Source: Bacillota bacterium | GTDB taxonomy: Bacteria > Bacillota > Sulfobacillia > UBA995 > UBA9673 | Length of the DNA stretch: 43,536 nt | Assembly: GCA_003599345.1 (NCBI GenBank) | Contig: QZJP01000020.1 | Coordinates: 1 to 43,536 of the forward strand | Direction: 5' to 3' | Shown: in pieces, positions 1 through 43,536 of the stretch | Numbering within the stretch: position 1 is the stretch's first letter | Layout of the letters: each line of letters starts with the position of its first letter | Notes under the pieces: model-generated | What the model saw: only the letters and a program-made list of their open reading frames with translations | Told to the model about the DNA's origin: nothing | Database searches by the model: none | Made by a program: the position numbers and the translations under genes

Positions 1-69
1 AAGGCGGCGTCGGCGTTCACGGAGACGGCCAAGGGGTCCACCACCTGGACCCGCGTTGACCCCTACTAG
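1..69 (+). CDS. C-terminal end of a truncated gene (probable virion/tail protein)
   Basis: Frame 1 is open from the first base to a TAG at 67-69 and encodes 22 residues ending in TTWTRVDPY. The short Ser/Thr-rich tail sits directly upstream of structural genes, so a virion or tail-fibre protein is likely, but no domain is visible. It may be the far end of the repeat-rich gene that runs off the right edge of the window. If the two edges are joined directly the frames do not match, so some sequence would have to be missing or duplicated between them. Confidence 0.5.
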   Translation, partial: KAASAFTETAKGSTTWTRVDPY

Positions 70-81
70 GAGGGGTGAGGT

Positions 82-693
82 TTGACCACCCTTGCGGCTT
101 ACCGCACGATGATAGAGGAGGAGTACCAAGAAGGCTCCTCCGCGTCCACGACGATAAAGGACCGGTTCATAAACCAGGCCTACGCGAAGCTCTACGCGCT
201 CACGGGGAACACGAAGGAGTACTCCACCACCACCGCCGCGAGCCAACTCGAGTACGTCCTCCCTACGGACTTCCTCTCCATCAAGCACGTCGAGTGGAAC
301 GACACGCGGCTCTACCCCGTCTCGACCTCGTGGGCCTACGCGCAGGACGACGACTGGCGGCGCACCACGGGCACGCCGAGCTTCTACCTCGTCGAGGGTG
401 ACCGGCTCCGGCTCGTCCCCGTGGACTCGGCGGGGTCGAAGACCCTCAAGATTTGGTACTACGGCGCGCCCACCAGCCTCTCCGCGACGACGGACGAACC
501 GGACCTCCCGGCGACGTGCGACGACGCGATAGTCGCCTACGCGTGCTGGAAGATAGCGCGGCGGCTCAAGGACTGGGCGGCGGCGGCGGAGTTCGAACGG
601 TCGTGGGAGAGAGGTTACTTCCAGGCGCGGCGCGACCTCTCGACTTCGGTGCGTGAGCGGCCGGAGCAGGTGGAGGACCACTACAGGTGGTAG
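82..693 (+). CDS. Head-tail adaptor-like protein
   Basis: Encodes 203 aa. The TTG start at 82 follows a strong AGGAGGGG ribosome site at 68-75, and no better start is available. The protein opens with a helical segment (about residues 1-40: IKDRFINQAYAKLYALTG), has a central beta-rich part and ends with helices (DDAIVAYACWKIARRLKDW). This helical-beta-helical pattern is typical of small podovirus adaptor (gp11/gp4-like) proteins that bind below the portal. The gene overlaps the nozzle-like gene by 7 bases, which fits a joint role in the tail. The call rests on overall architecture and context, since no single diagnostic motif is present. Confidence 0.55.
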   Translation: MTTLAAYRTMIEEEYQEGSSASTTIKDRFINQAYAKLYALTGNTKEYSTTTAASQLEYVLPTDFLSIKHVEWNDTRLYPVSTSWAYAQDDDWRRTTGTPSFYLVEGDRLRLVPVDSAGSKTLKIWYYGAPTSLSATTDEPDLPATCDDAIVAYACWKIARRLKDWAAAAEFERSWERGYFQARRDLSTSVRERPEQVEDHYRW

Positions 694-2141
694 CCGCGCA
701 GAACGCCTATTCCCTCGAATTCCCGCACTTCGGCGGCGGCGTGGACGAATCGACCGCCATAACGCACCTCCCGCTGCACACGGCGTCGGCCATGTCGAAC
801 ATGGACTACACCGAATGGCCGGCCGTGTCGGTGCGCGCGGGCTCCGCGAAGCTCAGCACGACGGCGATGAGCGCGAACCCCGTCACCGGCCTCTTCGACG
901 TGGGCTTCTCCGGCGGGACACGCGCCCTCCTCGCGAAGTGCGGCACGGCCCTCTACAAGTGGAACACGGGCACGTCGGCCTTCGACTCCGTGGCGACGGG
1001 CCTCACGGCGGGCAACGTGCGCTTCTGTGTCTACAAGGACACGGCCATCATGTTCGGGCCGGACGCGCCGAAGAAATCGACCGACGGCACGACGTGGTCC
1101 GCCCTCGGCGGCTCCCCACCCACGGCGAAGTACTGCATCACGCACGCCGACCGCGTGTTCGCGCTGAACGCGAGCGGCTACGAATCCATCCTCTACTTCT
1201 CCGCGCTGGAGGATGCCGAGGACTGGACGACGACGACCGGCGCGGGCGCGGCGGGCTCCATCCCCATCGACACGAACGACGGCACGGTGGGGACCGGGCT
1301 GTGGGAACTTCGCGGCTGGGGGCGGCTCCTCGCCGGCAAGGAGCGCGCGCTGTACCTCCTCCGCGGCACCGGGCCTTCCGACTTCACCGCGGACTACGTG
1401 ACGCGCCGGGCCGGGCCGGTGAGCCAGGAGGCGGGCGTCGTGACGCCGGGCGGCGAGTTCTACTTCGCCGCGCGCGACGGCATCTACCGCTATTCGGGCT
1501 ATGGCGCGCCGGAGCAGATACAGCAGCCCGTCCAGGCGACGTGGGACACGCTCAACAAGTCCTACTATTCCCGGATCGCGGCGGGCCACACGAACTCCGG
1601 CGGCGTCGAGCGCGTCCTCTTCGCCATCCCCACCGGCTCCGCGACCGTCCCCGACAAGGTCCTCGTCTACTACCCGCGCTGGAACGTCTGGTCCGTCTGG
1701 TCCGGCATCGCGCCGTACCTCTTCGCCACCATCCAGGTCGGCGGTGTGGACTACCTCGCGTGGGGCGACGACGCGGGGTTCGTGTGGAAGGGCCTCCAGG
1801 GCACGCAGGACGGCGCGACGGACGTGGCGTGGTCGCGCGAGACGGGCGTGTTCCCGCTGGGCGACAGGAACGTCTATCACTACCTTGAGCGCGTGACGCC
1901 GGTCTTCAAGGTCGAATCCGCCGGCACCGCGTCGGTCGCCTACGACACGGCGGCCTCCGGTTCCTACGGCACGGCCTCCACCGTGGACCTTGCGACGGAA
2001 GCACCCACGAAGCACCTGTGGGCGCCGTTCGCGTCGGGCGAGGACACGCGCGCGCACCAGTTCCGCGTGAAAGTCTACGGCACCGCCGGGCCCGCCACCC
2101 TGCGTGGCATGACGGTGCAACTTCGGAAGGGCGGGGTCTAG
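687..2141 (+). CDS. Beta-propeller tail nozzle-like protein
   Basis: Encodes 484 aa from GTG at 687, with GGAGG at 672-676 as ribosome site. The N-terminus (FPHFGGGVDESTAITHLP) followed by many short aromatic and Gly-rich beta strands (YRYSGYGAPEQI, YYPRWNVWSVW) is the pattern of the tail-tube/nozzle beta-propeller proteins of podoviruses (T7 gp12 or P22 gp10 type). In that family the protein closes the short tail and gates DNA release. It lies between the adaptor-like gene and a fibre-like gene, as expected. No enzymatic motif is visible. The assignment is from architecture and context, not from a catalytic signature. Confidence 0.6.
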   Translation: MVAAQNAYSLEFPHFGGGVDESTAITHLPLHTASAMSNMDYTEWPAVSVRAGSAKLSTTAMSANPVTGLFDVGFSGGTRALLAKCGTALYKWNTGTSAFDSVATGLTAGNVRFCVYKDTAIMFGPDAPKKSTDGTTWSALGGSPPTAKYCITHADRVFALNASGYESILYFSALEDAEDWTTTTGAGAAGSIPIDTNDGTVGTGLWELRGWGRLLAGKERALYLLRGTGPSDFTADYVTRRAGPVSQEAGVVTPGGEFYFAARDGIYRYSGYGAPEQIQQPVQATWDTLNKSYYSRIAAGHTNSGGVERVLFAIPTGSATVPDKVLVYYPRWNVWSVWSGIAPYLFATIQVGGVDYLAWGDDAGFVWKGLQGTQDGATDVAWSRETGVFPLGDRNVYHYLERVTPVFKVESAGTASVAYDTAASGSYGTASTVDLATEAPTKHLWAPFASGEDTRAHQFRVKVYGTAGPATLRGMTVQLRKGGV

Positions 2142-2142
2142 A

Positions 2143-2883
2143 TTGGCTTTGGTCTGGGACAACGACGCGCCGCGCGACATCGAGCGCAAGTGGTCGCGGG
2201 CGGAACTCATGCTCCTCGACGAGCTGTTCTACAACTACTCGCGCGGGCTGTGGGGTCCGAACCACGTCCCCGCGTTCATCGGCGACACGGATTCAGATTC
2301 CCTTGACGCGACGAACTCCTTCAGCCTCAAGTTCTACATGCCTTCTGAGACGGTGAAGGTGCTCCGGTTCACCCTGCGCTTCTGGCTCCTCCCGTTCCGC
2401 GCGTACTCCAAGACGGCGGCGGCGGGGGGCGGCGATTCGGTGACGAGCGGAACGTCCTCCGCTACAACCACGGGCCTTGAGAACTGGGGGACGGCCACTT
2501 GGGGAGGGGTCATCCTAGCCGCGGCAAACCACGACCACGCTGGAGCCGTAACTGCTGATGGTGCACATAGCCACTACATCTATAAACACGACCACAATAT
2601 AGGCCACACGCACTGGGTGACAGTCTCGGACCATACGCACACTGCCGTTTACGGCATCTACAAAGGCACGTCGGCCACCGGCGTGACGGTGACCATCAAC
2701 GGCGTGGACCGGACGGCAGCTCTTGGCGGCGGAACAGGGTTCACGACCGACCAGACGGACCTCGACATCACGGCCTACGTCACCTACCCGGAGGCGGAGA
2801 ACACCATCACCCTGACCTCCACCCAGCTTGGGCGAATCCGGGTCCAGTACGACGGAATCTACCTGATGACCCTGCCGAAGTAG
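2143..2883 (+). CDS. His-rich tail fibre/collar-like virion protein
   Basis: Encodes 246 aa, starting at TTG 2143 one base after the preceding stop. Residues about 1-85 form a compact aromatic N-terminal part. The middle contains a run of HxH pairs (NHDH, AHSH, KHDH, GHTH, DHTH), followed by a C-terminal beta-rich part ending in YDGIYLMTLPK. Spaced HxH pairs are known in trimeric phage fibres such as T4 gp37, where they bind metal ions along the fibre axis. A receptor-binding or collar role is inferred from that and from the position after the nozzle-like gene. The protein could also be a minor tail component. Confidence 0.55.
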   Translation: MALVWDNDAPRDIERKWSRAELMLLDELFYNYSRGLWGPNHVPAFIGDTDSDSLDATNSFSLKFYMPSETVKVLRFTLRFWLLPFRAYSKTAAAGGGDSVTSGTSSATTTGLENWGTATWGGVILAAANHDHAGAVTADGAHSHYIYKHDHNIGHTHWVTVSDHTHTAVYGIYKGTSATGVTVTINGVDRTAALGGGTGFTTDQTDLDITAYVTYPEAENTITLTSTQLGRIRVQYDGIYLMTLPK

Positions 2884-2960
2884 GAAATTCGTGCTGGAGT
2901 ACAGAAGGACTCTCCCACGTATGATATGGGGATAGAGAAACCTTGTGGGAGGGTTCAAAA

Positions 2961-3695
2961 ATGAAACGGTTTGCGGCAGGTCTTCTGGTTGGTCTCATTC
3001 TCGGTGGCGGCGCGGCGGTATGGAGCAGTAGTTTCGGTTACTATGCGGTCACTGAGGAACTGTCGTTCCCTATCGTTCAGGTGGTGGTCAACGGTAAGGC
3101 ATTGACTTTCGCGGAGGACGACGTTCCAGCAATGCTTCTTGGCGGGCGTGTAATCCTGCCCTTGCGCGCGGTCGCGGAAGTGCTTGGCGCGGAAGTCCAA
3201 TGGGACGGCGAGAGTTACACCACCATAGTGGACACAACGGGAATTCAGAGAGAGGGCGTTAAGGTGGTGGAGGGTGCATTGGACGGTAATGCAATGTTCG
3301 GTCAAGCGATAACAACAAACGGTGTCACTGTCACGGTGGATGTGGATTACGATCAGAATGGATTGCCAATCATCTCTCTTGCCGTCTCCAATCGCGGGAC
3401 GGACATCATCCTGGGACCTACTAAGCCGAGACGGCTCGGCATTACCCTTTCGAACCCCAGTCTTGAAGCCGAGTTCGACAGGGTCACGCCGAGCAGTGAG
3501 CCGGGGATGGTTGACCGGGAGACATTAGAGCCGGGGCAGGATGCCACGATGACATTCTTGTACAAGACCTTCTGGCCCGGCGTGACCATTACCAGTGTAA
3601 CTTATTCGTACTTCCCACTACTTGAAGGCGGGCTAGACCAACCCGTGACCGTCTTGGGCCAGCCCGTGACCGTCGGCACCTGGACGGCACCCTAA
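2961..3695 (+). CDS. Secreted protein with copper-amine-oxidase-N-like domain
   Basis: Encodes 244 aa. ATG 2961 is preferred to an in-frame TTG at 2943 because GGGAGGG at 2947-2953 sits correctly for it. Residues 1-25 are a signal peptide or signal anchor (MKRFAAGLLVGLILGGGAA). Residues about 35-85 (VVVNGK, LLGGRVILPLRAVAEVLGAEVQWD) match the Cu_amine_oxidN1 domain that is frequent in exported Bacillota proteins. The rest is beta-rich and unrecognised. The gene has lower G+C than its neighbours and is followed by its own terminator, which suggests a recently acquired cargo gene. It may alter the surface of a lysogen; that is inference. Confidence 0.7.
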   Translation: MKRFAAGLLVGLILGGGAAVWSSSFGYYAVTEELSFPIVQVVVNGKALTFAEDDVPAMLLGGRVILPLRAVAEVLGAEVQWDGESYTTIVDTTGIQREGVKVVEGALDGNAMFGQAITTNGVTVTVDVDYDQNGLPIISLAVSNRGTDIILGPTKPRRLGITLSNPSLEAEFDRVTPSSEPGMVDRETLEPGQDATMTFLYKTFWPGVTITSVTYSYFPLLEGGLDQPVTVLGQPVTVGTWTAP

Positions 3696-3723
3696 CCTAA
3701 CTCCACCCCCACCCCTCTTCGGA

Positions 3724-3751
3724 CCCCGCCCCACCGGGCGGGGTTTTTGTT
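3724..3751 (+). terminator. Intrinsic terminator after the secreted cargo gene
   Basis: An 8-bp perfect stem CCCCGCCC/GGGCGGGG with a CACC loop is followed directly by TTTTTGTTT. It lies 28 bases after the stop of the cargo gene and would insulate that gene from the ejection-protein genes downstream. Confidence 0.85.
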
Positions 3752-3807
3752 TCGAACGCGCTCCCTCCCCCTCTCCCCAGGGCGGCGGGGGCTAGGAGGT
3801 TGTTGTC

Positions 3808-4974
3808 ATGGCGCAAGGCACATACGCGCAGAAGTACTACCGGGCATCGAAGGCCGGTCCCCGCAACCAGCCTTCCACCGTGCGCGACGAATCCGGGCGC
3901 GTCTACACCGTCACCGGCCGGCGCGCCGTCCTCCCGCAGACCGTCTCCGAAGGTGACGTGCGCGCGCTCTACGAGGCTATGACGAGAGGCGGCACCATCA
4001 CCGGCTACCCCGGCGCGCCCCTCGACCAGTTCAAGGCCCTGCTCGCGGCAGGCAACCCCGCGGCGGTCTCGCTGGCGGGTCCGCACAACGCGCCGGGCGT
4101 GCAGGGGTTCGTCGGTGGCGCAGGCCGTCCGGGCATCGGCCCGGCGGGTCCGGCGCCGGGCAGGCTCGGCGGCCTCCTCGGTGGCGGCGCGGGCGGTGTC
4201 TTCGGCGCGGCCCAGCCCAGGGCGGCGGCTCCGGCGGCAGGGCAGTGGTCGGTGGAATCGTCCCCGCTCATGCAGGCACTCCTGGGCGCGGCCCGGTCGA
4301 TGGCTCCCGAGGCTATGAACATGGTGCGCGAGGCGATGGTGGCGCGCGGCCCGGGCATGGTGGGTTCGACGTTCAGCCGGGCGGACCAGGCGAGGGCGGT
4401 CCAGGACCTCCTGGCGCGGGCACTCTCGCAGGCTCCCAGCGTGTTCGCGGCGGAGACCGGCGCGGCGCAGGCGGAGCGGCGGCTTTCGCTGGATGAGGCC
4501 CTCGCACGCGCGGGACTGGACCAGCAGGCGTGGGAGCGCGCGATGACCGAACGCGGGTTCCGGACAGAAGAGGAACAGCGGGCATGGGAGCGCGGGATGA
4601 CCGAGAGGGAGTTCGGCGAGAGCGCGCGGCGGTTCGAAGAGGAACTCAAGCTAGAGCGCGACAGACTGGCGGCGGACATCTCGCGGGCGGCCGCGGCGCA
4701 AGGCACGGACCCGGCCGAGTTCGACATCGGCGCGGAACTTCAGGGCTGGATGAGCCGTCTTGATGAGGGTCGTACTTATCAGCAAGTGGCGCAGGCTATC
4801 GAAGCGTTCGTCCTCATCGGGGAATATACGCGCGCTGAGGCGGACCTGCTCCTCCAGGCCATGCGGCGATATCTTGGCATGAAGGAACCCAGTGCGGGCG
4901 GCACCACGAGTCCGGGCGGCCGCGCGGGCGGTTCGACCGGCACTGCCGGCGGCGGCCTGGGGCGGACTGAGTGA
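3808..4974 (+). CDS. Internal virion (ejection) protein, Gly/Ala-rich
   Basis: Encodes 388 aa from ATG 3808, with TAGGAGGT upstream. Residues about 90-150 are Gly/Pro/Ala-rich and look disordered. Residues about 215-290 contain a charged coiled-coil region with a repeated motif (QQAWERAMTERGF, EQRAWERGMTEREF). The C-terminus is again a Gly/Thr-rich linker. There is no enzymatic motif. The position between tail genes and a giant internal protein, together with its composition, is typical of podovirus ejection proteins, which are carried in the capsid and delivered with the DNA. The gene overlaps the next by 4 bases. Confidence 0.5.
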   Translation: MAQGTYAQKYYRASKAGPRNQPSTVRDESGRVYTVTGRRAVLPQTVSEGDVRALYEAMTRGGTITGYPGAPLDQFKALLAAGNPAAVSLAGPHNAPGVQGFVGGAGRPGIGPAGPAPGRLGGLLGGGAGGVFGAAQPRAAAPAAGQWSVESSPLMQALLGAARSMAPEAMNMVREAMVARGPGMVGSTFSRADQARAVQDLLARALSQAPSVFAAETGAAQAERRLSLDEALARAGLDQQAWERAMTERGFRTEEEQRAWERGMTEREFGESARRFEEELKLERDRLAADISRAAAAQGTDPAEFDIGAELQGWMSRLDEGRTYQQVAQAIEAFVLIGEYTRAEADLLLQAMRRYLGMKEPSAGGTTSPGGRAGGSTGTAGGGLGRTE

Positions 4975-7900
4975 TGGCGCGCGGCCTCTTCCGCAGCACC
5001 GCCGGGGGCGCGGGCGCGCGGCGCGGCATCTTCCAATCCCCCACGGCCACCACCCAGGACCCCCTCTCACGCACCCTCGCGGCCAACGAGACCCTGCGCG
5101 CGCGCCTTGCCGCGGCGGGACAGCCCGCCGAATCCCTCGGGCAGAAGACCCTCCGCGGCCTGTCCTGGCTCCTCTACCAGATATCCCGCCCATACTACGC
5201 CGTCACGGGCGGCCTCCGCGAAGCCCTGGCGGGCGGCGGCCTCGGCGCGGTGGGCCGGGAGGCTTGGGAGGGCCTCACCCTCAAGGAGAAGGACACCGTC
5301 TCCGACATCCTCTCCGACGTTGGCTGGGAACCGGAGACGAAGGCGGGCAAGTTCGCCAAGGGCGCGGTGTCCTTCATCGGTGACGTGCTCCTCGACCCGG
5401 CGACGTACGTCACCCTGGGCGCGGCGGGCGTCACGCGCGCGGGCCTGAAGGGTGCGCTCAAGGGCACGATGAAGGCGGCCGGGCGCGAACTCGGCGAGGA
5501 GGCCCTGGAGCGGACGGCGCGCGAACTCGCGGAGGAGGCGGCGAAGCGCGGCCTCAAGGGGCGGGTTTCGCGCAAGGCGGCCTCCGAGATGGCGGAGAAC
5601 ACGGCGAAGCGGCTGGGCGACGCGACGCTCCGCGGCCCGCTGGAGGAGGCGCTGCTCCGGGCGAAACCGGCGCGGCGGCTCCAGGTGGGCACGGGCATCC
5701 CGTTCTCCGGCGGCAGGAAGGTGCAAGCTGGCGTCTCCCTCGCGCGGCCCGGCGAGGCGCTGGAGCGGGCGCTCGGGCGTGTGGCGGAGACGCGGGCCGG
5801 TGGCGCGGCTGCGCGGCTTGGGCGCGCGGTGACGAGGCCCCTGGGCCAGGCGTTCGAGGTGGGCTACGGTTACGCTCAGCGGCTCCGCGACGTGGGGCGG
5901 CGGTTCAGGGACACGACGCGGGCGGGCGCGCGGCAGGTGTTCGAGGACACGCGGAACCTCGCGCGGGAGTTCGAGCCCGTGCGCCGGGCCGTGGGCGGGG
6001 TCGAATGGCGGGCGGCGGAGAAGGCGGCCGCGAAGCGCGATATCGCCATGCTCCACAAGGCCGGGGCGAAGGTGGGCGCGGATCACGCGCGGCTACACGA
6101 CCTCGCGCAGGAACTCTTCGGCGTGGACTCGCTGACGAAGCTCTCCGGCGAAGAGATGAAGGCGTTCAAGAAGCTTTTGAAGCACCCCGATTTCGGCAAG
6201 AAGGCCGCGAAAGAACTCCTCGAGTACACCCCTCCCGCCGCGAAGAAACTCTCCCCGTCCTACGCCATCATGCGCGCCGTCGATTCCGGGCGCATAGATG
6301 AACTCCCCGAGGCCCTGCGGCCCTTCGCCGCCGAAGCCAAGGAGACGTTCGACACCCTGGGCGCGACGGAGAAGGCCGTGGGCGCGCTCGACGACGTGCG
6401 GGCGAACTACTACCCCCACATCCTGCGCGGGTACTCGCGGGAGGTGGCGGACCAGCTCCATAACGCCATGGCGAAATGGAAGCAGGGCGCGGAGGCGGCC
6501 GGCGGCAAGGCTGCGCAGGAGGCGGAGAAGGCCGCGTTCATCGCGGAGGAGATGGCCAAGGGCGTGGCGGAGGCGGCCGCGCTCGCGAAGTGGCAGAAGC
6601 GGCTCGCGAAACTCCCGACGAAGACGCGGTTCGCGAAGAAGCGGACGCTGGAGACGTTCGAGGACCTGGAGCGGTTCGTGGAGTGGGCGCGGCAGTTCCC
6701 CGGCCTTGAGAAGCTCGCCATCGAGGACGACTTCGTGAAGGTCATGGGTATCCGCAAGCTCGCCCACGCGCGCGTCATGGCGAATCACGACATGTTGGCT
6801 TCCCTGCGCGCGGTCGGCGACGACCTGGTGGCGGACGCGAAGACGGCACCGGCGCACTTCGTCGATTCGCCGGTCCCCCAACTCAAAGGGGTCAAGGTCG
6901 CGCCGGAGGTCGCGCGGTTCCTCAACGACTTCAAAGAGCCGTTCACCAACATCGAATCCCTGCGCGGCATCCTCGGCATCTTCGACAAGGGGACGAACTT
7001 CTGGAAAGGCCTCGCCACGGCGGCCCGGCCCGGCTTCCATATCCGTAACGCCATATCGAACGTCTTCAACAACTGGCTTGCCGGGGTGCGCGACATCTCC
7101 TTCTACCGCGACGCCTACCGGCTCCAGCGGGCCGCGGCCAAGGGCGACGACGCCCTGCGCGCGCTCAGGGTGCGGGGAAAGAACGGCCTTGAACTCTGGC
7201 GCGAGGTCGTCTCCTCCGGCGTCACAGGGCACGGCTGGATGGGCGCGGACATCGGCGAGACGCTGGAGGACGTGCTGCGCGGGGCGCGGCAACCCTCGCG
7301 CGGCGGCGTGCTTGCAGAGGCCCTGCGGCACCCCGTCCTCACAGGGCGGCGCGTGGGCACGGCGGTGGAGGACAACGCACGCGTGGCGCACTACCTCGCG
7401 AAGCGCGCGGAGGGCCTCGACATCGAGGAGGCCGTGCTGTCGGTCAAGGGGGCGCTGTTCGATTACGACGAGCTGACGCCGTTCGAGCGAAACGTCCTCA
7501 AGAGAGTCTTCCCTTTCTTCACCTGGTCCCGCAAGAACATCCCCCTTCAGTTCTCCATGCTCCTCCAGCAGCCCGGCGTCTACGCGAAACTCGGCCACCT
7601 GAAGGACGCGGCGGAGACACTCTCCACCGGACCCGACGAGGCCGACCTCCCCGAGTGGATGCGGGACGCCTACGTCGTGCGGCTCCCGTTCCAGATCGGC
7701 GACAAACAGCTCTACGCTAACGTGGACCTCCCGCTGAACGACCTTTCCCTTCCCTCCGGGCGCGAGGTCCTGTCCATGCTGAACCCCCTCCTGAAGCTCC
7801 CCGTCGAATGGTTCACGAACACGCAGCTCTTCTCCGGCACCCCGCTGGAGGACGTGTCCGGCGAGTACGTGAAGGCGCCGGGCTACCTCTGGGCGCTCTA

Positions 7901-8333
7901 CAAGGCGGGCACCCCGCTTCCCGGCTGGGAGCCCATCGCCGCGCGCCTGGGCCTCGTCGAAGTGACGGACCCCGACACGGGCGAGCGCGAGGTGCGGATG
8001 CCCGCGCGGGCGCGCTACCTCGCGGACCAACTCGTCCTCCTCAAGGACGTGGGGCGGCTCGTCGGCGTGCTCGGCGGCCAGGAACCGCTGGAGCGGCTGG
8101 GTTCGCCCTTCTTCGGCGTCGGCCTCTACGGGATGAGCGGGGAGGACGTGGCGCGGCAGAAGGCGTACCGCGAGAACCGGCGGCTGCGGGAACTGCTCGG
8201 CGCGCTGGGGAGCCGAGGGGTCGAAGTGCCGGCGGCGGAGGAGGTACGAGGCGCAGGCGGGGCACAAAGACGCGGGCTGTTCGGAGGAGGCGGCGGGAGG
8301 AAGCGCGGGCTGTTCGGAGGGGGCGGCGGGTAG
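4971..8333 (+). CDS. Large internal virion / polyvalent-type protein
   Basis: Encodes 1120 aa from GTG 4971 (GTGATG overlap with the previous stop; ATG 4974 is equally possible). It is mostly helical and rich in Arg, Ala and Glu. Around residue 835-860 it has a conserved-looking segment, FPFFTWSRKNIPLQFSML, resembling the aromatic signature of large polyvalent-protein-associated domains (LPD38-like) in phage ejection proteins. The extreme C-terminus carries two copies of RGLFGGGGG. No lytic transglycosylase or protease motif was recognised. It is the longest gene in the window and takes the place of the T7 gp16-type internal core protein. The domain match is from memory of the motif and is unverified. 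Confidence 0.55.
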   Translation: MMARGLFRSTAGGAGARRGIFQSPTATTQDPLSRTLAANETLRARLAAAGQPAESLGQKTLRGLSWLLYQISRPYYAVTGGLREALAGGGLGAVGREAWEGLTLKEKDTVSDILSDVGWEPETKAGKFAKGAVSFIGDVLLDPATYVTLGAAGVTRAGLKGALKGTMKAAGRELGEEALERTARELAEEAAKRGLKGRVSRKAASEMAENTAKRLGDATLRGPLEEALLRAKPARRLQVGTGIPFSGGRKVQAGVSLARPGEALERALGRVAETRAGGAAARLGRAVTRPLGQAFEVGYGYAQRLRDVGRRFRDTTRAGARQVFEDTRNLAREFEPVRRAVGGVEWRAAEKAAAKRDIAMLHKAGAKVGADHARLHDLAQELFGVDSLTKLSGEEMKAFKKLLKHPDFGKKAAKELLEYTPPAAKKLSPSYAIMRAVDSGRIDELPEALRPFAAEAKETFDTLGATEKAVGALDDVRANYYPHILRGYSREVADQLHNAMAKWKQGAEAAGGKAAQEAEKAAFIAEEMAKGVAEAAALAKWQKRLAKLPTKTRFAKKRTLETFEDLERFVEWARQFPGLEKLAIEDDFVKVMGIRKLAHARVMANHDMLASLRAVGDDLVADAKTAPAHFVDSPVPQLKGVKVAPEVARFLNDFKEPFTNIESLRGILGIFDKGTNFWKGLATAARPGFHIRNAISNVFNNWLAGVRDISFYRDAYRLQRAAAKGDDALRALRVRGKNGLELWREVVSSGVTGHGWMGADIGETLEDVLRGARQPSRGGVLAEALRHPVLTGRRVGTAVEDNARVAHYLAKRAEGLDIEEAVLSVKGALFDYDELTPFERNVLKRVFPFFTWSRKNIPLQFSMLLQQPGVYAKLGHLKDAAETLSTGPDEADLPEWMRDAYVVRLPFQIGDKQLYANVDLPLNDLSLPSGREVLSMLNPLLKLPVEWFTNTQLFSGTPLEDVSGEYVKAPGYLWALYKAGTPLPGWEPIAARLGLVEVTDPDTGEREVRMPARARYLADQLVLLKDVGRLVGVLGGQEPLERLGSPFFGVGLYGMSGEDVARQKAYRENRRLRELLGALGSRGVEVPAAEEVRGAGGAQRRGLFGGGGGRKRGLFGGGGG

Positions 8334-8341
8334 AAAGTCGA

Positions 8342-8369
8342 AACCCCCGGGTCCCGCCACCCAGGGGTT
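8342..8369 (+). terminator. Hairpin, possible terminator, after the internal virion protein
   Basis: AACCCC-C-GGGT pairs with ACCC-A-GGGGTT around a short loop, 8 bases after the stop. There is no T-tract, so it may terminate weakly or act only as an mRNA 3' end. Confidence 0.4.
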
Positions 8370-8616
8370 CCGACCGGAGGTTGTGAGTGTTGCCGCGATT
8401 GAGCTAGGATGTAGGCCGCGATTGTGGCGTGAATGTCGGCTTCGGAGATAGGTGCCTGTCCCTAGCCAATCCTAGCACACCCCGCCGCCGCTGTCAACAC
8501 CCACACTGCACATTCCGCTGTCCCGCCGCAGCAATCCCTGCCGGCGTTTCCTGATTGCTATCGCACCGCACAATCTCTCACTGCTTTGAAGGAACCCGCG
8601 AAGGAGAACAAGAACA
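8370..8616. other. Noncoding interval with long-range inverted repeat
   Basis: No credible gene was found on either strand. GCTAGGAT (8403-8410) pairs with ATCCTAGC (8469-8476) and could enclose a structured RNA of about 74 nt. GCCGCGATTG occurs twice, near 8391 and 8415. No convincing sigma-70 promoter was recognised. The interval separates the ejection genes from the lysis genes and may hold a late promoter used by the phage's own sigma-like factor. Confidence 0.4.
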
Positions 8617-8880
8617 ATGGAAACGGGAGTGAGCGTCATGGGCCGCGCGACGGTCGCCGGAATCGCGGCGGAGGTCACCGAGGTGAAGACGCGCGTCGCC
8701 GTCGTGGAGGAATGGCGGAAGAGCGTCAACGGCGACATCGGCGAGATCAGGAACGACGTGAAGGAAATTCGGCGCACGGTGGAGGGGTTCTCCGGCCGGT
8801 TCGCTGCGTTCTTCGCCGCCGTCGCCGCATCGTGCGTCCTGCTGGCGATAGGCATCCTGGTCAAAATGCTCGGGGGGTGA
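8617..8880 (+). CDS. XhlA-like lysis-associated membrane protein
   Basis: Encodes 87 aa from ATG 8617, with AAGGAG upstream. Residues about 15-60 form an amphipathic coiled coil (VTEVKTRVAVVEEW, IGEIRNDVKEIRRTVEGF) and residues about 63-85 form one transmembrane helix (FAAFFAAVAASCVLLAIGIL). A cytoplasmic coiled coil with a C-terminal membrane anchor is the layout of the haemolysin XhlA family, which works with holin and endolysin in Bacillus-type phages and prophages. It lies immediately before the endolysin gene, which supports a lysis role. Confidence 0.7.
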   Translation: METGVSVMGRATVAGIAAEVTEVKTRVAVVEEWRKSVNGDIGEIRNDVKEIRRTVEGFSGRFAAFFAAVAASCVLLAIGILVKMLGG

Positions 8881-8914
8881 GGGGATGGAAGATTGTGAAA
8901 GAAGGCAACCGGTT

Positions 8915-10138
8915 ATGACTTATCCCACCATCATCACCTACCGCCGCCATGCAGGCGGCTGGTTTTACCTCCGCGGCGGCCCGCGCGTGAAGCTCGGCTC
9001 CGACGCCGACGGCTGGACCTACTTCGACCCCGACGAAATCCGCCGCGCCGCGCTCGACTTTCCCTTCCTCGACCCGGCCCGCGCGTTCGGTGAGTGGACT
9101 CACCACGTCCTGCAAAACCCCTGCGGCGGGCTCGCGCACTGCTCGCCGATGGGCCACATCTACTACGGCGCGCTGGTCTCGGGCCGCGAGTCGGACGAAT
9201 GGATGTGGCAGACGGTGGGGCACGAACTCGGACACGCATTCTGGTTCCGCCACATGCCCGACGACTTCCAGGCACACTACGCGGCCCTTGTGAAGCCGCT
9301 CCCCATCCCCGGCTGGACGGCGGACGAGTGTTTCGCGGAGGATTTCCGGTTCGCAGTGGGCGGCCCACTTCTCCGCATCATCCCGCACCAGCTTCGGAAA
9401 CGGGAACGGGGTTGGCGCGGCTGGGAGGATGTCGTGGCCCTGGTGCGCGAGGCCATCACGCGCGCGCGGCTGTGGCTGGAGGAGACGGGGTTGAACCCGG
9501 CGGAGCCCGCGGGGGAAGACGCACAAGACGAGGAGGAACCGCCTATGACTGAGAGTCTCGGATTGAAGCTCTTGCGCCCGGTGCCGGAGAAGTTCCCGGT
9601 GTCGGCGCGGTTCGGCGACAAGGGGACGGCGTGGCCGGTCCAGCACAACGGCGTGGACTTCGCGTGTCCGGAAGGGACACCGGTGCGCGCGGTGTCGAAC
9701 GGCGTGGTGATACGCGAGGGTTATGAATACCGGTCGGGCAATGTCGTGGTCATCGGTCATCCCCATTGGCCCGATGGCGGCGAGTCGCGGTACTGCCACC
9801 TCTCCCGTATCGACGTAACCATAGGTTCTTCCGTGAGGCAGGGTGGCATCATCGGGCTTTCCGGCTCCACCGGCAACCGCACCGACGAGAAGCCCATGCA
9901 GCCCCACCTCCACCTCGGCTGCATCGCGCGCGGCGAATGGTTCGACCCTACGCCCTACTTCACCACCGGCCCGTTCCCCGACGTGTACCCGGAGGACTGG
10001 GCAGTGGACGCCATCGCGCGGGTGCGGGACGCGGGCCTCATGGTGGGGGACGAGCGCGGCTTCCGGCCGGACATGCCGGTATCGCGGCGGGAGCTCGCGG
10101 CGGTGGTGGACAGGCTGGTGCAGAGGGGGAAAGGGTGA
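8915..10138 (+). CDS. Endolysin: HExxH protease-like + M23 peptidase + SLH domain
   Basis: Encodes 407 aa. ATG 8915 with AGAAGG upstream is preferred to ATG 8885, whose ribosome site is too close. Residues about 95-150 have HELGH (103-107) and a downstream DECFAEDF (137-144), a pattern like zinc metallopeptidases of the ATLF/Pro-Pro endopeptidase type. Residues about 225-345 are an M23/LytM endopeptidase with HNGVD (244-248) and HLH (331-333) zinc ligands. Residues about 353-403 are an S-layer-homology domain (FPDVYPEDWAVDAIARV). M23 enzymes cut peptide cross-bridges in peptidoglycan, and SLH domains bind secondary cell-wall polymer. A strong ribosome site precedes Met211, so a shorter M23-SLH product is likely. 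Confidence 0.85.
   Translation: MTYPTIITYRRHAGGWFYLRGGPRVKLGSDADGWTYFDPDEIRRAALDFPFLDPARAFGEWTHHVLQNPCGGLAHCSPMGHIYYGALVSGRESDEWMWQTVGHELGHAFWFRHMPDDFQAHYAALVKPLPIPGWTADECFAEDFRFAVGGPLLRIIPHQLRKRERGWRGWEDVVALVREAITRARLWLEETGLNPAEPAGEDAQDEEEPPMTESLGLKLLRPVPEKFPVSARFGDKGTAWPVQHNGVDFACPEGTPVRAVSNGVVIREGYEYRSGNVVVIGHPHWPDGGESRYCHLSRIDVTIGSSVRQGGIIGLSGSTGNRTDEKPMQPHLHLGCIARGEWFDPTPYFTTGPFPDVYPEDWAVDAIARVRDAGLMVGDERGFRPDMPVSRRELAAVVDRLVQRGKG
9531..9547 (+). promoter_or_regulatory. Internal ribosome binding site and start within the endolysin gene
   Basis: AGGAGG at 9531-9536 lies at good spacing before ATG 9545, in frame with the endolysin. Initiation here would give a 197-aa M23-SLH protein without the N-terminal metalloprotease-like domain. 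The start falls exactly in the acidic linker between domains. Confidence 0.55.
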
Positions 10139-10140
10139 GA

Positions 10141-10377
10141 ATGGCACTCACTCACACATGTGACGTATGCGGGCGGGTTGAGGCAGCGCGGCTCCCCGTG
10201 TTCGTGGGGCGCGTGGCGAGCGGAGCGGGTGACTCGGAGGACCGCTACGAGTACATCGACCTTTGCCCGACACATATGGTCGCGTTTGTGAAGCTGCGCC
10301 TAGACTCGGCGGACCCCGACGAGAACCGGAAGTGGCTCGACAGGATACACCGCTCTCACGCCCATATTCGAGCATGA
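10141..10377 (+). CDS. Small zinc-ribbon-like protein
   Basis: Encodes 78 aa from ATG 10141, three bases after the endolysin stop. It has CDVCG at residues 7-11 and CPTH in the middle, a likely single zinc-binding site. The C-terminal half is helical and basic (WLDRIHRSHAHIRA). It overlaps the next gene in an ATGA junction and is probably translationally coupled. Its function is unknown. Small proteins with this CxxC...CxxH pattern are frequent in phages. Confidence 0.6.
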   Translation: MALTHTCDVCGRVEAARLPVFVGRVASGAGDSEDRYEYIDLCPTHMVAFVKLRLDSADPDENRKWLDRIHRSHAHIRA

Positions 10378-11159
10378 AGTATTTCTCCTCCTCCCACATC
10401 CTCCACGCCCGCGCCTGCCTCGTCGTCCTCGCCGACATGCATTGGGGCTTCGGCTCCGTCTCCCCGCGCGTCCTCGCCTACCGCGAATGGGTGCTCTCCG
10501 ACCCCGCGCGCTTCGTCTTCGTGAACGGCGACGTGCTCAACGCGGCGACGAAGGCCGGGCCGGAGGAACCGACGGAGCAGACGGGGCGGCTGAACCAGCA
10601 GATAGATGCGGCGGTTTCGTTCTTCGAACCCCTCGCGCGCGCCGACCGCATCCTCGGCTGGAACGGCGGGAACCACGAACGACGGCTCCTCCGCGCGGCG
10701 GACTTCGACGTGAACGCGGAGATATGCCAGCGGCTCGGCATCCCCTCCCGCTACTCCGGCGCGCCGGACGAGTGGGGCTACTCGGCCCTCCTCCACCTCA
10801 AGGTCGGTAAGAACTCCCACGGCGACCCGAACCATTACACCGTGTTCCTGTGGCACGGCACGGGGGGCGGCCGGCTTGCGGGGGCGGGCCTCAACAAGGT
10901 GGGGAGCATCGTCGCCAACGTGGTGGCCGATGTGTACGTGATGTCGCACCTCCACCAGGAGGCGGCGGGGGTGCGGGCCCGCATCGTGCCGGACCTGCGG
11001 ACGGGGAAGCTCGTGCACCGGCCGTACCGCATGGTGGTGACGGGGCCGTTCTCAGAGTACGGCGGGTATCAGGAGGGGATGGGCCTGGCGCCGGTGCCGT
11101 GCGAGACGCCGAAGCTGTGGTTTTCGGGGCGGGAGTGGGAGACGGCGGTGGAGATGTGA
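10374..11159 (+). CDS. Calcineurin-like metallophosphoesterase
   Basis: Encodes 261 aa. ATG 10374 overlaps the preceding stop. The five conserved metal-binding blocks of the calcineurin-like phosphoesterase fold are present in order: LADMHWG (about 20-26), NGDVLN (about 50-55), GGNHERR, WHGTG and MSHLHQ. These enzymes hydrolyse phosphomono- or diesters using a dinuclear metal centre. The substrate cannot be told from sequence. Phage members include nucleotide phosphatases and exonuclease-like proteins. The gene overlaps the methyltransferase gene downstream by 4 bases, so the two are likely coexpressed. Confidence 0.85.
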   Translation: MKYFSSSHILHARACLVVLADMHWGFGSVSPRVLAYREWVLSDPARFVFVNGDVLNAATKAGPEEPTEQTGRLNQQIDAAVSFFEPLARADRILGWNGGNHERRLLRAADFDVNAEICQRLGIPSRYSGAPDEWGYSALLHLKVGKNSHGDPNHYTVFLWHGTGGGRLAGAGLNKVGSIVANVVADVYVMSHLHQEAAGVRARIVPDLRTGKLVHRPYRMVVTGPFSEYGGYQEGMGLAPVPCETPKLWFSGREWETAVEM

Positions 11160-12343
11160 GGGTCGGCTCGCTCTTCGCCGGCATCGGTGGCTTCGACCTC
11201 GGCCTTGAGTGGGCGGGGATGGAAGTTTGTTGGCAAGTTGAGATTGACCCGTCCTGCGTTGAAGTCCTTGAGAATCATTGGTCGGAGGTGGCCCGCTATG
11301 GAGACATCAGAACCCTTGACCCACGGGACCTTGGGTCCGTGGACCTCATCTGCGGCGGCTTCCCCTGCCAGCCCGTGTCCCTCGCCGGGCGGCGGCGCGG
11401 GCAGGAAGACGAACGCTGGCTCTGGCCCGAGTTCGCACGGACCGTTCGCGTGGTACGACCCAGATACGTGCTCGTGGAGAACGTTCCAGGGCTCCTTGTT
11501 CGAGGGATGGGCGAAGTTCTCGGGGACCTGGCCGCGCTCGGGTATGATGCGGAATGGGATTGCATACCGGCAGCCGCCGTTGGTGCTCCGCACCTGCGCT
11601 ACCGGGTGTTCATCGTGGCCTACACCGCAGGCGAACAAGGCGACACCGAATACGGTAGACCTCACCGACCCGGTGAATGCGGACGGCTCGCCATGGACCC
11701 CAGGGCGGAAGCCGCACGACAGGCGCACGGGCAAACCAGTCACGACGGCTCCGGGCGATGCGGTGAGAATGTGGCCTACCCCCCAAGCCAGCGAAACTGG
11801 TCGGACGCCGGAGCAATTCCTGGCGATGCGACAATCCATCGGGCGCACGAGTGTCAGCAGCCTGGCCGTGGCTGCCAAGATGTGGCCGACACCGACCGAA
11901 TCGGACGGCATGGGCGGCCCGGGGAGTTCCGGACGGGATGGCGGGGAGAACCTGCGGACGGCGGTGGCGGGCCAGCTGAACCCCGCCTGGGTCGAGAGGT
12001 TGATGGGCTTCCCCCCTGGCTGGACCGAGCTTCCCTCAATTGCCCCATCGACCAAGAAGACCAGGTCTGCCAAGGTTGCCCGTGGCCAGCCCGCCCCCGT
12101 GAACCCCAGCATCCCTGTGAGCCTCCCCGGGTCGCCAGGGGAATCCCCAACCGGGTCGCCCGTATCCGCGCCCTCGGGAACGCCGTAGTGCCGCAGGTGG
12201 CGGAGTGGATTGGCCGGCGCGTGTGCGCCCACGCCGCACTTTCTGCGGCCACGGTGAAGGAGTGGGGCGGGCGGGGCGAGAATGTCAATCGTGCGGCGAG
12301 AGAAAGTGAGGAGGGGGCGGTAGGATGGCGAAGGCCATGGTAG
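11156..12343 (+). CDS. C5-cytosine DNA methyltransferase
   Basis: Encodes 395 aa from GTG 11156 (GTGA overlap). The motifs of the family are in order: I FAGIGGFD (7-14), IV GGFPCQPVSLAG with catalytic Cys71, VI ENVPG (108-112), VIII AVGAPHLRYRVFIVA, and a C-terminal block with EPRLGREVDGLP and RALGNAVVPQVAEWIG (motif X). It transfers a methyl group from S-adenosylmethionine to C5 of cytosine in a target sequence set by the variable region (about 160-320). No partner nuclease is visible, so it is probably an orphan methyltransferase that protects phage DNA from restriction. The same DNA is also open and conserved-looking in the +1 frame (11187-12188). Confidence 0.9.
   Translation: MRVGSLFAGIGGFDLGLEWAGMEVCWQVEIDPSCVEVLENHWSEVARYGDIRTLDPRDLGSVDLICGGFPCQPVSLAGRRRGQEDERWLWPEFARTVRVVRPRYVLVENVPGLLVRGMGEVLGDLAALGYDAEWDCIPAAAVGAPHLRYRVFIVAYTAGEQGDTEYGRPHRPGECGRLAMDPRAEAARQAHGQTSHDGSGRCGENVAYPPSQRNWSDAGAIPGDATIHRAHECQQPGRGCQDVADTDRIGRHGRPGEFRTGWRGEPADGGGGPAEPRLGREVDGLPPWLDRASLNCPIDQEDQVCQGCPWPARPREPQHPCEPPRVARGIPNRVARIRALGNAVVPQVAEWIGRRVCAHAALSAATVKEWGGRGENVNRAARESEEGAVGWRRPW
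11187..12188 (+). CDS. Overprinted +1-frame ORF inside the methyltransferase gene
   Basis: This 333-codon frame lies wholly inside the methyltransferase gene. From about residue 88 it reads like a family of phage proteins that I recall occurring near or within Dcm genes: FSGTWPRSGMMRNG, then WPTPQA, MWPTPQAS and MWPTPTESDGMGG, and finally LNPAWVERLMGFPPGWTEL. The same bases give the conserved EPRLGREVDGLPPWLDR block of the methyltransferase. No ribosome site is evident at GTG 11187, so expression could need an internal start or a frameshift. That the open frame exists is seen directly. That it is translated is inference. Confidence 0.4.
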   Translation: MASTSALSGRGWKFVGKLRLTRPALKSLRIIGRRWPAMETSEPLTHGTLGPWTSSAAASPASPCPSPGGGAGRKTNAGSGPSSHGPFAWYDPDTCSWRTFQGSLFEGWAKFSGTWPRSGMMRNGIAYRQPPLVLRTCATGCSSWPTPQANKATPNTVDLTDPVNADGSPWTPGRKPHDRRTGKPVTTAPGDAVRMWPTPQASETGRTPEQFLAMRQSIGRTSVSSLAVAAKMWPTPTESDGMGGPGSSGRDGGENLRTAVAGQLNPAWVERLMGFPPGWTELPSIAPSTKKTRSAKVARGQPAPVNPSIPVSLPGSPGESPTGSPVSAPSGTP

Positions 12344-12504
12344 TGATAGGCATATGCCTGCTGTGCCTTGTCATCTCGGGCACCAACATCGTCCTATGGC
12401 TCACCGGGGGCCAGCCATTCCGCGACCTCGATACGTCCATCCTTGTGTTCGTAACATCCTTGGCCGTCCTGCTCCTGTTCGACGAGGAGACGACCCCTGA
12501 GTGA
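12325..12504 (+). CDS. Small two-helix membrane protein (holin-like candidate)
   Basis: Encodes 59 aa from ATG 12325, inside the end of the methyltransferase gene and behind GGAGGGGGCGG. There are two hydrophobic segments, VVIGICLLCLVISGTNIVLWL (split here by one residue class only) and SILVFVTSLAVLLLF, with an acidic C-terminus. Size and topology fit a class II holin or another small membrane effector. It ends in a GTGA overlap with the next gene. The function is inferred from topology and from its place in the lysis region. Confidence 0.65.
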   Translation: MAKAMVVIGICLLCLVISGTNIVLWLTGGQPFRDLDTSILVFVTSLAVLLLFDEETTPE

Positions 12505-12773
12505 CCGACGAGCCGCGCGACCCACCGGAGACGCCGCCCAAGCCACCTTCCAACGTCATCCCGTTCGGCCGCCGCCGGGTGCGCCGCAAATCGAAAGAGA
12601 CCGTCGTGAACGTCAACGTGAACACGCTGGCGGACGCGGCGCGGGCGGAAGTGCTCCTCACCGTCGGGGAACTGGCGCGGCGGGCGCGGCGGGGCGGGGT
12701 GAAGGGCTGGCTGGCGGGGCGCGTTCTGCGGCCGGTGGCGGAGGCGTTCGACTACGTCTTTCGGGGCGAGTGA
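12501..12773 (+). CDS. Unknown basic protein
   Basis: Encodes 90 aa from GTG 12501, coupled to the preceding gene by GTGA. The N-terminus is Pro-rich and then strongly basic (GRRRVRRKSKE). The middle has VVNVNVNTLADAARAEVLLT and the end is helical. No family is recognised. It lies between two small membrane-protein genes in the lysis/accessory region. The codon pattern is consistent with a real gene. Confidence 0.6.
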   Translation: MTDEPRDPPETPPKPPSNVIPFGRRRVRRKSKETVVNVNVNTLADAARAEVLLTVGELARRARRGGVKGWLAGRVLRPVAEAFDYVFRGE

Positions 12774-12784
12774 GGGGAGGGGTG

Positions 12785-13117
12785 ATGAGCATGACTCGCA
12801 AACTTGACCGCAAGATCGTTCTTAATCGTATCCAGCAGCATCTAGTGTCTCTCACTCCCGACATAGATGACTGGAACGTGGACGAGGACGGGCGGGATTG
12901 TTCAACTGACTGTGTCTGGTTTCTCATGCTTGAATTTGGCGACTGGGGCGTGTGCGTGAACCCGCGCTCGCCGAGAGTCGGCCGGCTGACCTGGGAACAC
13001 CAAGGTTGCCCGGCTTGGGAGTACTCGGACTGGTGGGATAGGCCCTCGGAGGAAGGCCTGGCGAGAAGGTTGGGACAAAAGCGTTCGACTACGTGTTCAG
13101 CGGACAGTAGACCTTGA
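12785..13117 (+). CDS. Unknown acidic/aromatic protein
   Basis: Encodes 110 aa from ATG 12785, with GGGGAGGGG upstream; an in-frame GTG/ATG a little earlier is less well placed. It is rich in Trp, Asp and Cys (DIDDWNVDEDGRDC, WFLMLEFGDWG, WEYSDWWDRPSEEGL). The base composition is less GC-rich than the neighbours. No family is recognised. The final 20 residues look low-quality (RSTTCSADSRP), so the C-terminus may have decayed. Confidence 0.55.
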   Translation: MSMTRKLDRKIVLNRIQQHLVSLTPDIDDWNVDEDGRDCSTDCVWFLMLEFGDWGVCVNPRSPRVGRLTWEHQGCPAWEYSDWWDRPSEEGLARRLGQKRSTTCSADSRP

Positions 13118-13155
13118 CCACCTGCCTCGTGGCGGGACAGAGGGGGTGAAGCGGT

Positions 13156-13347
13156 ATGGTGAAAGAGAAGCTCACGTCGCGCAAGTTCTGGATGGCCGTC
13201 CTGGGCGCGCTCCTGCCGGTCCTCAATTCCGAATTCGGCTGGAACCTGCCTGTCGAAGCCATCCTGAGCGTCGCGGCCGTCATCATCGGTTACATCCTCG
13301 TTGAAGGGAACATAGACGCCAAGCGCGTCGCCAACGAGGGCTTGTGA
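13156..13347 (+). CDS. Holin-like protein
   Basis: Encodes 63 aa from ATG 13156, with AGAGGGGGTG upstream. It starts with a charged segment and KFWMAVLGALLPVLNSEFGW, then has a second hydrophobic helix VEAILSVAAVIIGYILVEG and a charged tail NIDAKRV. This two-helix pattern, with RKFW near the start and an acidic motif after the second helix, is common in small holins of Bacillota phages. With the XhlA-like protein and endolysin it would make a complete lysis set, although the genes are spread over 5 kb. Confidence 0.65.
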   Translation: MVKEKLTSRKFWMAVLGALLPVLNSEFGWNLPVEAILSVAAVIIGYILVEGNIDAKRVANEGL

Positions 13348-13361
13348 GGCCGGCAGCACCA

Positions 13362-13441
13362 CCGCTCCCGATGAACCGCCGCCTGCCCACGGCGGGGAGG
13401 GGGCGGGAGATTGTTCGTCTTAGGGAGGGGTAGGAATGGAA
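13362..13441 (+). repeat. 80-bp direct repeat, copy 1 (leader and ribosome site)
   Basis: It is identical to 14184-14263 at 79 of 80 positions (difference at 13429/14251). It holds a 6-bp hairpin CCGCCG/CGGCGG with an 8-nt loop (13376-13395), a G-rich stretch, the ribosome site and the first two codons of the gene at 13436. It looks like a mobile or duplicated 5' leader that sets expression of what follows. Confidence 0.9.
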
Positions 13442-13972
13442 CGGCTCAGCAATGAGATACCGGACCGTGTGATGGTAGCACACCTGCCACCCCATCGTCG
13501 CGAGCAGCGGCACGAGACCTCCTCGGATGCTCGGGTCGTTCCTGGAACAACGTGCACGGTCGGGGACCGCTTAGTGTTCATCACTCACATCACGTCCCTC
13601 TGTGGCAACGAGGTCTGCTCGGGTTACTTACTATCAACCCAACTGAGCATGGCTACCGAGCATGACCTCGTGGCAACCCCGGCCACCACCGGTCTCGGCT
13701 ACAGCACGGTCGTAGAAGCATGGAACCCAGTCCATCTGTTCAAGGAGGAATGCCAGTCGGTGACGGCGGGCGAGTTAAGTCTCCTGCTTCAATGCCCATG
13801 CGGGAAGCCTCTGCTCGACTCAGCGGACGTTAGGGTCCCGTTCCAGTTGGCTGAGACCGCAGAAGCAGCACGGCTCTCTGAACGGGCGACAGCTAGTTGG
13901 ATATCGGACGATGCTGACGGCCAGGGCGTCCTTGAGAGGCTGAAGGCCGTGAAAGGAGGGGAAAGGCGATGA
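13436..13972 (+). CDS. Unknown protein behind repeated leader
   Basis: Encodes 178 aa from ATG 13436, whose start and ribosome site lie in the 80-bp repeat. It contains two Cys pairs (CGNEVC at about 56-61 and CPCGK near 120), VGDRLVFITHITSLCG and a helical acidic C-terminal part. No family is recognised. Its composition is less GC-biased than the structural genes. It overlaps the next gene by 4 bases. Confidence 0.6.
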   Translation: MERLSNEIPDRVMVAHLPPHRREQRHETSSDARVVPGTTCTVGDRLVFITHITSLCGNEVCSGYLLSTQLSMATEHDLVATPATTGLGYSTVVEAWNPVHLFKEECQSVTAGELSLLLQCPCGKPLLDSADVRVPFQLAETAEAARLSERATASWISDDADGQGVLERLKAVKGGERR

Positions 13973-14175
13973 CCGATGCAACCGCAACGTGGAGAGTTCG
14001 CAGGGACCGATACGGCTATGCGTGTGCTATTGAATATGGTGGGCAGACGGTCCTACATCTGGTCCCTGGGAGCGTGCTCAATGAGCAGAGCGCCGAGGAT
14101 GTCGCCGAACTTCTGCAGGAGGCGTTGGAGGCGAAGAATGAGGGTGAGTGGACAGCAAGGAGGAGCGAGCCGTGA
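13969..14175 (+). CDS. Small unknown protein
   Basis: Encodes 68 aa from ATG 13969 (ATGA overlap, with GGAGGGG upstream). It has a beta-strand-like N-terminal half (TWRVRRDRYGYACAIEYGGQTVLHL) and a helical half (SAEDVAELLQEALEAK). This compact alpha/beta pattern recalls small phage regulators, but no family can be named. Confidence 0.6.
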   Translation: MTDATATWRVRRDRYGYACAIEYGGQTVLHLVPGSVLNEQSAEDVAELLQEALEAKNEGEWTARRSEP

Positions 14176-14183
14176 AGCGGGTC

Positions 14184-14263
14184 CCGCTCCCGATGAACCG
14201 CCGCCTGCCCACGGCGGGGAGGGGGCGGGAGATTGTTCGTCTTAGGGAGGAGTAGGAATGGAA
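14184..14263 (+). repeat. 80-bp direct repeat, copy 2 (leader and ribosome site)
   Basis: Second copy of the element at 13362-13441. The start codon in this copy opens only a 15-codon ORF (14258-14305). That ORF ends in an overlap with the GTG start of the ASCH gene, so the repeat here acts as a translated leader. Confidence 0.9.
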
Positions 14264-14305
14264 GACTACGCGGTGCTCCGCAACGGGACGTGGCCGAAGC
14301 CGTGA
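14258..14305 (+). CDS. 15-residue leader peptide
   Basis: ATG 14258 is supplied by the repeat and the frame ends at TGA 14303-14305, overlapping GTG 14302 of the next gene. The peptide (MEDYAVLRNGTWPKP) probably couples translation from the repeat's strong ribosome site to the ASCH gene, which has no good ribosome site of its own. Confidence 0.5.
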   Translation: MEDYAVLRNGTWPKP

Positions 14306-14637
14306 TTCTCTTCAAACCCTGCCACGTCGCCCCCATCCTCGCGCGCGCCAAGACCCAGACGCGTCGCCTTCACGTTCCCTTCCGCTGGCGCGTGGGCGCC
14401 GTCCACGGCTGCTTCACCGACATGCGCCGCGGCGCCCGGCCTTTCGCGCGCGTGCGCATCCTCCGCCGGTGGTCCGAACCCCTGGGCGCGATATCGGAGG
14501 CGGACGCGCGGGCGGAGGGGTACGGGTCGCGCGAGGACTACCTGCGGGCGTTCGAGGAGATAAACCGGAAGGCCGGGGCGGTAGACCTCGGGCGGGAAGT
14601 GAGTTGTTACGAGTTCGAGTTGGTGGAGGAGGGATAG
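14302..14637 (+). CDS. ASCH-domain protein
   Basis: Encodes 111 aa from GTG 14302. The start ILFKPCHVAPILARAKTQTRRL matches the ASCH pattern (xxFKPxxxxxIxxGxKTQTRR). Later come the typical ARVRILRRWSEPLGAISEADARAEGYGS and YEFELVEE strand. ASCH domains are PUA-like beta-barrels thought to bind RNA or act on modified nucleosides. Phages often carry them near nucleic-acid enzymes. Translation is probably coupled to the upstream 15-residue leader. Confidence 0.8.
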   Translation: MILFKPCHVAPILARAKTQTRRLHVPFRWRVGAVHGCFTDMRRGARPFARVRILRRWSEPLGAISEADARAEGYGSREDYLRAFEEINRKAGAVDLGREVSCYEFELVEEG

Positions 14638-14639
14638 AC

Positions 14640-15203
14640 ATGAAGAAAATCGACACCATGTTTGACCGGGGCGACCAATTCAAGGTCACACCAAAGGTCC
14701 GCAAGGACTGCGAATGGGTTCTCGCTGGAGAAGGGGTGGCCACGGAGAAACTGGACGGGACCAATGTATTGGTCGCTGAAGGTCCAGACGGCCAAGCCCT
14801 ATGGCCTTGGAAGCGGCGCAATCCAACGGAGGAGGAAAAGGCTGCTGGAGTCGAGCCTACCAATATCCCGTGCGTCCTTGGAGACCCCTCGGACAAGTGG
14901 ATTTGGGATGCCTTCAACAACACGCCTGACCTGAGTCCTGGGTACTACGAGGCCGTTGGCCCCAAGATACAAGGCAATCCTCTTGGTTTAGATCATCATG
15001 TTCTTGTGCGGCTCGACGAGATGCCCGTCTACCCCGATTGCCCCAGAACTTTCGATGGACTTCGGGACTATTTAAGGAACCTCGAAAGCCTGTACTCCCC
15101 CGGCCATCTTGTCGAGGGCATTGTGTTCCATCATCCTGATGGGCGCATGGCCAAGATCAAGCGCAAGGACTTCCGATATTCCTTGGCTCCCAAGGCCGAT
15201 TAG
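14640..15203 (+). CDS. RNA ligase (Rnl2-like nucleotidyltransferase)
   Basis: Encodes 187 aa from ATG 14640. EKLDGTN (36-42) is motif I, with Lys37 as the expected adenylated residue. YYEAVG (102-107) is in the motif III region, VEGIVF (158-163) is motif IV and AKIKRKDF (171-178) is motif V. This order and spacing fit the small RNA ligase family (PF09414-like). Such enzymes seal nicked RNA; T4 ligases repair tRNAs cut by host anticodon nucleases. No polynucleotide kinase is visible. The presence of tRNA-like RNAs in this genome makes an RNA-repair or RNA-processing role worth testing. Confidence 0.85.
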   Translation: MKKIDTMFDRGDQFKVTPKVRKDCEWVLAGEGVATEKLDGTNVLVAEGPDGQALWPWKRRNPTEEEKAAGVEPTNIPCVLGDPSDKWIWDAFNNTPDLSPGYYEAVGPKIQGNPLGLDHHVLVRLDEMPVYPDCPRTFDGLRDYLRNLESLYSPGHLVEGIVFHHPDGRMAKIKRKDFRYSLAPKAD

Positions 15204-15213
15204 GAGGGCTAAC

Positions 15214-15585
15214 ATGGCCGATATGAACTGCTGTTCGTTCACCGGCCGGCTGGTGGACGACCCGAAACTGGAGTACTCGACCGGCGCGGACGGCAAGACC
15301 ATCACGCGGGCGGGTTTCCGGCTCGCCGTGGGGCGGAGGAAGCAGGGCGAGACCGACTTCTTCAACTTCACCCTCTGGGGCCGCGGGGCGGAGTTCTTCA
15401 CGAAGTACTGCGGCAAGGGCCAGCGCGTGGGCCTCTCGGGATGCCGCGCCGAGGTCAACGAGTGGACGACGCGCGAGGGTGAGAAACGGCGCGACGTGCG
15501 GTTCATCGTGGGCGACTGGCACTTCGCGGACGGGAAGCGCGACGCGGAGACGGCTCACGGGGACGCGTGGGAGGGGGAGGCGTAG
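15214..15585 (+). CDS. ssb: Single-stranded DNA-binding protein
   Basis: Encodes 123 aa from ATG 15214, with TAGGAGGG upstream. It is an OB-fold with the SSB family pattern: FTGRLVDDPKLEY at the start, FRLAVGRRKQGETDFFNFTLWGRGAEFF in the middle, GQRVGLSGCRAEVNEW, then RFIVGDWHF. The C-terminal tail is short (HGDAWEGEA) and lacks the bacterial DDDIPF tip, so it may not recruit the usual host partners. It coats ssDNA during replication and recombination. Confidence 0.88.
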   Translation: MADMNCCSFTGRLVDDPKLEYSTGADGKTITRAGFRLAVGRRKQGETDFFNFTLWGRGAEFFTKYCGKGQRVGLSGCRAEVNEWTTREGEKRRDVRFIVGDWHFADGKRDAETAHGDAWEGEA

Positions 15586-15586
15586 G

Positions 15587-22090: not shown

Positions 22091-22322
22091 CCGCCCCCGC
22101 TGTTCCTACTACCACGACTACGGCGGCGACGGCGCAGCCTGCTGGTGGTACGACGCCTTCAACGACGACTGGACCTCGAGCGTGTGCGAATGGCCGCGCC
22201 GCTGCCGGTTCCCGGAGTGGATGGAGATCGGCTTCTCGGAGGGGAGGTGTGACGATGATGGCTCGCCGGACATGGGTGTGCCCCCAGACGCGGGAGGAGC
22301 GGCCGGACTGCCGTTCGTGTGA
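22083..22322 (+). CDS. Small Cys/Trp-rich protein
   Basis: Encodes 79 aa from ATG 22083. It has CSYYHDYGGDGAACWWYDAF and CEWPRRCRFPEW, four or more cysteines that could bind a metal. The last 25 residues are low-complexity and overlap the next gene by 68 bases, so the true end may have drifted. Confidence 0.5.
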   Translation: MTDRPRCSYYHDYGGDGAACWWYDAFNDDWTSSVCEWPRRCRFPEWMEIGFSEGRCDDDGSPDMGVPPDAGGAAGLPFV

Positions 22323-22500
22323 TGCGGCGGGATGCGCCGGTGCGGTGGAAATGCTCGCGATGCCGCCGATGCCGCGCCCGGTGGCCAGGTGGGAGAGGGA
22401 CCTGGCCGACGTGATGGCCGGTTCCACCTGGGTCATCCTGCGGCAGGTGCGCGAGGACGCGCGGCGGCTGCGCGGGACGCGGGGCGCGAAGGCGGCGTGA
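22255..22500 (+). CDS. Small Cys-rich helical protein
   Basis: Encodes 81 aa from ATG 22255 (or 22258), with GGGGAGGTG upstream. Cys residues in WVCPQTREERPDCRSCDAAGC give a possible zinc site. The rest is helical (RWERDLADVMAGSTWVILRQVREDARRL). No family is recognised. Confidence 0.55.
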   Translation: MMARRTWVCPQTREERPDCRSCDAAGCAGAVEMLAMPPMPRPVARWERDLADVMAGSTWVILRQVREDARRLRGTRGAKAA

Positions 22501-22536
22501 GAAAGGGGACCGGGAGGTCCCGAGGAGGTGTGGGGT

Positions 22537-23361
22537 GTGGCGGAGATTGACCATCTGAGTCCGACTTCGATACGCATGTTCGACAGGTGCCCCCGCCAGT
22601 GGATGTACCGCTATGTTCAAGGTCGGAAGCTCCGGCCCGCCGGGGCGCTCATCGTGGGCGGTAGTTACCATGCCGCGCTGGAGATGTGGGGCACGAAGAA
22701 ACTGGAGACCGGGAAGGACCTCGACGCGGATACCCTCGCGGACAAGTACATCGATGAGTTCGACCGCCGCGCCGGGGAGGAAGACGTGGACTGGGAGGGC
22801 GAGAGTCCAGTCGCCGAGCGCGACCGGGGCGTCCGGCTCGTGAGGGCGCACCGGCGCCAAAGGGCGACGAGTCTCAAGCCCGTGTGGGTGGAGGCCGACG
22901 TGCCCGTCGATATCCTGGACGCGGACGGCCAATCCCTTGGGCGGCTCGTCCAGCGGCTCGACTTCTACGGGGTTGACGGCGTGGTGCGCGACTTCAAGAC
23001 AAGCTCGAAGAAACCCGGCGCGGCGGAAGTGGAACAGAGCAACCAGCTCACGTCCTACTACGGCGCGACGAAGCTCCATCTCGCGGCGCAGGGTATCCAG
23101 GCGGACCCGCCGGTCGCGCTGGAGGTCGCAGTGGACTACAAGACGCGGCCCGCCGAGGTCTACGTGGCGCAGGCGCGGCGGACGGAGGAGGATTGGCGCG
23201 AGTGGCTGGAGCACGTCGCGGCGATCTACCGGATGATCCGGGCCGACATCTTCCCGCGCAACACCGAGGGGTGGCATTGCAGCCCGCAAAAGTGCGGCTA
23301 CTTCCACCTGTGCCGGCCGCACCGTATCCTGAGCATTCCCGCGGCGCGTGTCGCGGGGTAA
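22537..23361 (+). CDS. PD-(D/E)XK exonuclease (Cas4/RecB-like)
   Basis: Encodes 274 aa. GTG 22537 is preferred to GTG 22528 because GAGGAGG ends at 22527. LSPTSIRMFDRCPRQWMYRYV is the usual PDDEXK_1 opening with the first Cys. The core has VGGSYHAALE, then DGVVRDFKTSSK (the D...D-x-K catalytic strand). The end, CSPQKCGYFHLC, supplies the remaining Cys of an Fe-S cluster as in Cas4/AddB. It probably resects DNA ends for the Rad52-type annealing protein next door. Confidence 0.8.
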   Translation: MAEIDHLSPTSIRMFDRCPRQWMYRYVQGRKLRPAGALIVGGSYHAALEMWGTKKLETGKDLDADTLADKYIDEFDRRAGEEDVDWEGESPVAERDRGVRLVRAHRRQRATSLKPVWVEADVPVDILDADGQSLGRLVQRLDFYGVDGVVRDFKTSSKKPGAAEVEQSNQLTSYYGATKLHLAAQGIQADPPVALEVAVDYKTRPAEVYVAQARRTEEDWREWLEHVAAIYRMIRADIFPRNTEGWHCSPQKCGYFHLCRPHRILSIPAARVAG

Positions 23362-23374
23362 GGGGGTTGTGACG

Positions 23375-24163
23375 ATGGAGCGAGACGTTAAGGAAATCAT
23401 GGCGGCTCTCCGTGAGCCGTTCCCGGACAACGATGTTGAATGGCGCGTGGGGCGCGAGTCCAAGGACGGCACGAAGATGTCTCTCTTGGCCTATCTCACT
23501 GCCCGCGCCATCATGGAGCGGCTCGATGACGTGTTCGGTATCGACGGTTGGTGCGACTCCTACGAACGCTGGGGCGAAAAGAGCATCAAGTGCCGCCTAT
23601 CCATACGCATCGGCGGTGAGTGGGTGACGCGGGAAGACGGCGCGGACGAGACGGAGTTCGAGGGAACCAAGGGCGGCTTCTCGGACGCCTTGAAGCGGGC
23701 CGCCGTGAAGTTCGGCGTGGGCCGCTACCTCTACAATCTGCCCGAGTCGTGGATGACTCTTTCCGATCAGCGGCTTTCCGACGGCATTTACCACAAGGGC
23801 AAGTTCGCCCCCCGCCCCGCGCTTCCCGAATGGGCGCTCCCCGGCGGTTCCGGCAAGCCCGAGAAGCGCAACGGTAACGGCGGCAGCACCGGCGGTGTGC
23901 CCGTCGCCCGCGTGGGCGGTGCCCGGGCCTCCGTGGTGCGGGCCGCGGCACCCACCACCCCCGCCGACCTCCGCGCCGTGTCCGCCAACGAACTCTCCGA
24001 CACCATGGCGCGGCTCAAGTTCGGAACACGCGAGGTGCTGGCCGTCGCCCGCGAGGTCCTGGGGCGCGACATCCCCGACATGACGACCCTGCGCGCGCAG
24101 GACGCCCTGGATATCGGGCGCGTGGTGATGGAGATGGAAGCGAGAAGGGGTGAGGTGGCGTGA
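23375..24163 (+). CDS. Rad52/Rad22-type single-strand annealing protein
   Basis: Encodes 262 aa from ATG 23375. The N-terminal 150 residues match the Rad52_Rad22 fold: NDVEWRVG, LAYLTARAIMERLDDVFGIDGW, GFSDALKRAAVKFGVGRYLYNLP. The C-terminal third has a Gly/Ala-rich linker and a helical end. It binds ssDNA and anneals complementary strands, so with the upstream nuclease it forms a lambda Exo/Beta-like recombination pair. It overlaps the next gene by 4 bases. Confidence 0.88.
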   Translation: MERDVKEIMAALREPFPDNDVEWRVGRESKDGTKMSLLAYLTARAIMERLDDVFGIDGWCDSYERWGEKSIKCRLSIRIGGEWVTREDGADETEFEGTKGGFSDALKRAAVKFGVGRYLYNLPESWMTLSDQRLSDGIYHKGKFAPRPALPEWALPGGSGKPEKRNGNGGSTGGVPVARVGGARASVVRAAAPTTPADLRAVSANELSDTMARLKFGTREVLAVAREVLGRDIPDMTTLRAQDALDIGRVVMEMEARRGEVA

Positions 24164-24675
24164 GCGACATGGAAATGGCTAGACCGACCGTGGACGACCT
24201 GCGGAAGTCCGAGATATGGCGCGGCCGTTACCGGGATGTCCGGTTTGAAATCGTCAAGTGGGGGCGCTCCAATGATGAACGATGGACCTGGAACTTCTAT
24301 CTGTACGTCCACGAGTGCCAGGTTCCCGCCGACAAGTGGCACCTGTTCAGCCTGGAGTCCCAGACATCGGCGCGTTATCCCGGCAGGCTGTTTCACTATC
24401 CGGACCGTCATCCCTGTGTTTTCGCCGACATCGACTTCAACGGCGGTGCCACGTTCTACGAGAAGCGCGAAGGGTACTCGGGCCATTACGTCAAGGTGGG
24501 CTGCGATTACAACCACACTTGGACCCTGGAGTTCCCTCTCGCCCCTGAGTCGGTCCTGTTCGACTGTCTTGACGCGATAGATCAGCTCTGGGAACTGTGT
24601 CCCTACCTCAAGACCGACGAGGAGATATATGCCGAGCGGGAACAGGTCCGCAAGGCTGGGGAGGTGTCCCCATGA
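24160..24675 (+). CDS. Unknown aromatic-rich protein
   Basis: Encodes 171 aa from GTG 24160 (GTGA overlap). It is rich in aromatic residues and strands (FEIVKWGRSNDERWTWNFYLYV, RLFHYPDRHPCVFADIDFNGG). The C-terminus is helical and acidic. It contains several His and Asp residues that could bind a metal, but no family is recognised. It lies between recombination and replication genes. Confidence 0.6.
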   Translation: MSDMEMARPTVDDLRKSEIWRGRYRDVRFEIVKWGRSNDERWTWNFYLYVHECQVPADKWHLFSLESQTSARYPGRLFHYPDRHPCVFADIDFNGGATFYEKREGYSGHYVKVGCDYNHTWTLEFPLAPESVLFDCLDAIDQLWELCPYLKTDEEIYAEREQVRKAGEVSP

Positions 24676-24980
24676 CCGACAACTTTCACAACATCTACGA
24701 GGACCGCGCGCGCGACGACCAGCTCTCGGCCCGTCTCGCCGCCCTGCGTGCTCGGGCGGAGGCGCGCGGGGAGTGCCCGGGGTTCGGCTGGTTCTCGCGC
24801 TCGAACCCCGCTTGCTGGACGTGTGACGCCCGCTGGGAGTGCGCCGACGACCCGGACGATGTGGAGACGTGCCCGGGCCAGCTCACCGGAGAGGAACGGT
24901 GCGAACGGTGCCCTGACCGCGTGGGCGAGACGTGCCCGTGCGAGGTGCCGGCGGGCGCGGAAGTGGAGGAGGCGGCGTGA
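24672..24980 (+). CDS. Cys-rich acidic protein
   Basis: Encodes 102 aa from ATG 24672 (ATGA overlap). It has about nine Cys in CWTCDARWEC, CPGQ, CERCPDRVGETCPC, enough for one or two metal sites. A helical N-terminus precedes them. No family is recognised. The dense Cys pattern suggests a zinc or Fe-S protein. Confidence 0.55.
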   Translation: MTDNFHNIYEDRARDDQLSARLAALRARAEARGECPGFGWFSRSNPACWTCDARWECADDPDDVETCPGQLTGEERCERCPDRVGETCPCEVPAGAEVEEAA

Positions 24981-25090
24981 CCGCCCTGATCTGGTTCGGC
25001 ACCGTCATCCTGGCCGCCCTGACGTTCATCGGTGTCGGGGCGGCCGCGGTGGCGGCGGTGGAGTGGGTCACGGGGAGGCGGCTCGGCTGA
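24977..25090 (+). CDS. Single-helix membrane peptide
   Basis: Encodes 37 aa from GTG 24977 (GTGA overlap). Almost the whole chain is one hydrophobic helix (LIWFGTVILAALTFIGVGAA) with a short basic end GRRLG. It fits neatly between the two flanking genes, so it is likely real. Its function is unknown. Confidence 0.5.
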   Translation: MTALIWFGTVILAALTFIGVGAAAVAAVEWVTGRRLG

Positions 25091-25428
25091 CGACCGACGA
25101 CCGCCTCCTCGCCTACCTTCGTGCTCATCACGTGGGCCGAGACCGTGCCATAAAACTTGAAACACTCGCCGCGATTTTTGAAACGCCCCGAAACGCCATG
25201 CAAGAGCGAATCGCCGACCTTGCCGATCATTGTGTCTGCGCCTCCCATCGCCCTCCGTGCGGCGTGTGGGTGGCAGCCTCGGCGGCCGAGATGGAGGAAC
25301 CCATCGCCATCCTCACCGGCAAGCTCGCGGCGCTCGGGGACCGGGTGCGGCGGCTGGAGCGAGCCCGCGCGCGGCGGTTTGGGCCGGAGGCGGGATGGCG
25401 CGTGGGGATGTTCGAGGACGTAGCCTAG
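25063..25428 (+). CDS. Winged-helix-like protein
   Basis: Encodes 121 aa if started at GTG 25063. An alternative CTG at 25087 has a better-placed GGGGAGG and overlaps the upstream stop. DDRLLAYLRAHHVGRDRAIKLETLAAIFETPRNAMQERIADL is a typical winged-helix DNA-binding pattern. CVCASHRPPCGVWVAA forms the wing. A short helical tail follows. It is probably a replication or regulatory accessory factor beside the replisome organiser. Confidence 0.6.
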   Translation: MGHGEAARLTTDDRLLAYLRAHHVGRDRAIKLETLAAIFETPRNAMQERIADLADHCVCASHRPPCGVWVAASAAEMEEPIAILTGKLAALGDRVRRLERARARRFGPEAGWRVGMFEDVA

Positions 25429-25448
25429 ACGACGTAGGGGGAACCGGA

Positions 25449-26393
25449 TTGAACTGGCTATGGTTCAGGATGTGGGTGGAGACGCGCATGGACAAAAAAC
25501 TCGATACGCTGGACGGACGGCATAGTGAGTTCGGCGTGTGGTTCGACCTCCTCTGCCTCGCGGGTGCGGGAGGCGGGCGCATCCCGCCGATGGACGAAGA
25601 GGAATTGGCGCTTGAGGTAGCGGGTGAGGATGTCGAACTCCTGCGGCGCGTCCTCGCAAAACTCCAATCCAAGAAACTCGGGATCATCGAGATGGACGAC
25701 AAAGGCGGTATCGTGTTTCTGAACTTCGCCAAGCGCAATCCGCGTTGCCCCAGTGAAACCCCCGAAGCAGTGCGGGAGCGGGTGCGGCGGCATCGGATGA
25801 AACGGGATGTAACGACTTGTAACGACCTAGATAAGAATAGAGAAGAGAAGAAGAGAAAAGAAAAGAAAAAGAGTACAACCGTCCCCTCCCCCTCTTCGAT
25901 TCTGCAAAAAGAGGGCAAGTCGTTAACTCTTGAACCATCTGACGTGATAGAAATCTGGAACGAGGTCTGCGGCCAGGTTCTCCCTCGCGCCGAGAAACTC
26001 ACCGACAAACGCCGCCAGCACATCCGCCGACGGATCGCCGAAGACCCGCACCGCGCGTCACCCGACTGGTGGCGTGCCTACTTCGACCGCATCCGACGGA
26101 CATCGTTCCTTTGCGGTGACAACTCTCGCGGCTGGCTTGCGAACCTCGATTTCGCGGTGAGGTCGGAGGATGTGGTGGTGCAGGTGTTCGAGGGCAAGTA
26201 CGGCACGCCTGTGAGGATGCGCGAGGAGCGGACGCCGGTGGAGGTCGTCGGGCACGCGGAACAGGCGGCGATACTCAGGCGGGCGGCGGAGGAGGCCCGC
26301 GCGCGAGGGGACCCGGACGCGTCGTTCTATGAGGCGCAAGCGGAAGAATACGAGGCCGCGGCCAGGAAGAAGGGCAAGAAGGGCGCGGCGTGA
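25449..26393 (+). CDS. Replisome organiser (DnaD-like/Phage_rep_org_N)
   Basis: Encodes 314 aa from TTG 25449, behind AGGGGG. The opening NWLWFRMWVETRMDKKL and DGRHSEFGVWFDLLCLAG match the N-terminal winged-helix domain of Bacillota phage replisome organisers. A Lys/Glu-rich linker (REEKKRKEKKK, about residues 128-140) follows, then a DnaD-like C-terminal region (IWNEVCGQVLP, WWRAYFDRIRRTSFLCG). The protein would bind the phage origin and recruit host DnaB. The A-rich linker DNA is a known slippery feature of this family. Confidence 0.75.
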   Translation: MNWLWFRMWVETRMDKKLDTLDGRHSEFGVWFDLLCLAGAGGGRIPPMDEEELALEVAGEDVELLRRVLAKLQSKKLGIIEMDDKGGIVFLNFAKRNPRCPSETPEAVRERVRRHRMKRDVTTCNDLDKNREEKKRKEKKKSTTVPSPSSILQKEGKSLTLEPSDVIEIWNEVCGQVLPRAEKLTDKRRQHIRRRIAEDPHRASPDWWRAYFDRIRRTSFLCGDNSRGWLANLDFAVRSEDVVVQVFEGKYGTPVRMREERTPVEVVGHAEQAAILRRAAEEARARGDPDASFYEAQAEEYEAAARKKGKKGAA

Positions 26394-26407
26394 GAGGAGT
26401 GGTGAGC

Positions 26408-27367
26408 ATGGCCGATGACACGAAGGCGTTGAAGCGGGCGGTCAAATTCCGGCCGGTCATCCTGATACTCGTCATGCTGGTCCTGACGGGCGGCCGGGCA
26501 TGGGGCGCGGACCTGAGGTCGACGGCGCCCACACCGGGCGCGCAGGCGGAGACAAGTCCTTCGCTGCCGCCGCCGATGCCGGTCGTCCGGTACGTCGTCG
26601 AGAAAGGCGACACACTCTGGGGTCTCAGCCGGCAATGGGGCGTGTCCGTCGAGTGTATCCAGGCCGGCAATCCGGACGCCCAGATGATGCCCGGCGAGGT
26701 GCTCGAAATCCCGCGGTGGGAGTGCCGAGTGTTCTGGGCGAAGGGCGGCGAGCTACTCACCGACCTCGCCGACTACCTCAGGATGCCGGCGGCCGACATC
26801 GCCCGGGCGAACCGGCTCCGCGAGGACGCGGTCTTCACGCCCGGGCAACGAGTGTGGATTCCTCTCGAAGTGCCCGCCAACGGCGTTTGCCGCGAGGAGG
26901 CGTACGTCCGCACGCCGGAAGGTGACCACTGGTACGCGCGGTTCCCCTGGCCGGCCGTCGGGTGCGTCAGCCGCGAATTCGGCAGCGACGGCCTCGGGCG
27001 GCACCACGGCATAGACATCGCGGCGCCGTTCGGCCACGGGATCATCTGCCCGCGCGACGGATGGGTCGTCGAAGTGGGCAATAACGACAGTCCCACGAGC
27101 CCGGGCCTCGGCACCTACATCAAGGTGGCCCATGAGTTCGACGAGGCCGGTAACCCCATGCTCTGGACCATCTACGGCCACGTGAGCGGGTTCAACGTGG
27201 CGTTGGGCGAGGTCGCATCGGGCGTGGGCATCCGGGTTCGTGCGGGTGACGTCATCGGCTACGTCGGCAACAACGGGCGCAGCACCGGGGCGCACCTACA
27301 CTTCGAGGTCTGGCTCCGCGGGCGACCGCAGGACCCGCTGAACTTCCTGGTGGGGGCGGGCTCGTGA
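26408..27367 (+). CDS. Exported LysM-M23 peptidoglycan peptidase
   Basis: Encodes 319 aa from ATG 26408, with GAGAGGAG upstream. Residues about 15-34 form a signal peptide (VILILVMLVLTGGRAWGA). Two LysM-like modules follow: YVVEKGDTLWGLSRQWGV and a divergent one ending in TPGQRVWIPL. The C-terminal M23 peptidase has HHGIDIAAPFG, YGHVSGF and GAHLHFEVW. LysM binds glycan chains and M23 cuts the stem peptide. It is unusual to find it in the replication operon, away from the lysis genes. Confidence 0.85.
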   Translation: MADDTKALKRAVKFRPVILILVMLVLTGGRAWGADLRSTAPTPGAQAETSPSLPPPMPVVRYVVEKGDTLWGLSRQWGVSVECIQAGNPDAQMMPGEVLEIPRWECRVFWAKGGELLTDLADYLRMPAADIARANRLREDAVFTPGQRVWIPLEVPANGVCREEAYVRTPEGDHWYARFPWPAVGCVSREFGSDGLGRHHGIDIAAPFGHGIICPRDGWVVEVGNNDSPTSPGLGTYIKVAHEFDEAGNPMLWTIYGHVSGFNVALGEVASGVGIRVRAGDVIGYVGNNGRSTGAHLHFEVWLRGRPQDPLNFLVGAGS

Positions 27368-27720
27368 GTCTCGCTGCACGCAACCGCCGTCGCGGTATCG
27401 CCGCCGAGCATCGGACGAAACGCTGGCTCCGCGAGCACGGCGCGCCGGACGCGTGGCGCGTGCCCATGTCGGGCGCGGGGGCGATTGACGGGGACCTGCG
27501 CGTCGGCGTCCTGGTGCTGGACCTCAAGTACACCAAAGCGGCGAGCTACCGTGTGACGCGGGAACAGCTTCTCAAGGTCGCGTCGTGGTCGCAAGCCGGG
27601 CGCATCGGCGGGCTGCTGATACAGTTCGCTGGGCACCAGGAGCGGTGGGTCGTGTTCGACCTCGAAGACGTGCTGGACAAGTTCCTGCCGCCGGACGAGG
27701 ACGAGGCGGAGGGCGCGTGA
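27364..27720 (+). CDS. Holliday-junction-resolvase-like PD-(D/E)XK nuclease
   Basis: Encodes 118 aa from GTG 27364 (GTGA overlap). It has AARNRRRGIAAEHRTKRWLREHG with the first acidic residue, IDGDLRVGVLVLDLKYTKA as the D...(E/D)xK catalytic strand, and a C-terminal helix. Size and layout fit the archaeal Hjc/Hje-like or small PDDEXK resolvases found in phages. It would cut branched recombination intermediates made by the Rad52 pathway. Confidence 0.7.
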   Translation: MSLAARNRRRGIAAEHRTKRWLREHGAPDAWRVPMSGAGAIDGDLRVGVLVLDLKYTKAASYRVTREQLLKVASWSQAGRIGGLLIQFAGHQERWVVFDLEDVLDKFLPPDEDEAEGA

Positions 27721-28481
27721 GCGTAGCCGACTGGTCCTCCACTGAACCCCTCCTCCGCCCCTGGGTCCGCTCCATCTCGCATCGCTACTACATCCCCGGC
27801 CAGGAGCGCGCCGACGTGGAACAGTGGGCGTGGCTGCACATCGCGCGCGCCCTGCGGTCGTACGCACCGGAGCGCGGGGAGCTGATACCGTTCCTCAAGC
27901 TCGCCGCCCTGCGCGGGGTGCAGACGGAGGTGTCGAACGCGCGGCGGCAACTGCGGTTCCCGCTCCCCATGCCTATGCCCACGGTCGGCACGGAAGAGGA
28001 GCCGGAATCCGCGTTCCAGAAGATGCTCGGTAGCGAGGACCCGGGCATTTCAGAGCTTGAGAACGACGACGTGCCCGACTGGCTTACGCGCGCGGGACTG
28101 ACGCCGCTGGAGCGCGAGTGCTTCGAGGCCTGCGCGATGGGCGACGAGTCGTACCACAGCGCGGCGCGGCGGCTCGACGTGTCGTGGCGGTCGGTCGATA
28201 ACGCGATACAGCGCGCGCGGCGGAAGCTCGCGGCGATCGTGGTGCTCGACCGGCCGGAGTTCGCGGCCCGGCGCGGAGTGTCTGCGGAAATCGAAGTGGG
28301 CATGGGGCAACTGGCGTTCCCTGGTTGGTTCGCCCTGGAGCGGCGGCGCGGGGACCTCTACGCCGTGCGGGACGGGGAGCGCCGGACGCAGGTGCGCGTG
28401 ATGGACGCGCGCCGGGTGCGGTTCAAGTTCCAGCGGAGCGAGCCGGTCAGGGTGCGCGAAGAGATGAAACCAGCAGGATAG
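27717..28481 (+). CDS. Phage sigma-70-like (ECF-type) transcription factor
   Basis: Encodes 254 aa from GTG 27717 (GTGA overlap). Region 2 is recognisable in RADVEQWAWLHIARALRSY and FLKLAALRGVQTEV. Region 4 is the HTH LTPLERECFEACAMGDESYHSAARRLDVSWRSVDNAIQRARRKL. A C-terminal extension of about 70 residues (beta-rich, basic) has no known match. As the last large gene of the early operon it could switch host RNA polymerase to late promoters. That role is inferred. Confidence 0.7.
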   Translation: MSVADWSSTEPLLRPWVRSISHRYYIPGQERADVEQWAWLHIARALRSYAPERGELIPFLKLAALRGVQTEVSNARRQLRFPLPMPMPTVGTEEEPESAFQKMLGSEDPGISELENDDVPDWLTRAGLTPLERECFEACAMGDESYHSAARRLDVSWRSVDNAIQRARRKLAAIVVLDRPEFAARRGVSAEIEVGMGQLAFPGWFALERRRGDLYAVRDGERRTQVRVMDARRVRFKFQRSEPVRVREEMKPAG

Positions 28482-28492
28482 GGGGTGAGGGG

Positions 28493-28666
28493 ATGCGGAC
28501 TATACCACTCAGTGAACTCTGTTTTGGATTTACTGCGGACGGTTTGCTCGGGCGCGCCGGGTTCGAAGTCGTTCTGCGGCCATTTGCCTGGCGGCTATAC
28601 TATTGGCGCGGGCAGGGCCGTCTGCACTTCTCGGTGGGTCCTCTTCGTGTGTTTCTATACTGGTAA
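28493..28666 (+). CDS. Small aromatic/basic protein
   Basis: Encodes 57 aa from ATG 28493, with GGGGGTGAGG upstream. It has a beta-hairpin-like C-terminus (WRLYYWRGQGRLHFSVGPL). Function unknown. The regular strand pattern suggests a real gene rather than chance. Confidence 0.5.
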   Translation: MRTIPLSELCFGFTADGLLGRAGFEVVLRPFAWRLYYWRGQGRLHFSVGPLRVFLYW

Positions 28667-28687
28667 CTCGGAGAAAGGAGATGCCCG

Positions 28688-29107
28688 ATGACCGACATAG
28701 TGAGGGCTGACGGCGGCGAACGGTTCGGCCGGCGCGACGCGGACGGCACGCCGCTGTGCGAGATCTGCGGCGCGCGCATGGTGCCGATGACGGCGGCGCA
28801 CGTCGCGCGGATGTGGCCGGACCTCGCCCTGCGCGGCGAGCCGAGCGGCGTGTGCATCTGCCCGCGGGACCTGGCGGCGGCACCGGAGCCCGAAGACATC
28901 GAACACGAGTTCGCGCAGGACGCGCTGGCGTTCGACCCGGCGCGGCTGTGCACGCGCGGGCGGGCGGTGTACGTGAGCCACATACGCGCGGTGTTCTGGG
29001 AGGACGTGCGGGAGAAGACACTCACTTTCCGGGAGCGGACGCGCGAGATGATGGAGCGGTTGCCGCCGGCGGGGCCGGTGAGGTGCTATGGCAGAGATGG
29101 GCGTTAA
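28688..29107 (+). CDS. Unknown Cys-containing protein
   Basis: Encodes 139 aa from ATG 28688, with AAAGGAG upstream. CEICGARM and CICPRD give a CxxC...CxC zinc-like site in the first half. The second half is helical (FWEDVREKTLTFRERTREMMERL). No family is recognised. It is the last gene of the early rightward operon and meets a convergent - strand gene. Confidence 0.6.
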   Translation: MTDIVRADGGERFGRRDADGTPLCEICGARMVPMTAAHVARMWPDLALRGEPSGVCICPRDLAAAPEPEDIEHEFAQDALAFDPARLCTRGRAVYVSHIRAVFWEDVREKTLTFRERTREMMERLPPAGPVRCYGRDGR

Positions 29108-29113
29108 GGGTTC

Positions 29114-29362
29114 CTAGCCGACCTTAAGCCAGAGAAAGAAGCCTCGCGCAAAACGAATGAGGCCATAGACGACGGCACCCCACAAGATGTAATAAACATC
29201 ACCTGCGTTGGCGCTCTGGTAGGACAGATAACTGATGAGAGTTCCTGCGGCTGCCCAAAGGAAGCCAGAAAACATTGCTTTTCGAGCCGCGTTCTGGGCT
29301 TGGGTGATTATCTTAAGCGTTTCGAGAAGTGCTTGTTCTTTTTGATAGGTCTCTCTGTCCAC
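29114..29362 (-). CDS. Two-helix membrane protein
   Basis: Encodes 82 aa from GTG at 29360-29362 (- strand), with GGAGGGGAG upstream. A soluble helical N-terminus (RETYQKEQALLETLKIITQ) precedes two membrane helices (AMFSGFLWAAAGTLISYLSY, VYYILWGAVVYGLIRFARGF). It could be a superinfection-exclusion or other membrane effector. It is separated by terminators from the - strand operon upstream and may have its own promoter (TATACT near 29440). Confidence 0.6.
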   Translation of the reverse strand: MDRETYQKEQALLETLKIITQAQNAARKAMFSGFLWAAAGTLISYLSYQSANAGDVYYILWGAVVYGLIRFARGFFLWLKVG

Positions 29363-29548
29363 GCTACTCCCCTCCAGCAAGTCGAGTTCGGTGTATGTTT
29401 GTAATTTCCTCCAACATCCACCGTAGGGCTTGCTGAGCATGAGACAGTATAGTGGGGAGAGTCTATGCCCCATCGACGCGCTACGGCGCAATGGCCCCAC
29501 CGTCGGGGCCAGAGAATCCGACCGGCGCCCCGGCCGCACCTGGGGTGT

Positions 29549-29592
29549 CTGGGTGAAAAGAGGCCGGGTCCGTCCGTGCGGGGCGGCCCGGC
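29549..29592 (-). terminator. Second - strand terminator-like hairpin
   Basis: GCCGGG and CCCGGC pair around a GC-rich loop, and on the - strand the stem is followed by CTCTTTTC. It acts as a back-up to the terminator just upstream. Confidence 0.5.
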
Positions 29593-29595
29593 GTG

Positions 29596-29626
29596 AAAAG
29601 AAAACCCCCGCCGGGTGGGGCGGGGG
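29596..29626 (-). terminator. Intrinsic terminator of the - strand operon
   Basis: CCCCCGCC (29605-29612) and GGCGGGGG (29619-29626) form an 8-bp stem. On the - strand it is followed by TTTTCTTTT. It lies 17 bases after the last gene of the leftward operon. Confidence 0.85.
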
Positions 29627-29642
29627 TGGTAGGGCGCACTTG

Positions 29643-29897
29643 CTACTTGCGCAGATAGGCCTCGTCCTTGTACACTCGGGCAAGCGGGGGAGTCTTGCGG
29701 TAGCCCTCCTCATCCAGCTCGGTGATGACCTGGACCCCGTCGGCCTCGTACTCGCTGACCACCTCGGGTCCCTCGTCCTCTGAGCCGGACATGACGGCCA
29801 GAGCATCCTGCAGCGGCTGGGTCTGGCCGTTGTCCTCCAGGATGTCGTAGCCTTGGCGGTAAAGGTGCTGTAGGGCCTCGCGATAGGTTGTTGTCAT
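29643..29897 (-). CDS. Small acidic protein
   Basis: Encodes 84 aa from ATG 29895-29897, with AGAGAGGAG upstream. It has a helical N-terminus (YREALQHLYRQGYDIL) and an acidic middle and end (SEDEGPEVVSEYEADGVQVITELDEEGY). No family is recognised. It is the promoter-distal gene of the leftward operon, directly before its terminator. Confidence 0.6.
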   Translation of the reverse strand: MTTTYREALQHLYRQGYDILEDNGQTQPLQDALAVMSGSEDEGPEVVSEYEADGVQVITELDEEGYRKTPPLARVYKDEAYLRK

Positions 29898-29925
29898 CTC
29901 TCCTGCTCCTCTCTAGGTTTGGATG

Positions 29926-30339
29926 CTAACCCTGCGCGACCTCGACGCCTTGTTCGCGCAGCCAAACAATGTCGGCTTTGGCGGCCTCGCGGTCGCAAGT
30001 CTTAATCCAGCCCGCTATCGGCTTGTAAACGGTGCCGGCCGCATCGGGTTCGTACCAGTAGCCGCGTGCCTTAAGGGCGTCCTTGACCTCGTAAGCGTAG
30101 ATGACCCTAATCTCGATTCGGTCCGGCGTCTCGGGTTCGGCGGCCTTACGCTCTAGGCGCTCAAGTTCGGCTCGATGCTTGGCCAGGCCGCGCTTGTCGC
30201 TCTCGACCGCGCTGGGGATGTCGCCGAGTGTCCGGATGCGCTCCTCGTAGACGGCGATGAGCCGCCGCTCCTCGGCAATGTTGTCGGCGTACCGATTGGG
30301 CTTGTGGTCCGGGATTAGGGCGACTATCGCTTTGGCCAT
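29926..30339 (-). CDS. Unknown coiled-coil protein
   Basis: Encodes 137 aa from ATG 30337-30339, with AGAGAGGAG upstream. Residues about 17-70 are a charged coiled coil (IAEERRLIAVYEERIRTL, LAKHRAELERLERK). The rest is a compact domain (IEIRVIYAYEVKDALKARGYWYE, IAGWIKTCDREAAKADIVWL). No family is recognised. Confidence 0.6.
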   Translation of the reverse strand: MAKAIVALIPDHKPNRYADNIAEERRLIAVYEERIRTLGDIPSAVESDKRGLAKHRAELERLERKAAEPETPDRIEIRVIYAYEVKDALKARGYWYEPDAAGTVYKPIAGWIKTCDREAAKADIVWLREQGVEVAQG

Positions 30340-30354
30340 CTGTCTCGCTCCTCT

Positions 30355-30585
30355 CTACCCCGGCCCCTTCGCGGGCCCGCGGGCGCAGTACTCCTCAATC
30401 GCACTACTGACAACCTCATGTATCGTCCGCCCCTCCGCCTCCGCGCGGGCGGCGGCAATGCGGCGGTAGTACGGGCGCAGGCGGATATCCGCCCAGCCGT
30501 GCCGCTGATCGACGTAATCCGCCGCAGCGGCGCGGGGCATGCCGGCGGCGACGAGTTCGGCGACGAGGGCGGCGCGGTCAGGCAT
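30355..30585 (-). CDS. Small helical protein (RHH-like)
   Basis: Encodes 76 aa from ATG 30583-30585, with AGGGGG upstream. It has RAALVAELVAAGMPRAAAADYVDQ, then DIRLRPYYRRIAAARAEAEGRTIHEVVSSAIEEY, the second part resembling a ribbon-helix-helix or similar regulator tail. Its last codons (ARGPAKGPG) are formed by an intercistronic repeat, so the C-terminus may be shaped by that element. Confidence 0.5.
   Translation of the reverse strand: MPDRAALVAELVAAGMPRAAAADYVDQRHGWADIRLRPYYRRIAAARAEAEGRTIHEVVSSAIEEYCARGPAKGPG
30356..30377 (-). repeat. Intercistronic hairpin repeat, copy 1
   Basis: On the - strand GGCCC-GCGAAG-GGGCC forms a 5-bp hairpin followed by GGGG. Near-identical copies lie at 31596-31615 and 31940-31959. 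Each precedes the ribosome site of the next leftward gene. Confidence 0.75.
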
Positions 30586-30598
30586 CGGATACAGCCCC

Positions 30599-30865
30599 CT
30601 ATTCAAGTTGTTCAAGTTCTTGGCGTAGCCGTGCAGCCTCGGCGCGGTGCTTGCGAGGCGACATGCCGCGTTCGGCGAGTTCTTCGAGGTCGCGAATGCG
30701 GTAGCGCAGAGTTTCTGCTTCGCTGGGTTGGCTTGGCGTGGGCCAAGGTAAACCATCACCAAAAAGTTCGCGACGAACACGCTCTAGAGCGGCGCGGCGG
30801 GCACGGGCGGAGACGCGGCCCGAAGGCGATAGGATGCTGTGGTCAATGCAAGGGCGGTCAGGCAT
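30599..30865 (-). CDS. Small helical protein
   Basis: Encodes 88 aa from ATG 30863-30865, with GGGAGGT upstream. It begins MPDR like its downstream neighbour. The rest is charged helix (SARARRAALERVRRELFG, ETLRYRIRDLEELAERG, RKHRAEAARLRQELEQL). A coiled-coil protein with no recognised family. Confidence 0.6.
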   Translation of the reverse strand: MPDRPCIDHSILSPSGRVSARARRAALERVRRELFGDGLPWPTPSQPSEAETLRYRIRDLEELAERGMSPRKHRAEAARLRQELEQLE

Positions 30866-31067
30866 CGGTGCGCACCTCCCATACCCCGTTCACGCGACGA
30901 ACAGGGAGCCAGAGAGTGCCAGGACAGACATGCTCAAATTTGGGATTGACACCGTGGCCGCACAGCGGGCAACGTACCCTGTCGCAAACGGCGATGTGAG
31001 TGGATAGCTCAATCCCGGCCTTGCGCCACGCCCCACATCGGGGGCACTGCTCGTAACGGTCAGCCAC
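30858..31067 (-). CDS. Double zinc-finger-like protein
   Basis: Encodes 69 aa. GTG at 31065-31067 follows AGGAGGT. CPRCGAW...H...C and CPLCGHGV...H..C (about residues 8-28 and 34-49) form two CxxC...HxxxC zinc modules. A strand-rich end (GTLWLPVRRVNGVWEVR) follows. Likely a nucleic-acid-binding accessory protein. Confidence 0.7.
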   Translation of the reverse strand: MADRYEQCPRCGAWRKAGIELSTHIAVCDRVRCPLCGHGVNPKFEHVCPGTLWLPVRRVNGVWEVRTDA

Positions 31068-31380
31068 GGGGGGCGACCTCCTGCGCTTCAAAGGCGGCGG
31101 CCAGCGCGATCTCGATGATGCGTCGGCGGTTGGCGGCGAGGATGCGGTCGAGGTCGGCGAAGGTCTCCTCGATGTCGAGGCCCGTGACGTAGGCGAGTAG
31201 GGAGGCGGCATCCTCCCATGTCTGGGCGGCCGCGCGATAGGCGGTGGCAGTCCTACTTGAGCCATAGCCCCGCGTATCGCACTGACGGGCCATCTCGCCG
31301 TACTGACGGGCTTGCTCGCGGAACCAGTGAAGCAGACCCGCGAAGTCGCGGTGCTTTAGGGGTTCTGCCATGTCAGACAC
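31060..31380 (-). CDS. Unknown helical protein
   Basis: Encodes 106 aa from GTG 31378-31380, which sits 8 bases after AGGAGGT; ATG 31371 is a less likely start. It is all-helical (AGLLHWFREQARQYGEMARQ, AYRAAAQTWEDAASLLAYV, ADLDRILAANRRRIIEIALA). No family is recognised. It overlaps both neighbours. Confidence 0.6.
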   Translation of the reverse strand: MSDMAEPLKHRDFAGLLHWFREQARQYGEMARQCDTRGYGSSRTATAYRAAAQTWEDAASLLAYVTGLDIEETFADLDRILAANRRRIIEIALAAAFEAQEVAPRG

Positions 31381-31579
31381 GGGGGACGACCTCCTGCCGT
31401 ACTGCAGTGATGGCGCGCTTGTGGTGCTGCAGACCGGCCAGCAACTCCACGAGCGGCCCGACGGCGGCCAAGAGTTCGGCGTCCTCGCGCGCCCAGCGCT
31501 CCGCGACCCGGCGCGGGGTCGGACGTTCGCGGCGGCGAGCCCGGCGTGCCTGGCGCGGGTCGAACCATACGATTGTCAT
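31373..31579 (-). CDS. Small basic helical protein
   Basis: Encodes 68 aa from ATG 31577-31579, with AAAGGAG upstream. It starts MTIVWFDPRQARRARRRERP and continues with a long helix (RRVAERWAREDAELLAAVGPLVELLAGL). No family is recognised. The basic N-terminus suggests nucleic-acid contact. Confidence 0.6.
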   Translation of the reverse strand: MTIVWFDPRQARRARRRERPTPRRVAERWAREDAELLAAVGPLVELLAGLQHHKRAITAVRQEVVPRV

Positions 31580-31595
31580 GCGCTCGCTCCTTTCG

Positions 31596-31615
31596 CCCCG
31601 GCCCCTTCGCGGGCC
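31596..31615 (-). repeat. Intercistronic hairpin repeat, copy 2
   Basis: Second copy of the GGCCC-GCGAAG-GGGCC hairpin, between the Lar-like gene and the small basic gene. The flanking bases (TGCGGGCT on +) also resemble those of the other copies. Confidence 0.75.
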
Positions 31616-31621
31616 TGCGGG

Positions 31622-31921
31622 CTACCCGTGACCTTGCCGGACCTCCACAAATCGGCCCGGCGCAACTGGCTTGAACCCGGTACATGTCCGGGACTCCGCA
31701 CGATGGCGGGCCGCTGTGCGGAACCAGGATGCCAAGGCGGCCCGACGAGTCGGCTTGGCCTCGGCCCCGCGCCAGCCGCACTTGCAGTAGCCGACAAAAC
31801 CAATGGGGGTACCGGCCCGCCCTTGATTGGGTTGGGCGTACTCGGTCAGACATAGGACTACGCCACCGCAGAGGGGACACGGGCGCCGGGCCTGTGTGGT
31901 GCCTGCGGGCCACCTGGCCAT
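31622..31921 (-). CDS. Lar-like restriction alleviation protein
   Basis: Encodes 99 aa from ATG 31919-31921, with AGGAGGAG upstream. CPLCGG at 15-20, CKCGWRGAEAKPTRRAALASWF follow the Lar/zinc-ribbon pattern (CPFCGG...C...CGxxGPxxxTxxEAIxxWN). Lar proteins of Rac-type elements reduce cleavage of unmodified DNA by type I restriction systems. The fit is to the signature, not to a verified homologue. The C-terminal 30 residues are unusual. Confidence 0.65.
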   Translation of the reverse strand: MARWPAGTTQARRPCPLCGGVVLCLTEYAQPNQGRAGTPIGFVGYCKCGWRGAEAKPTRRAALASWFRTAARHRAESRTCTGFKPVAPGRFVEVRQGHG

Positions 31922-31939
31922 TGCCGACTCCTCCTCTCA

Positions 31940-31959
31940 CCCCGGCCCCTTCGCGGGCC
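31940..31959 (-). repeat. Intercistronic hairpin repeat, copy 3
   Basis: Third copy of the GGCCC-GCGAAG-GGGCC hairpin, between the broken HExxH gene and the Lar-like gene. Confidence 0.75.
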
Positions 31960-31974
31960 TGGCGGGCTTAGTGC

Positions 31975-32283
31975 TTACTGCTGATAGACGACCCGGAGGT
32001 TGCCAAGCCCCAATAGTCGGAGCACGAACTCCTGTGCCCGGTCGGCCCGGGCCTCGGGGTCCGGCATGGCGTTCCATGCCTCCGGGTCCCTGCGGCAGAG
32101 GACATGCCACTCCCACACATGGACAAGTTCGTGCGCGAGTAGCGCGACGAGCTGACGGCGTCATGCCGGCATGCGGCGGAGGAGCGGCAGGTCGATGTAG
32201 ACGGTGTCTCTGGCCGGCGAGTAGAGCATGGCGCACCGGCCGAAGCGGTCGGCAAGGTTAGACGCGCGCTGGATACGAAGCAT
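31975..32283 (-). pseudogene. HExxH metalloprotease-like gene interrupted by in-frame TGA
   Basis: From ATG 32281-32283 (GGAGGG upstream) the frame reads 40 residues (…VYIDLPLLRRMPA), meets TGA at 32161-32163, and stays open in the same frame for RRQLVALLAHELVHVWEWHV and on to TAA at 31975-31977. HELVH is a zinc-protease signature and the two halves read as one protein of about 102 residues. A single base change (for example CGA to TGA) would explain it. The stop context TGA-C is a leaky one, so readthrough is also possible. It is the first gene of the leftward operon. Confidence 0.65.
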
Positions 32284-32302
32284 CTCTATCCCTCCATGCC
32301 CT

Positions 32303-32331
32303 ATTTTATCGCATGGTTAACAGCTTGTCAA
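32303..32331 (-). promoter_or_regulatory. Strong sigma-70-type promoter of the leftward operon
   Basis: On the - strand TTGACA (32326-32331, perfect -35), a 17-bp spacer and TAAAAT (32303-32308) lie 20 bases before the first gene. TTGT-CA-ACAA (32325-32334 region) is a short palindrome overlapping the -35 and might be an operator. It is the best promoter match in the window. Confidence 0.85.
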
Positions 32332-32360
32332 CAACAAAATGTAGACAGGAGCTTGCCTCG

Positions 32361-32522
32361 ATGACTTTGGTCCTCGTAATCCTCAGCATCCTCACTGCGT
32401 TCGCTGGCGTCCTACTCGGCGCGCACGTCTATCGTTGCGGCCTTCTCGACCGAGCCCCCGTCCCCATCCCTCGCCGCTCGGCCGGCGAGTTCGCCCCGCC
32501 ACGACTTGGGCGCGAAGGGTAA
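32361..32522 (+). CDS. Small single-helix membrane protein
   Basis: Encodes 53 aa from ATG 32361, with AGGAG upstream. One membrane helix (TLVLVILSILTAFAGVLLGA) precedes a short Pro/Arg-rich cytoplasmic tail. It lies in front of the terminase genes, a place where small lysis or exclusion proteins occur. Function unknown. Confidence 0.55.
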   Translation: MTLVLVILSILTAFAGVLLGAHVYRCGLLDRAPVPIPRRSAGEFAPPRLGREG

Positions 32523-32551
32523 TGTGAGCCATTTTCTAGGAGGTGCCGCCG

Positions 32552-32998
32552 GTGGGTGCGCCACCGAAAACCGCCGCTAAGCAGCGCATGTTGGAACTCG
32601 CGGCCTCGCGCGGTGACCTCACGATTGAGTCGATGTGCAGCCTGGCCGGTATCGCGTATTGGACGCACCGGCGTTGGTGCCGCGACGATCCGGGCTACGA
32701 AGAGGTTTTCGACGCGCTCCGTGAGGGGCGCATAGACGCGATAGAGTCCAACGTCCTCGCGGAACTGGCGCGCCGGGCGACGCCGGAGATGCTCGAGGCG
32801 ACGCATACGAAATGGTTGGTGGCGCTGGCGCACTATTTGGCGAAGGCGCGCCGGCGGGTGGAGCGGTCGGAGGTCCACGTGACCGGCGAGGTCAAGCACA
32901 CGCATCAGTACGAGCAGATGAGTGCGGAGGAGGTCGCGGCGGAGGTTGAGCGACGTGCCCGCGCGCTGCGGCTACATCGAGTATCTGCGCGCAACTGA
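32552..32998 (+). CDS. terS: Terminase small subunit
   Basis: Encodes 148 aa. GTG 32552 is spaced correctly after AGGAGGT (32538-32544); GTG 32543 lies inside that site. The N-terminal HTH-like part (LTIESMCSLAGIAYWTHRRWCRDDPGYEEVFDALREG) fits small terminase DNA-binding domains. A helical oligomerisation part follows. It recognises phage DNA for packaging. It overlaps the large subunit gene, which supports the call. Confidence 0.75.
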   Translation: MGAPPKTAAKQRMLELAASRGDLTIESMCSLAGIAYWTHRRWCRDDPGYEEVFDALREGRIDAIESNVLAELARRATPEMLEATHTKWLVALAHYLAKARRRVERSEVHVTGEVKHTHQYEQMSAEEVAAEVERRARALRLHRVSARN

Positions 32999-34526
32999 CG
33001 CACTCGCGGAGCGCGACCCGTACGTCTGGTGCGTCAACGAGCGGCTGGTCAACGAGCGCGGCGCGGAGATCACGTTCGAGCGGCATCCGTTTTTGGTGCA
33101 GCCTTTGCGGGACCTGGCGCGGGAGATCGTCGTTCGCAAGGCCGCGCAGTTGGGGTTCACGTTGATTTTCCACATCAAGACGCTTCATCGCGTCCGCCAG
33201 GGCCTGAACTGGATTTACAGCTATCCGACCGACCAGCTGCTCCAGAACAAGGTCAAGGCAGTCTGTAATGCCTTGTTGCGGCTCAATCCAGCCCTGGCGC
33301 CGCTGGTGCACGAGGACGAGATACACGCCAAACGTATCGGGAAGGGCTGGCTCTGGTTCCGGCCGACAGAGTCAGAGCGTTCGCCGATCTCCGATGTGGC
33401 CGATGGCGTTTCGCATGACGAGTATGACCGCGGCAACCTCCGCATCGTCGGGTTCTTCGACAGCCGGCTCGGGGCGTCGGCCCATCGCTACAAGTGGCGG
33501 TTCTCGAACCCCACCGTCCCCGGCGTTGTGACGGACCCCACGCAGAACATCGACGGCCTGTGGCAAGCCAGCGACCAGAAGCACTGGTTCATCAAGTGCG
33601 AGTGTGGCCGCGGGAACTGGGGCGGCTGGCAATACCTCGAGTGGCCAGCGTCAGTGGACATGGAGCGGAAACGCTTCATGTGCGTCCATTGCGGCCGCGA
33701 ACTCGACCGCACTACCGGCCGATGGGTGGCGAAGTACCCGGGCCGCGAGGTGTCGGGCTACTGGCTCTCCCAACTCGCCGCACCATGGATTGACGCCGGG
33801 ACTATCATCAAGGAGTCGGCCAAGGACCCCGAGTACTTCCACAACTTCGTCCTGGGCGTCCCCTACCACCGTGGCGCGGGTGAACCGTTCGACGTCATCA
33901 TCGCGCGCAACATCGCGGAAGGCGCGCCGCCCGCGCTCGACCGACTGGTCATGGGCGTGGACCAGGGGTATTCGGGCCATTATGCCGTGACGGGCAACCG
34001 CCACGGCATCCTGCGCGCCGACGCGTGCGAGGACTGGCGGGCCCTGGAGGCCCACATCGCCGCGCTCGACCCCGCGCGCGTCTACATCGACCTCGACCCC
34101 GAGCGCGAAGCCGTCTACCGCCTGATGCGCCGTTTCCCCGGCCGCGTGGTGCCCGTCGATACCGCCGACGACGCGCGTCGGCCGCGGACTCTTGACTGGT
34201 GCCAGCCGAACGCGAAGGACAAGCGCGTCCTCACCATCTTCCGCACGATGACTGTGGACCGCTGTGTGGACGACATGGCGGCCGACCGCGTGAAGTGGTG
34301 GCTCCCGGCCGGCGAGCCGCGCACACGGGAGTACATCGCGCACTGGCAGGCGATGGTCGCCGTGGAGCAGGAGGACGAGTCCACCGGCCAGCGCGTCCGG
34401 CGCTGGGAGCGCCGGGGGCCGGACCACTGGGCCTGGGCGACGATCTTCTGGTGGGTGGGCATGGCCAAGGGCGCTGGGACCGGGGCCGTGCTAGAGTTAC
34501 CGAAAACCGAGGAGGCTTCACCTTGA
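32955..34526 (+). CDS. terL: Terminase large subunit (gpA-like)
   Basis: Encodes 523 aa from GTG 32955, with GGAGG upstream. The ATPase domain has a deviant Walker A, RKAAQLGFT (61-69), and Walker B VSHDEYD (152-158). A zinc ribbon follows (CEC at 215-217, CVHC at 243-246), typical of the lambda gpA group. The nuclease domain has Asp336 (MGVDQGYSG), VYIDLD (377-382) and a late Asp (DHWAWA). It pumps DNA into the head and cuts it. It overlaps the portal gene in TTGA. Confidence 0.9.
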   Translation: MPARCGYIEYLRATDALAERDPYVWCVNERLVNERGAEITFERHPFLVQPLRDLAREIVVRKAAQLGFTLIFHIKTLHRVRQGLNWIYSYPTDQLLQNKVKAVCNALLRLNPALAPLVHEDEIHAKRIGKGWLWFRPTESERSPISDVADGVSHDEYDRGNLRIVGFFDSRLGASAHRYKWRFSNPTVPGVVTDPTQNIDGLWQASDQKHWFIKCECGRGNWGGWQYLEWPASVDMERKRFMCVHCGRELDRTTGRWVAKYPGREVSGYWLSQLAAPWIDAGTIIKESAKDPEYFHNFVLGVPYHRGAGEPFDVIIARNIAEGAPPALDRLVMGVDQGYSGHYAVTGNRHGILRADACEDWRALEAHIAALDPARVYIDLDPEREAVYRLMRRFPGRVVPVDTADDARRPRTLDWCQPNAKDKRVLTIFRTMTVDRCVDDMAADRVKWWLPAGEPRTREYIAHWQAMVAVEQEDESTGQRVRRWERRGPDHWAWATIFWWVGMAKGAGTGAVLELPKTEEASP

Positions 34527-36391
34527 ACGTTCTGACGCGGGCCGTCCGCGACGTGGGCAAGAAAGTCAAGAGGGCCGCCGTCGCCACCATCCATGGCCGC
34601 GAGCGCGCCGACGAGTTGGAGTTCGTCAATCGCTGGAAAGCCGAACTCGACCGCGCGAAGAAGGCCAAAGCCAAGCGGCAGGAAGTCATCGACCGCTGCT
34701 GGCGGTTCTGGCGCGGCGAGCACACAACGCCCAGCTACCGGGCCGACGAGCACGAGAAGGGCCGACCGGTGCGCCAGCGGAACTACATCCGCTCCACGGT
34801 CGAGGACGGCGTGGCGCTGATTTGCGACGCGAAGCCGGGCATCGTCGCCCTCCCGCGCGAGGAGAACGACCTTGAGCGCGCCGAGAAGATGACGGTGCTC
34901 CAGGACTACTGCTGGGACGTGGAGGACATGCCCGTCCTCTACCCCATCGCCGTCCGGAGTGTCCTCGTCGGCGGCATCGGCGCGGTCTATGTGACGTTCG
35001 ACCCGGATAAGAACTACCCGTTAGGTGACCCCGACGTGGACGTGCTGGACTGGAAGCACGTCCTCCCGGACCCCGATGGCCGCGACTGGTTCGACCTCTC
35101 GGATTTCAGCTTCATCGCCACCGAGGCTTGGTGGCCCATGTGGCGTTTGCGTCGCGAGTACGGCAAGGCGGCGGAGGACATCTCCCCGGAGGAGCGGCAG
35201 CGGCGCGGAGAGTCCGACGTGGTGCCGGCCGACACGGACAAAGAGGTCGACGGCGTGGCGTCGGGCGCGGCGGAGGCGGGCGAAGGCGCATGGGTGTATC
35301 ACATCTGGGCGCTCGACGAAGAAGCGGAGGGTGACGCGAAGCGCCTCATCGTCATCGCCGGAAGCCGCGTACTCAAGGACGAACCATGGGAAGGCGACTT
35401 CCCATTCGTCTTCTATCCCGGCTACGTCGACCCCGAGGAGGAGTGCCGCTACCCGGCGGGCATCGTGGAAGACCTCCTCGACGCACAGCGCGATATGAAC
35501 ATCTACGCGTCGCGGGTGTATGAGGCGATGAAGTACCGACCGCTGACGACCTTCATGTACACCTCCGAGTCCGGCATCACGAAGGACATGATAAGCAATC
35601 TGGAGGCCGCGAAGCTCCTCGTCCACGACATAAACCAGGTGAAGTGGTATTCTCCCGACCCCATTCCCGCCGACGTGTTCAAGTGGTTCCAGGAGACCCG
35701 CGAGGACTTCCACATCATGTCGGGTATCCGCGAGGTCATGCAGGGCCGCGACCCGGAAGCGTCCTCGGGCGTCGCCATCGGGCGCCTGCAGGACATGGCC
35801 CTCGCGCGCATCCGGCAGATACTCGCGAACATGGACCGCGCGAACCAGCGATTGGCGCGCCTCAACGATGAGATAATCAAGCGGCATTTCACCGTGACGC
35901 GGCAGGTCCGTATCGCCGGCGACTCACCCCTCGTCGCGCCGGACCCGCTCACGGGCCGCCGGCCGCAATGGGGTTTCCTCGATGTCAACGCGCAGAGTGA
36001 CTTCTTCGAGGCCGTCGCCGCCGAGCCGCAGCCGCTCCTTGACGAAGCCGGCCAGCCCATTCTGGGCGAGGACGGCCAGCCGCTCATGGAGGCGCAGGTG
36101 CTACAGCGCGAGGCGCGCTTCGACTACATCTTTGAGGCCGGGAGCACCCTTGCCGGTGCGCGCACGCAGAAGCGCCAGGAGTCCCTGCTCCTCTTCGACC
36201 GCAAGGCGCTGAGGATGGAGGACCTGCTCAAAGATTTCGGGCGGGCCAACTGGCAGGAGATCGTCGCGGAGATGGACGAGCTGCAGCAACTCCGCCAGTG
36301 GGCGCAGCAGGTCGCGCCGATGCTCGCCGACTACCAGGGCGCGATAGGGGCGCTCGGGGGCGGCCAGGGGCAAGGGGCGGCGGGCGGGTAG
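34523..36391 (+). CDS. Portal protein
   Basis: Encodes 622 aa from TTG 34523, with GAGGAGG upstream. The sequence follows the podovirus-type portal layout: helical N-terminus (RCWRFWRGEHTTPSY), RNYIRSTVEDGVALICDAKPG, a beta-rich wing, and a long stem/crown helix region (SSGVAIGRLQDMALARIRQIL, ANQRLARLNDEIIKRHF). The Gln/Gly-rich end (GALGGGQGQGAAGG) is probably disordered. It forms the dodecameric DNA channel at the capsid vertex. Confidence 0.85.
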   Translation: MNVLTRAVRDVGKKVKRAAVATIHGRERADELEFVNRWKAELDRAKKAKAKRQEVIDRCWRFWRGEHTTPSYRADEHEKGRPVRQRNYIRSTVEDGVALICDAKPGIVALPREENDLERAEKMTVLQDYCWDVEDMPVLYPIAVRSVLVGGIGAVYVTFDPDKNYPLGDPDVDVLDWKHVLPDPDGRDWFDLSDFSFIATEAWWPMWRLRREYGKAAEDISPEERQRRGESDVVPADTDKEVDGVASGAAEAGEGAWVYHIWALDEEAEGDAKRLIVIAGSRVLKDEPWEGDFPFVFYPGYVDPEEECRYPAGIVEDLLDAQRDMNIYASRVYEAMKYRPLTTFMYTSESGITKDMISNLEAAKLLVHDINQVKWYSPDPIPADVFKWFQETREDFHIMSGIREVMQGRDPEASSGVAIGRLQDMALARIRQILANMDRANQRLARLNDEIIKRHFTVTRQVRIAGDSPLVAPDPLTGRRPQWGFLDVNAQSDFFEAVAAEPQPLLDEAGQPILGEDGQPLMEAQVLQREARFDYIFEAGSTLAGARTQKRQESLLLFDRKALRMEDLLKDFGRANWQEIVAEMDELQQLRQWAQQVAPMLADYQGAIGALGGGQGQGAAGG

Positions 36392-36437
36392 CGCGACGCC
36401 GAAAAGGAGCGGACTCGCGCGCGCGAGAAAACAAAGA

Positions 36438-36583
36438 GTGGCTGGCGAGTTGCCACTGGCACCCGGGACACCGGGGGTTAGCTCAACGGTAGAGCGGCCA
36501 CAGGGGTGGCGAGACCGGGGTTCGACTCCACGGCCCCCGACCACTTAAACGAGGCGTCCACGCTACGCCTACTCGCCAGCCAC
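36438..36583 (+). ncRNA. TGGCTGGCG-bounded RNA module 3 with tRNA-like core
   Basis: GTGGCTGGCGAGT (36438-36450) and ACTCGCCAGCCAC (36571-36583) form a perfect 13-bp terminal helix. The core is a tRNA-like body at 36472-36543. Extra hairpins are TGCC/GGCA (36451-36461) and AGGCGT/ACGCCT (36552-36570). It lies alone between the portal and a small gene, 16 kb from modules 0-2, yet shares their terminal helix. No ORF uses the region. Confidence 0.65.
36472..36543 (+). ncRNA. tRNA-like element with truncated anticodon arm and encoded CCA
   Basis: Seven acceptor pairs (36472-36478 with 36533-36539, last one G-U), D stem GCTC/GAGC with loop AACGGTA, T arm CGGGG/CCACG (one mismatch) around TTCGACT, then discriminator A and CCA. 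The anticodon arm is only GCCAC-AGGG-GTGGC, a 5-bp stem with a 4-nt loop and no U33, followed by a normal 5-nt variable loop GAGAC. It should be recognised by RNase P and CCA-dependent factors but cannot decode. Confidence 0.7.
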
Positions 36584-36644
36584 AATTCACAGGGCTTAAG
36601 TGGCATGGAATGAATGGTGAGGACTTAAGAGAGGGGGAAGCCAC

Positions 36645-36857
36645 ATGAAGTTTCAAATACGGCTTGTGCGCATCATCGAAAGCCACGAAGGAGACCGGCG
36701 GCGGATTTCGCTGCACCTGGGAGCCCCCGAACCGGCCACGGCGACGGAACCGGTCGTAGACATGACGTTTGTCCTCAGGGACCGAGAGAAGTTCGATACC
36801 CCGCTCCAGGTAGGGCGGATGTACACACTCTCGCTGGAGCGGGAGGGGGACGAATAG
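36645..36857 (+). CDS. Small beta-rich protein
   Basis: Encodes 70 aa from ATG 36645, with AGAGGGGG upstream. It alternates strands throughout (KFQIRLVRIIESHEG, RRISLHLGAP, VVDMTFVLRDREKF, RMYTLSLERE). No family is recognised. It may be a small head-associated protein given its place between portal and scaffold. Confidence 0.6.
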   Translation: MKFQIRLVRIIESHEGDRRRISLHLGAPEPATATEPVVDMTFVLRDREKFDTPLQVGRMYTLSLEREGDE

Positions 36858-36870
36858 GAGGCCTGACCCC

Positions 36871-37011
36871 ATGCCCACCAACGTCGTGAAGACCAAGCGC
36901 GACGAAGAGCTATGGCACAAGGCGAAGGTGTTGGCGGCCCAGCAGGGGCGCGCGGAGGATTACGCTTACATCATGGGCATCTTCAAGAAGCTGAAGAGAG
37001 GGAAGAAGTAA
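36871..37011 (+). CDS. Very small conserved-type head-region protein
   Basis: Encodes 46 aa from ATG 36871, with TAGGAGG upstream. The pattern DEELWHKAKVLAAQQGRAEDYAYIMGIFKKLK is one I recall from many phages as a 45-50-residue protein beside head genes. It is basic at the end (KRGKK). Function unknown. Confidence 0.65.
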   Translation: MPTNVVKTKRDEELWHKAKVLAAQQGRAEDYAYIMGIFKKLKRGKK

Positions 37012-37092
37012 GCCACACACACACAAAGGCATCACCGGCTCCCGCCCCATGCGGGCAACGGGGGCCGTTTCACTTAGAAGGAGTGTGACCAC

Positions 37093-37848
37093 ATGCCCGA
37101 CGAGACGGAGCAACTCGACCCCGAGGCGGAGGAGACCCTCGACCCTGAAGACGAGGGCAACGCCGAAGCCGAGGCCGGAGACTCCAAAGAGGGCGAGGCC
37201 GGGCAACTCGACGACGAGACCCAGGCCGAAGACGCAGCGGCGGACTACCTCGAAGCCGTCGTTCGCGGCGAGACGCGCCAGGTCAAGTGGGACAAGGATA
37301 CAGTAAGGCCCCTTGTCCAGAAAGGCCTGCGTTTCGAGGAAATCACGCGAGAACTCAGCGAGACGAAGAAGAAGCTGGGCGAAGCCGGCCAACTCGCGGA
37401 GATCGGCCGCATCGTGAAGCAGCTCGCCGACGCCGACCCCGAGGTGCGCGACTGGCTCATCCAGCGCGCCGGGGCCGCGAAAGCGGGTTACGAGCCCGAG
37501 TACCGCGACCCGCGCGTCGACGCCCTCCTCGCCGAACGCGAACTCGCCACCTTGCGGGAGAACGTCCCGAGGTGGCTGGGGCGCGAACTCGGCGCGGACG
37601 AGGACCTAGACGCCATCCGGGAGGCTTACCCTGGCCTGCCCCTCGTCGACGCCTACTTCCTCGCACACCGTGCGGAAATCCTGCGGTATCGCGAGAAGGC
37701 GGCCGAGAAGGGCACGCTCACGCGGCTTGAGGAGTCGCGCCGGAAGGCGGGTCCGAAGAAGACGGGCGGCGGGTCCGCTGTGAAGCGGAGGCCGACCGAG
37801 GACGAGTTCTGGCGTGAGATGGAACTGAAAGTGGAGGACCTAGAATAA
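37093..37848 (+). CDS. Scaffolding protein
   Basis: Encodes 251 aa from ATG 37093, with GAAGGAG upstream. The first 55 residues are extremely acidic (Glu/Asp-rich), the centre is coiled coil (ITRELSETKKKLGEAGQLAEIGRIVKQLA), and the end is basic then acidic (RRKAGPKKTGGGS, DEFWREMELKVEDLE). This charge layout and its location directly before the capsid gene are typical of scaffold proteins, which guide procapsid assembly and then leave. Confidence 0.8.
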   Translation: MPDETEQLDPEAEETLDPEDEGNAEAEAGDSKEGEAGQLDDETQAEDAAADYLEAVVRGETRQVKWDKDTVRPLVQKGLRFEEITRELSETKKKLGEAGQLAEIGRIVKQLADADPEVRDWLIQRAGAAKAGYEPEYRDPRVDALLAERELATLRENVPRWLGRELGADEDLDAIREAYPGLPLVDAYFLAHRAEILRYREKAAEKGTLTRLEESRRKAGPKKTGGGSAVKRRPTEDEFWREMELKVEDLE

Positions 37849-37883
37849 CGGCGCAGGGCCGGTAACCAAGACAACGATAGAGG

Positions 37884-37908
37884 CACCGCCTTCGGGCGGT
37901 GTTTTTGT
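37884..37908 (+). terminator. Intrinsic terminator between scaffold and capsid genes
   Basis: CACCGCC-TTCG-GGCGGTG is a 7-bp stem with a UUCG tetraloop followed by TTTTTG. It may only partly stop transcription, since the capsid gene follows at once and no promoter is obvious between them. Confidence 0.8.
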
Positions 37909-37952
37909 TTGCCCCCGCTGGCTCCCGCGCCACGCGGAAGGAGAGAGACAGT

Positions 37953-38423
37953 TTGGCAGTTCCTACCTACTCGAAGGTACTCAACACCATCAACACCATC
38001 GGCGCCGAATACGTCGCGTCGAGCATCCTCGCGGACAACGTTTTCAACGCGACGCCAGCGCTGCAGAAGTTCCGGTCCAAGCAGAAGACCTTCGCGGGCG
38101 GCCTGCTCATCGAGGAGCCGCTGGAGTACGCCATCAACCCGAACCGCGGGTCCTACTCCGGTTCGGACACCTTCTCGGCGGCCGTGCACGAATTCGCCAC
38201 CAAGGCGCAGTTCGGCGTCAAGGACACCTACGTCTCCGTCACTCTTCTGGGTGACGACATCGATAAGTGCAAAGGCCCCGACGCCCTGGTGGACCTCGTC
38301 CGTGCCGCCCTGCGGAACGCCGAGAAGACCATGACGTACGAGCTCACGACCCAGCTCTTCACCGCCGGGACCGGTAACGACTCGAAGGACATCACGGGTC
38401 TCAAGGCCGTGTGCGACGACGGT
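37953..38423 (+). CDS. Major capsid protein, exon 1
   Basis: Encodes residues 1-157 from TTG 37953, with GAAGGAGAG upstream. The sequence has the HK97-like capsid pattern (YSKVLNTINTIGAEYVASSILADNVFNATPALQKF, then GKGLLIEEPLEY-type strand and VTLLGDDIDKCKGPDALVDLV). It stops at the group I intron after codon GGT. Unspliced, it would end nine residues later at 38442-38444. Together with exon 2 it gives a 318-aa capsid protein. Confidence 0.85.
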
Positions 38424-39177
38424 ATCCTATGTGCCGTCGCTTAAATCTGGCTATATGCTGGGAACTCCGAGTATCCCGAGGTACTTGCCGCAAGGCGAGT
38501 GACAATCCTCCGGGTGCGGACGACCAGCAGGGAAGGCTCTAAGTGAACTGCGAGACATGTGGTAAGAAGATAAGACACCGTGAACCCAACAAGGTGCGAC
38601 GAAACAAACGACACTTCTGTAACCGTGCCTGCTACGAGGCGTGGTGGAAGGTCAATATCGGACGCGCTGGAGACACGCATCCCACAGCCAAGCCCAAGTA
38701 CACGGTTATCTGCAAGACGTGTGGGATGGAGTTCAGGGTGTCCCCTTATCGAAAGGACACGGCGAAGTTCTGCTCTCACTCCTGCCGAGCGAAGCACTAT
38801 TTCACTGGCTCCCGTAACCCGCTCTGGAATGGCGGGGTGACGGACGAACACTCCAGGGTTCGCAGACTGGACGCGTATCGAGAGTGGAGGGCAGCCGTCT
38901 ATCGCCGGGACAAGTGGACGTGCCGGACGTGCGGGTACAAAGGGCGGGCTATCGTGGCCCATCACATCAAGAGGTTTGCCGACCATCCCGCACTGAGGTT
39001 CGCCCTCTCCAATGGTATCACGCTGTGCCGCACATGTCACGCGCACATAGAGAACCCTCAGAGACTAATACGCCAGACACCTGAAAAGGTGAAGATAGAG
39101 TCCGAACCTCATGGCGACATGGGGAGGGCGGCAGAAATGACCGCCCCGCTCGGCTAGGTCGAGTAGTAACAAAATTG
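38424..39177 (+). other. Group I intron in the major capsid gene
   Basis: The exon end CGACGGT pairs with GCCGTCG (38434-38440) to form P1 with a U-G pair at the 5' splice site. The intron ends in G at 39177. The R and S core segments are visible: TCAGAGACTA near 39059 and AAGATAGAGTCC near 39091, which form P7. Both exons stay in frame (471 and 486 nt). The intron is 754 nt and carries an HNH gene. Confidence 0.85.
38543..39157 (+). CDS. HNH homing endonuclease
   Basis: Encodes 204 aa from GTG 38543. Two Cys-rich zinc modules (CETCGKKI...FCNRACYEAWW and CKTCGMEFRV...FCSHSCRAKH) precede SRNPLWNGG. The HNH core is CRTCGYKGRAIVAHHIKRFADHPALRFALSNGITLCRTCH. It would cut intronless capsid genes to spread the intron. 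Its last 35 codons lie over the intron's P7 region, so one sequence serves both as RNA core and as protein. Confidence 0.88.
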   Translation: MNCETCGKKIRHREPNKVRRNKRHFCNRACYEAWWKVNIGRAGDTHPTAKPKYTVICKTCGMEFRVSPYRKDTAKFCSHSCRAKHYFTGSRNPLWNGGVTDEHSRVRRLDAYREWRAAVYRRDKWTCRTCGYKGRAIVAHHIKRFADHPALRFALSNGITLCRTCHAHIENPQRLIRQTPEKVKIESEPHGDMGRAAEMTAPLG

Positions 39178-39663
39178 ACCAACGTGGCGACGTACGGCGG
39201 CATCTCGCGCTCGGCGGAGACCTGGTGGAAGGCGAAGTACACCGCGCTTTCCGACTACATCAGTCTCGAAGCCATCCAGGCGATGGTCGGGGACCTGACC
39301 GACGGCAACATCCGGCCCCAGCTCATCATCACGACCCAGGATGTCTGGGATGACATCTACACGATACTGACGCCCTACCAGCGCGACTACTCCGACAAGG
39401 AGACCGCGAAGTTCGGCTATCAGAAGATCGTCATCAGCGGCATCCCAATCACCGTGGACGCGCAGTGCCCGTCGGGCGAGATGTACTTCCTCAACTTCGA
39501 CTACCTCAAGTGGCGCCCGCTCGCGAAGTACGCCAATTTCCACTTCACGGGCTGGAAAGACCCCGTGCTCCAGGACATGATGACGGCCCAGCTCATCTGG
39601 AAGGGCAACCTCACCTGCTCCAACTGCCGCTACCAGGGCCGCATCGTTTCCATCTCAACGTAA
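39178..39663 (+). CDS. Major capsid protein, exon 2
   Basis: Encodes the remaining 161 residues (TNVATYGGISRSAETWWKA... to ...GRIVSIST). The beta-strand-rich end and DIYTILTPYQRDY, YFLNFDYLKWRP are typical of capsid C-terminal domains. No ribosome site precedes it, so it is made only after splicing. ACCAAC at the exon start may pair in P10 with the intron guide. Confidence 0.85.
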   Translation, partial: TNVATYGGISRSAETWWKAKYTALSDYISLEAIQAMVGDLTDGNIRPQLIITTQDVWDDIYTILTPYQRDYSDKETAKFGYQKIVISGIPITVDAQCPSGEMYFLNFDYLKWRPLAKYANFHFTGWKDPVLQDMMTAQLIWKGNLTCSNCRYQGRIVSIST

Positions 39664-39681
39664 GGGAGGCTCTTAGAGAAC

Positions 39682-40185
39682 ATGGCTAAGTACGGCGAGT
39701 TCGGACATCTCTTCGCGACCGCCCTCAGCGCGAACGACTCTACACGCAAAGAGCCTCTCGGCGCCAAGCGTTACGAGTACGACGCGACGAATGGCGGCGT
39801 GAAGGTCTACCGCTACGTGGCGGTCGCTTCCGACACCACAGTCGCCAACGGCACGGTGCTCACCTACACCGACGCGTATCATACCACGGTGACGAGCGAC
39901 ATCTCCGACACCGGGCAGAACGCGGCGGCCGGCGTGGGCATCGGGACCGGCACCGCCGGCTACTACGTCTGGATTCAGTCCGGCGGCTACCACTCGGCGC
40001 TCAAGACCAACGGCGACGACGACATAGCGAAGTACGCCACCCTCATCGTGGACCCCACCACTGACGGCGTGTGCGATTCCGTCGCCAGCGGCACGGCCCC
40101 GACACACCGCATCCTGGGTTACGCCGTGGCTGCGGACGACGACACCGCCAACACCGTGGCCGCCTATCTCACCATCGACAACTAG
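39682..40185 (+). CDS. Head decoration/stabilisation-like protein
   Basis: Encodes 167 aa from ATG 39682. It is beta-rich, Gly/Ala/Thr-rich and small (VKVYRYVAVASDTTVANGTVLTYTDAY, AGVGIGTGTAGYYVWIQSGGYHSALK, HRILGYAVAADDDTANTVAAYLTIDN). Composition and place after the capsid gene suggest a decoration protein that cements the shell. No motif proves it. A terminator follows. Confidence 0.6.
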   Translation: MAKYGEFGHLFATALSANDSTRKEPLGAKRYEYDATNGGVKVYRYVAVASDTTVANGTVLTYTDAYHTTVTSDISDTGQNAAAGVGIGTGTAGYYVWIQSGGYHSALKTNGDDDIAKYATLIVDPTTDGVCDSVASGTAPTHRILGYAVAADDDTANTVAAYLTIDN

Positions 40186-40200
40186 CGTTTCCCCACCCCA

Positions 40201-40248
40201 GGGGCCGGGCCTCACCCCCTCCCGAGGTCCGGCCCCGCCCCTCTTTCG
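40201..40248 (+). terminator. Strong hairpin terminator after the decoration-like gene
   Basis: GGGGCCGGGCCTC (40201-40213) pairs with GAGGTCCGGCCCC (40224-40236) through 13 pairs, one G-U, followed by GCCCCTCTTTC. The T-tract is weak but the stem is long. Confidence 0.65.
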
Positions 40249-40278
40249 GGGTATCTCGCACGGAAGGGAGATGGATAG

Positions 40279-41037
40279 ATGCCTCTTGGCAATCAGCGTA
40301 ACTACTGCCCGGCTGCGGTGACCGAGGTCTACCAGTCGATGCCGCAGACCCTCTACGCCGAACTGACTGTCGGGCGCAACGACTACGGACACGATGTGAA
40401 CTTCTACGGCGATACGTCCGGCAAGAAGTTCTTCTTCGACGCGTCCGCCGATACCACGTATCTCACTTGCACCGTTGACATCGACGGCAACATCACTGTG
40501 GGCGTTGACGACACGGGCTATGACGTGACGTTCTTCGGCGCGACATCTGGCAAGAAGTTCTTCTGGGATGAGTCGGCTGATACGGCCTACCTCACTTGCA
40601 CCGTTGACATCGACGGCAACGTGACGGTCGGCGTGGATGACACCGGCTATGACGTGACGTTCTTCGGCGCGACTACTGGCAAGAAATTCTTCTGGGATGA
40701 ATCGGTGGACACGGTCTATCTAACCTGCACCGTCGACATCGACGGAACGGTGACTGTGGGCGTCAGCGATACGGGGTACGACGTGCAATTCTTCGGAGCC
40801 ACGGCAGGATGCAGTTTCCTGTGGGACGAGTCCGAGGACCAACTCGTCATCACCGGCCCCGCCGACGTGCCCGCGCTCAAGATTGTGGGCGACGGCTCGA
40901 AGTCCGCTGCGGCCTATGCCGCTGCCGGCACGGCCTGGGCGGACAACGGGACCCCGGCCTTCGTCGCCGACCAGATGTATCTCCGCATCGACATCGGCGG
41001 CACCGTCTACCGCATACCGCTCTGGGCTGATAGCTAA
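40279..41037 (+). CDS. Repeat-containing head/fibre protein
   Basis: Encodes 252 aa from ATG 40279, with GAAGGGAG upstream. From residue about 30 it has four tandem copies of a unit of about 38 residues: TVGVDDTGYDVTFFGATSG, KKFFWDESADTAYL, TCTVDIDGN. The last copy is degenerate. Such units probably stack as a beta-helix or solenoid. The final 65 residues form a different cap. It is likely a surface fibre or appendage of the head. Confidence 0.6.
   Translation: MPLGNQRNYCPAAVTEVYQSMPQTLYAELTVGRNDYGHDVNFYGDTSGKKFFFDASADTTYLTCTVDIDGNITVGVDDTGYDVTFFGATSGKKFFWDESADTAYLTCTVDIDGNVTVGVDDTGYDVTFFGATTGKKFFWDESVDTVYLTCTVDIDGTVTVGVSDTGYDVQFFGATAGCSFLWDESEDQLVITGPADVPALKIVGDGSKSAAAYAAAGTAWADNGTPAFVADQMYLRIDIGGTVYRIPLWADS
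40400..40840 (+). repeat. Tandem 114-bp coding repeats
   Basis: Four in-frame copies of about 114 bp encode the TVGVDDTGYDV...VDIDGN unit. Copies 2 and 3 are nearly identical at DNA level and copies 1 and 4 have drifted. They probably evolved by unequal recombination. Confidence 0.75.
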
Positions 41038-41042
41038 ACACG

Positions 41043-41096
41043 GAAGGGGCTGCCTCTCCTCCACACAGGGCATTGGGGCAGCCCCTTCTCTCTTTG
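41043..41096 (+). terminator. Long hairpin terminator after the repeat protein
   Basis: GAAGGGGCTGCC (41043-41054) pairs perfectly with GGCAGCCCCTTC (41077-41088), followed by TCTCTTT. It separates the repeat-protein gene from the next small genes. Confidence 0.75.
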
Positions 41097-41104
41097 GAGG
41101 AGTC

Positions 41105-41299
41105 ATGGACATCGAGAAACGCCTGAAGGAACTCCAGGAAAAGCACGCGGCCTGCGTCCAACGGTTCCGGGCTTTGCGTGCGGAGATTGGCCGCGTGAAC
41201 GACGAGGGTGCCCGCCTTGAGGGTGCCATCGCCGAACTGCAACGACTCCAGGCCGCCGCCCAGGCCGCCGACGAGAAGGAGGGCGAAGGTCTTGCTTAA
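41105..41299 (+). CDS. Small coiled-coil protein
   Basis: Encodes 64 aa from ATG 41105, with GGAGGAG upstream. The whole chain is a charged coiled coil (EKRLKELQEKHAACVQRFRALRAEIGRVNDEGARLEGAIAEL, shown here in part: EKRLKELQEKH). It may oligomerise or link structural proteins. It overlaps the next gene by 8 bases. Confidence 0.6.
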   Translation: MDIEKRLKELQEKHAACVQRFRALRAEIGRVNDEGARLEGAIAELQRLQAAAQAADEKEGEGLA

Positions 41300-41711
41300 G
41301 CGCGACGCCCTGCACGGCCTCAACCCCGAAGTCTACGCCGTGAACGACGGCCCGCGTGACTTCGAGGACAAGTACGACGGCACGGTCTACTCCATCCCCG
41401 CCGGATACCGCTTGAAGGTCCCCCGCGTCGCCTTCTACCACTGGATGGGCTACCCGGACGCCATGTGGGAGACTCCCGCCGACGTGGACGCCGAGCACAA
41501 GCGCGTCCGGCTCCGTTATGGCGAGATCGACCGGAAGCAGTACGGGATGCGCCGCCCCAACCTCCGCCTTGAGGAGATACCGTTCAACGCGCCGGAGCCG
41601 GTGAAGAAGCCCGCGCGCGTGCAGGCGGAGGAGGAGGCATTCCCAGGCCTCAAGGCCGAGGCGGAGGCGCCCAAGGCCAAGAGTCCGGCGAAGAAGGGAA
41701 GGCGTAAGTAA
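41292..41711 (+). CDS. Unknown structural-region protein
   Basis: Encodes 139 aa from TTG 41292, with GGAGGG upstream. A compact N-terminal domain (LKRDALHGLNPEVYAVNDGP, GTVYSIPAGYRLKVPRVAF) is followed by a charged Lys/Glu/Ala-rich tail (EEEAFPGLKAEAEAPKAKS). It could be a neck or head-completion protein. It ends in an overlap with the next ATG. Confidence 0.55.
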   Translation: MLKRDALHGLNPEVYAVNDGPRDFEDKYDGTVYSIPAGYRLKVPRVAFYHWMGYPDAMWETPADVDAEHKRVRLRYGEIDRKQYGMRRPNLRLEEIPFNAPEPVKKPARVQAEEEAFPGLKAEAEAPKAKSPAKKGRRK

Positions 41712-42088
41712 TGGCTCAGCCAGTCTATCCCGTCTATCCCAGCGGGCAACCCATGTGCCCCACCGTGACGCTCCTCGCGTCCGGCACGGGGGATAACGCC
41801 ACGGCCACCGCGACCCTCACCGGCACGGCGGGCCTCAACGCGTTCATCACCAAGATTGTCGGCTCCTTCGACTCCGCCCCCGCCGCCGCCAAGGTCCTCA
41901 CGTGGAAGGACGGCACCACCGTGAAGGGCCAGCGGCTCATCACCAACTCCCACAACGAGGACTTCTGGCCGCCCTTGAGGATTTCCGCGGGCGCTGACAC
42001 CGTCGCCACCCTCGCCGCGTCCGGTGGGGCGGGCAACGTGGGCTACGTCTACATCTACGGCTGGGTCGGGGATTCGAAGAACGAGTAA
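41711..42088 (+). CDS. Unknown beta-rich virion protein
   Basis: Encodes 125 aa from ATG 41711. Beta-rich with many Thr/Ala/Gly (CPTVTLLASGTGDNATATATLTG, VGYVYIYGWVGDS). It resembles small surface proteins of phage heads. It has no hydrophobic segment and no enzymatic motif. Confidence 0.5.
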   Translation: MAQPVYPVYPSGQPMCPTVTLLASGTGDNATATATLTGTAGLNAFITKIVGSFDSAPAAAKVLTWKDGTTVKGQRLITNSHNEDFWPPLRISAGADTVATLAASGGAGNVGYVYIYGWVGDSKNE

Positions 42089-42101
42089 GGAGGTCTAGCA
42101 C

Positions 42102-42596
42102 ATGGCTGCAACCGTAGTGGTCCAGCAGGCGACGAGCATCGGCCCCACCTACACCACTGTCACCGCGTTCCGTTTCCGCAACGCGCAGACGACGGTCGAT
42201 GACACGTCCGACGCCATCCTCATCCCCGGCTCGGGGACGAGTTACTCCTACGAGGTCAAGCTCCGGCTCAACGCGACCGTCGCCCCCGTGACCGCAATCA
42301 ACAACATCAAGTTCTACACCGACGGCGCGAACGGCCTCGGCACGGGTGTCTCCGTCTACGCCGGGACGCAGGCTTCCGCGTCGTACACCGAGCCCGTCAA
42401 CACCGATTCCACCGTGGCGACCACGGACGCGTTCACCTACACGTCCGGTGCCCCGCTCTCCGTCACTGGCAGCATCGGCGCGACGACCGGCAACTTTGGC
42501 GACTTCGTGGTCCTGCAGGCCGACATCGCGCCCACGGCGACCACGGCGAGCAACGCCAACAGCGAGACGTTCGCCTTCCGTTGGGATGAAAGCTGA
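42102..42596 (+). CDS. Unknown beta-rich virion protein
   Basis: Encodes 164 aa from ATG 42102, with AAGGAGG upstream. Ser/Thr/Ala-rich beta strands throughout (YTTVTAFRFRNAQTTVDDTS, SYEVKLRLNATVAPVTAINN, TGNFGDFVVLQADIAPTAT). Probably an Ig-like or jelly-roll surface protein. It overlaps the next gene at one base pair of codons (stop/ATG). Confidence 0.5.
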   Translation: MAATVVVQQATSIGPTYTTVTAFRFRNAQTTVDDTSDAILIPGSGTSYSYEVKLRLNATVAPVTAINNIKFYTDGANGLGTGVSVYAGTQASASYTEPVNTDSTVATTDAFTYTSGAPLSVTGSIGATTGNFGDFVVLQADIAPTATTASNANSETFAFRWDES

Positions 42597-43051
42597 TGCT
42601 CGGTCGCCGCAAGAAGGATGACGACCGGCCCGACATCCTGGTCCCCGACGCGCGCCCCTACTTCTGGGTCCTCGCGTACACCGACGGCTCCTGGGCCGCG
42701 CAGTTCGACCGCGACGGGCGCGAACGGTCGTTCTGGGACCAGCCCACGGCCGGCCTGTCGGAGGTCTCCCTTCAATCCGCCCTGGGCCTCCCGCCCTACC
42801 GCGTCGCCGTGAACCCCGGCCAGCGCCCCATCTGGTGCCGCCGCACCCACGTCCGCGCCGACAACACCGTCGTTCGCGAGGACACCCTGGCGGGCGTGAC
42901 GATGACCGGGCCGGACGGGCGGGAGCACCAGTACTACATCGTGGCGCACCGGGACGGTTCGGCGCACTACGTCGGCGGGCCGGTGGGCGACGAGCTCGGC
43001 GACCACGCCGTGTCCGGGCCGGTGCGGGAGGCGCGGCGGTTTGTCCAGTAG
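42596..43051 (+). CDS. Unknown virion-region protein
   Basis: Encodes 151 aa from ATG 42596. Aromatic-rich with regular strands (ARPYFWVLAYTDGSWAAQFDRDG, EHQYYIVAHRDGSAHYVGG) and a charged start. The repeated aromatic-Asp-Gly turns suggest a beta-propeller or beta-sandwich fragment. Function unknown; it lies between head proteins and the terminal repeat gene. Confidence 0.5.
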   Translation: MLGRRKKDDDRPDILVPDARPYFWVLAYTDGSWAAQFDRDGRERSFWDQPTAGLSEVSLQSALGLPPYRVAVNPGQRPIWCRRTHVRADNTVVREDTLAGVTMTGPDGREHQYYIVAHRDGSAHYVGGPVGDELGDHAVSGPVREARRFVQ

Positions 43052-43073
43052 GGCCGCAGGGGAGGCCGTCTAG

Positions 43074-43536
43074 ATGGCAATCTACACCGTCGCTTCCTCC
43101 ACGACCAATGCCGCCACGGGCCGCACCCTCGCCAGGACCTCCACGGGCAGGTTGTGGGCCGTCTATGTCAAGTCGGCGGGCGGCTACAACCAGATTTACG
43201 CCGCCTATTCCGACGACGGCGGGGCGACCTGGACCGAGGAAGCCGTCACCAGCGCGTCGGCGAACCAGGCCGGACCCACCATCGCCATCGATTCGTCCGA
43301 CAACGTTCATGTGGTTTGGTACGGCTCGAGTTGGGGCACGAACACCGCCTACGAGAACATCCAGTACCGTAAGCGGACGACTTCCTGGCAGACACAGGAA
43401 GCAGTGACGGATAAGAATGCTCATCAATATTCCCCTGCTATCGCCATTGATTCTTCCGACAACGTTCATGTGGTTTGGCACGGTCTTGGTTGGGGCACGA
43501 ACACCGCCTATAACAACATCCAGTACCGGCAGCGTA
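43074..43536 (+). CDS. BNR/Asp-box-like tail fibre protein, truncated at window end
   Basis: Starts at ATG 43074 and is open to the last base (154 codons seen). It has Asp-box-like units: YAAYSDDGGATWTEEAV, then two near-identical repeats AIDSSDNVHVVW...GTNTAY-NIQYR. Such repeats form beta-propellers of sialidase or tail-fibre type. The last repeat is cut by the window edge. Confidence 0.75.
   Translation, partial: MAIYTVASSTTNAATGRTLARTSTGRLWAVYVKSAGGYNQIYAAYSDDGGATWTEEAVTSASANQAGPTIAIDSSDNVHVVWYGSSWGTNTAYENIQYRKRTTSWQTQEAVTDKNAHQYSPAIAIDSSDNVHVVWHGLGWGTNTAYNNIQYRQR
43276..43536 (+). repeat. Tandem coding repeat at the window edge
   Basis: Two copies, about 165 bp apart, share long identical stretches (for example GACAACGTTCATGTGGTTTG, 43299 and 43459). 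The window ends inside the second copy, consistent with an assembly break in a repeated gene. Confidence 0.8.

What the first reader, a model, noticed from the sequence alone, without database searches (positions are those of the whole stretch)
8915..10138. Endolysin with HExxH protease-like, M23 and SLH domains and a likely internal start
Seen: HELGH plus DECFAEDF in the N-terminal domain, complete M23 zinc ligands, an SLH domain, and AGGAGG-ATG placed exactly at the domain border (9531-9547). Known: some endolysins make a second, shorter product from an internal start that assembles with the full form. The HELGH...FAE pattern recalls ATLF/Pro-Pro endopeptidases, which would be unusual in a lysin and might cut S-layer or surface proteins.
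Basis: partly seen in the sequence, partly recalled or inferred. Interest (0 to 1): 0.7.

Follow-up and report, generated by a model that had tools for sequence, protein, structure and literature searches.

The report
Phage lysin with lethal-factor-like protease
This phage's cell-bursting enzyme carries, besides a normal wall-cutting part and a surface anchor, an extra protein-cutting part folded like anthrax lethal factor and Pro-Pro endopeptidases, and an internal start signal at the join would also yield the enzyme without it; two other phages show the same plan, which suggests a lysin adapted to bacteria with a protein coat.

Summary
Window 8915-10138 encodes a 407-residue phage endolysin: metalloprotease-like domain (1-~193), M23 peptidase (243-345), one SLH domain (353-395). 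The N-terminal domain has no significant family match by itself, but relatives carry its invariant HExxH...E-x-F-A-E-D-F-R signature. A profile of the family ranks anthrax lethal factor first in the PDB, and AlphaFold models of two members both match lethal factor and Pro-Pro endopeptidases best. It lacks the oxyanion tyrosine of those enzymes at the expected place, so I call it ATLF/PPEP-like, not a PPEP. Two other phage lysins share the plan protease-peptidoglycan hydrolase-SLH, with glucosaminidase in place of M23; a fourth prophage has the protease as a separate gene beside its amidase. In all three fusions the strongest internal ATG start sits at the protease border; the glucosaminidase lysins have a further strong GTG start before SLH. 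Endolysins with internal starts, and one SLH endolysin, are known; protease-armed ones are not in the 50,697 phage records searched or the papers found. Most likely the protease cuts host S-layer/SLH proteins during lysis. Substrate, activity and the second product are inferred.

The parts
8915..10138 (+). Endolysin gene, 407 aa (alternative upstream ATG at 8885)
   Evidence: own SD AGAAGG 8900-8905, 9 bases before ATG
8915..9493 (+). N-terminal ATLF/PPEP-like metalloprotease domain, residues 1-193
   Evidence: homologs and AlphaFold/PDB comparison
9221..9235 (+). HELGH zinc-binding motif, residues 103-107
   Evidence: invariant H103, E104, H107 in nine homologs
9323..9349 (+). DECFAEDFR, residues 137-145; E138 is the presumed third zinc ligand
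   Evidence: invariant; aligned with the E-x-F-A-E motif of lethal factor
9530..9536 (+). Internal Shine-Dalgarno GAGGAGG
   Evidence: strongest of 32 internal start sites in the gene
9545..10138 (+). Short in-frame ORF from Met211: M23-SLH, 197 aa
   Evidence: protein 3
9641..9949 (+). Peptidase_M23 domain, residues 243-345
   Evidence: PF01551 1.1e-24
9971..10099 (+). SLH domain, residues 353-395
   Evidence: PF00395 6.8e-9
8617..8880 (+). XhlA-like protein with a C-terminal transmembrane stretch, just upstream of the lysin
   Evidence: PF10779 XhlA 0.0071, below cut-off; hydrophobic C-terminus; similar genes beside the lysin or protease in L075 and L069

Best explanation
The gene is the endolysin of a phage with a P22-type portal, of a Firmicute with SLH surface proteins. 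It makes two in-frame proteins: a full-length one (ATLF/PPEP-like zinc protease - M23 peptidoglycan peptidase - SLH anchor) and, from Met211, the M23-SLH hydrolase alone. At lysis the SLH domain holds both on pyruvylated secondary wall polymer. M23 cuts peptidoglycan cross-links, and the protease cuts host S-layer or other surface proteins that would hold the cell ghost together or hinder the lysin and virion escape. Shown here by computation: domain content, protease-type zinc motif and fold, recurrence in other phages, and the border position of the internal start. Inferred: proteolytic activity, surface-protein substrate, production and ratio of the two forms.
For: Domains. Protease domain: profile of the family ranks lethal factor first among all PDB sequences (E 0.016). 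AlphaFold model of the window domain (pTM 0.69, pLDDT 64): Foldseek and VIA-align put lethal factor and PPEP-1/2/3 on top (Z 9.7, rmsd 4.0, 159 aligned), and a model of the L075 lysin domain gives the same list (Z 7.9). Pfam ATLF hits relatives weakly (0.0037, 0.1, 0.24, 0.096). Recurrence: L068 12043-13350 and L075 6001-7233 are protease-glucosaminidase-SLH lysins in phage regions; L068's is followed by a holin. L069 has the protease fused to a Cu_amine_oxidN1 domain, next to an XhlA-like gene and an Amidase_3 lysin. Internal starts: the single ATG in the border linkers has the best SD of all internal ATGs in each of three lysins (1 of 7, 1 of 7, 1 of 8); in both glucosaminidase lysins the two best internal starts of any kind lie in the two linkers, against 0 of 316 internal start codons of comparable SD strength in other genes of those phages. 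Host bin: 20 SLH matches and two pyruvyltransferase genes, one CsaB-like.
Against: No activity or substrate data. Model confidence is moderate. No Tyr lies between residue 122 and E138, whereas PPEPs use an oxyanion Tyr 7 residues before the third ligand; catalysis could be weak or absent. The window domain alone gets no ATLF hit. Synonymous recoding makes an equally strong SD in 47%, 25% and 19% of trials at the three ATG sites. The phage-host link rests on binning. The S-layer as target is inferred from SLH anchoring only.
Confidence: 0.5

Rival explanations
1. The N-terminal domain has the fold but is no longer a protease; it serves as a binding or regulatory module (for example holding the lysin inactive or adding surface binding).
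For: No tyrosine at the oxyanion position; shorter HExxH-to-Glu spacing in the window (31 residues against 43 in L075). The PPEP homolog CD1597 showed no activity on Pro-Pro peptides despite an intact HEXXH (PMC11460543).
Against: All zinc ligands and the catalytic Glu are invariant in nine divergent homologs, which is hard to explain without catalysis.
Confidence: 0.2
2. The protease acts on the lysin itself, cutting the Pro-containing linker to release M23-SLH, so that processing rather than an internal start gives the short form.
For: The only Pro-Pro of the 407 residues is at 209-210, in the linker; the other two lysins also have Pro-Pro near the protease end.
Against: In G004 the protease is on a separate protein from the amidase. 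Linkers are often Pro-rich. Recurrent SD-ATG at the border offers a simpler route.
Confidence: 0.1
3. The internal SD-ATG is a by-product of Glu-rich linker codons in a GC-rich genome and is not used; only the full-length protein is made.
For: Synonymous shuffles match or beat the SD in 47% of trials for the window; several other sites of the gene reach -9.3 to -10.2.
Against: Best site at the border in three lysins with dissimilar linkers, and at both borders in two. Such starts are predicted in about half of the endolysins studied in PMC9430671.
Confidence: 0.3

Closest known systems
Anthrax lethal factor catalytic domain (Pfam ATLF PF07737, MEROPS M34)
   Same: Best fold match of two models; HExxH and E-x-F-A-E motif aligned
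   Different: About 12% identity; below Pfam detection; no tyrosine at the oxyanion position; in a phage lysin with a wall anchor, not a toxin
Pro-Pro endopeptidases PPEP-1, -2, -3
   Same: Same fold in the searches (Z up to 8.8), size and zinc motif; PPEP-1 cuts bacterial surface adhesins
   Different: PPEPs are secreted host proteins; this is a lysin domain without signal peptide; Pro-Pro specificity unknown
LysBT1, SLH endolysin of a Brevibacillus prophage (PMC12285257)
   Same: C-terminal SLH as wall-binding domain, thought to bind secondary wall polymer
   Different: Amidase instead of M23; no protease domain; EDTA disruption of the S-layer was needed for it to lyse B. cereus
Two-polypeptide endolysins (Ms6 LysA, 2638A ORF007, Lys170, CD27L; PMC9430671)
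   Same: In-frame internal RBS and start; as in Ms6 and 2638A the short form keeps a catalytic domain and the wall-binding domain
   Different: The part missing from the short form is a protease-like domain, not a peptidoglycan hydrolase; production of two forms not shown

Membership tests
M23 endolysin | M23 domain with zinc ligands HxxxD and HxH | tested here: met
   PF01551 1.1e-24; H244, D248, H331/H333
M23 endolysin | Position in a phage lysis module | tested here: met
   Phage contig with terminase, portal, integrase; after the tail genes and directly after an XhlA-like gene. XhlA match is below cut-off
SLH-anchored endolysin | C-terminal SLH domain | tested here: met
   PF00395 6.8e-9, above cut-off
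ATLF (PF07737 / M34) | HExxH plus downstream Glu ligand in an E-x-F-A-E motif | tested here: met
ATLF (PF07737 / M34) | Score above Pfam gathering threshold | tested here: not met
   Not listed for the window domain up to E 10; sub-threshold in relatives
ATLF (PF07737 / M34) | Fold | tested here: met
   Lethal factor first in both models, Z 9.7 and 7.9; model confidence moderate
Pro-Pro endopeptidase | Oxyanion tyrosine 7 residues before the Glu ligand | tested here: not met
   Residue 131 is Ile; no Tyr from 123 to 138
Pro-Pro endopeptidase | Secreted by signal peptide | tested here: not met
   No hydrophobic N-terminus
Pro-Pro endopeptidase | Cleavage of Pro-Pro bonds | not testable with these tools
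   needs peptide assay
Two-polypeptide endolysin | In-frame internal RBS and start at a domain border | tested here: met
Two-polypeptide endolysin | Two products made | not testable with these tools
   needs expression

The most novel reading that the evidence does not exclude
A recurrent class of endolysins of phages of SLH/S-layer Firmicutes carries an active lethal-factor/PPEP-like protease that opens the host's protein coat, and uses nested internal starts (full; hydrolase-SLH; in some, SLH alone) to set the ratio of protease, wall hydrolase and anchor.
Probability: 0.35. Interest if true: 0.75.

Novelty: new variant of a known kind. Interest (0 to 1): 0.6.

Why it matters
How phages get through a proteinaceous S-layer at lysis is little described; LysBT1 needed chemical disruption of the S-layer to lyse B. 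cereus. A lysin that brings its own surface protease would answer this for one group and make it testable. It also places the lethal-factor/PPEP fold in phage lysis modules, and adds a case where internal starts separate a non-peptidoglycan activity from the hydrolase.

Tried and rejected
The window domain alone found nothing useful in PHROGs or PDB sequences, and Pfam gave only Reprolysin_5 at 0.025, below cut-off, over the HExxH helix. No relative in 50,697 phage records or a DNA-level plasmid search; in IMG/VR only an identical copy. A tree of 38 domains did not resolve whether the phage domains have one origin: long branches, open forks. More fusions were sought in relatives of G173 and the classes of G173 and G275, with none beyond those reported. 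An assembly-error or frameshift origin of the fusion was rejected, since two other lysins show the same continuous plan. The GTG at 10004 lies inside the SLH domain with an SD encoded by the PEDW stretch, so it was not counted as a start. BFVD matches were all weak; one is annotated M34. Local RNA structure around the starts gave no consistent pattern.

Full report
Observation. Window 8915-10138 encodes 407 residues without a stop. Pfam finds Peptidase_M23 (243-345, 1.1e-24) and SLH (353-395, 6.8e-9) and nothing significant before residue 243. HELGH (103-107), DECFAEDF (137-144), the M23 ligands, and GAGGAGG 9530-9536 eight bases before ATG 9545 are as described.

Setting. The window is a whole 43,536-base contig (C7) of a 2.3-Mb, 82% complete bin whose relatives are Firmicutes. 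It is a phage: terminase large subunit, P22-type portal, head and tail proteins, tyrosine integrase. The lysin follows the tail genes and a small protein with a weak XhlA match and a C-terminal transmembrane stretch. IMG/VR holds an identical lysin in a 44,414-base contig. The bin has 20 SLH matches and two pyruvyltransferase genes, one CsaB-like, which fits SLH anchoring. That the bin is the host rests on binning.

What the N-terminal domain is. The first clear relative was in a genome of the same order (L011/L069, 32% identity by alignment). Profiles from these two and further members then reached many secreted Firmicute proteins, and MAG proteins from Eisenbacteria and Latescibacterota, nearly all with HExxH and an E-x-F-A-E-D-F-R-like motif. 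Sub-threshold Pfam ATLF matches occur in several. A profile of nine members against all PDB sequences ranks lethal factor first, aligned from its HExxH to its E-x-F-A-E motif (E 0.016). An AlphaFold model of the window domain (pLDDT 64, pTM 0.69; one model clearly better than the other four) matches lethal factor and then PPEP-1, -2, -3 (Foldseek E 0.035, probability 0.90; VIA Z 9.7, rmsd 4.0, 159 aligned). A second model, of the L075 lysin domain, gives the same families on top, above M1 aminopeptidases (Z 7.9 against 5). Each line alone is moderate; motif, profile and two models agree. The two models share alignment rows and so are not fully independent. I conclude a gluzincin of the lethal-factor/PPEP fold. 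It is not filed as a PPEP: no tyrosine precedes E138 at the oxyanion position (for the PPEP residues), no signal peptide, and specificity cannot be tested here.

Recurrence in phage lysis modules. L068 12043-13350 (in a complete 2.88-Mb genome) and L075 6001-7233 (Bacillota MAG) each encode the protease domain, a glucosaminidase (8.5e-33, 1.1e-19) and an SLH domain (3e-16, 6e-16). L068 has a phage major head protein, a virion structural protein, and a holin right after the lysin; L075 has a tape-measure and tail genes and an XhlA-like gene right before the lysin. L069 has the protease fused to a Cu_amine_oxidN1 domain, then an XhlA-like gene, then an Amidase_3 lysin, in a prophage. So the protease belongs to the lysis module and has been joined to different hydrolases or left separate. 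A tree could not say whether the fusion arose once.

Internal starts. In L075, GGAGGG precedes an in-frame ATG at 6574; in L068, AAAGGAGG precedes an in-frame ATG at 12733; both lie at the protease/hydrolase border, as in the window. In each gene that ATG has the best anti-SD pairing of all internal ATGs (1 of 7, 1 of 7, 1 of 8; chance about 1 in 400 if ranks are exchangeable). The two glucosaminidase lysins also have a very strong GTG site just before the SLH domain (L068 13186, -13.5; L075 7024, -12.2), so that in both the two best internal starts of any kind fall in the two linkers. In other genes of those two phages none of 316 internal start codons reaches -9.5 kcal/mol; in the window's phage 4.3% do. 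Against this, linkers are Glu/Lys-rich and synonymous recoding gives equal SDs in 5-47% of trials. I read the starts as probably used. Known endolysins with internal starts include two (Ms6 LysA, phage 2638A ORF007) where the short form keeps a catalytic domain (PMC9430671), and about half of the endolysins in that study have predicted ones, so this part is a known kind.

How it most likely works. SLH domains bind secondary wall polymer (LysBT1 paper, PMC12285257; pyruvylation of the polymer by CsaB is my own background knowledge). M23 cuts peptidoglycan peptides (family knowledge). The protease, held at the wall, would cut surface proteins; PPEP-1, of the same fold, cuts bacterial surface adhesins, and LysBT1 lysed B. 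cereus only after EDTA disturbed the S-layer. The stronger internal SD (-11.8 against -4.7 for the first start) would give more M23-SLH than full protein. Protease activity, substrate and product ratio are inference.

Novelty. No relative of the protease domain was found in 50,697 phage records, and literature searches found no protease-bearing endolysin of this sort (the paper on PPEP domain diversity, PMC8610288, is not held). It is a new variant of known kinds: modular endolysin, SLH endolysin, two-start endolysin, ATLF/PPEP-like fold.

Noticed in passing
window 2943-3695: Protein with a Cu_amine_oxidN1 domain (2.4e-9) among the phage structural genes; the same domain is beside the lysin in L068 (11257-12009, minus strand) and fused to the protease in L069. 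It may be a wall-binding module used by these phages.
   Followed up: partly
L068 13186 and L075 7024: Strong SD plus in-frame GTG just before the SLH domain in both glucosaminidase lysins, which would give an SLH-only third product.
   Followed up: partly
G004 C30 131355-131630: A second, weaker match to the protease family (513-aa frame) about 18 kb from the prophage protease gene.
   Followed up: no
L036, L063, L065, L066: Secreted bacterial proteins that join an HExxH protease-like domain of this family with C-terminal SLH-like repeats, a host-side version of the same pairing.
   Followed up: no
window 36472-36543: tRNA-like gene with an unclear two-base anticodon call (gg).
   Followed up: no

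Follow-up and report, generated by a model that had tools for sequence, protein, structure and literature searches.

Direct repeats that fold and that separate unrelated genes are known from integrons, where they form the attC sites. T4-type phages carry the PeSL cassettes, reportedly described by Arbiol in 2010 and Comeau in 2014 (cited in PMC4503421), in which a short intergenic element is repeated beside accessory genes. This element reportedly combines an early promoter with a terminator stem-loop, and the cassettes are said to have been proposed to shuffle via homologous recombination, including through small circles.

Two systems of other phages resemble the locus described here in further respects. 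In the cluster O mycobacteriophage Corndog, a 17-bp direct repeat brackets gene 14 and occurs just once in those relatives that lack gene 14, while a 24-bp imperfect repeat accompanies gene 60 of YungJamal; for Corndog gene 14, the authors found gain and loss not distinguishable (PMC4351075). Meanwhile, the start-associated sequences (SAS) are a 13-bp motif conserved across phages and present in about 10-19 copies per genome. SAS and ESAS recur where the ribosome binds ahead of several unrelated accessory genes, a few bases before the start codon, and have an inverted repeat on their upstream side; the 13-bp consensus is GGGATAGGAGCCC in cluster K and GGGAAAGGACCCC in Microbacterium cluster EF (PMC3203893, PMC7302621).

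The window, which is the whole stretch of 43,536 nucleotides that was analysed (contig QZJP01000020.1 of a Bacillota bacterium), contains a phage in which two 80-nt direct repeats, A1 and A2, lie at gene starts (Table 1). Their coordinates and their identity at 79 of 80 positions were borne out exactly as reported in the initial annotation, as was its statement that both copies terminate just past an ATG, each ending in ATG GAA. The sole mismatch falls at repeat position 68, within the Shine-Dalgarno (SD) stretch (GGGAGGGG in A1, GGGAGGAG in A2), leaving a longest identical run of 67 nt, and the sequence outside the copies diverges immediately to the left and to the right. A1 starts 14 nt past the stop of the holin-like gene and A2 starts 8 nt past the stop of the 68-aa gene, with a start-to-start distance of 822 bp. 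Thus, each copy occupies most of its apparent intergenic gap and carries a full ribosome site and a start codon. The sole second copy of this phage is IMG/VR contig 3300007354_000003, which is identical across the 10.7 kb compared; both records may have one sample as their common source.

Table 1 Positions of the repeats, of the genes around them and of the putative recombination genes in the window
Feature	Position	Strand	Context or evidence
Repeat copy A1 (leader, SD GGGAGGGG, ATG GAA)	13362..13441	+	5' of 178-aa gene
Repeat copy A2 (leader, SD GGGAGGAG, ATG GAA)	14184..14263	+	5' of 15-codon ORF and ASCH-like gene
Putative inserted unit, 822 bp (one leader, 178-aa and 68-aa genes)	13362..14183	+	Repeat spacing; codon usage, GC3
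63-aa holin-like gene, left flank, native-like	13156..13347	+	phrog_9987 holin E 6.7e-4; homologue in L013; GC3 0.844
Possible 29-codon ORF, holds most of A1, GTGA overlap with preceding stop	13344..13433	+	
178-aa gene, foreign codon usage, without homologue or domain	13436..13972	+	Searches and codon usage
68-aa gene, foreign codon usage, ATGA overlap with 178-aa gene	13969..14175	+	Codon usage
Possible 27-codon ORF, holds most of A2	14172..14255	+	
15-codon ORF opened by A2, stop overlaps ASCH start (GTGA)	14258..14305	+	
ASCH-like (YqfB-like) 111-aa gene, right flank, native-like	14302..14637	+	
Single-strand DNA binding protein (SSB)	15214..15585	+	phrog_44 E 6e-21
PD-(D/E)XK nuclease, likely partner exonuclease	22537..23361	+	PF12705 E 5.8e-24
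Rad52/Rad22-family annealing protein, likely recombinase	23375..24163	+	PF04098 E 4.3e-21
Family B leader copy 1 (hairpin GGCCC/GGGCC, SD AGGAG)	31931..31961	-	Before gene 31622-31921
Family B leader copy 2	31587..31617	-	Before gene 31373-31579
Family B leader copy 3	30349..30379	-	Before gene 29926-30339
Family C, 26-nt near-identical start junctions	31059-31084, 31372-31397	-	Before two adjacent genes

The genes that follow the two copies differ. The ATG of A1 (13436) opens the 178-aa gene and that of A2 (14258) opens a 15-codon ORF, MEDYAVLRNGTWPKP, whose TGA shares bases with the GTG start (14302) of the ASCH-like gene as GTGA; both starts agree with the initial annotation. The proteins encoded downstream of A1 and A2 are unrelated, and the refuting case named in the initial annotation, with one and the same gene behind both copies, does not apply. 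Gene calls are approximate, and so is the ASCH label, which we retain only as a weakly supported one: the window protein has no Pfam or NCBIfam match, while its homologue in viral contig L006 (48% identity), which begins at the same MILFK position, matches the N4-acetylcytidine aminohydrolase model at E 1.6e-6, below the model cut-off. This aminohydrolase is an ASCH-fold enzyme.

With the long genes of the phage as the codon-usage reference, the 178-aa and 68-aa genes had a mean of -0.117 bits per codon, whereas native windows of similar length had a mean of 0.41 with an sd of 0.185 (z -2.84), and only one of 53 native windows was as low. GC3 of the two genes is 0.665 and 0.638, respectively, compared to 0.844 in the 63-aa gene, 0.875 in the ASCH-like gene and 0.911 in the 1120-aa gene. 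A foreign block of two genes therefore has native-like genes on either side, with one copy of the repeat at each of its edges. A nearby 108-aa gene and an RNA ligase gene are foreign-looking as well, but lack convincing flanking repeats; hence the whole neighbourhood is an accessory region, and composition alone is no proof of an insertion event. Around the foreign 108-aa gene, GCGTTCGACTACGT occurs at 12744 and 13081 (12744-12760 and 13081-13097), with a score of 29 in the junction comparison described below, where the random maximum was 30. At these two positions, the last part of the 90-aa gene (AFDYVF) recurs past the 108-aa gene with mostly synonymous changes, which is perhaps another insertion scar but is statistically marginal.

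The repeat shares traits with each of the described systems, and its layout fits Corndog gene 14 closely. As with Corndog gene 14, direct repeats at gene junctions bracket accessory DNA, and the interior genes appear foreign or sporadic, here by codon usage and GC3; unlike the 17-bp repeat of Corndog, the repeat is 80 bp long and carries a whole SD-start leader, and an empty-site relative is known for Corndog only. The idea of the PeSL is echoed by the presence of A1 and A2 beside accessory genes, but neither copy contains a T-tract (intrinsic) terminator or a sigma-70-like promoter, of which no site was found in 12600-15300 using the E. coli-type consensus. Like SAS and ESAS, the repeated sequence occupies the ribosome-binding position of unrelated accessory genes; unlike them, there are 2-3 copies per family rather than about ten or more and no relative with the leader occurred in the collections searched, and neither GGGATAGGAGCCC nor GGGAAAGGACCCC was found at the repeats with up to two mismatches allowed. 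Finally, A1 and A2 resemble attC in that they are folding direct repeats with unrelated genes between and beyond them, but they precede the gene instead of following it, and the R-box pair GTTRRRY / RYYYAAC is absent from both.

The similarity between A1 and A2 is far beyond chance. Using 72 ORFs called with a simple codon/SD scheme, we compared all same-strand start junctions from -90 to +15; the A1/A2 pair scored 155, while the maximum in about 3000 random window-segment pairs was 30. The same comparison revealed two smaller families in the minus-strand accessory cluster. Family B consists of the hairpin GGCCCGCGAAGGGGCCGGGG, identical in three copies, and an AGGAG SD, placed before three unrelated small genes (scores 60-64). 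Family C, GCAGGAGGTCG(C/T)CCCCCGTG, has a score of 42 and precedes two genes, one with its start at 31067 and one with its start at 31380. Families A, B and C thus have two, three and two copies, respectively, and are mutually unrelated. The gene at 31622-31921, which has a low codon score (-0.25), sits between family B copies 1 and 2, suggesting a layout that resembles that of A, with a low-codon-score gene between two leader copies. One of the three family B genes showed weak likeness to Lar restriction-alleviation proteins (TIGR03655, E 0.0025).

Relatives were compared in a similar way. L040 and L039, the 1120-aa protein of which is 63% identical to that of the phage in its best segment, displayed no junction pair scoring at least 34 in a similar scan of the stretches compared, a weaker control since its own ORF filter drops copy A2, the ORF of which is too short. 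A plain repeat search of both stretches detected no repeat of the A1/A2 kind.

The initial annotation had called the leader portable. This stands as a description, in that an SD and an ATG are brought to unrelated genes and two further junction families exist in the genome, but not as portability between phages, given that the collections searched contained the element in this phage only. No leader was detected in plasmids, in phage records or in the 398 genomes that represented the phylum. Exact and gapped patterns retrieved from viral contigs only the same phage or chance matches that read as coding DNA, and the genomes of relatives gave weak matches only, of which those inspected likewise read as coding DNA. 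None of the collections searched yielded a homologue or a domain for the 178-aa protein, and related prophages were absent from the genome contigs.

Based on these findings, we consider it probable that A1 and A2 are direct repeats left by the addition of a two-gene accessory cassette, composed of the 178-aa and 68-aa genes, at a gene-start leader. Repeat-flanked gene gain is a known route by which phages acquire cargo and does not constitute a new system. The starting state would have been the holin-like gene followed by a single leader, the 15-codon ORF and the ASCH-like gene. The donor DNA, either linear or a small circle, would have carried the same or a nearly identical leader ahead of the 178-aa gene, and the outcome of the two routes would be indistinguishable. 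Recombination within the leader, probably via the Rad52-type single-strand annealing system of the phage, would then yield the order leader, 178-aa gene, 68-aa gene, leader and ASCH-like gene, in which the inserted unit amounts to 822 bp; a later recombination between A1 and A2 would delete the cassette cleanly. Each gene group retains a complete ribosome site and ATG, and the insertion therefore need not disturb expression. In L039 and L040, neither of them a close enough relative to reveal a single-copy state, the stretches compared contain neither the leader nor the 178-aa and 68-aa genes, in line with such a scar. Since neither an empty-site relative nor a donor with the same leader occurred in the collections searched, we infer the insertion and its direction (gain, as opposed to leader duplication), together with the donor and the recombinase used.

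The suggestion in the initial annotation that the repeat is a site for cassette recombination is supported by foreign interior genes, native-like flanks and the Rad52-type recombination genes that the phage encodes. The Rad52/Rad22-family gene lies directly 3' of the PD-(D/E)XK nuclease gene. Rad52-like phage recombinases are known to act on diverged sequences with relaxed fidelity (PMC3945230), in assays with homologies longer than 80 bp; for this reason, we infer the activity of a Rad52-type system on the 80 bp present here.

One alternative is that the repeat belongs to a selected family of regulatory leaders, like the start-associated sequences, in which a long stem hides the SD until a phage or host factor opens it and the accessory genes are co-controlled. 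The RNA of A1 does fold over its entire length (-41.2 kcal/mol, z -2.85), through a long stem that begins with the first base of the repeat and pairs CUCCC with the SD GGGAG. The near-identity of the copies extends to positions outside SD and ATG, the same phage has further repeated start junctions, and phages of clusters K and EF have conserved elements of a comparable kind (PMC3203893, PMC7302621). Nevertheless, we find this reading doubtful. The SD accessibility of A1 (0.16-0.17) ranks 7-9 of 70 genes and was matched or undercut by 30 of 300 shuffles, whereas that of A2 (0.30-0.46) is ordinary for the genome and the A2 fold is weaker (-36.5 kcal/mol, z -1.98). Two copies alone leave no room for covariation, the searches gave no covarying relative, and shuffled sequences fold as stably as the hairpins of family B. 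The hairpin CCGCCG/CGGCGG, to which a regulatory function had been ascribed, does occur in both copies, but it is not the preferred fold (-32.9 vs -41.2 kcal/mol); with unremarkable SD accessibility and a named hairpin that is not the stable one, that ascription is not supported. Following the genome-wide comparison and the shuffles, SD sequestration as the main function was rejected as unproven. A regulatory role of the leader is possible, but the support for it does not go beyond a good ribosome site. No Rfam family reached threshold at A1 or A2; the GA-cis RNA (RF02987), rejected as a candidate, scored 21.4 bits against a gathering threshold of 34.7, in copy 2 only and with a match that starts upstream of the repeat.

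The leader could also have been placed by local duplication or gene conversion before genes that were already there, with no gene gain. The single-base difference between A1 and A2, the unrelated genes downstream of them and the tight tandem cluster formed by the three copies of family B all fit such a duplication, but it leaves the contrast between the foreign interior and the native-like outer genes unexplained, and we judge it distinctly unlikely. Very improbable, in turn, is that the repeat represents the duplication of a tiny gene, 27-29 codons long, with a GTG start overlapping the preceding stop, a frame that the initial annotation does not mention. Although this frame is open in both copies and its GTG overlaps the TGA of the previous gene as GTGA, the repeat starts inside the ORF and extends beyond its stop, and neither the 29-codon nor the 27-codon ORF has coding support. 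The longer of the two has a codon score (-0.29) below the 5th percentile of training-gene pieces (-0.22), neither phage records nor the 154 genomes searched from the class contained a homologue, and the sole difference between A1 and A2 is non-synonymous. An assembly artefact that joined two places with a common short sequence is hardly credible: the two records of this phage may go back to a single metagenome, but the 67-nt identical run can be crossed by usual reads, the copies carry a real difference, and there is exact agreement between the contig of the host bin and that of IMG/VR.

The shared sequence lies exactly at the translation start. If A1 and A2 are the scar of a cassette addition, as we favor, an incoming gene would thereby arrive expression-ready while the resident gene keeps its own start. 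The locus would be a clear and large example of phage accessory regions growing gene by gene. The occurrence of three repeated start-junction families in one genome also provides a testable case, beyond T4-type phages and mycobacteriophages, for ribosome-site leaders that serve as handles for recombination. A broader version, in which the leaders of families A, B and C are general docking sites for cargo at which the Rad52-type system would swap unrelated genes with expression undisturbed, appears unlikely to us.

Additional features were observed elsewhere in the phage and its relatives. Positions 20452-20800 of the window contain two structured RNA-like stretches with TGGCTGGCGG / CCGCCAGCCA arms as bounds. 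The first has a fold z of -2.6. The second contains a tRNA-like fold (RF00005, 34.2 bits), and L039 has a counterpart of it with 80% identity, in inverted orientation and at a different place. A PAPS-reductase-domain protein encoded at 16445-17143 matches SspD of phosphorothioate defence (PADLOC E 3.2e-45), and its homologue in L039 appears interrupted, with a long opposite-strand ORF inside. A DNA methyltransferase gene of L039 (18269-20253) similarly appears interrupted by an opposite-strand HNH-like ORF. Finally, the same host bin encodes a second, distant relative of the 1120-aa protein, with 29% identity (G000 contig C8, 34629-36242).

Follow-up and report, generated by a model that had tools for sequence, protein, structure and literature searches.

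A compact RLIG1-family RNA ligase in a tailed phage that also carries anticodon-less tRNA-like RNAs

In vitro, RLIG1 and several of its bacterial and viral homologs join the halves of tRNAs that have been cleaved in their anticodon loop (PMC11494293), and the constructs in that work include one listed as 'C. phage'. Human RLIG1 is also reported to have a part in the integrity and protection of 28S rRNA (PMC13244148). Phage homologs of the RLIG1 type are already annotated as RNA ligases, namely phrog_14301, gp74 of Mycobacterium phage Collard and a protein of Cellulophaga phage phi10:1. The 'C. phage' construct may be, as our guess, the phi10:1 protein. The tRNA repair carried out by T4 Rnl1/Pnk against PrrC likewise involves a 5'-3' ligase able to reseal tRNA cut at the anticodon loop. 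On the RNA side, resistance to anticodon nucleases has been predicted for phage tRNAs with anticodon-loop changes (van den Berg 2023, PMC10264068).

Here, we describe a phage-encoded RNA ligase by its sequence, motifs, family, fold and occurrence, together with the anatomy of RNA cassettes in the same genome, two of which enclose tRNA-like RNAs without a 7-nt anticodon loop. The whole stretch of DNA analysed, 43,536 nt in length, is referred to as the window.

A minimal ligase in a tailed-phage genome

In a binned genome of 101 contigs and 2.3 Mb, the window corresponds to contig C7. Throughout its length it is identical to a part of the viral sequence IMGVR_UViG_3300007354_000003, which measures 44,414 nt and has a terminal repeat of 99 nt. 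PHROGs profiles matched a terminase, portal, major head protein, Erf-type annealing protein and replication initiator, as well as a methyltransferase, SSB and endolysin-like peptidases; no integrase was found among the ORFs scanned. Judged by its sequence, the window is a nearly complete tailed-phage genome of approximately 44.3 kb. The gene for the major head protein is split into 37899-38444 (phrog_9953 positions 6-156) and 39175-39663 (positions 158-328). Between these halves lie an ORF for an HNH endonuclease (38543-39157) and a group I intron core that scored below threshold (38891-39124, 21.3 bits). A group I intron carrying a homing endonuclease probably interrupts the gene (37899-39663).

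The ligase features are as follows:
14640 to 15203, plus strand: RLIG1-family minimal RNA ligase of 187 amino acids (ORF, profiles, alignment and predicted fold)
14748 to 14759, plus strand: motif I, KLDG, with K37 as the predicted adenylated lysine (K37 and G40 invariant and D39 nearly so in 32 relatives)
15114 to 15161, plus strand: motifs IV (E159-G-I-V162) and V (K172-I-K174), from the alignment of 32 relatives

The ligase ORF begins with ATG and is preceded by GGAGGAGGG, a strong ribosome-binding site, and residues 1-180 are matched by the PHROGs family phrog_14301 'RNA ligase' with an E-value of 7.8e-34. An 80-nt direct repeat (13362-13441 and 14184-14263, 99% identical) ends in a ribosome-binding site and ATGGAA, and its copy at 14184-14263 runs into a short reading frame that lies upstream of the ligase gene.

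The protein had been described from the sequence alone as a clear Rnl2-like ligase with motifs I, III, IV and V. The motifs stood, since motifs I (K37-L-D39-G40), III (around E104), IV and V are invariant or nearly so in the alignment of 32 relatives, in which the invariant residues include K37, G40, R59, E104, E159, G160, V162 and K172. The Rnl2 label was given up on the basis of profile and fold. The Rnl2-type Pfam model (PF09414, RNA_ligase) stayed below its cut-off of 27 with 15.3 bits, and the RLIG1 model matched better: the protein itself scored 23.4 bits (3.2e-5) with PF17720, just below the cut-off of 25, and 29 of the 32 aligned sequences from viral contigs matched this model, the best with 6.6e-18. 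Because 29 of the 32 relatives match PF17720 and because the profile of the ligase family finds the structure of Yasminevirus RLIG1 (9c6l, E 4e-22), we regard the family as settled. The RLIG1 fold and active-site residues (KxDG, the motif III glutamate, EGxV and KxK) are all present.

The AlphaFold2 model (pLDDT 93.2) agrees with this assignment. Its best Foldseek match in the PDB was again Yasminevirus RLIG1 (E 1.1e-8, TMq 0.71); then came a Naegleria ligase and T4 Rnl1, and none of the 50 matches listed was named Rnl2; the best match among viral models was the Cellulophaga phage phi10:1 protein. T4 Rnl2 shares the superfamily and the KxDG motif with the window-phage ligase, but the window-phage protein stops at residue 187, right after motif V, leaving no room for the C-terminal domain. 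The T4 Rnl1/Pnk system differs in that its ligase belongs to a different family and in that the window phage has no Pnk partner among the ORFs scanned. The phage protein shares catalytic motifs, fold and profile with the RLIG1/C12orf29 family and is shorter than the Yasminevirus chain (187 versus 277 amino acids). The window phage and G042, which has the closest known ligase, form a ligase branch with its own segment, WPWKRRNPTEEEK, whereas most relatives have a KRRE-type sequence there. By its sequence and structural model, 14640-15203 is a real, compact RNA ligase of the same family as human RLIG1 (PF17720/DUF5565), and adds a member to this known family.

Anticodon-less tRNA-like RNAs in closed cassettes

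The RNA elements of the window are:
19922 to 19987, plus strand: hairpin A (TCGTCGATGGCG/CGCCATCGACGA), an element that G042 and G046 also have, upstream of their cassette B
19989 to 20050, plus strand: B0, a truncated copy of the 5' end of cassette B, seen as a 26-nt direct repeat, 96% identical, with 20456-20481
20457 to 20628, plus strand: cassette B1, with the same closing stem (TGGCTGGCGGGG/CCCCGCCAGCCA) and a non-tRNA interior, with relatives in G042, G045 and G046
20665 to 20799, plus strand: cassette around the tRNA-like RNA 20677-20766, with an 11-bp closing stem (TGGCTGGCGGC/GCCGCCAGCCA)
20677 to 20766, plus strand: tRNA-like RNA with a 26-nt insert replacing the anticodon loop (Rfam tRNA 34.2 bits; host-tRNA model)
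36438 to 36583, plus strand: cassette around the tRNA-like RNA 36472-36543, with a 13-bp closing stem (GTGGCTGGCGAGT/ACTCGCCAGCCAC)
36472 to 36543, plus strand: tRNA-like RNA with a Pro-type acceptor (C1-G72, A73, encoded CCA) and a 4-nt anticodon loop, AGGG (ARAGORN, covariance model)

The RNA at 36472-36543 was reported by ARAGORN as 'tRNA-?(Pro)(gg)', and a covariance model derived from 18 host tRNAs gave it 54.2 bits; tRNAs with ordinary anticodon arms scored 40-80 bits in the same search. In 36472-36543, the acceptor stem has 7 pairs, the D stem 4 and the T stem 4 of 5, and ACCA is encoded, so that the three arms and the NCCA end are those of a functional tRNA, and its acceptor (C1-G72, A73) is of the tRNA-Pro type, like that of the host tRNA-Pro. 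The 7-nt anticodon loop with U33 expected of a functional tRNA is absent. Its anticodon arm consists of a 5-bp stem with the loop AGGG or, alternatively, of a 4-bp stem with the 6-nt loop CAGGGG. The isolated 72-nt RNA folds near a cloverleaf, and its minimum-energy structure has the 4-nt loop; for the full-length cassette, energy alone favours a non-cloverleaf fold (-77.0 kcal/mol) over the closed cloverleaf (-62.0 kcal/mol). The second RNA, 20677-20766, is above the Rfam gathering threshold and scored 28.5 bits with the host-tRNA model over 20677-20769. In the model alignment, 26 nt separate the strands of its anticodon stem, and it lacks a 7-nt loop in a 5-bp stem. The earlier description of two tRNA-like RNAs altered exactly at the anticodon therefore held and is refined here to a 4-nt loop in one and a 26-nt insert in the other; both RNAs are real and unusual. 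The phage tRNAs of PMC10264068 have the anticodon-loop alteration in common with them, but keep a decoding anticodon with point changes, whereas the window RNAs have no 7-nt loop and lie inside a closed cassette.

The closing stem TGGCTGGCG...CGCCAGCCA is common to 20457-20628, 20665-20799 and 36438-36583, with inner pairs that differ and still match. Perfect inverted repeats of this size are by themselves unremarkable in the GC-rich window (mean of 3.4 per shuffle); it is the common stem sequence that is remarkable. Among shuffled windows, ARAGORN reported any tRNA in 10 of 200, and a complete cloverleaf descriptor, which detects 36472 and misses 20677, was matched in 6 of 200 and enclosed by an inverted repeat of at least 10 in 0 of 200. 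The cassettes matched no known Rfam RNA besides tRNA, and Rfam gave no tmRNA match in the window up to an E-value of 1 and only sub-threshold ones in G042. Cassettes as an attachment site were dropped because the scanned ORFs contain no integrase.

A zinc-ribbon-like ORF (20079-20447) lies between the two copies of a 26-nt stretch from the 5' end of cassette B (19989-20014 and 20456-20481), as if this ORF had been inserted into a cassette, duplicating its 5' part.

Occurrence of ligases, cassettes and anticodon-altered RNAs

Relatives of the ligase occur in at least 283 IMG/VR stretches. Further relatives (up to 49% identity), some of them annotated as DUF5565, are located on plasmids of Streptomyces, Vibrio and Deinococcus, including NZ_CP108270.1 and NZ_CP092196.1. 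The cassette family is far rarer. Stem-pattern scans of IMG/VR returned 76, 87 and 109 hits, and among those inspected, four contigs looked like members of the family and the others were chance-like: the window phage, G042 (92.9 kb), G045 (39.6 kb) and G046 (61.1 kb). Two of the four also carry the ligase (window phage and G042); none was detected in G045 and G046, contigs that may be fragments. The window phage was the only one in which the two tRNA-bearing cassettes were observed, and the cultured ligase phage Collard has one canonical tRNA-Trp and no mimic. The expectation that ligase and cassettes co-occur across phages thus came out mostly negative.

G042 encodes the closest known ligase (75% amino acid identity), with cassettes approximately 0.75 kb upstream of it. 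The ligase and 53 nt of the module (94% identity) are the most similar stretches between G042 and the window phage, and other proteins reach at most 42%. Hairpin A lies directly upstream of the cassettes in G042 and G046, where it (7966-8102 in G042; L206 in G046) has a well-conserved interior of approximately 100 nt and no Rfam match. On the minus strand of G042 (L087), 1849-1988 holds a tRNA-like RNA ending in CCACCA with sub-threshold matches to tmRNA (23.3 bits) and permuted tmRNA (25.3 bits), which is possibly a phage two-piece tmRNA; because of these weak matches, 1916-1988 was left out of the count as a third mimic. L209 was rejected as a cassette member, having a long stem of its own and none of the other cassette features. 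In cellular genomes, the cassette stem gave two exact 20-mer matches, in Acidovorax and Rhizobium.

We ran the host-tRNA model over entire contigs from 50 ligase phages and from 100 control phages, and classed the anticodon arms on the model alignments. Anticodon-altered tRNA-like RNAs were present in 5-6 of the 50 ligase contigs (G060, G070, G085, G091, G094 and perhaps G064) and in 2 of the 100 controls (G141 and G160), giving Fisher p values of 0.04 or 0.017, and of 0.10 or 0.05 when taken per base. The definition was fixed post hoc, and the controls were chance pattern matches, some of them selected because they fitted a tRNA-like pattern. Large tRNA arrays were classified in part, isolated tRNAs differ from arrays, and the controls are unmatched for host and tRNA-array content, so that we treat this excess as a weak lead and not as a result. 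The combination of a 5-bp stem and a 4-nt loop was found, leaving aside the window phage, in 2 of 50 ligase contigs and in none of 100 controls (p 0.11); these are L366 (= G070) at 17000-17072, with TATG, and L434 (= G060) at 1501-1567, with GCGG, both like 36472-36543. L366 has a second anticodon-altered tRNA-like RNA at 8434-8524. A 148-nt tRNA-like RNA in the ligase phage L409 (7836-7983) has perfect acceptor and D arms, with approximately 86 nt replacing the anticodon arm. Counting tRNA-like genes of any kind, 28 of 50 ligase and 25 of 100 control contigs were positive (odds ratio 3.0, p 0.004, length-corrected), which fits a tie between the ligase and tRNA biology in general, subject to the same caveats on the controls.

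Possible roles of the ligase and the tRNA-like RNAs

We consider it moderately probable that the protein is a stand-alone minimal RLIG1-family ligase that seals 5'-phosphate/3'-OH breaks, most likely in tRNA, and that the cassettes are a separate matter. K37 would be charged with AMP in an ATP-dependent step, the AMP would be passed to a 5'-phosphate, and this end would then be joined to a 3'-OH. Because no end-healing kinase or phosphatase was recognised in the ORFs tested, the ligase most likely seals 5'-phosphate/3'-OH breaks, acting by itself on breaks that would already bear these ends. This search, by PHROGs and Pfam, likewise found no Pnk among the ORFs scanned; a healing enzyme could be encoded in a further small ORF or in the approximately 0.8 kb of the genome beyond the window, or be supplied by the host. 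Repair of the PrrC/Pnk type was set aside, as no Pnk was found among the scanned ORFs and AAA_13 (PrrC/RloC-type ATPase) was below the cut-off in the binned genome. PIN-domain (VapC-type) tRNases are a candidate source of the breaks; tRNA is the likeliest substrate, and its resealing would protect translation during infection. The binned genome contains three PIN-domain matches, one of them on a stand-alone open frame of 152 amino acids; this link holds only if the phage was binned with its real host. The anticodon-less RNAs would belong to an independently moving family of RNA cassettes that the ligase does not need. We infer the substrate, the end chemistry and the counter-defence role in the window phage; tRNA ligation by the family is taken from the literature. 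The earlier suggestion that the ligase repairs tRNA is plausible from the in vitro activity of the family (PMC11494293), and the role in the window phage is a prediction.

tRNA need not be the main substrate, because another paper ties human RLIG1 to rRNA integrity (PMC13244148). The ligase might instead repair other RNAs (rRNA, mRNA or phage transcripts) in general stress, as the reported protection of 28S rRNA and the wide spread of the family across phages and plasmids of many bacteria would allow; the joining of tRNA halves by homologs in vitro and the enrichment of tRNA-like genes in ligase-phage contigs make this unlikely in our view. A tentative possibility, to which we give rather more credit, concerns the RNAs only: they might be decaying phage tRNA genes unconnected to the ligase, in which case 36472-36543 would once have been a tRNA-Pro and would since have lost part of its loop. 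C1-G72, A73, the GG in the loop and the ARAGORN call Pro(gg) suit this origin, and odd tRNAs occur occasionally in control phages as well. However, the acceptor, D and T arms show hardly any defects, the alteration hits the same site in two separate elements, and each of these lies within the shared closing stem, with inner pairs that vary yet match (GC/GC, AGT/ACT, GGG/CCC); such covariation across cassettes suggests a maintained RNA structure.

The sequence-only reading had joined ligase and mimics in one counter-defence strategy, in which the ligase repairs host tRNAs and the uncuttable mimics occupy the nuclease or its sensor. The alteration of both mimics at the anticodon arm with the remainder largely intact, the proximity of ligase and cassettes in G042 within its most similar stretches, the survey excess and the 5-bp/4-nt arms of two further ligase phages (L366 and G060) keep this idea alive, but cassettes in four contigs, two of them without a ligase, and nearly all of the 283 ligase stretches without cassettes leave it mostly unsupported by co-occurrence. 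As the excess is moreover post hoc, with p 0.11 for strict 4-nt loops and 0.05-0.10 per base for the broader count, and the controls are unmatched for host or tRNA-array content, we hold the joint strategy to be quite improbable. A joint ligase-RNA mechanism is possible, and the phage comparison lends it weak support at most; that RLIG1-ligase phages use cassette-borne anticodon-less mimics as uncuttable nuclease decoys while the ligase reseals tRNAs is slightly less probable again. Least probable of all, and very unlikely, is the proposal that the ligase is needed to mature the mimics by rejoining after an endonuclease cut, for example by excising the hairpin of 20677-20766 or circularising across the closing stem. 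If the inner hairpin of 20677-20766 (19 nt, CCCGGCCTAGCTAGCCGGG) were excised, the remaining loop would be 7 nt long (GAGTGAA); the closing stems bring the cassette ends together, and the ligase is near the cassettes in G042. That loop lacks U33, however, 36472-36543 has no insert for removal, G045 and G046 keep cassettes although a ligase was not found there, no cutting enzyme was identified, and we saw no sign of such maturation.

The ligase extends the RLIG1 family in phages, whose members, encoded in at least 283 IMG/VR stretches, are candidates for action against tRNA-cutting defences. The anticodon-less cassettes stand out as the more unusual of the two discoveries. If they proved to be nuclease decoys, they would represent a second RNA-based phage answer to tRNA-cleaving immunity, beside nuclease-resistant tRNAs.
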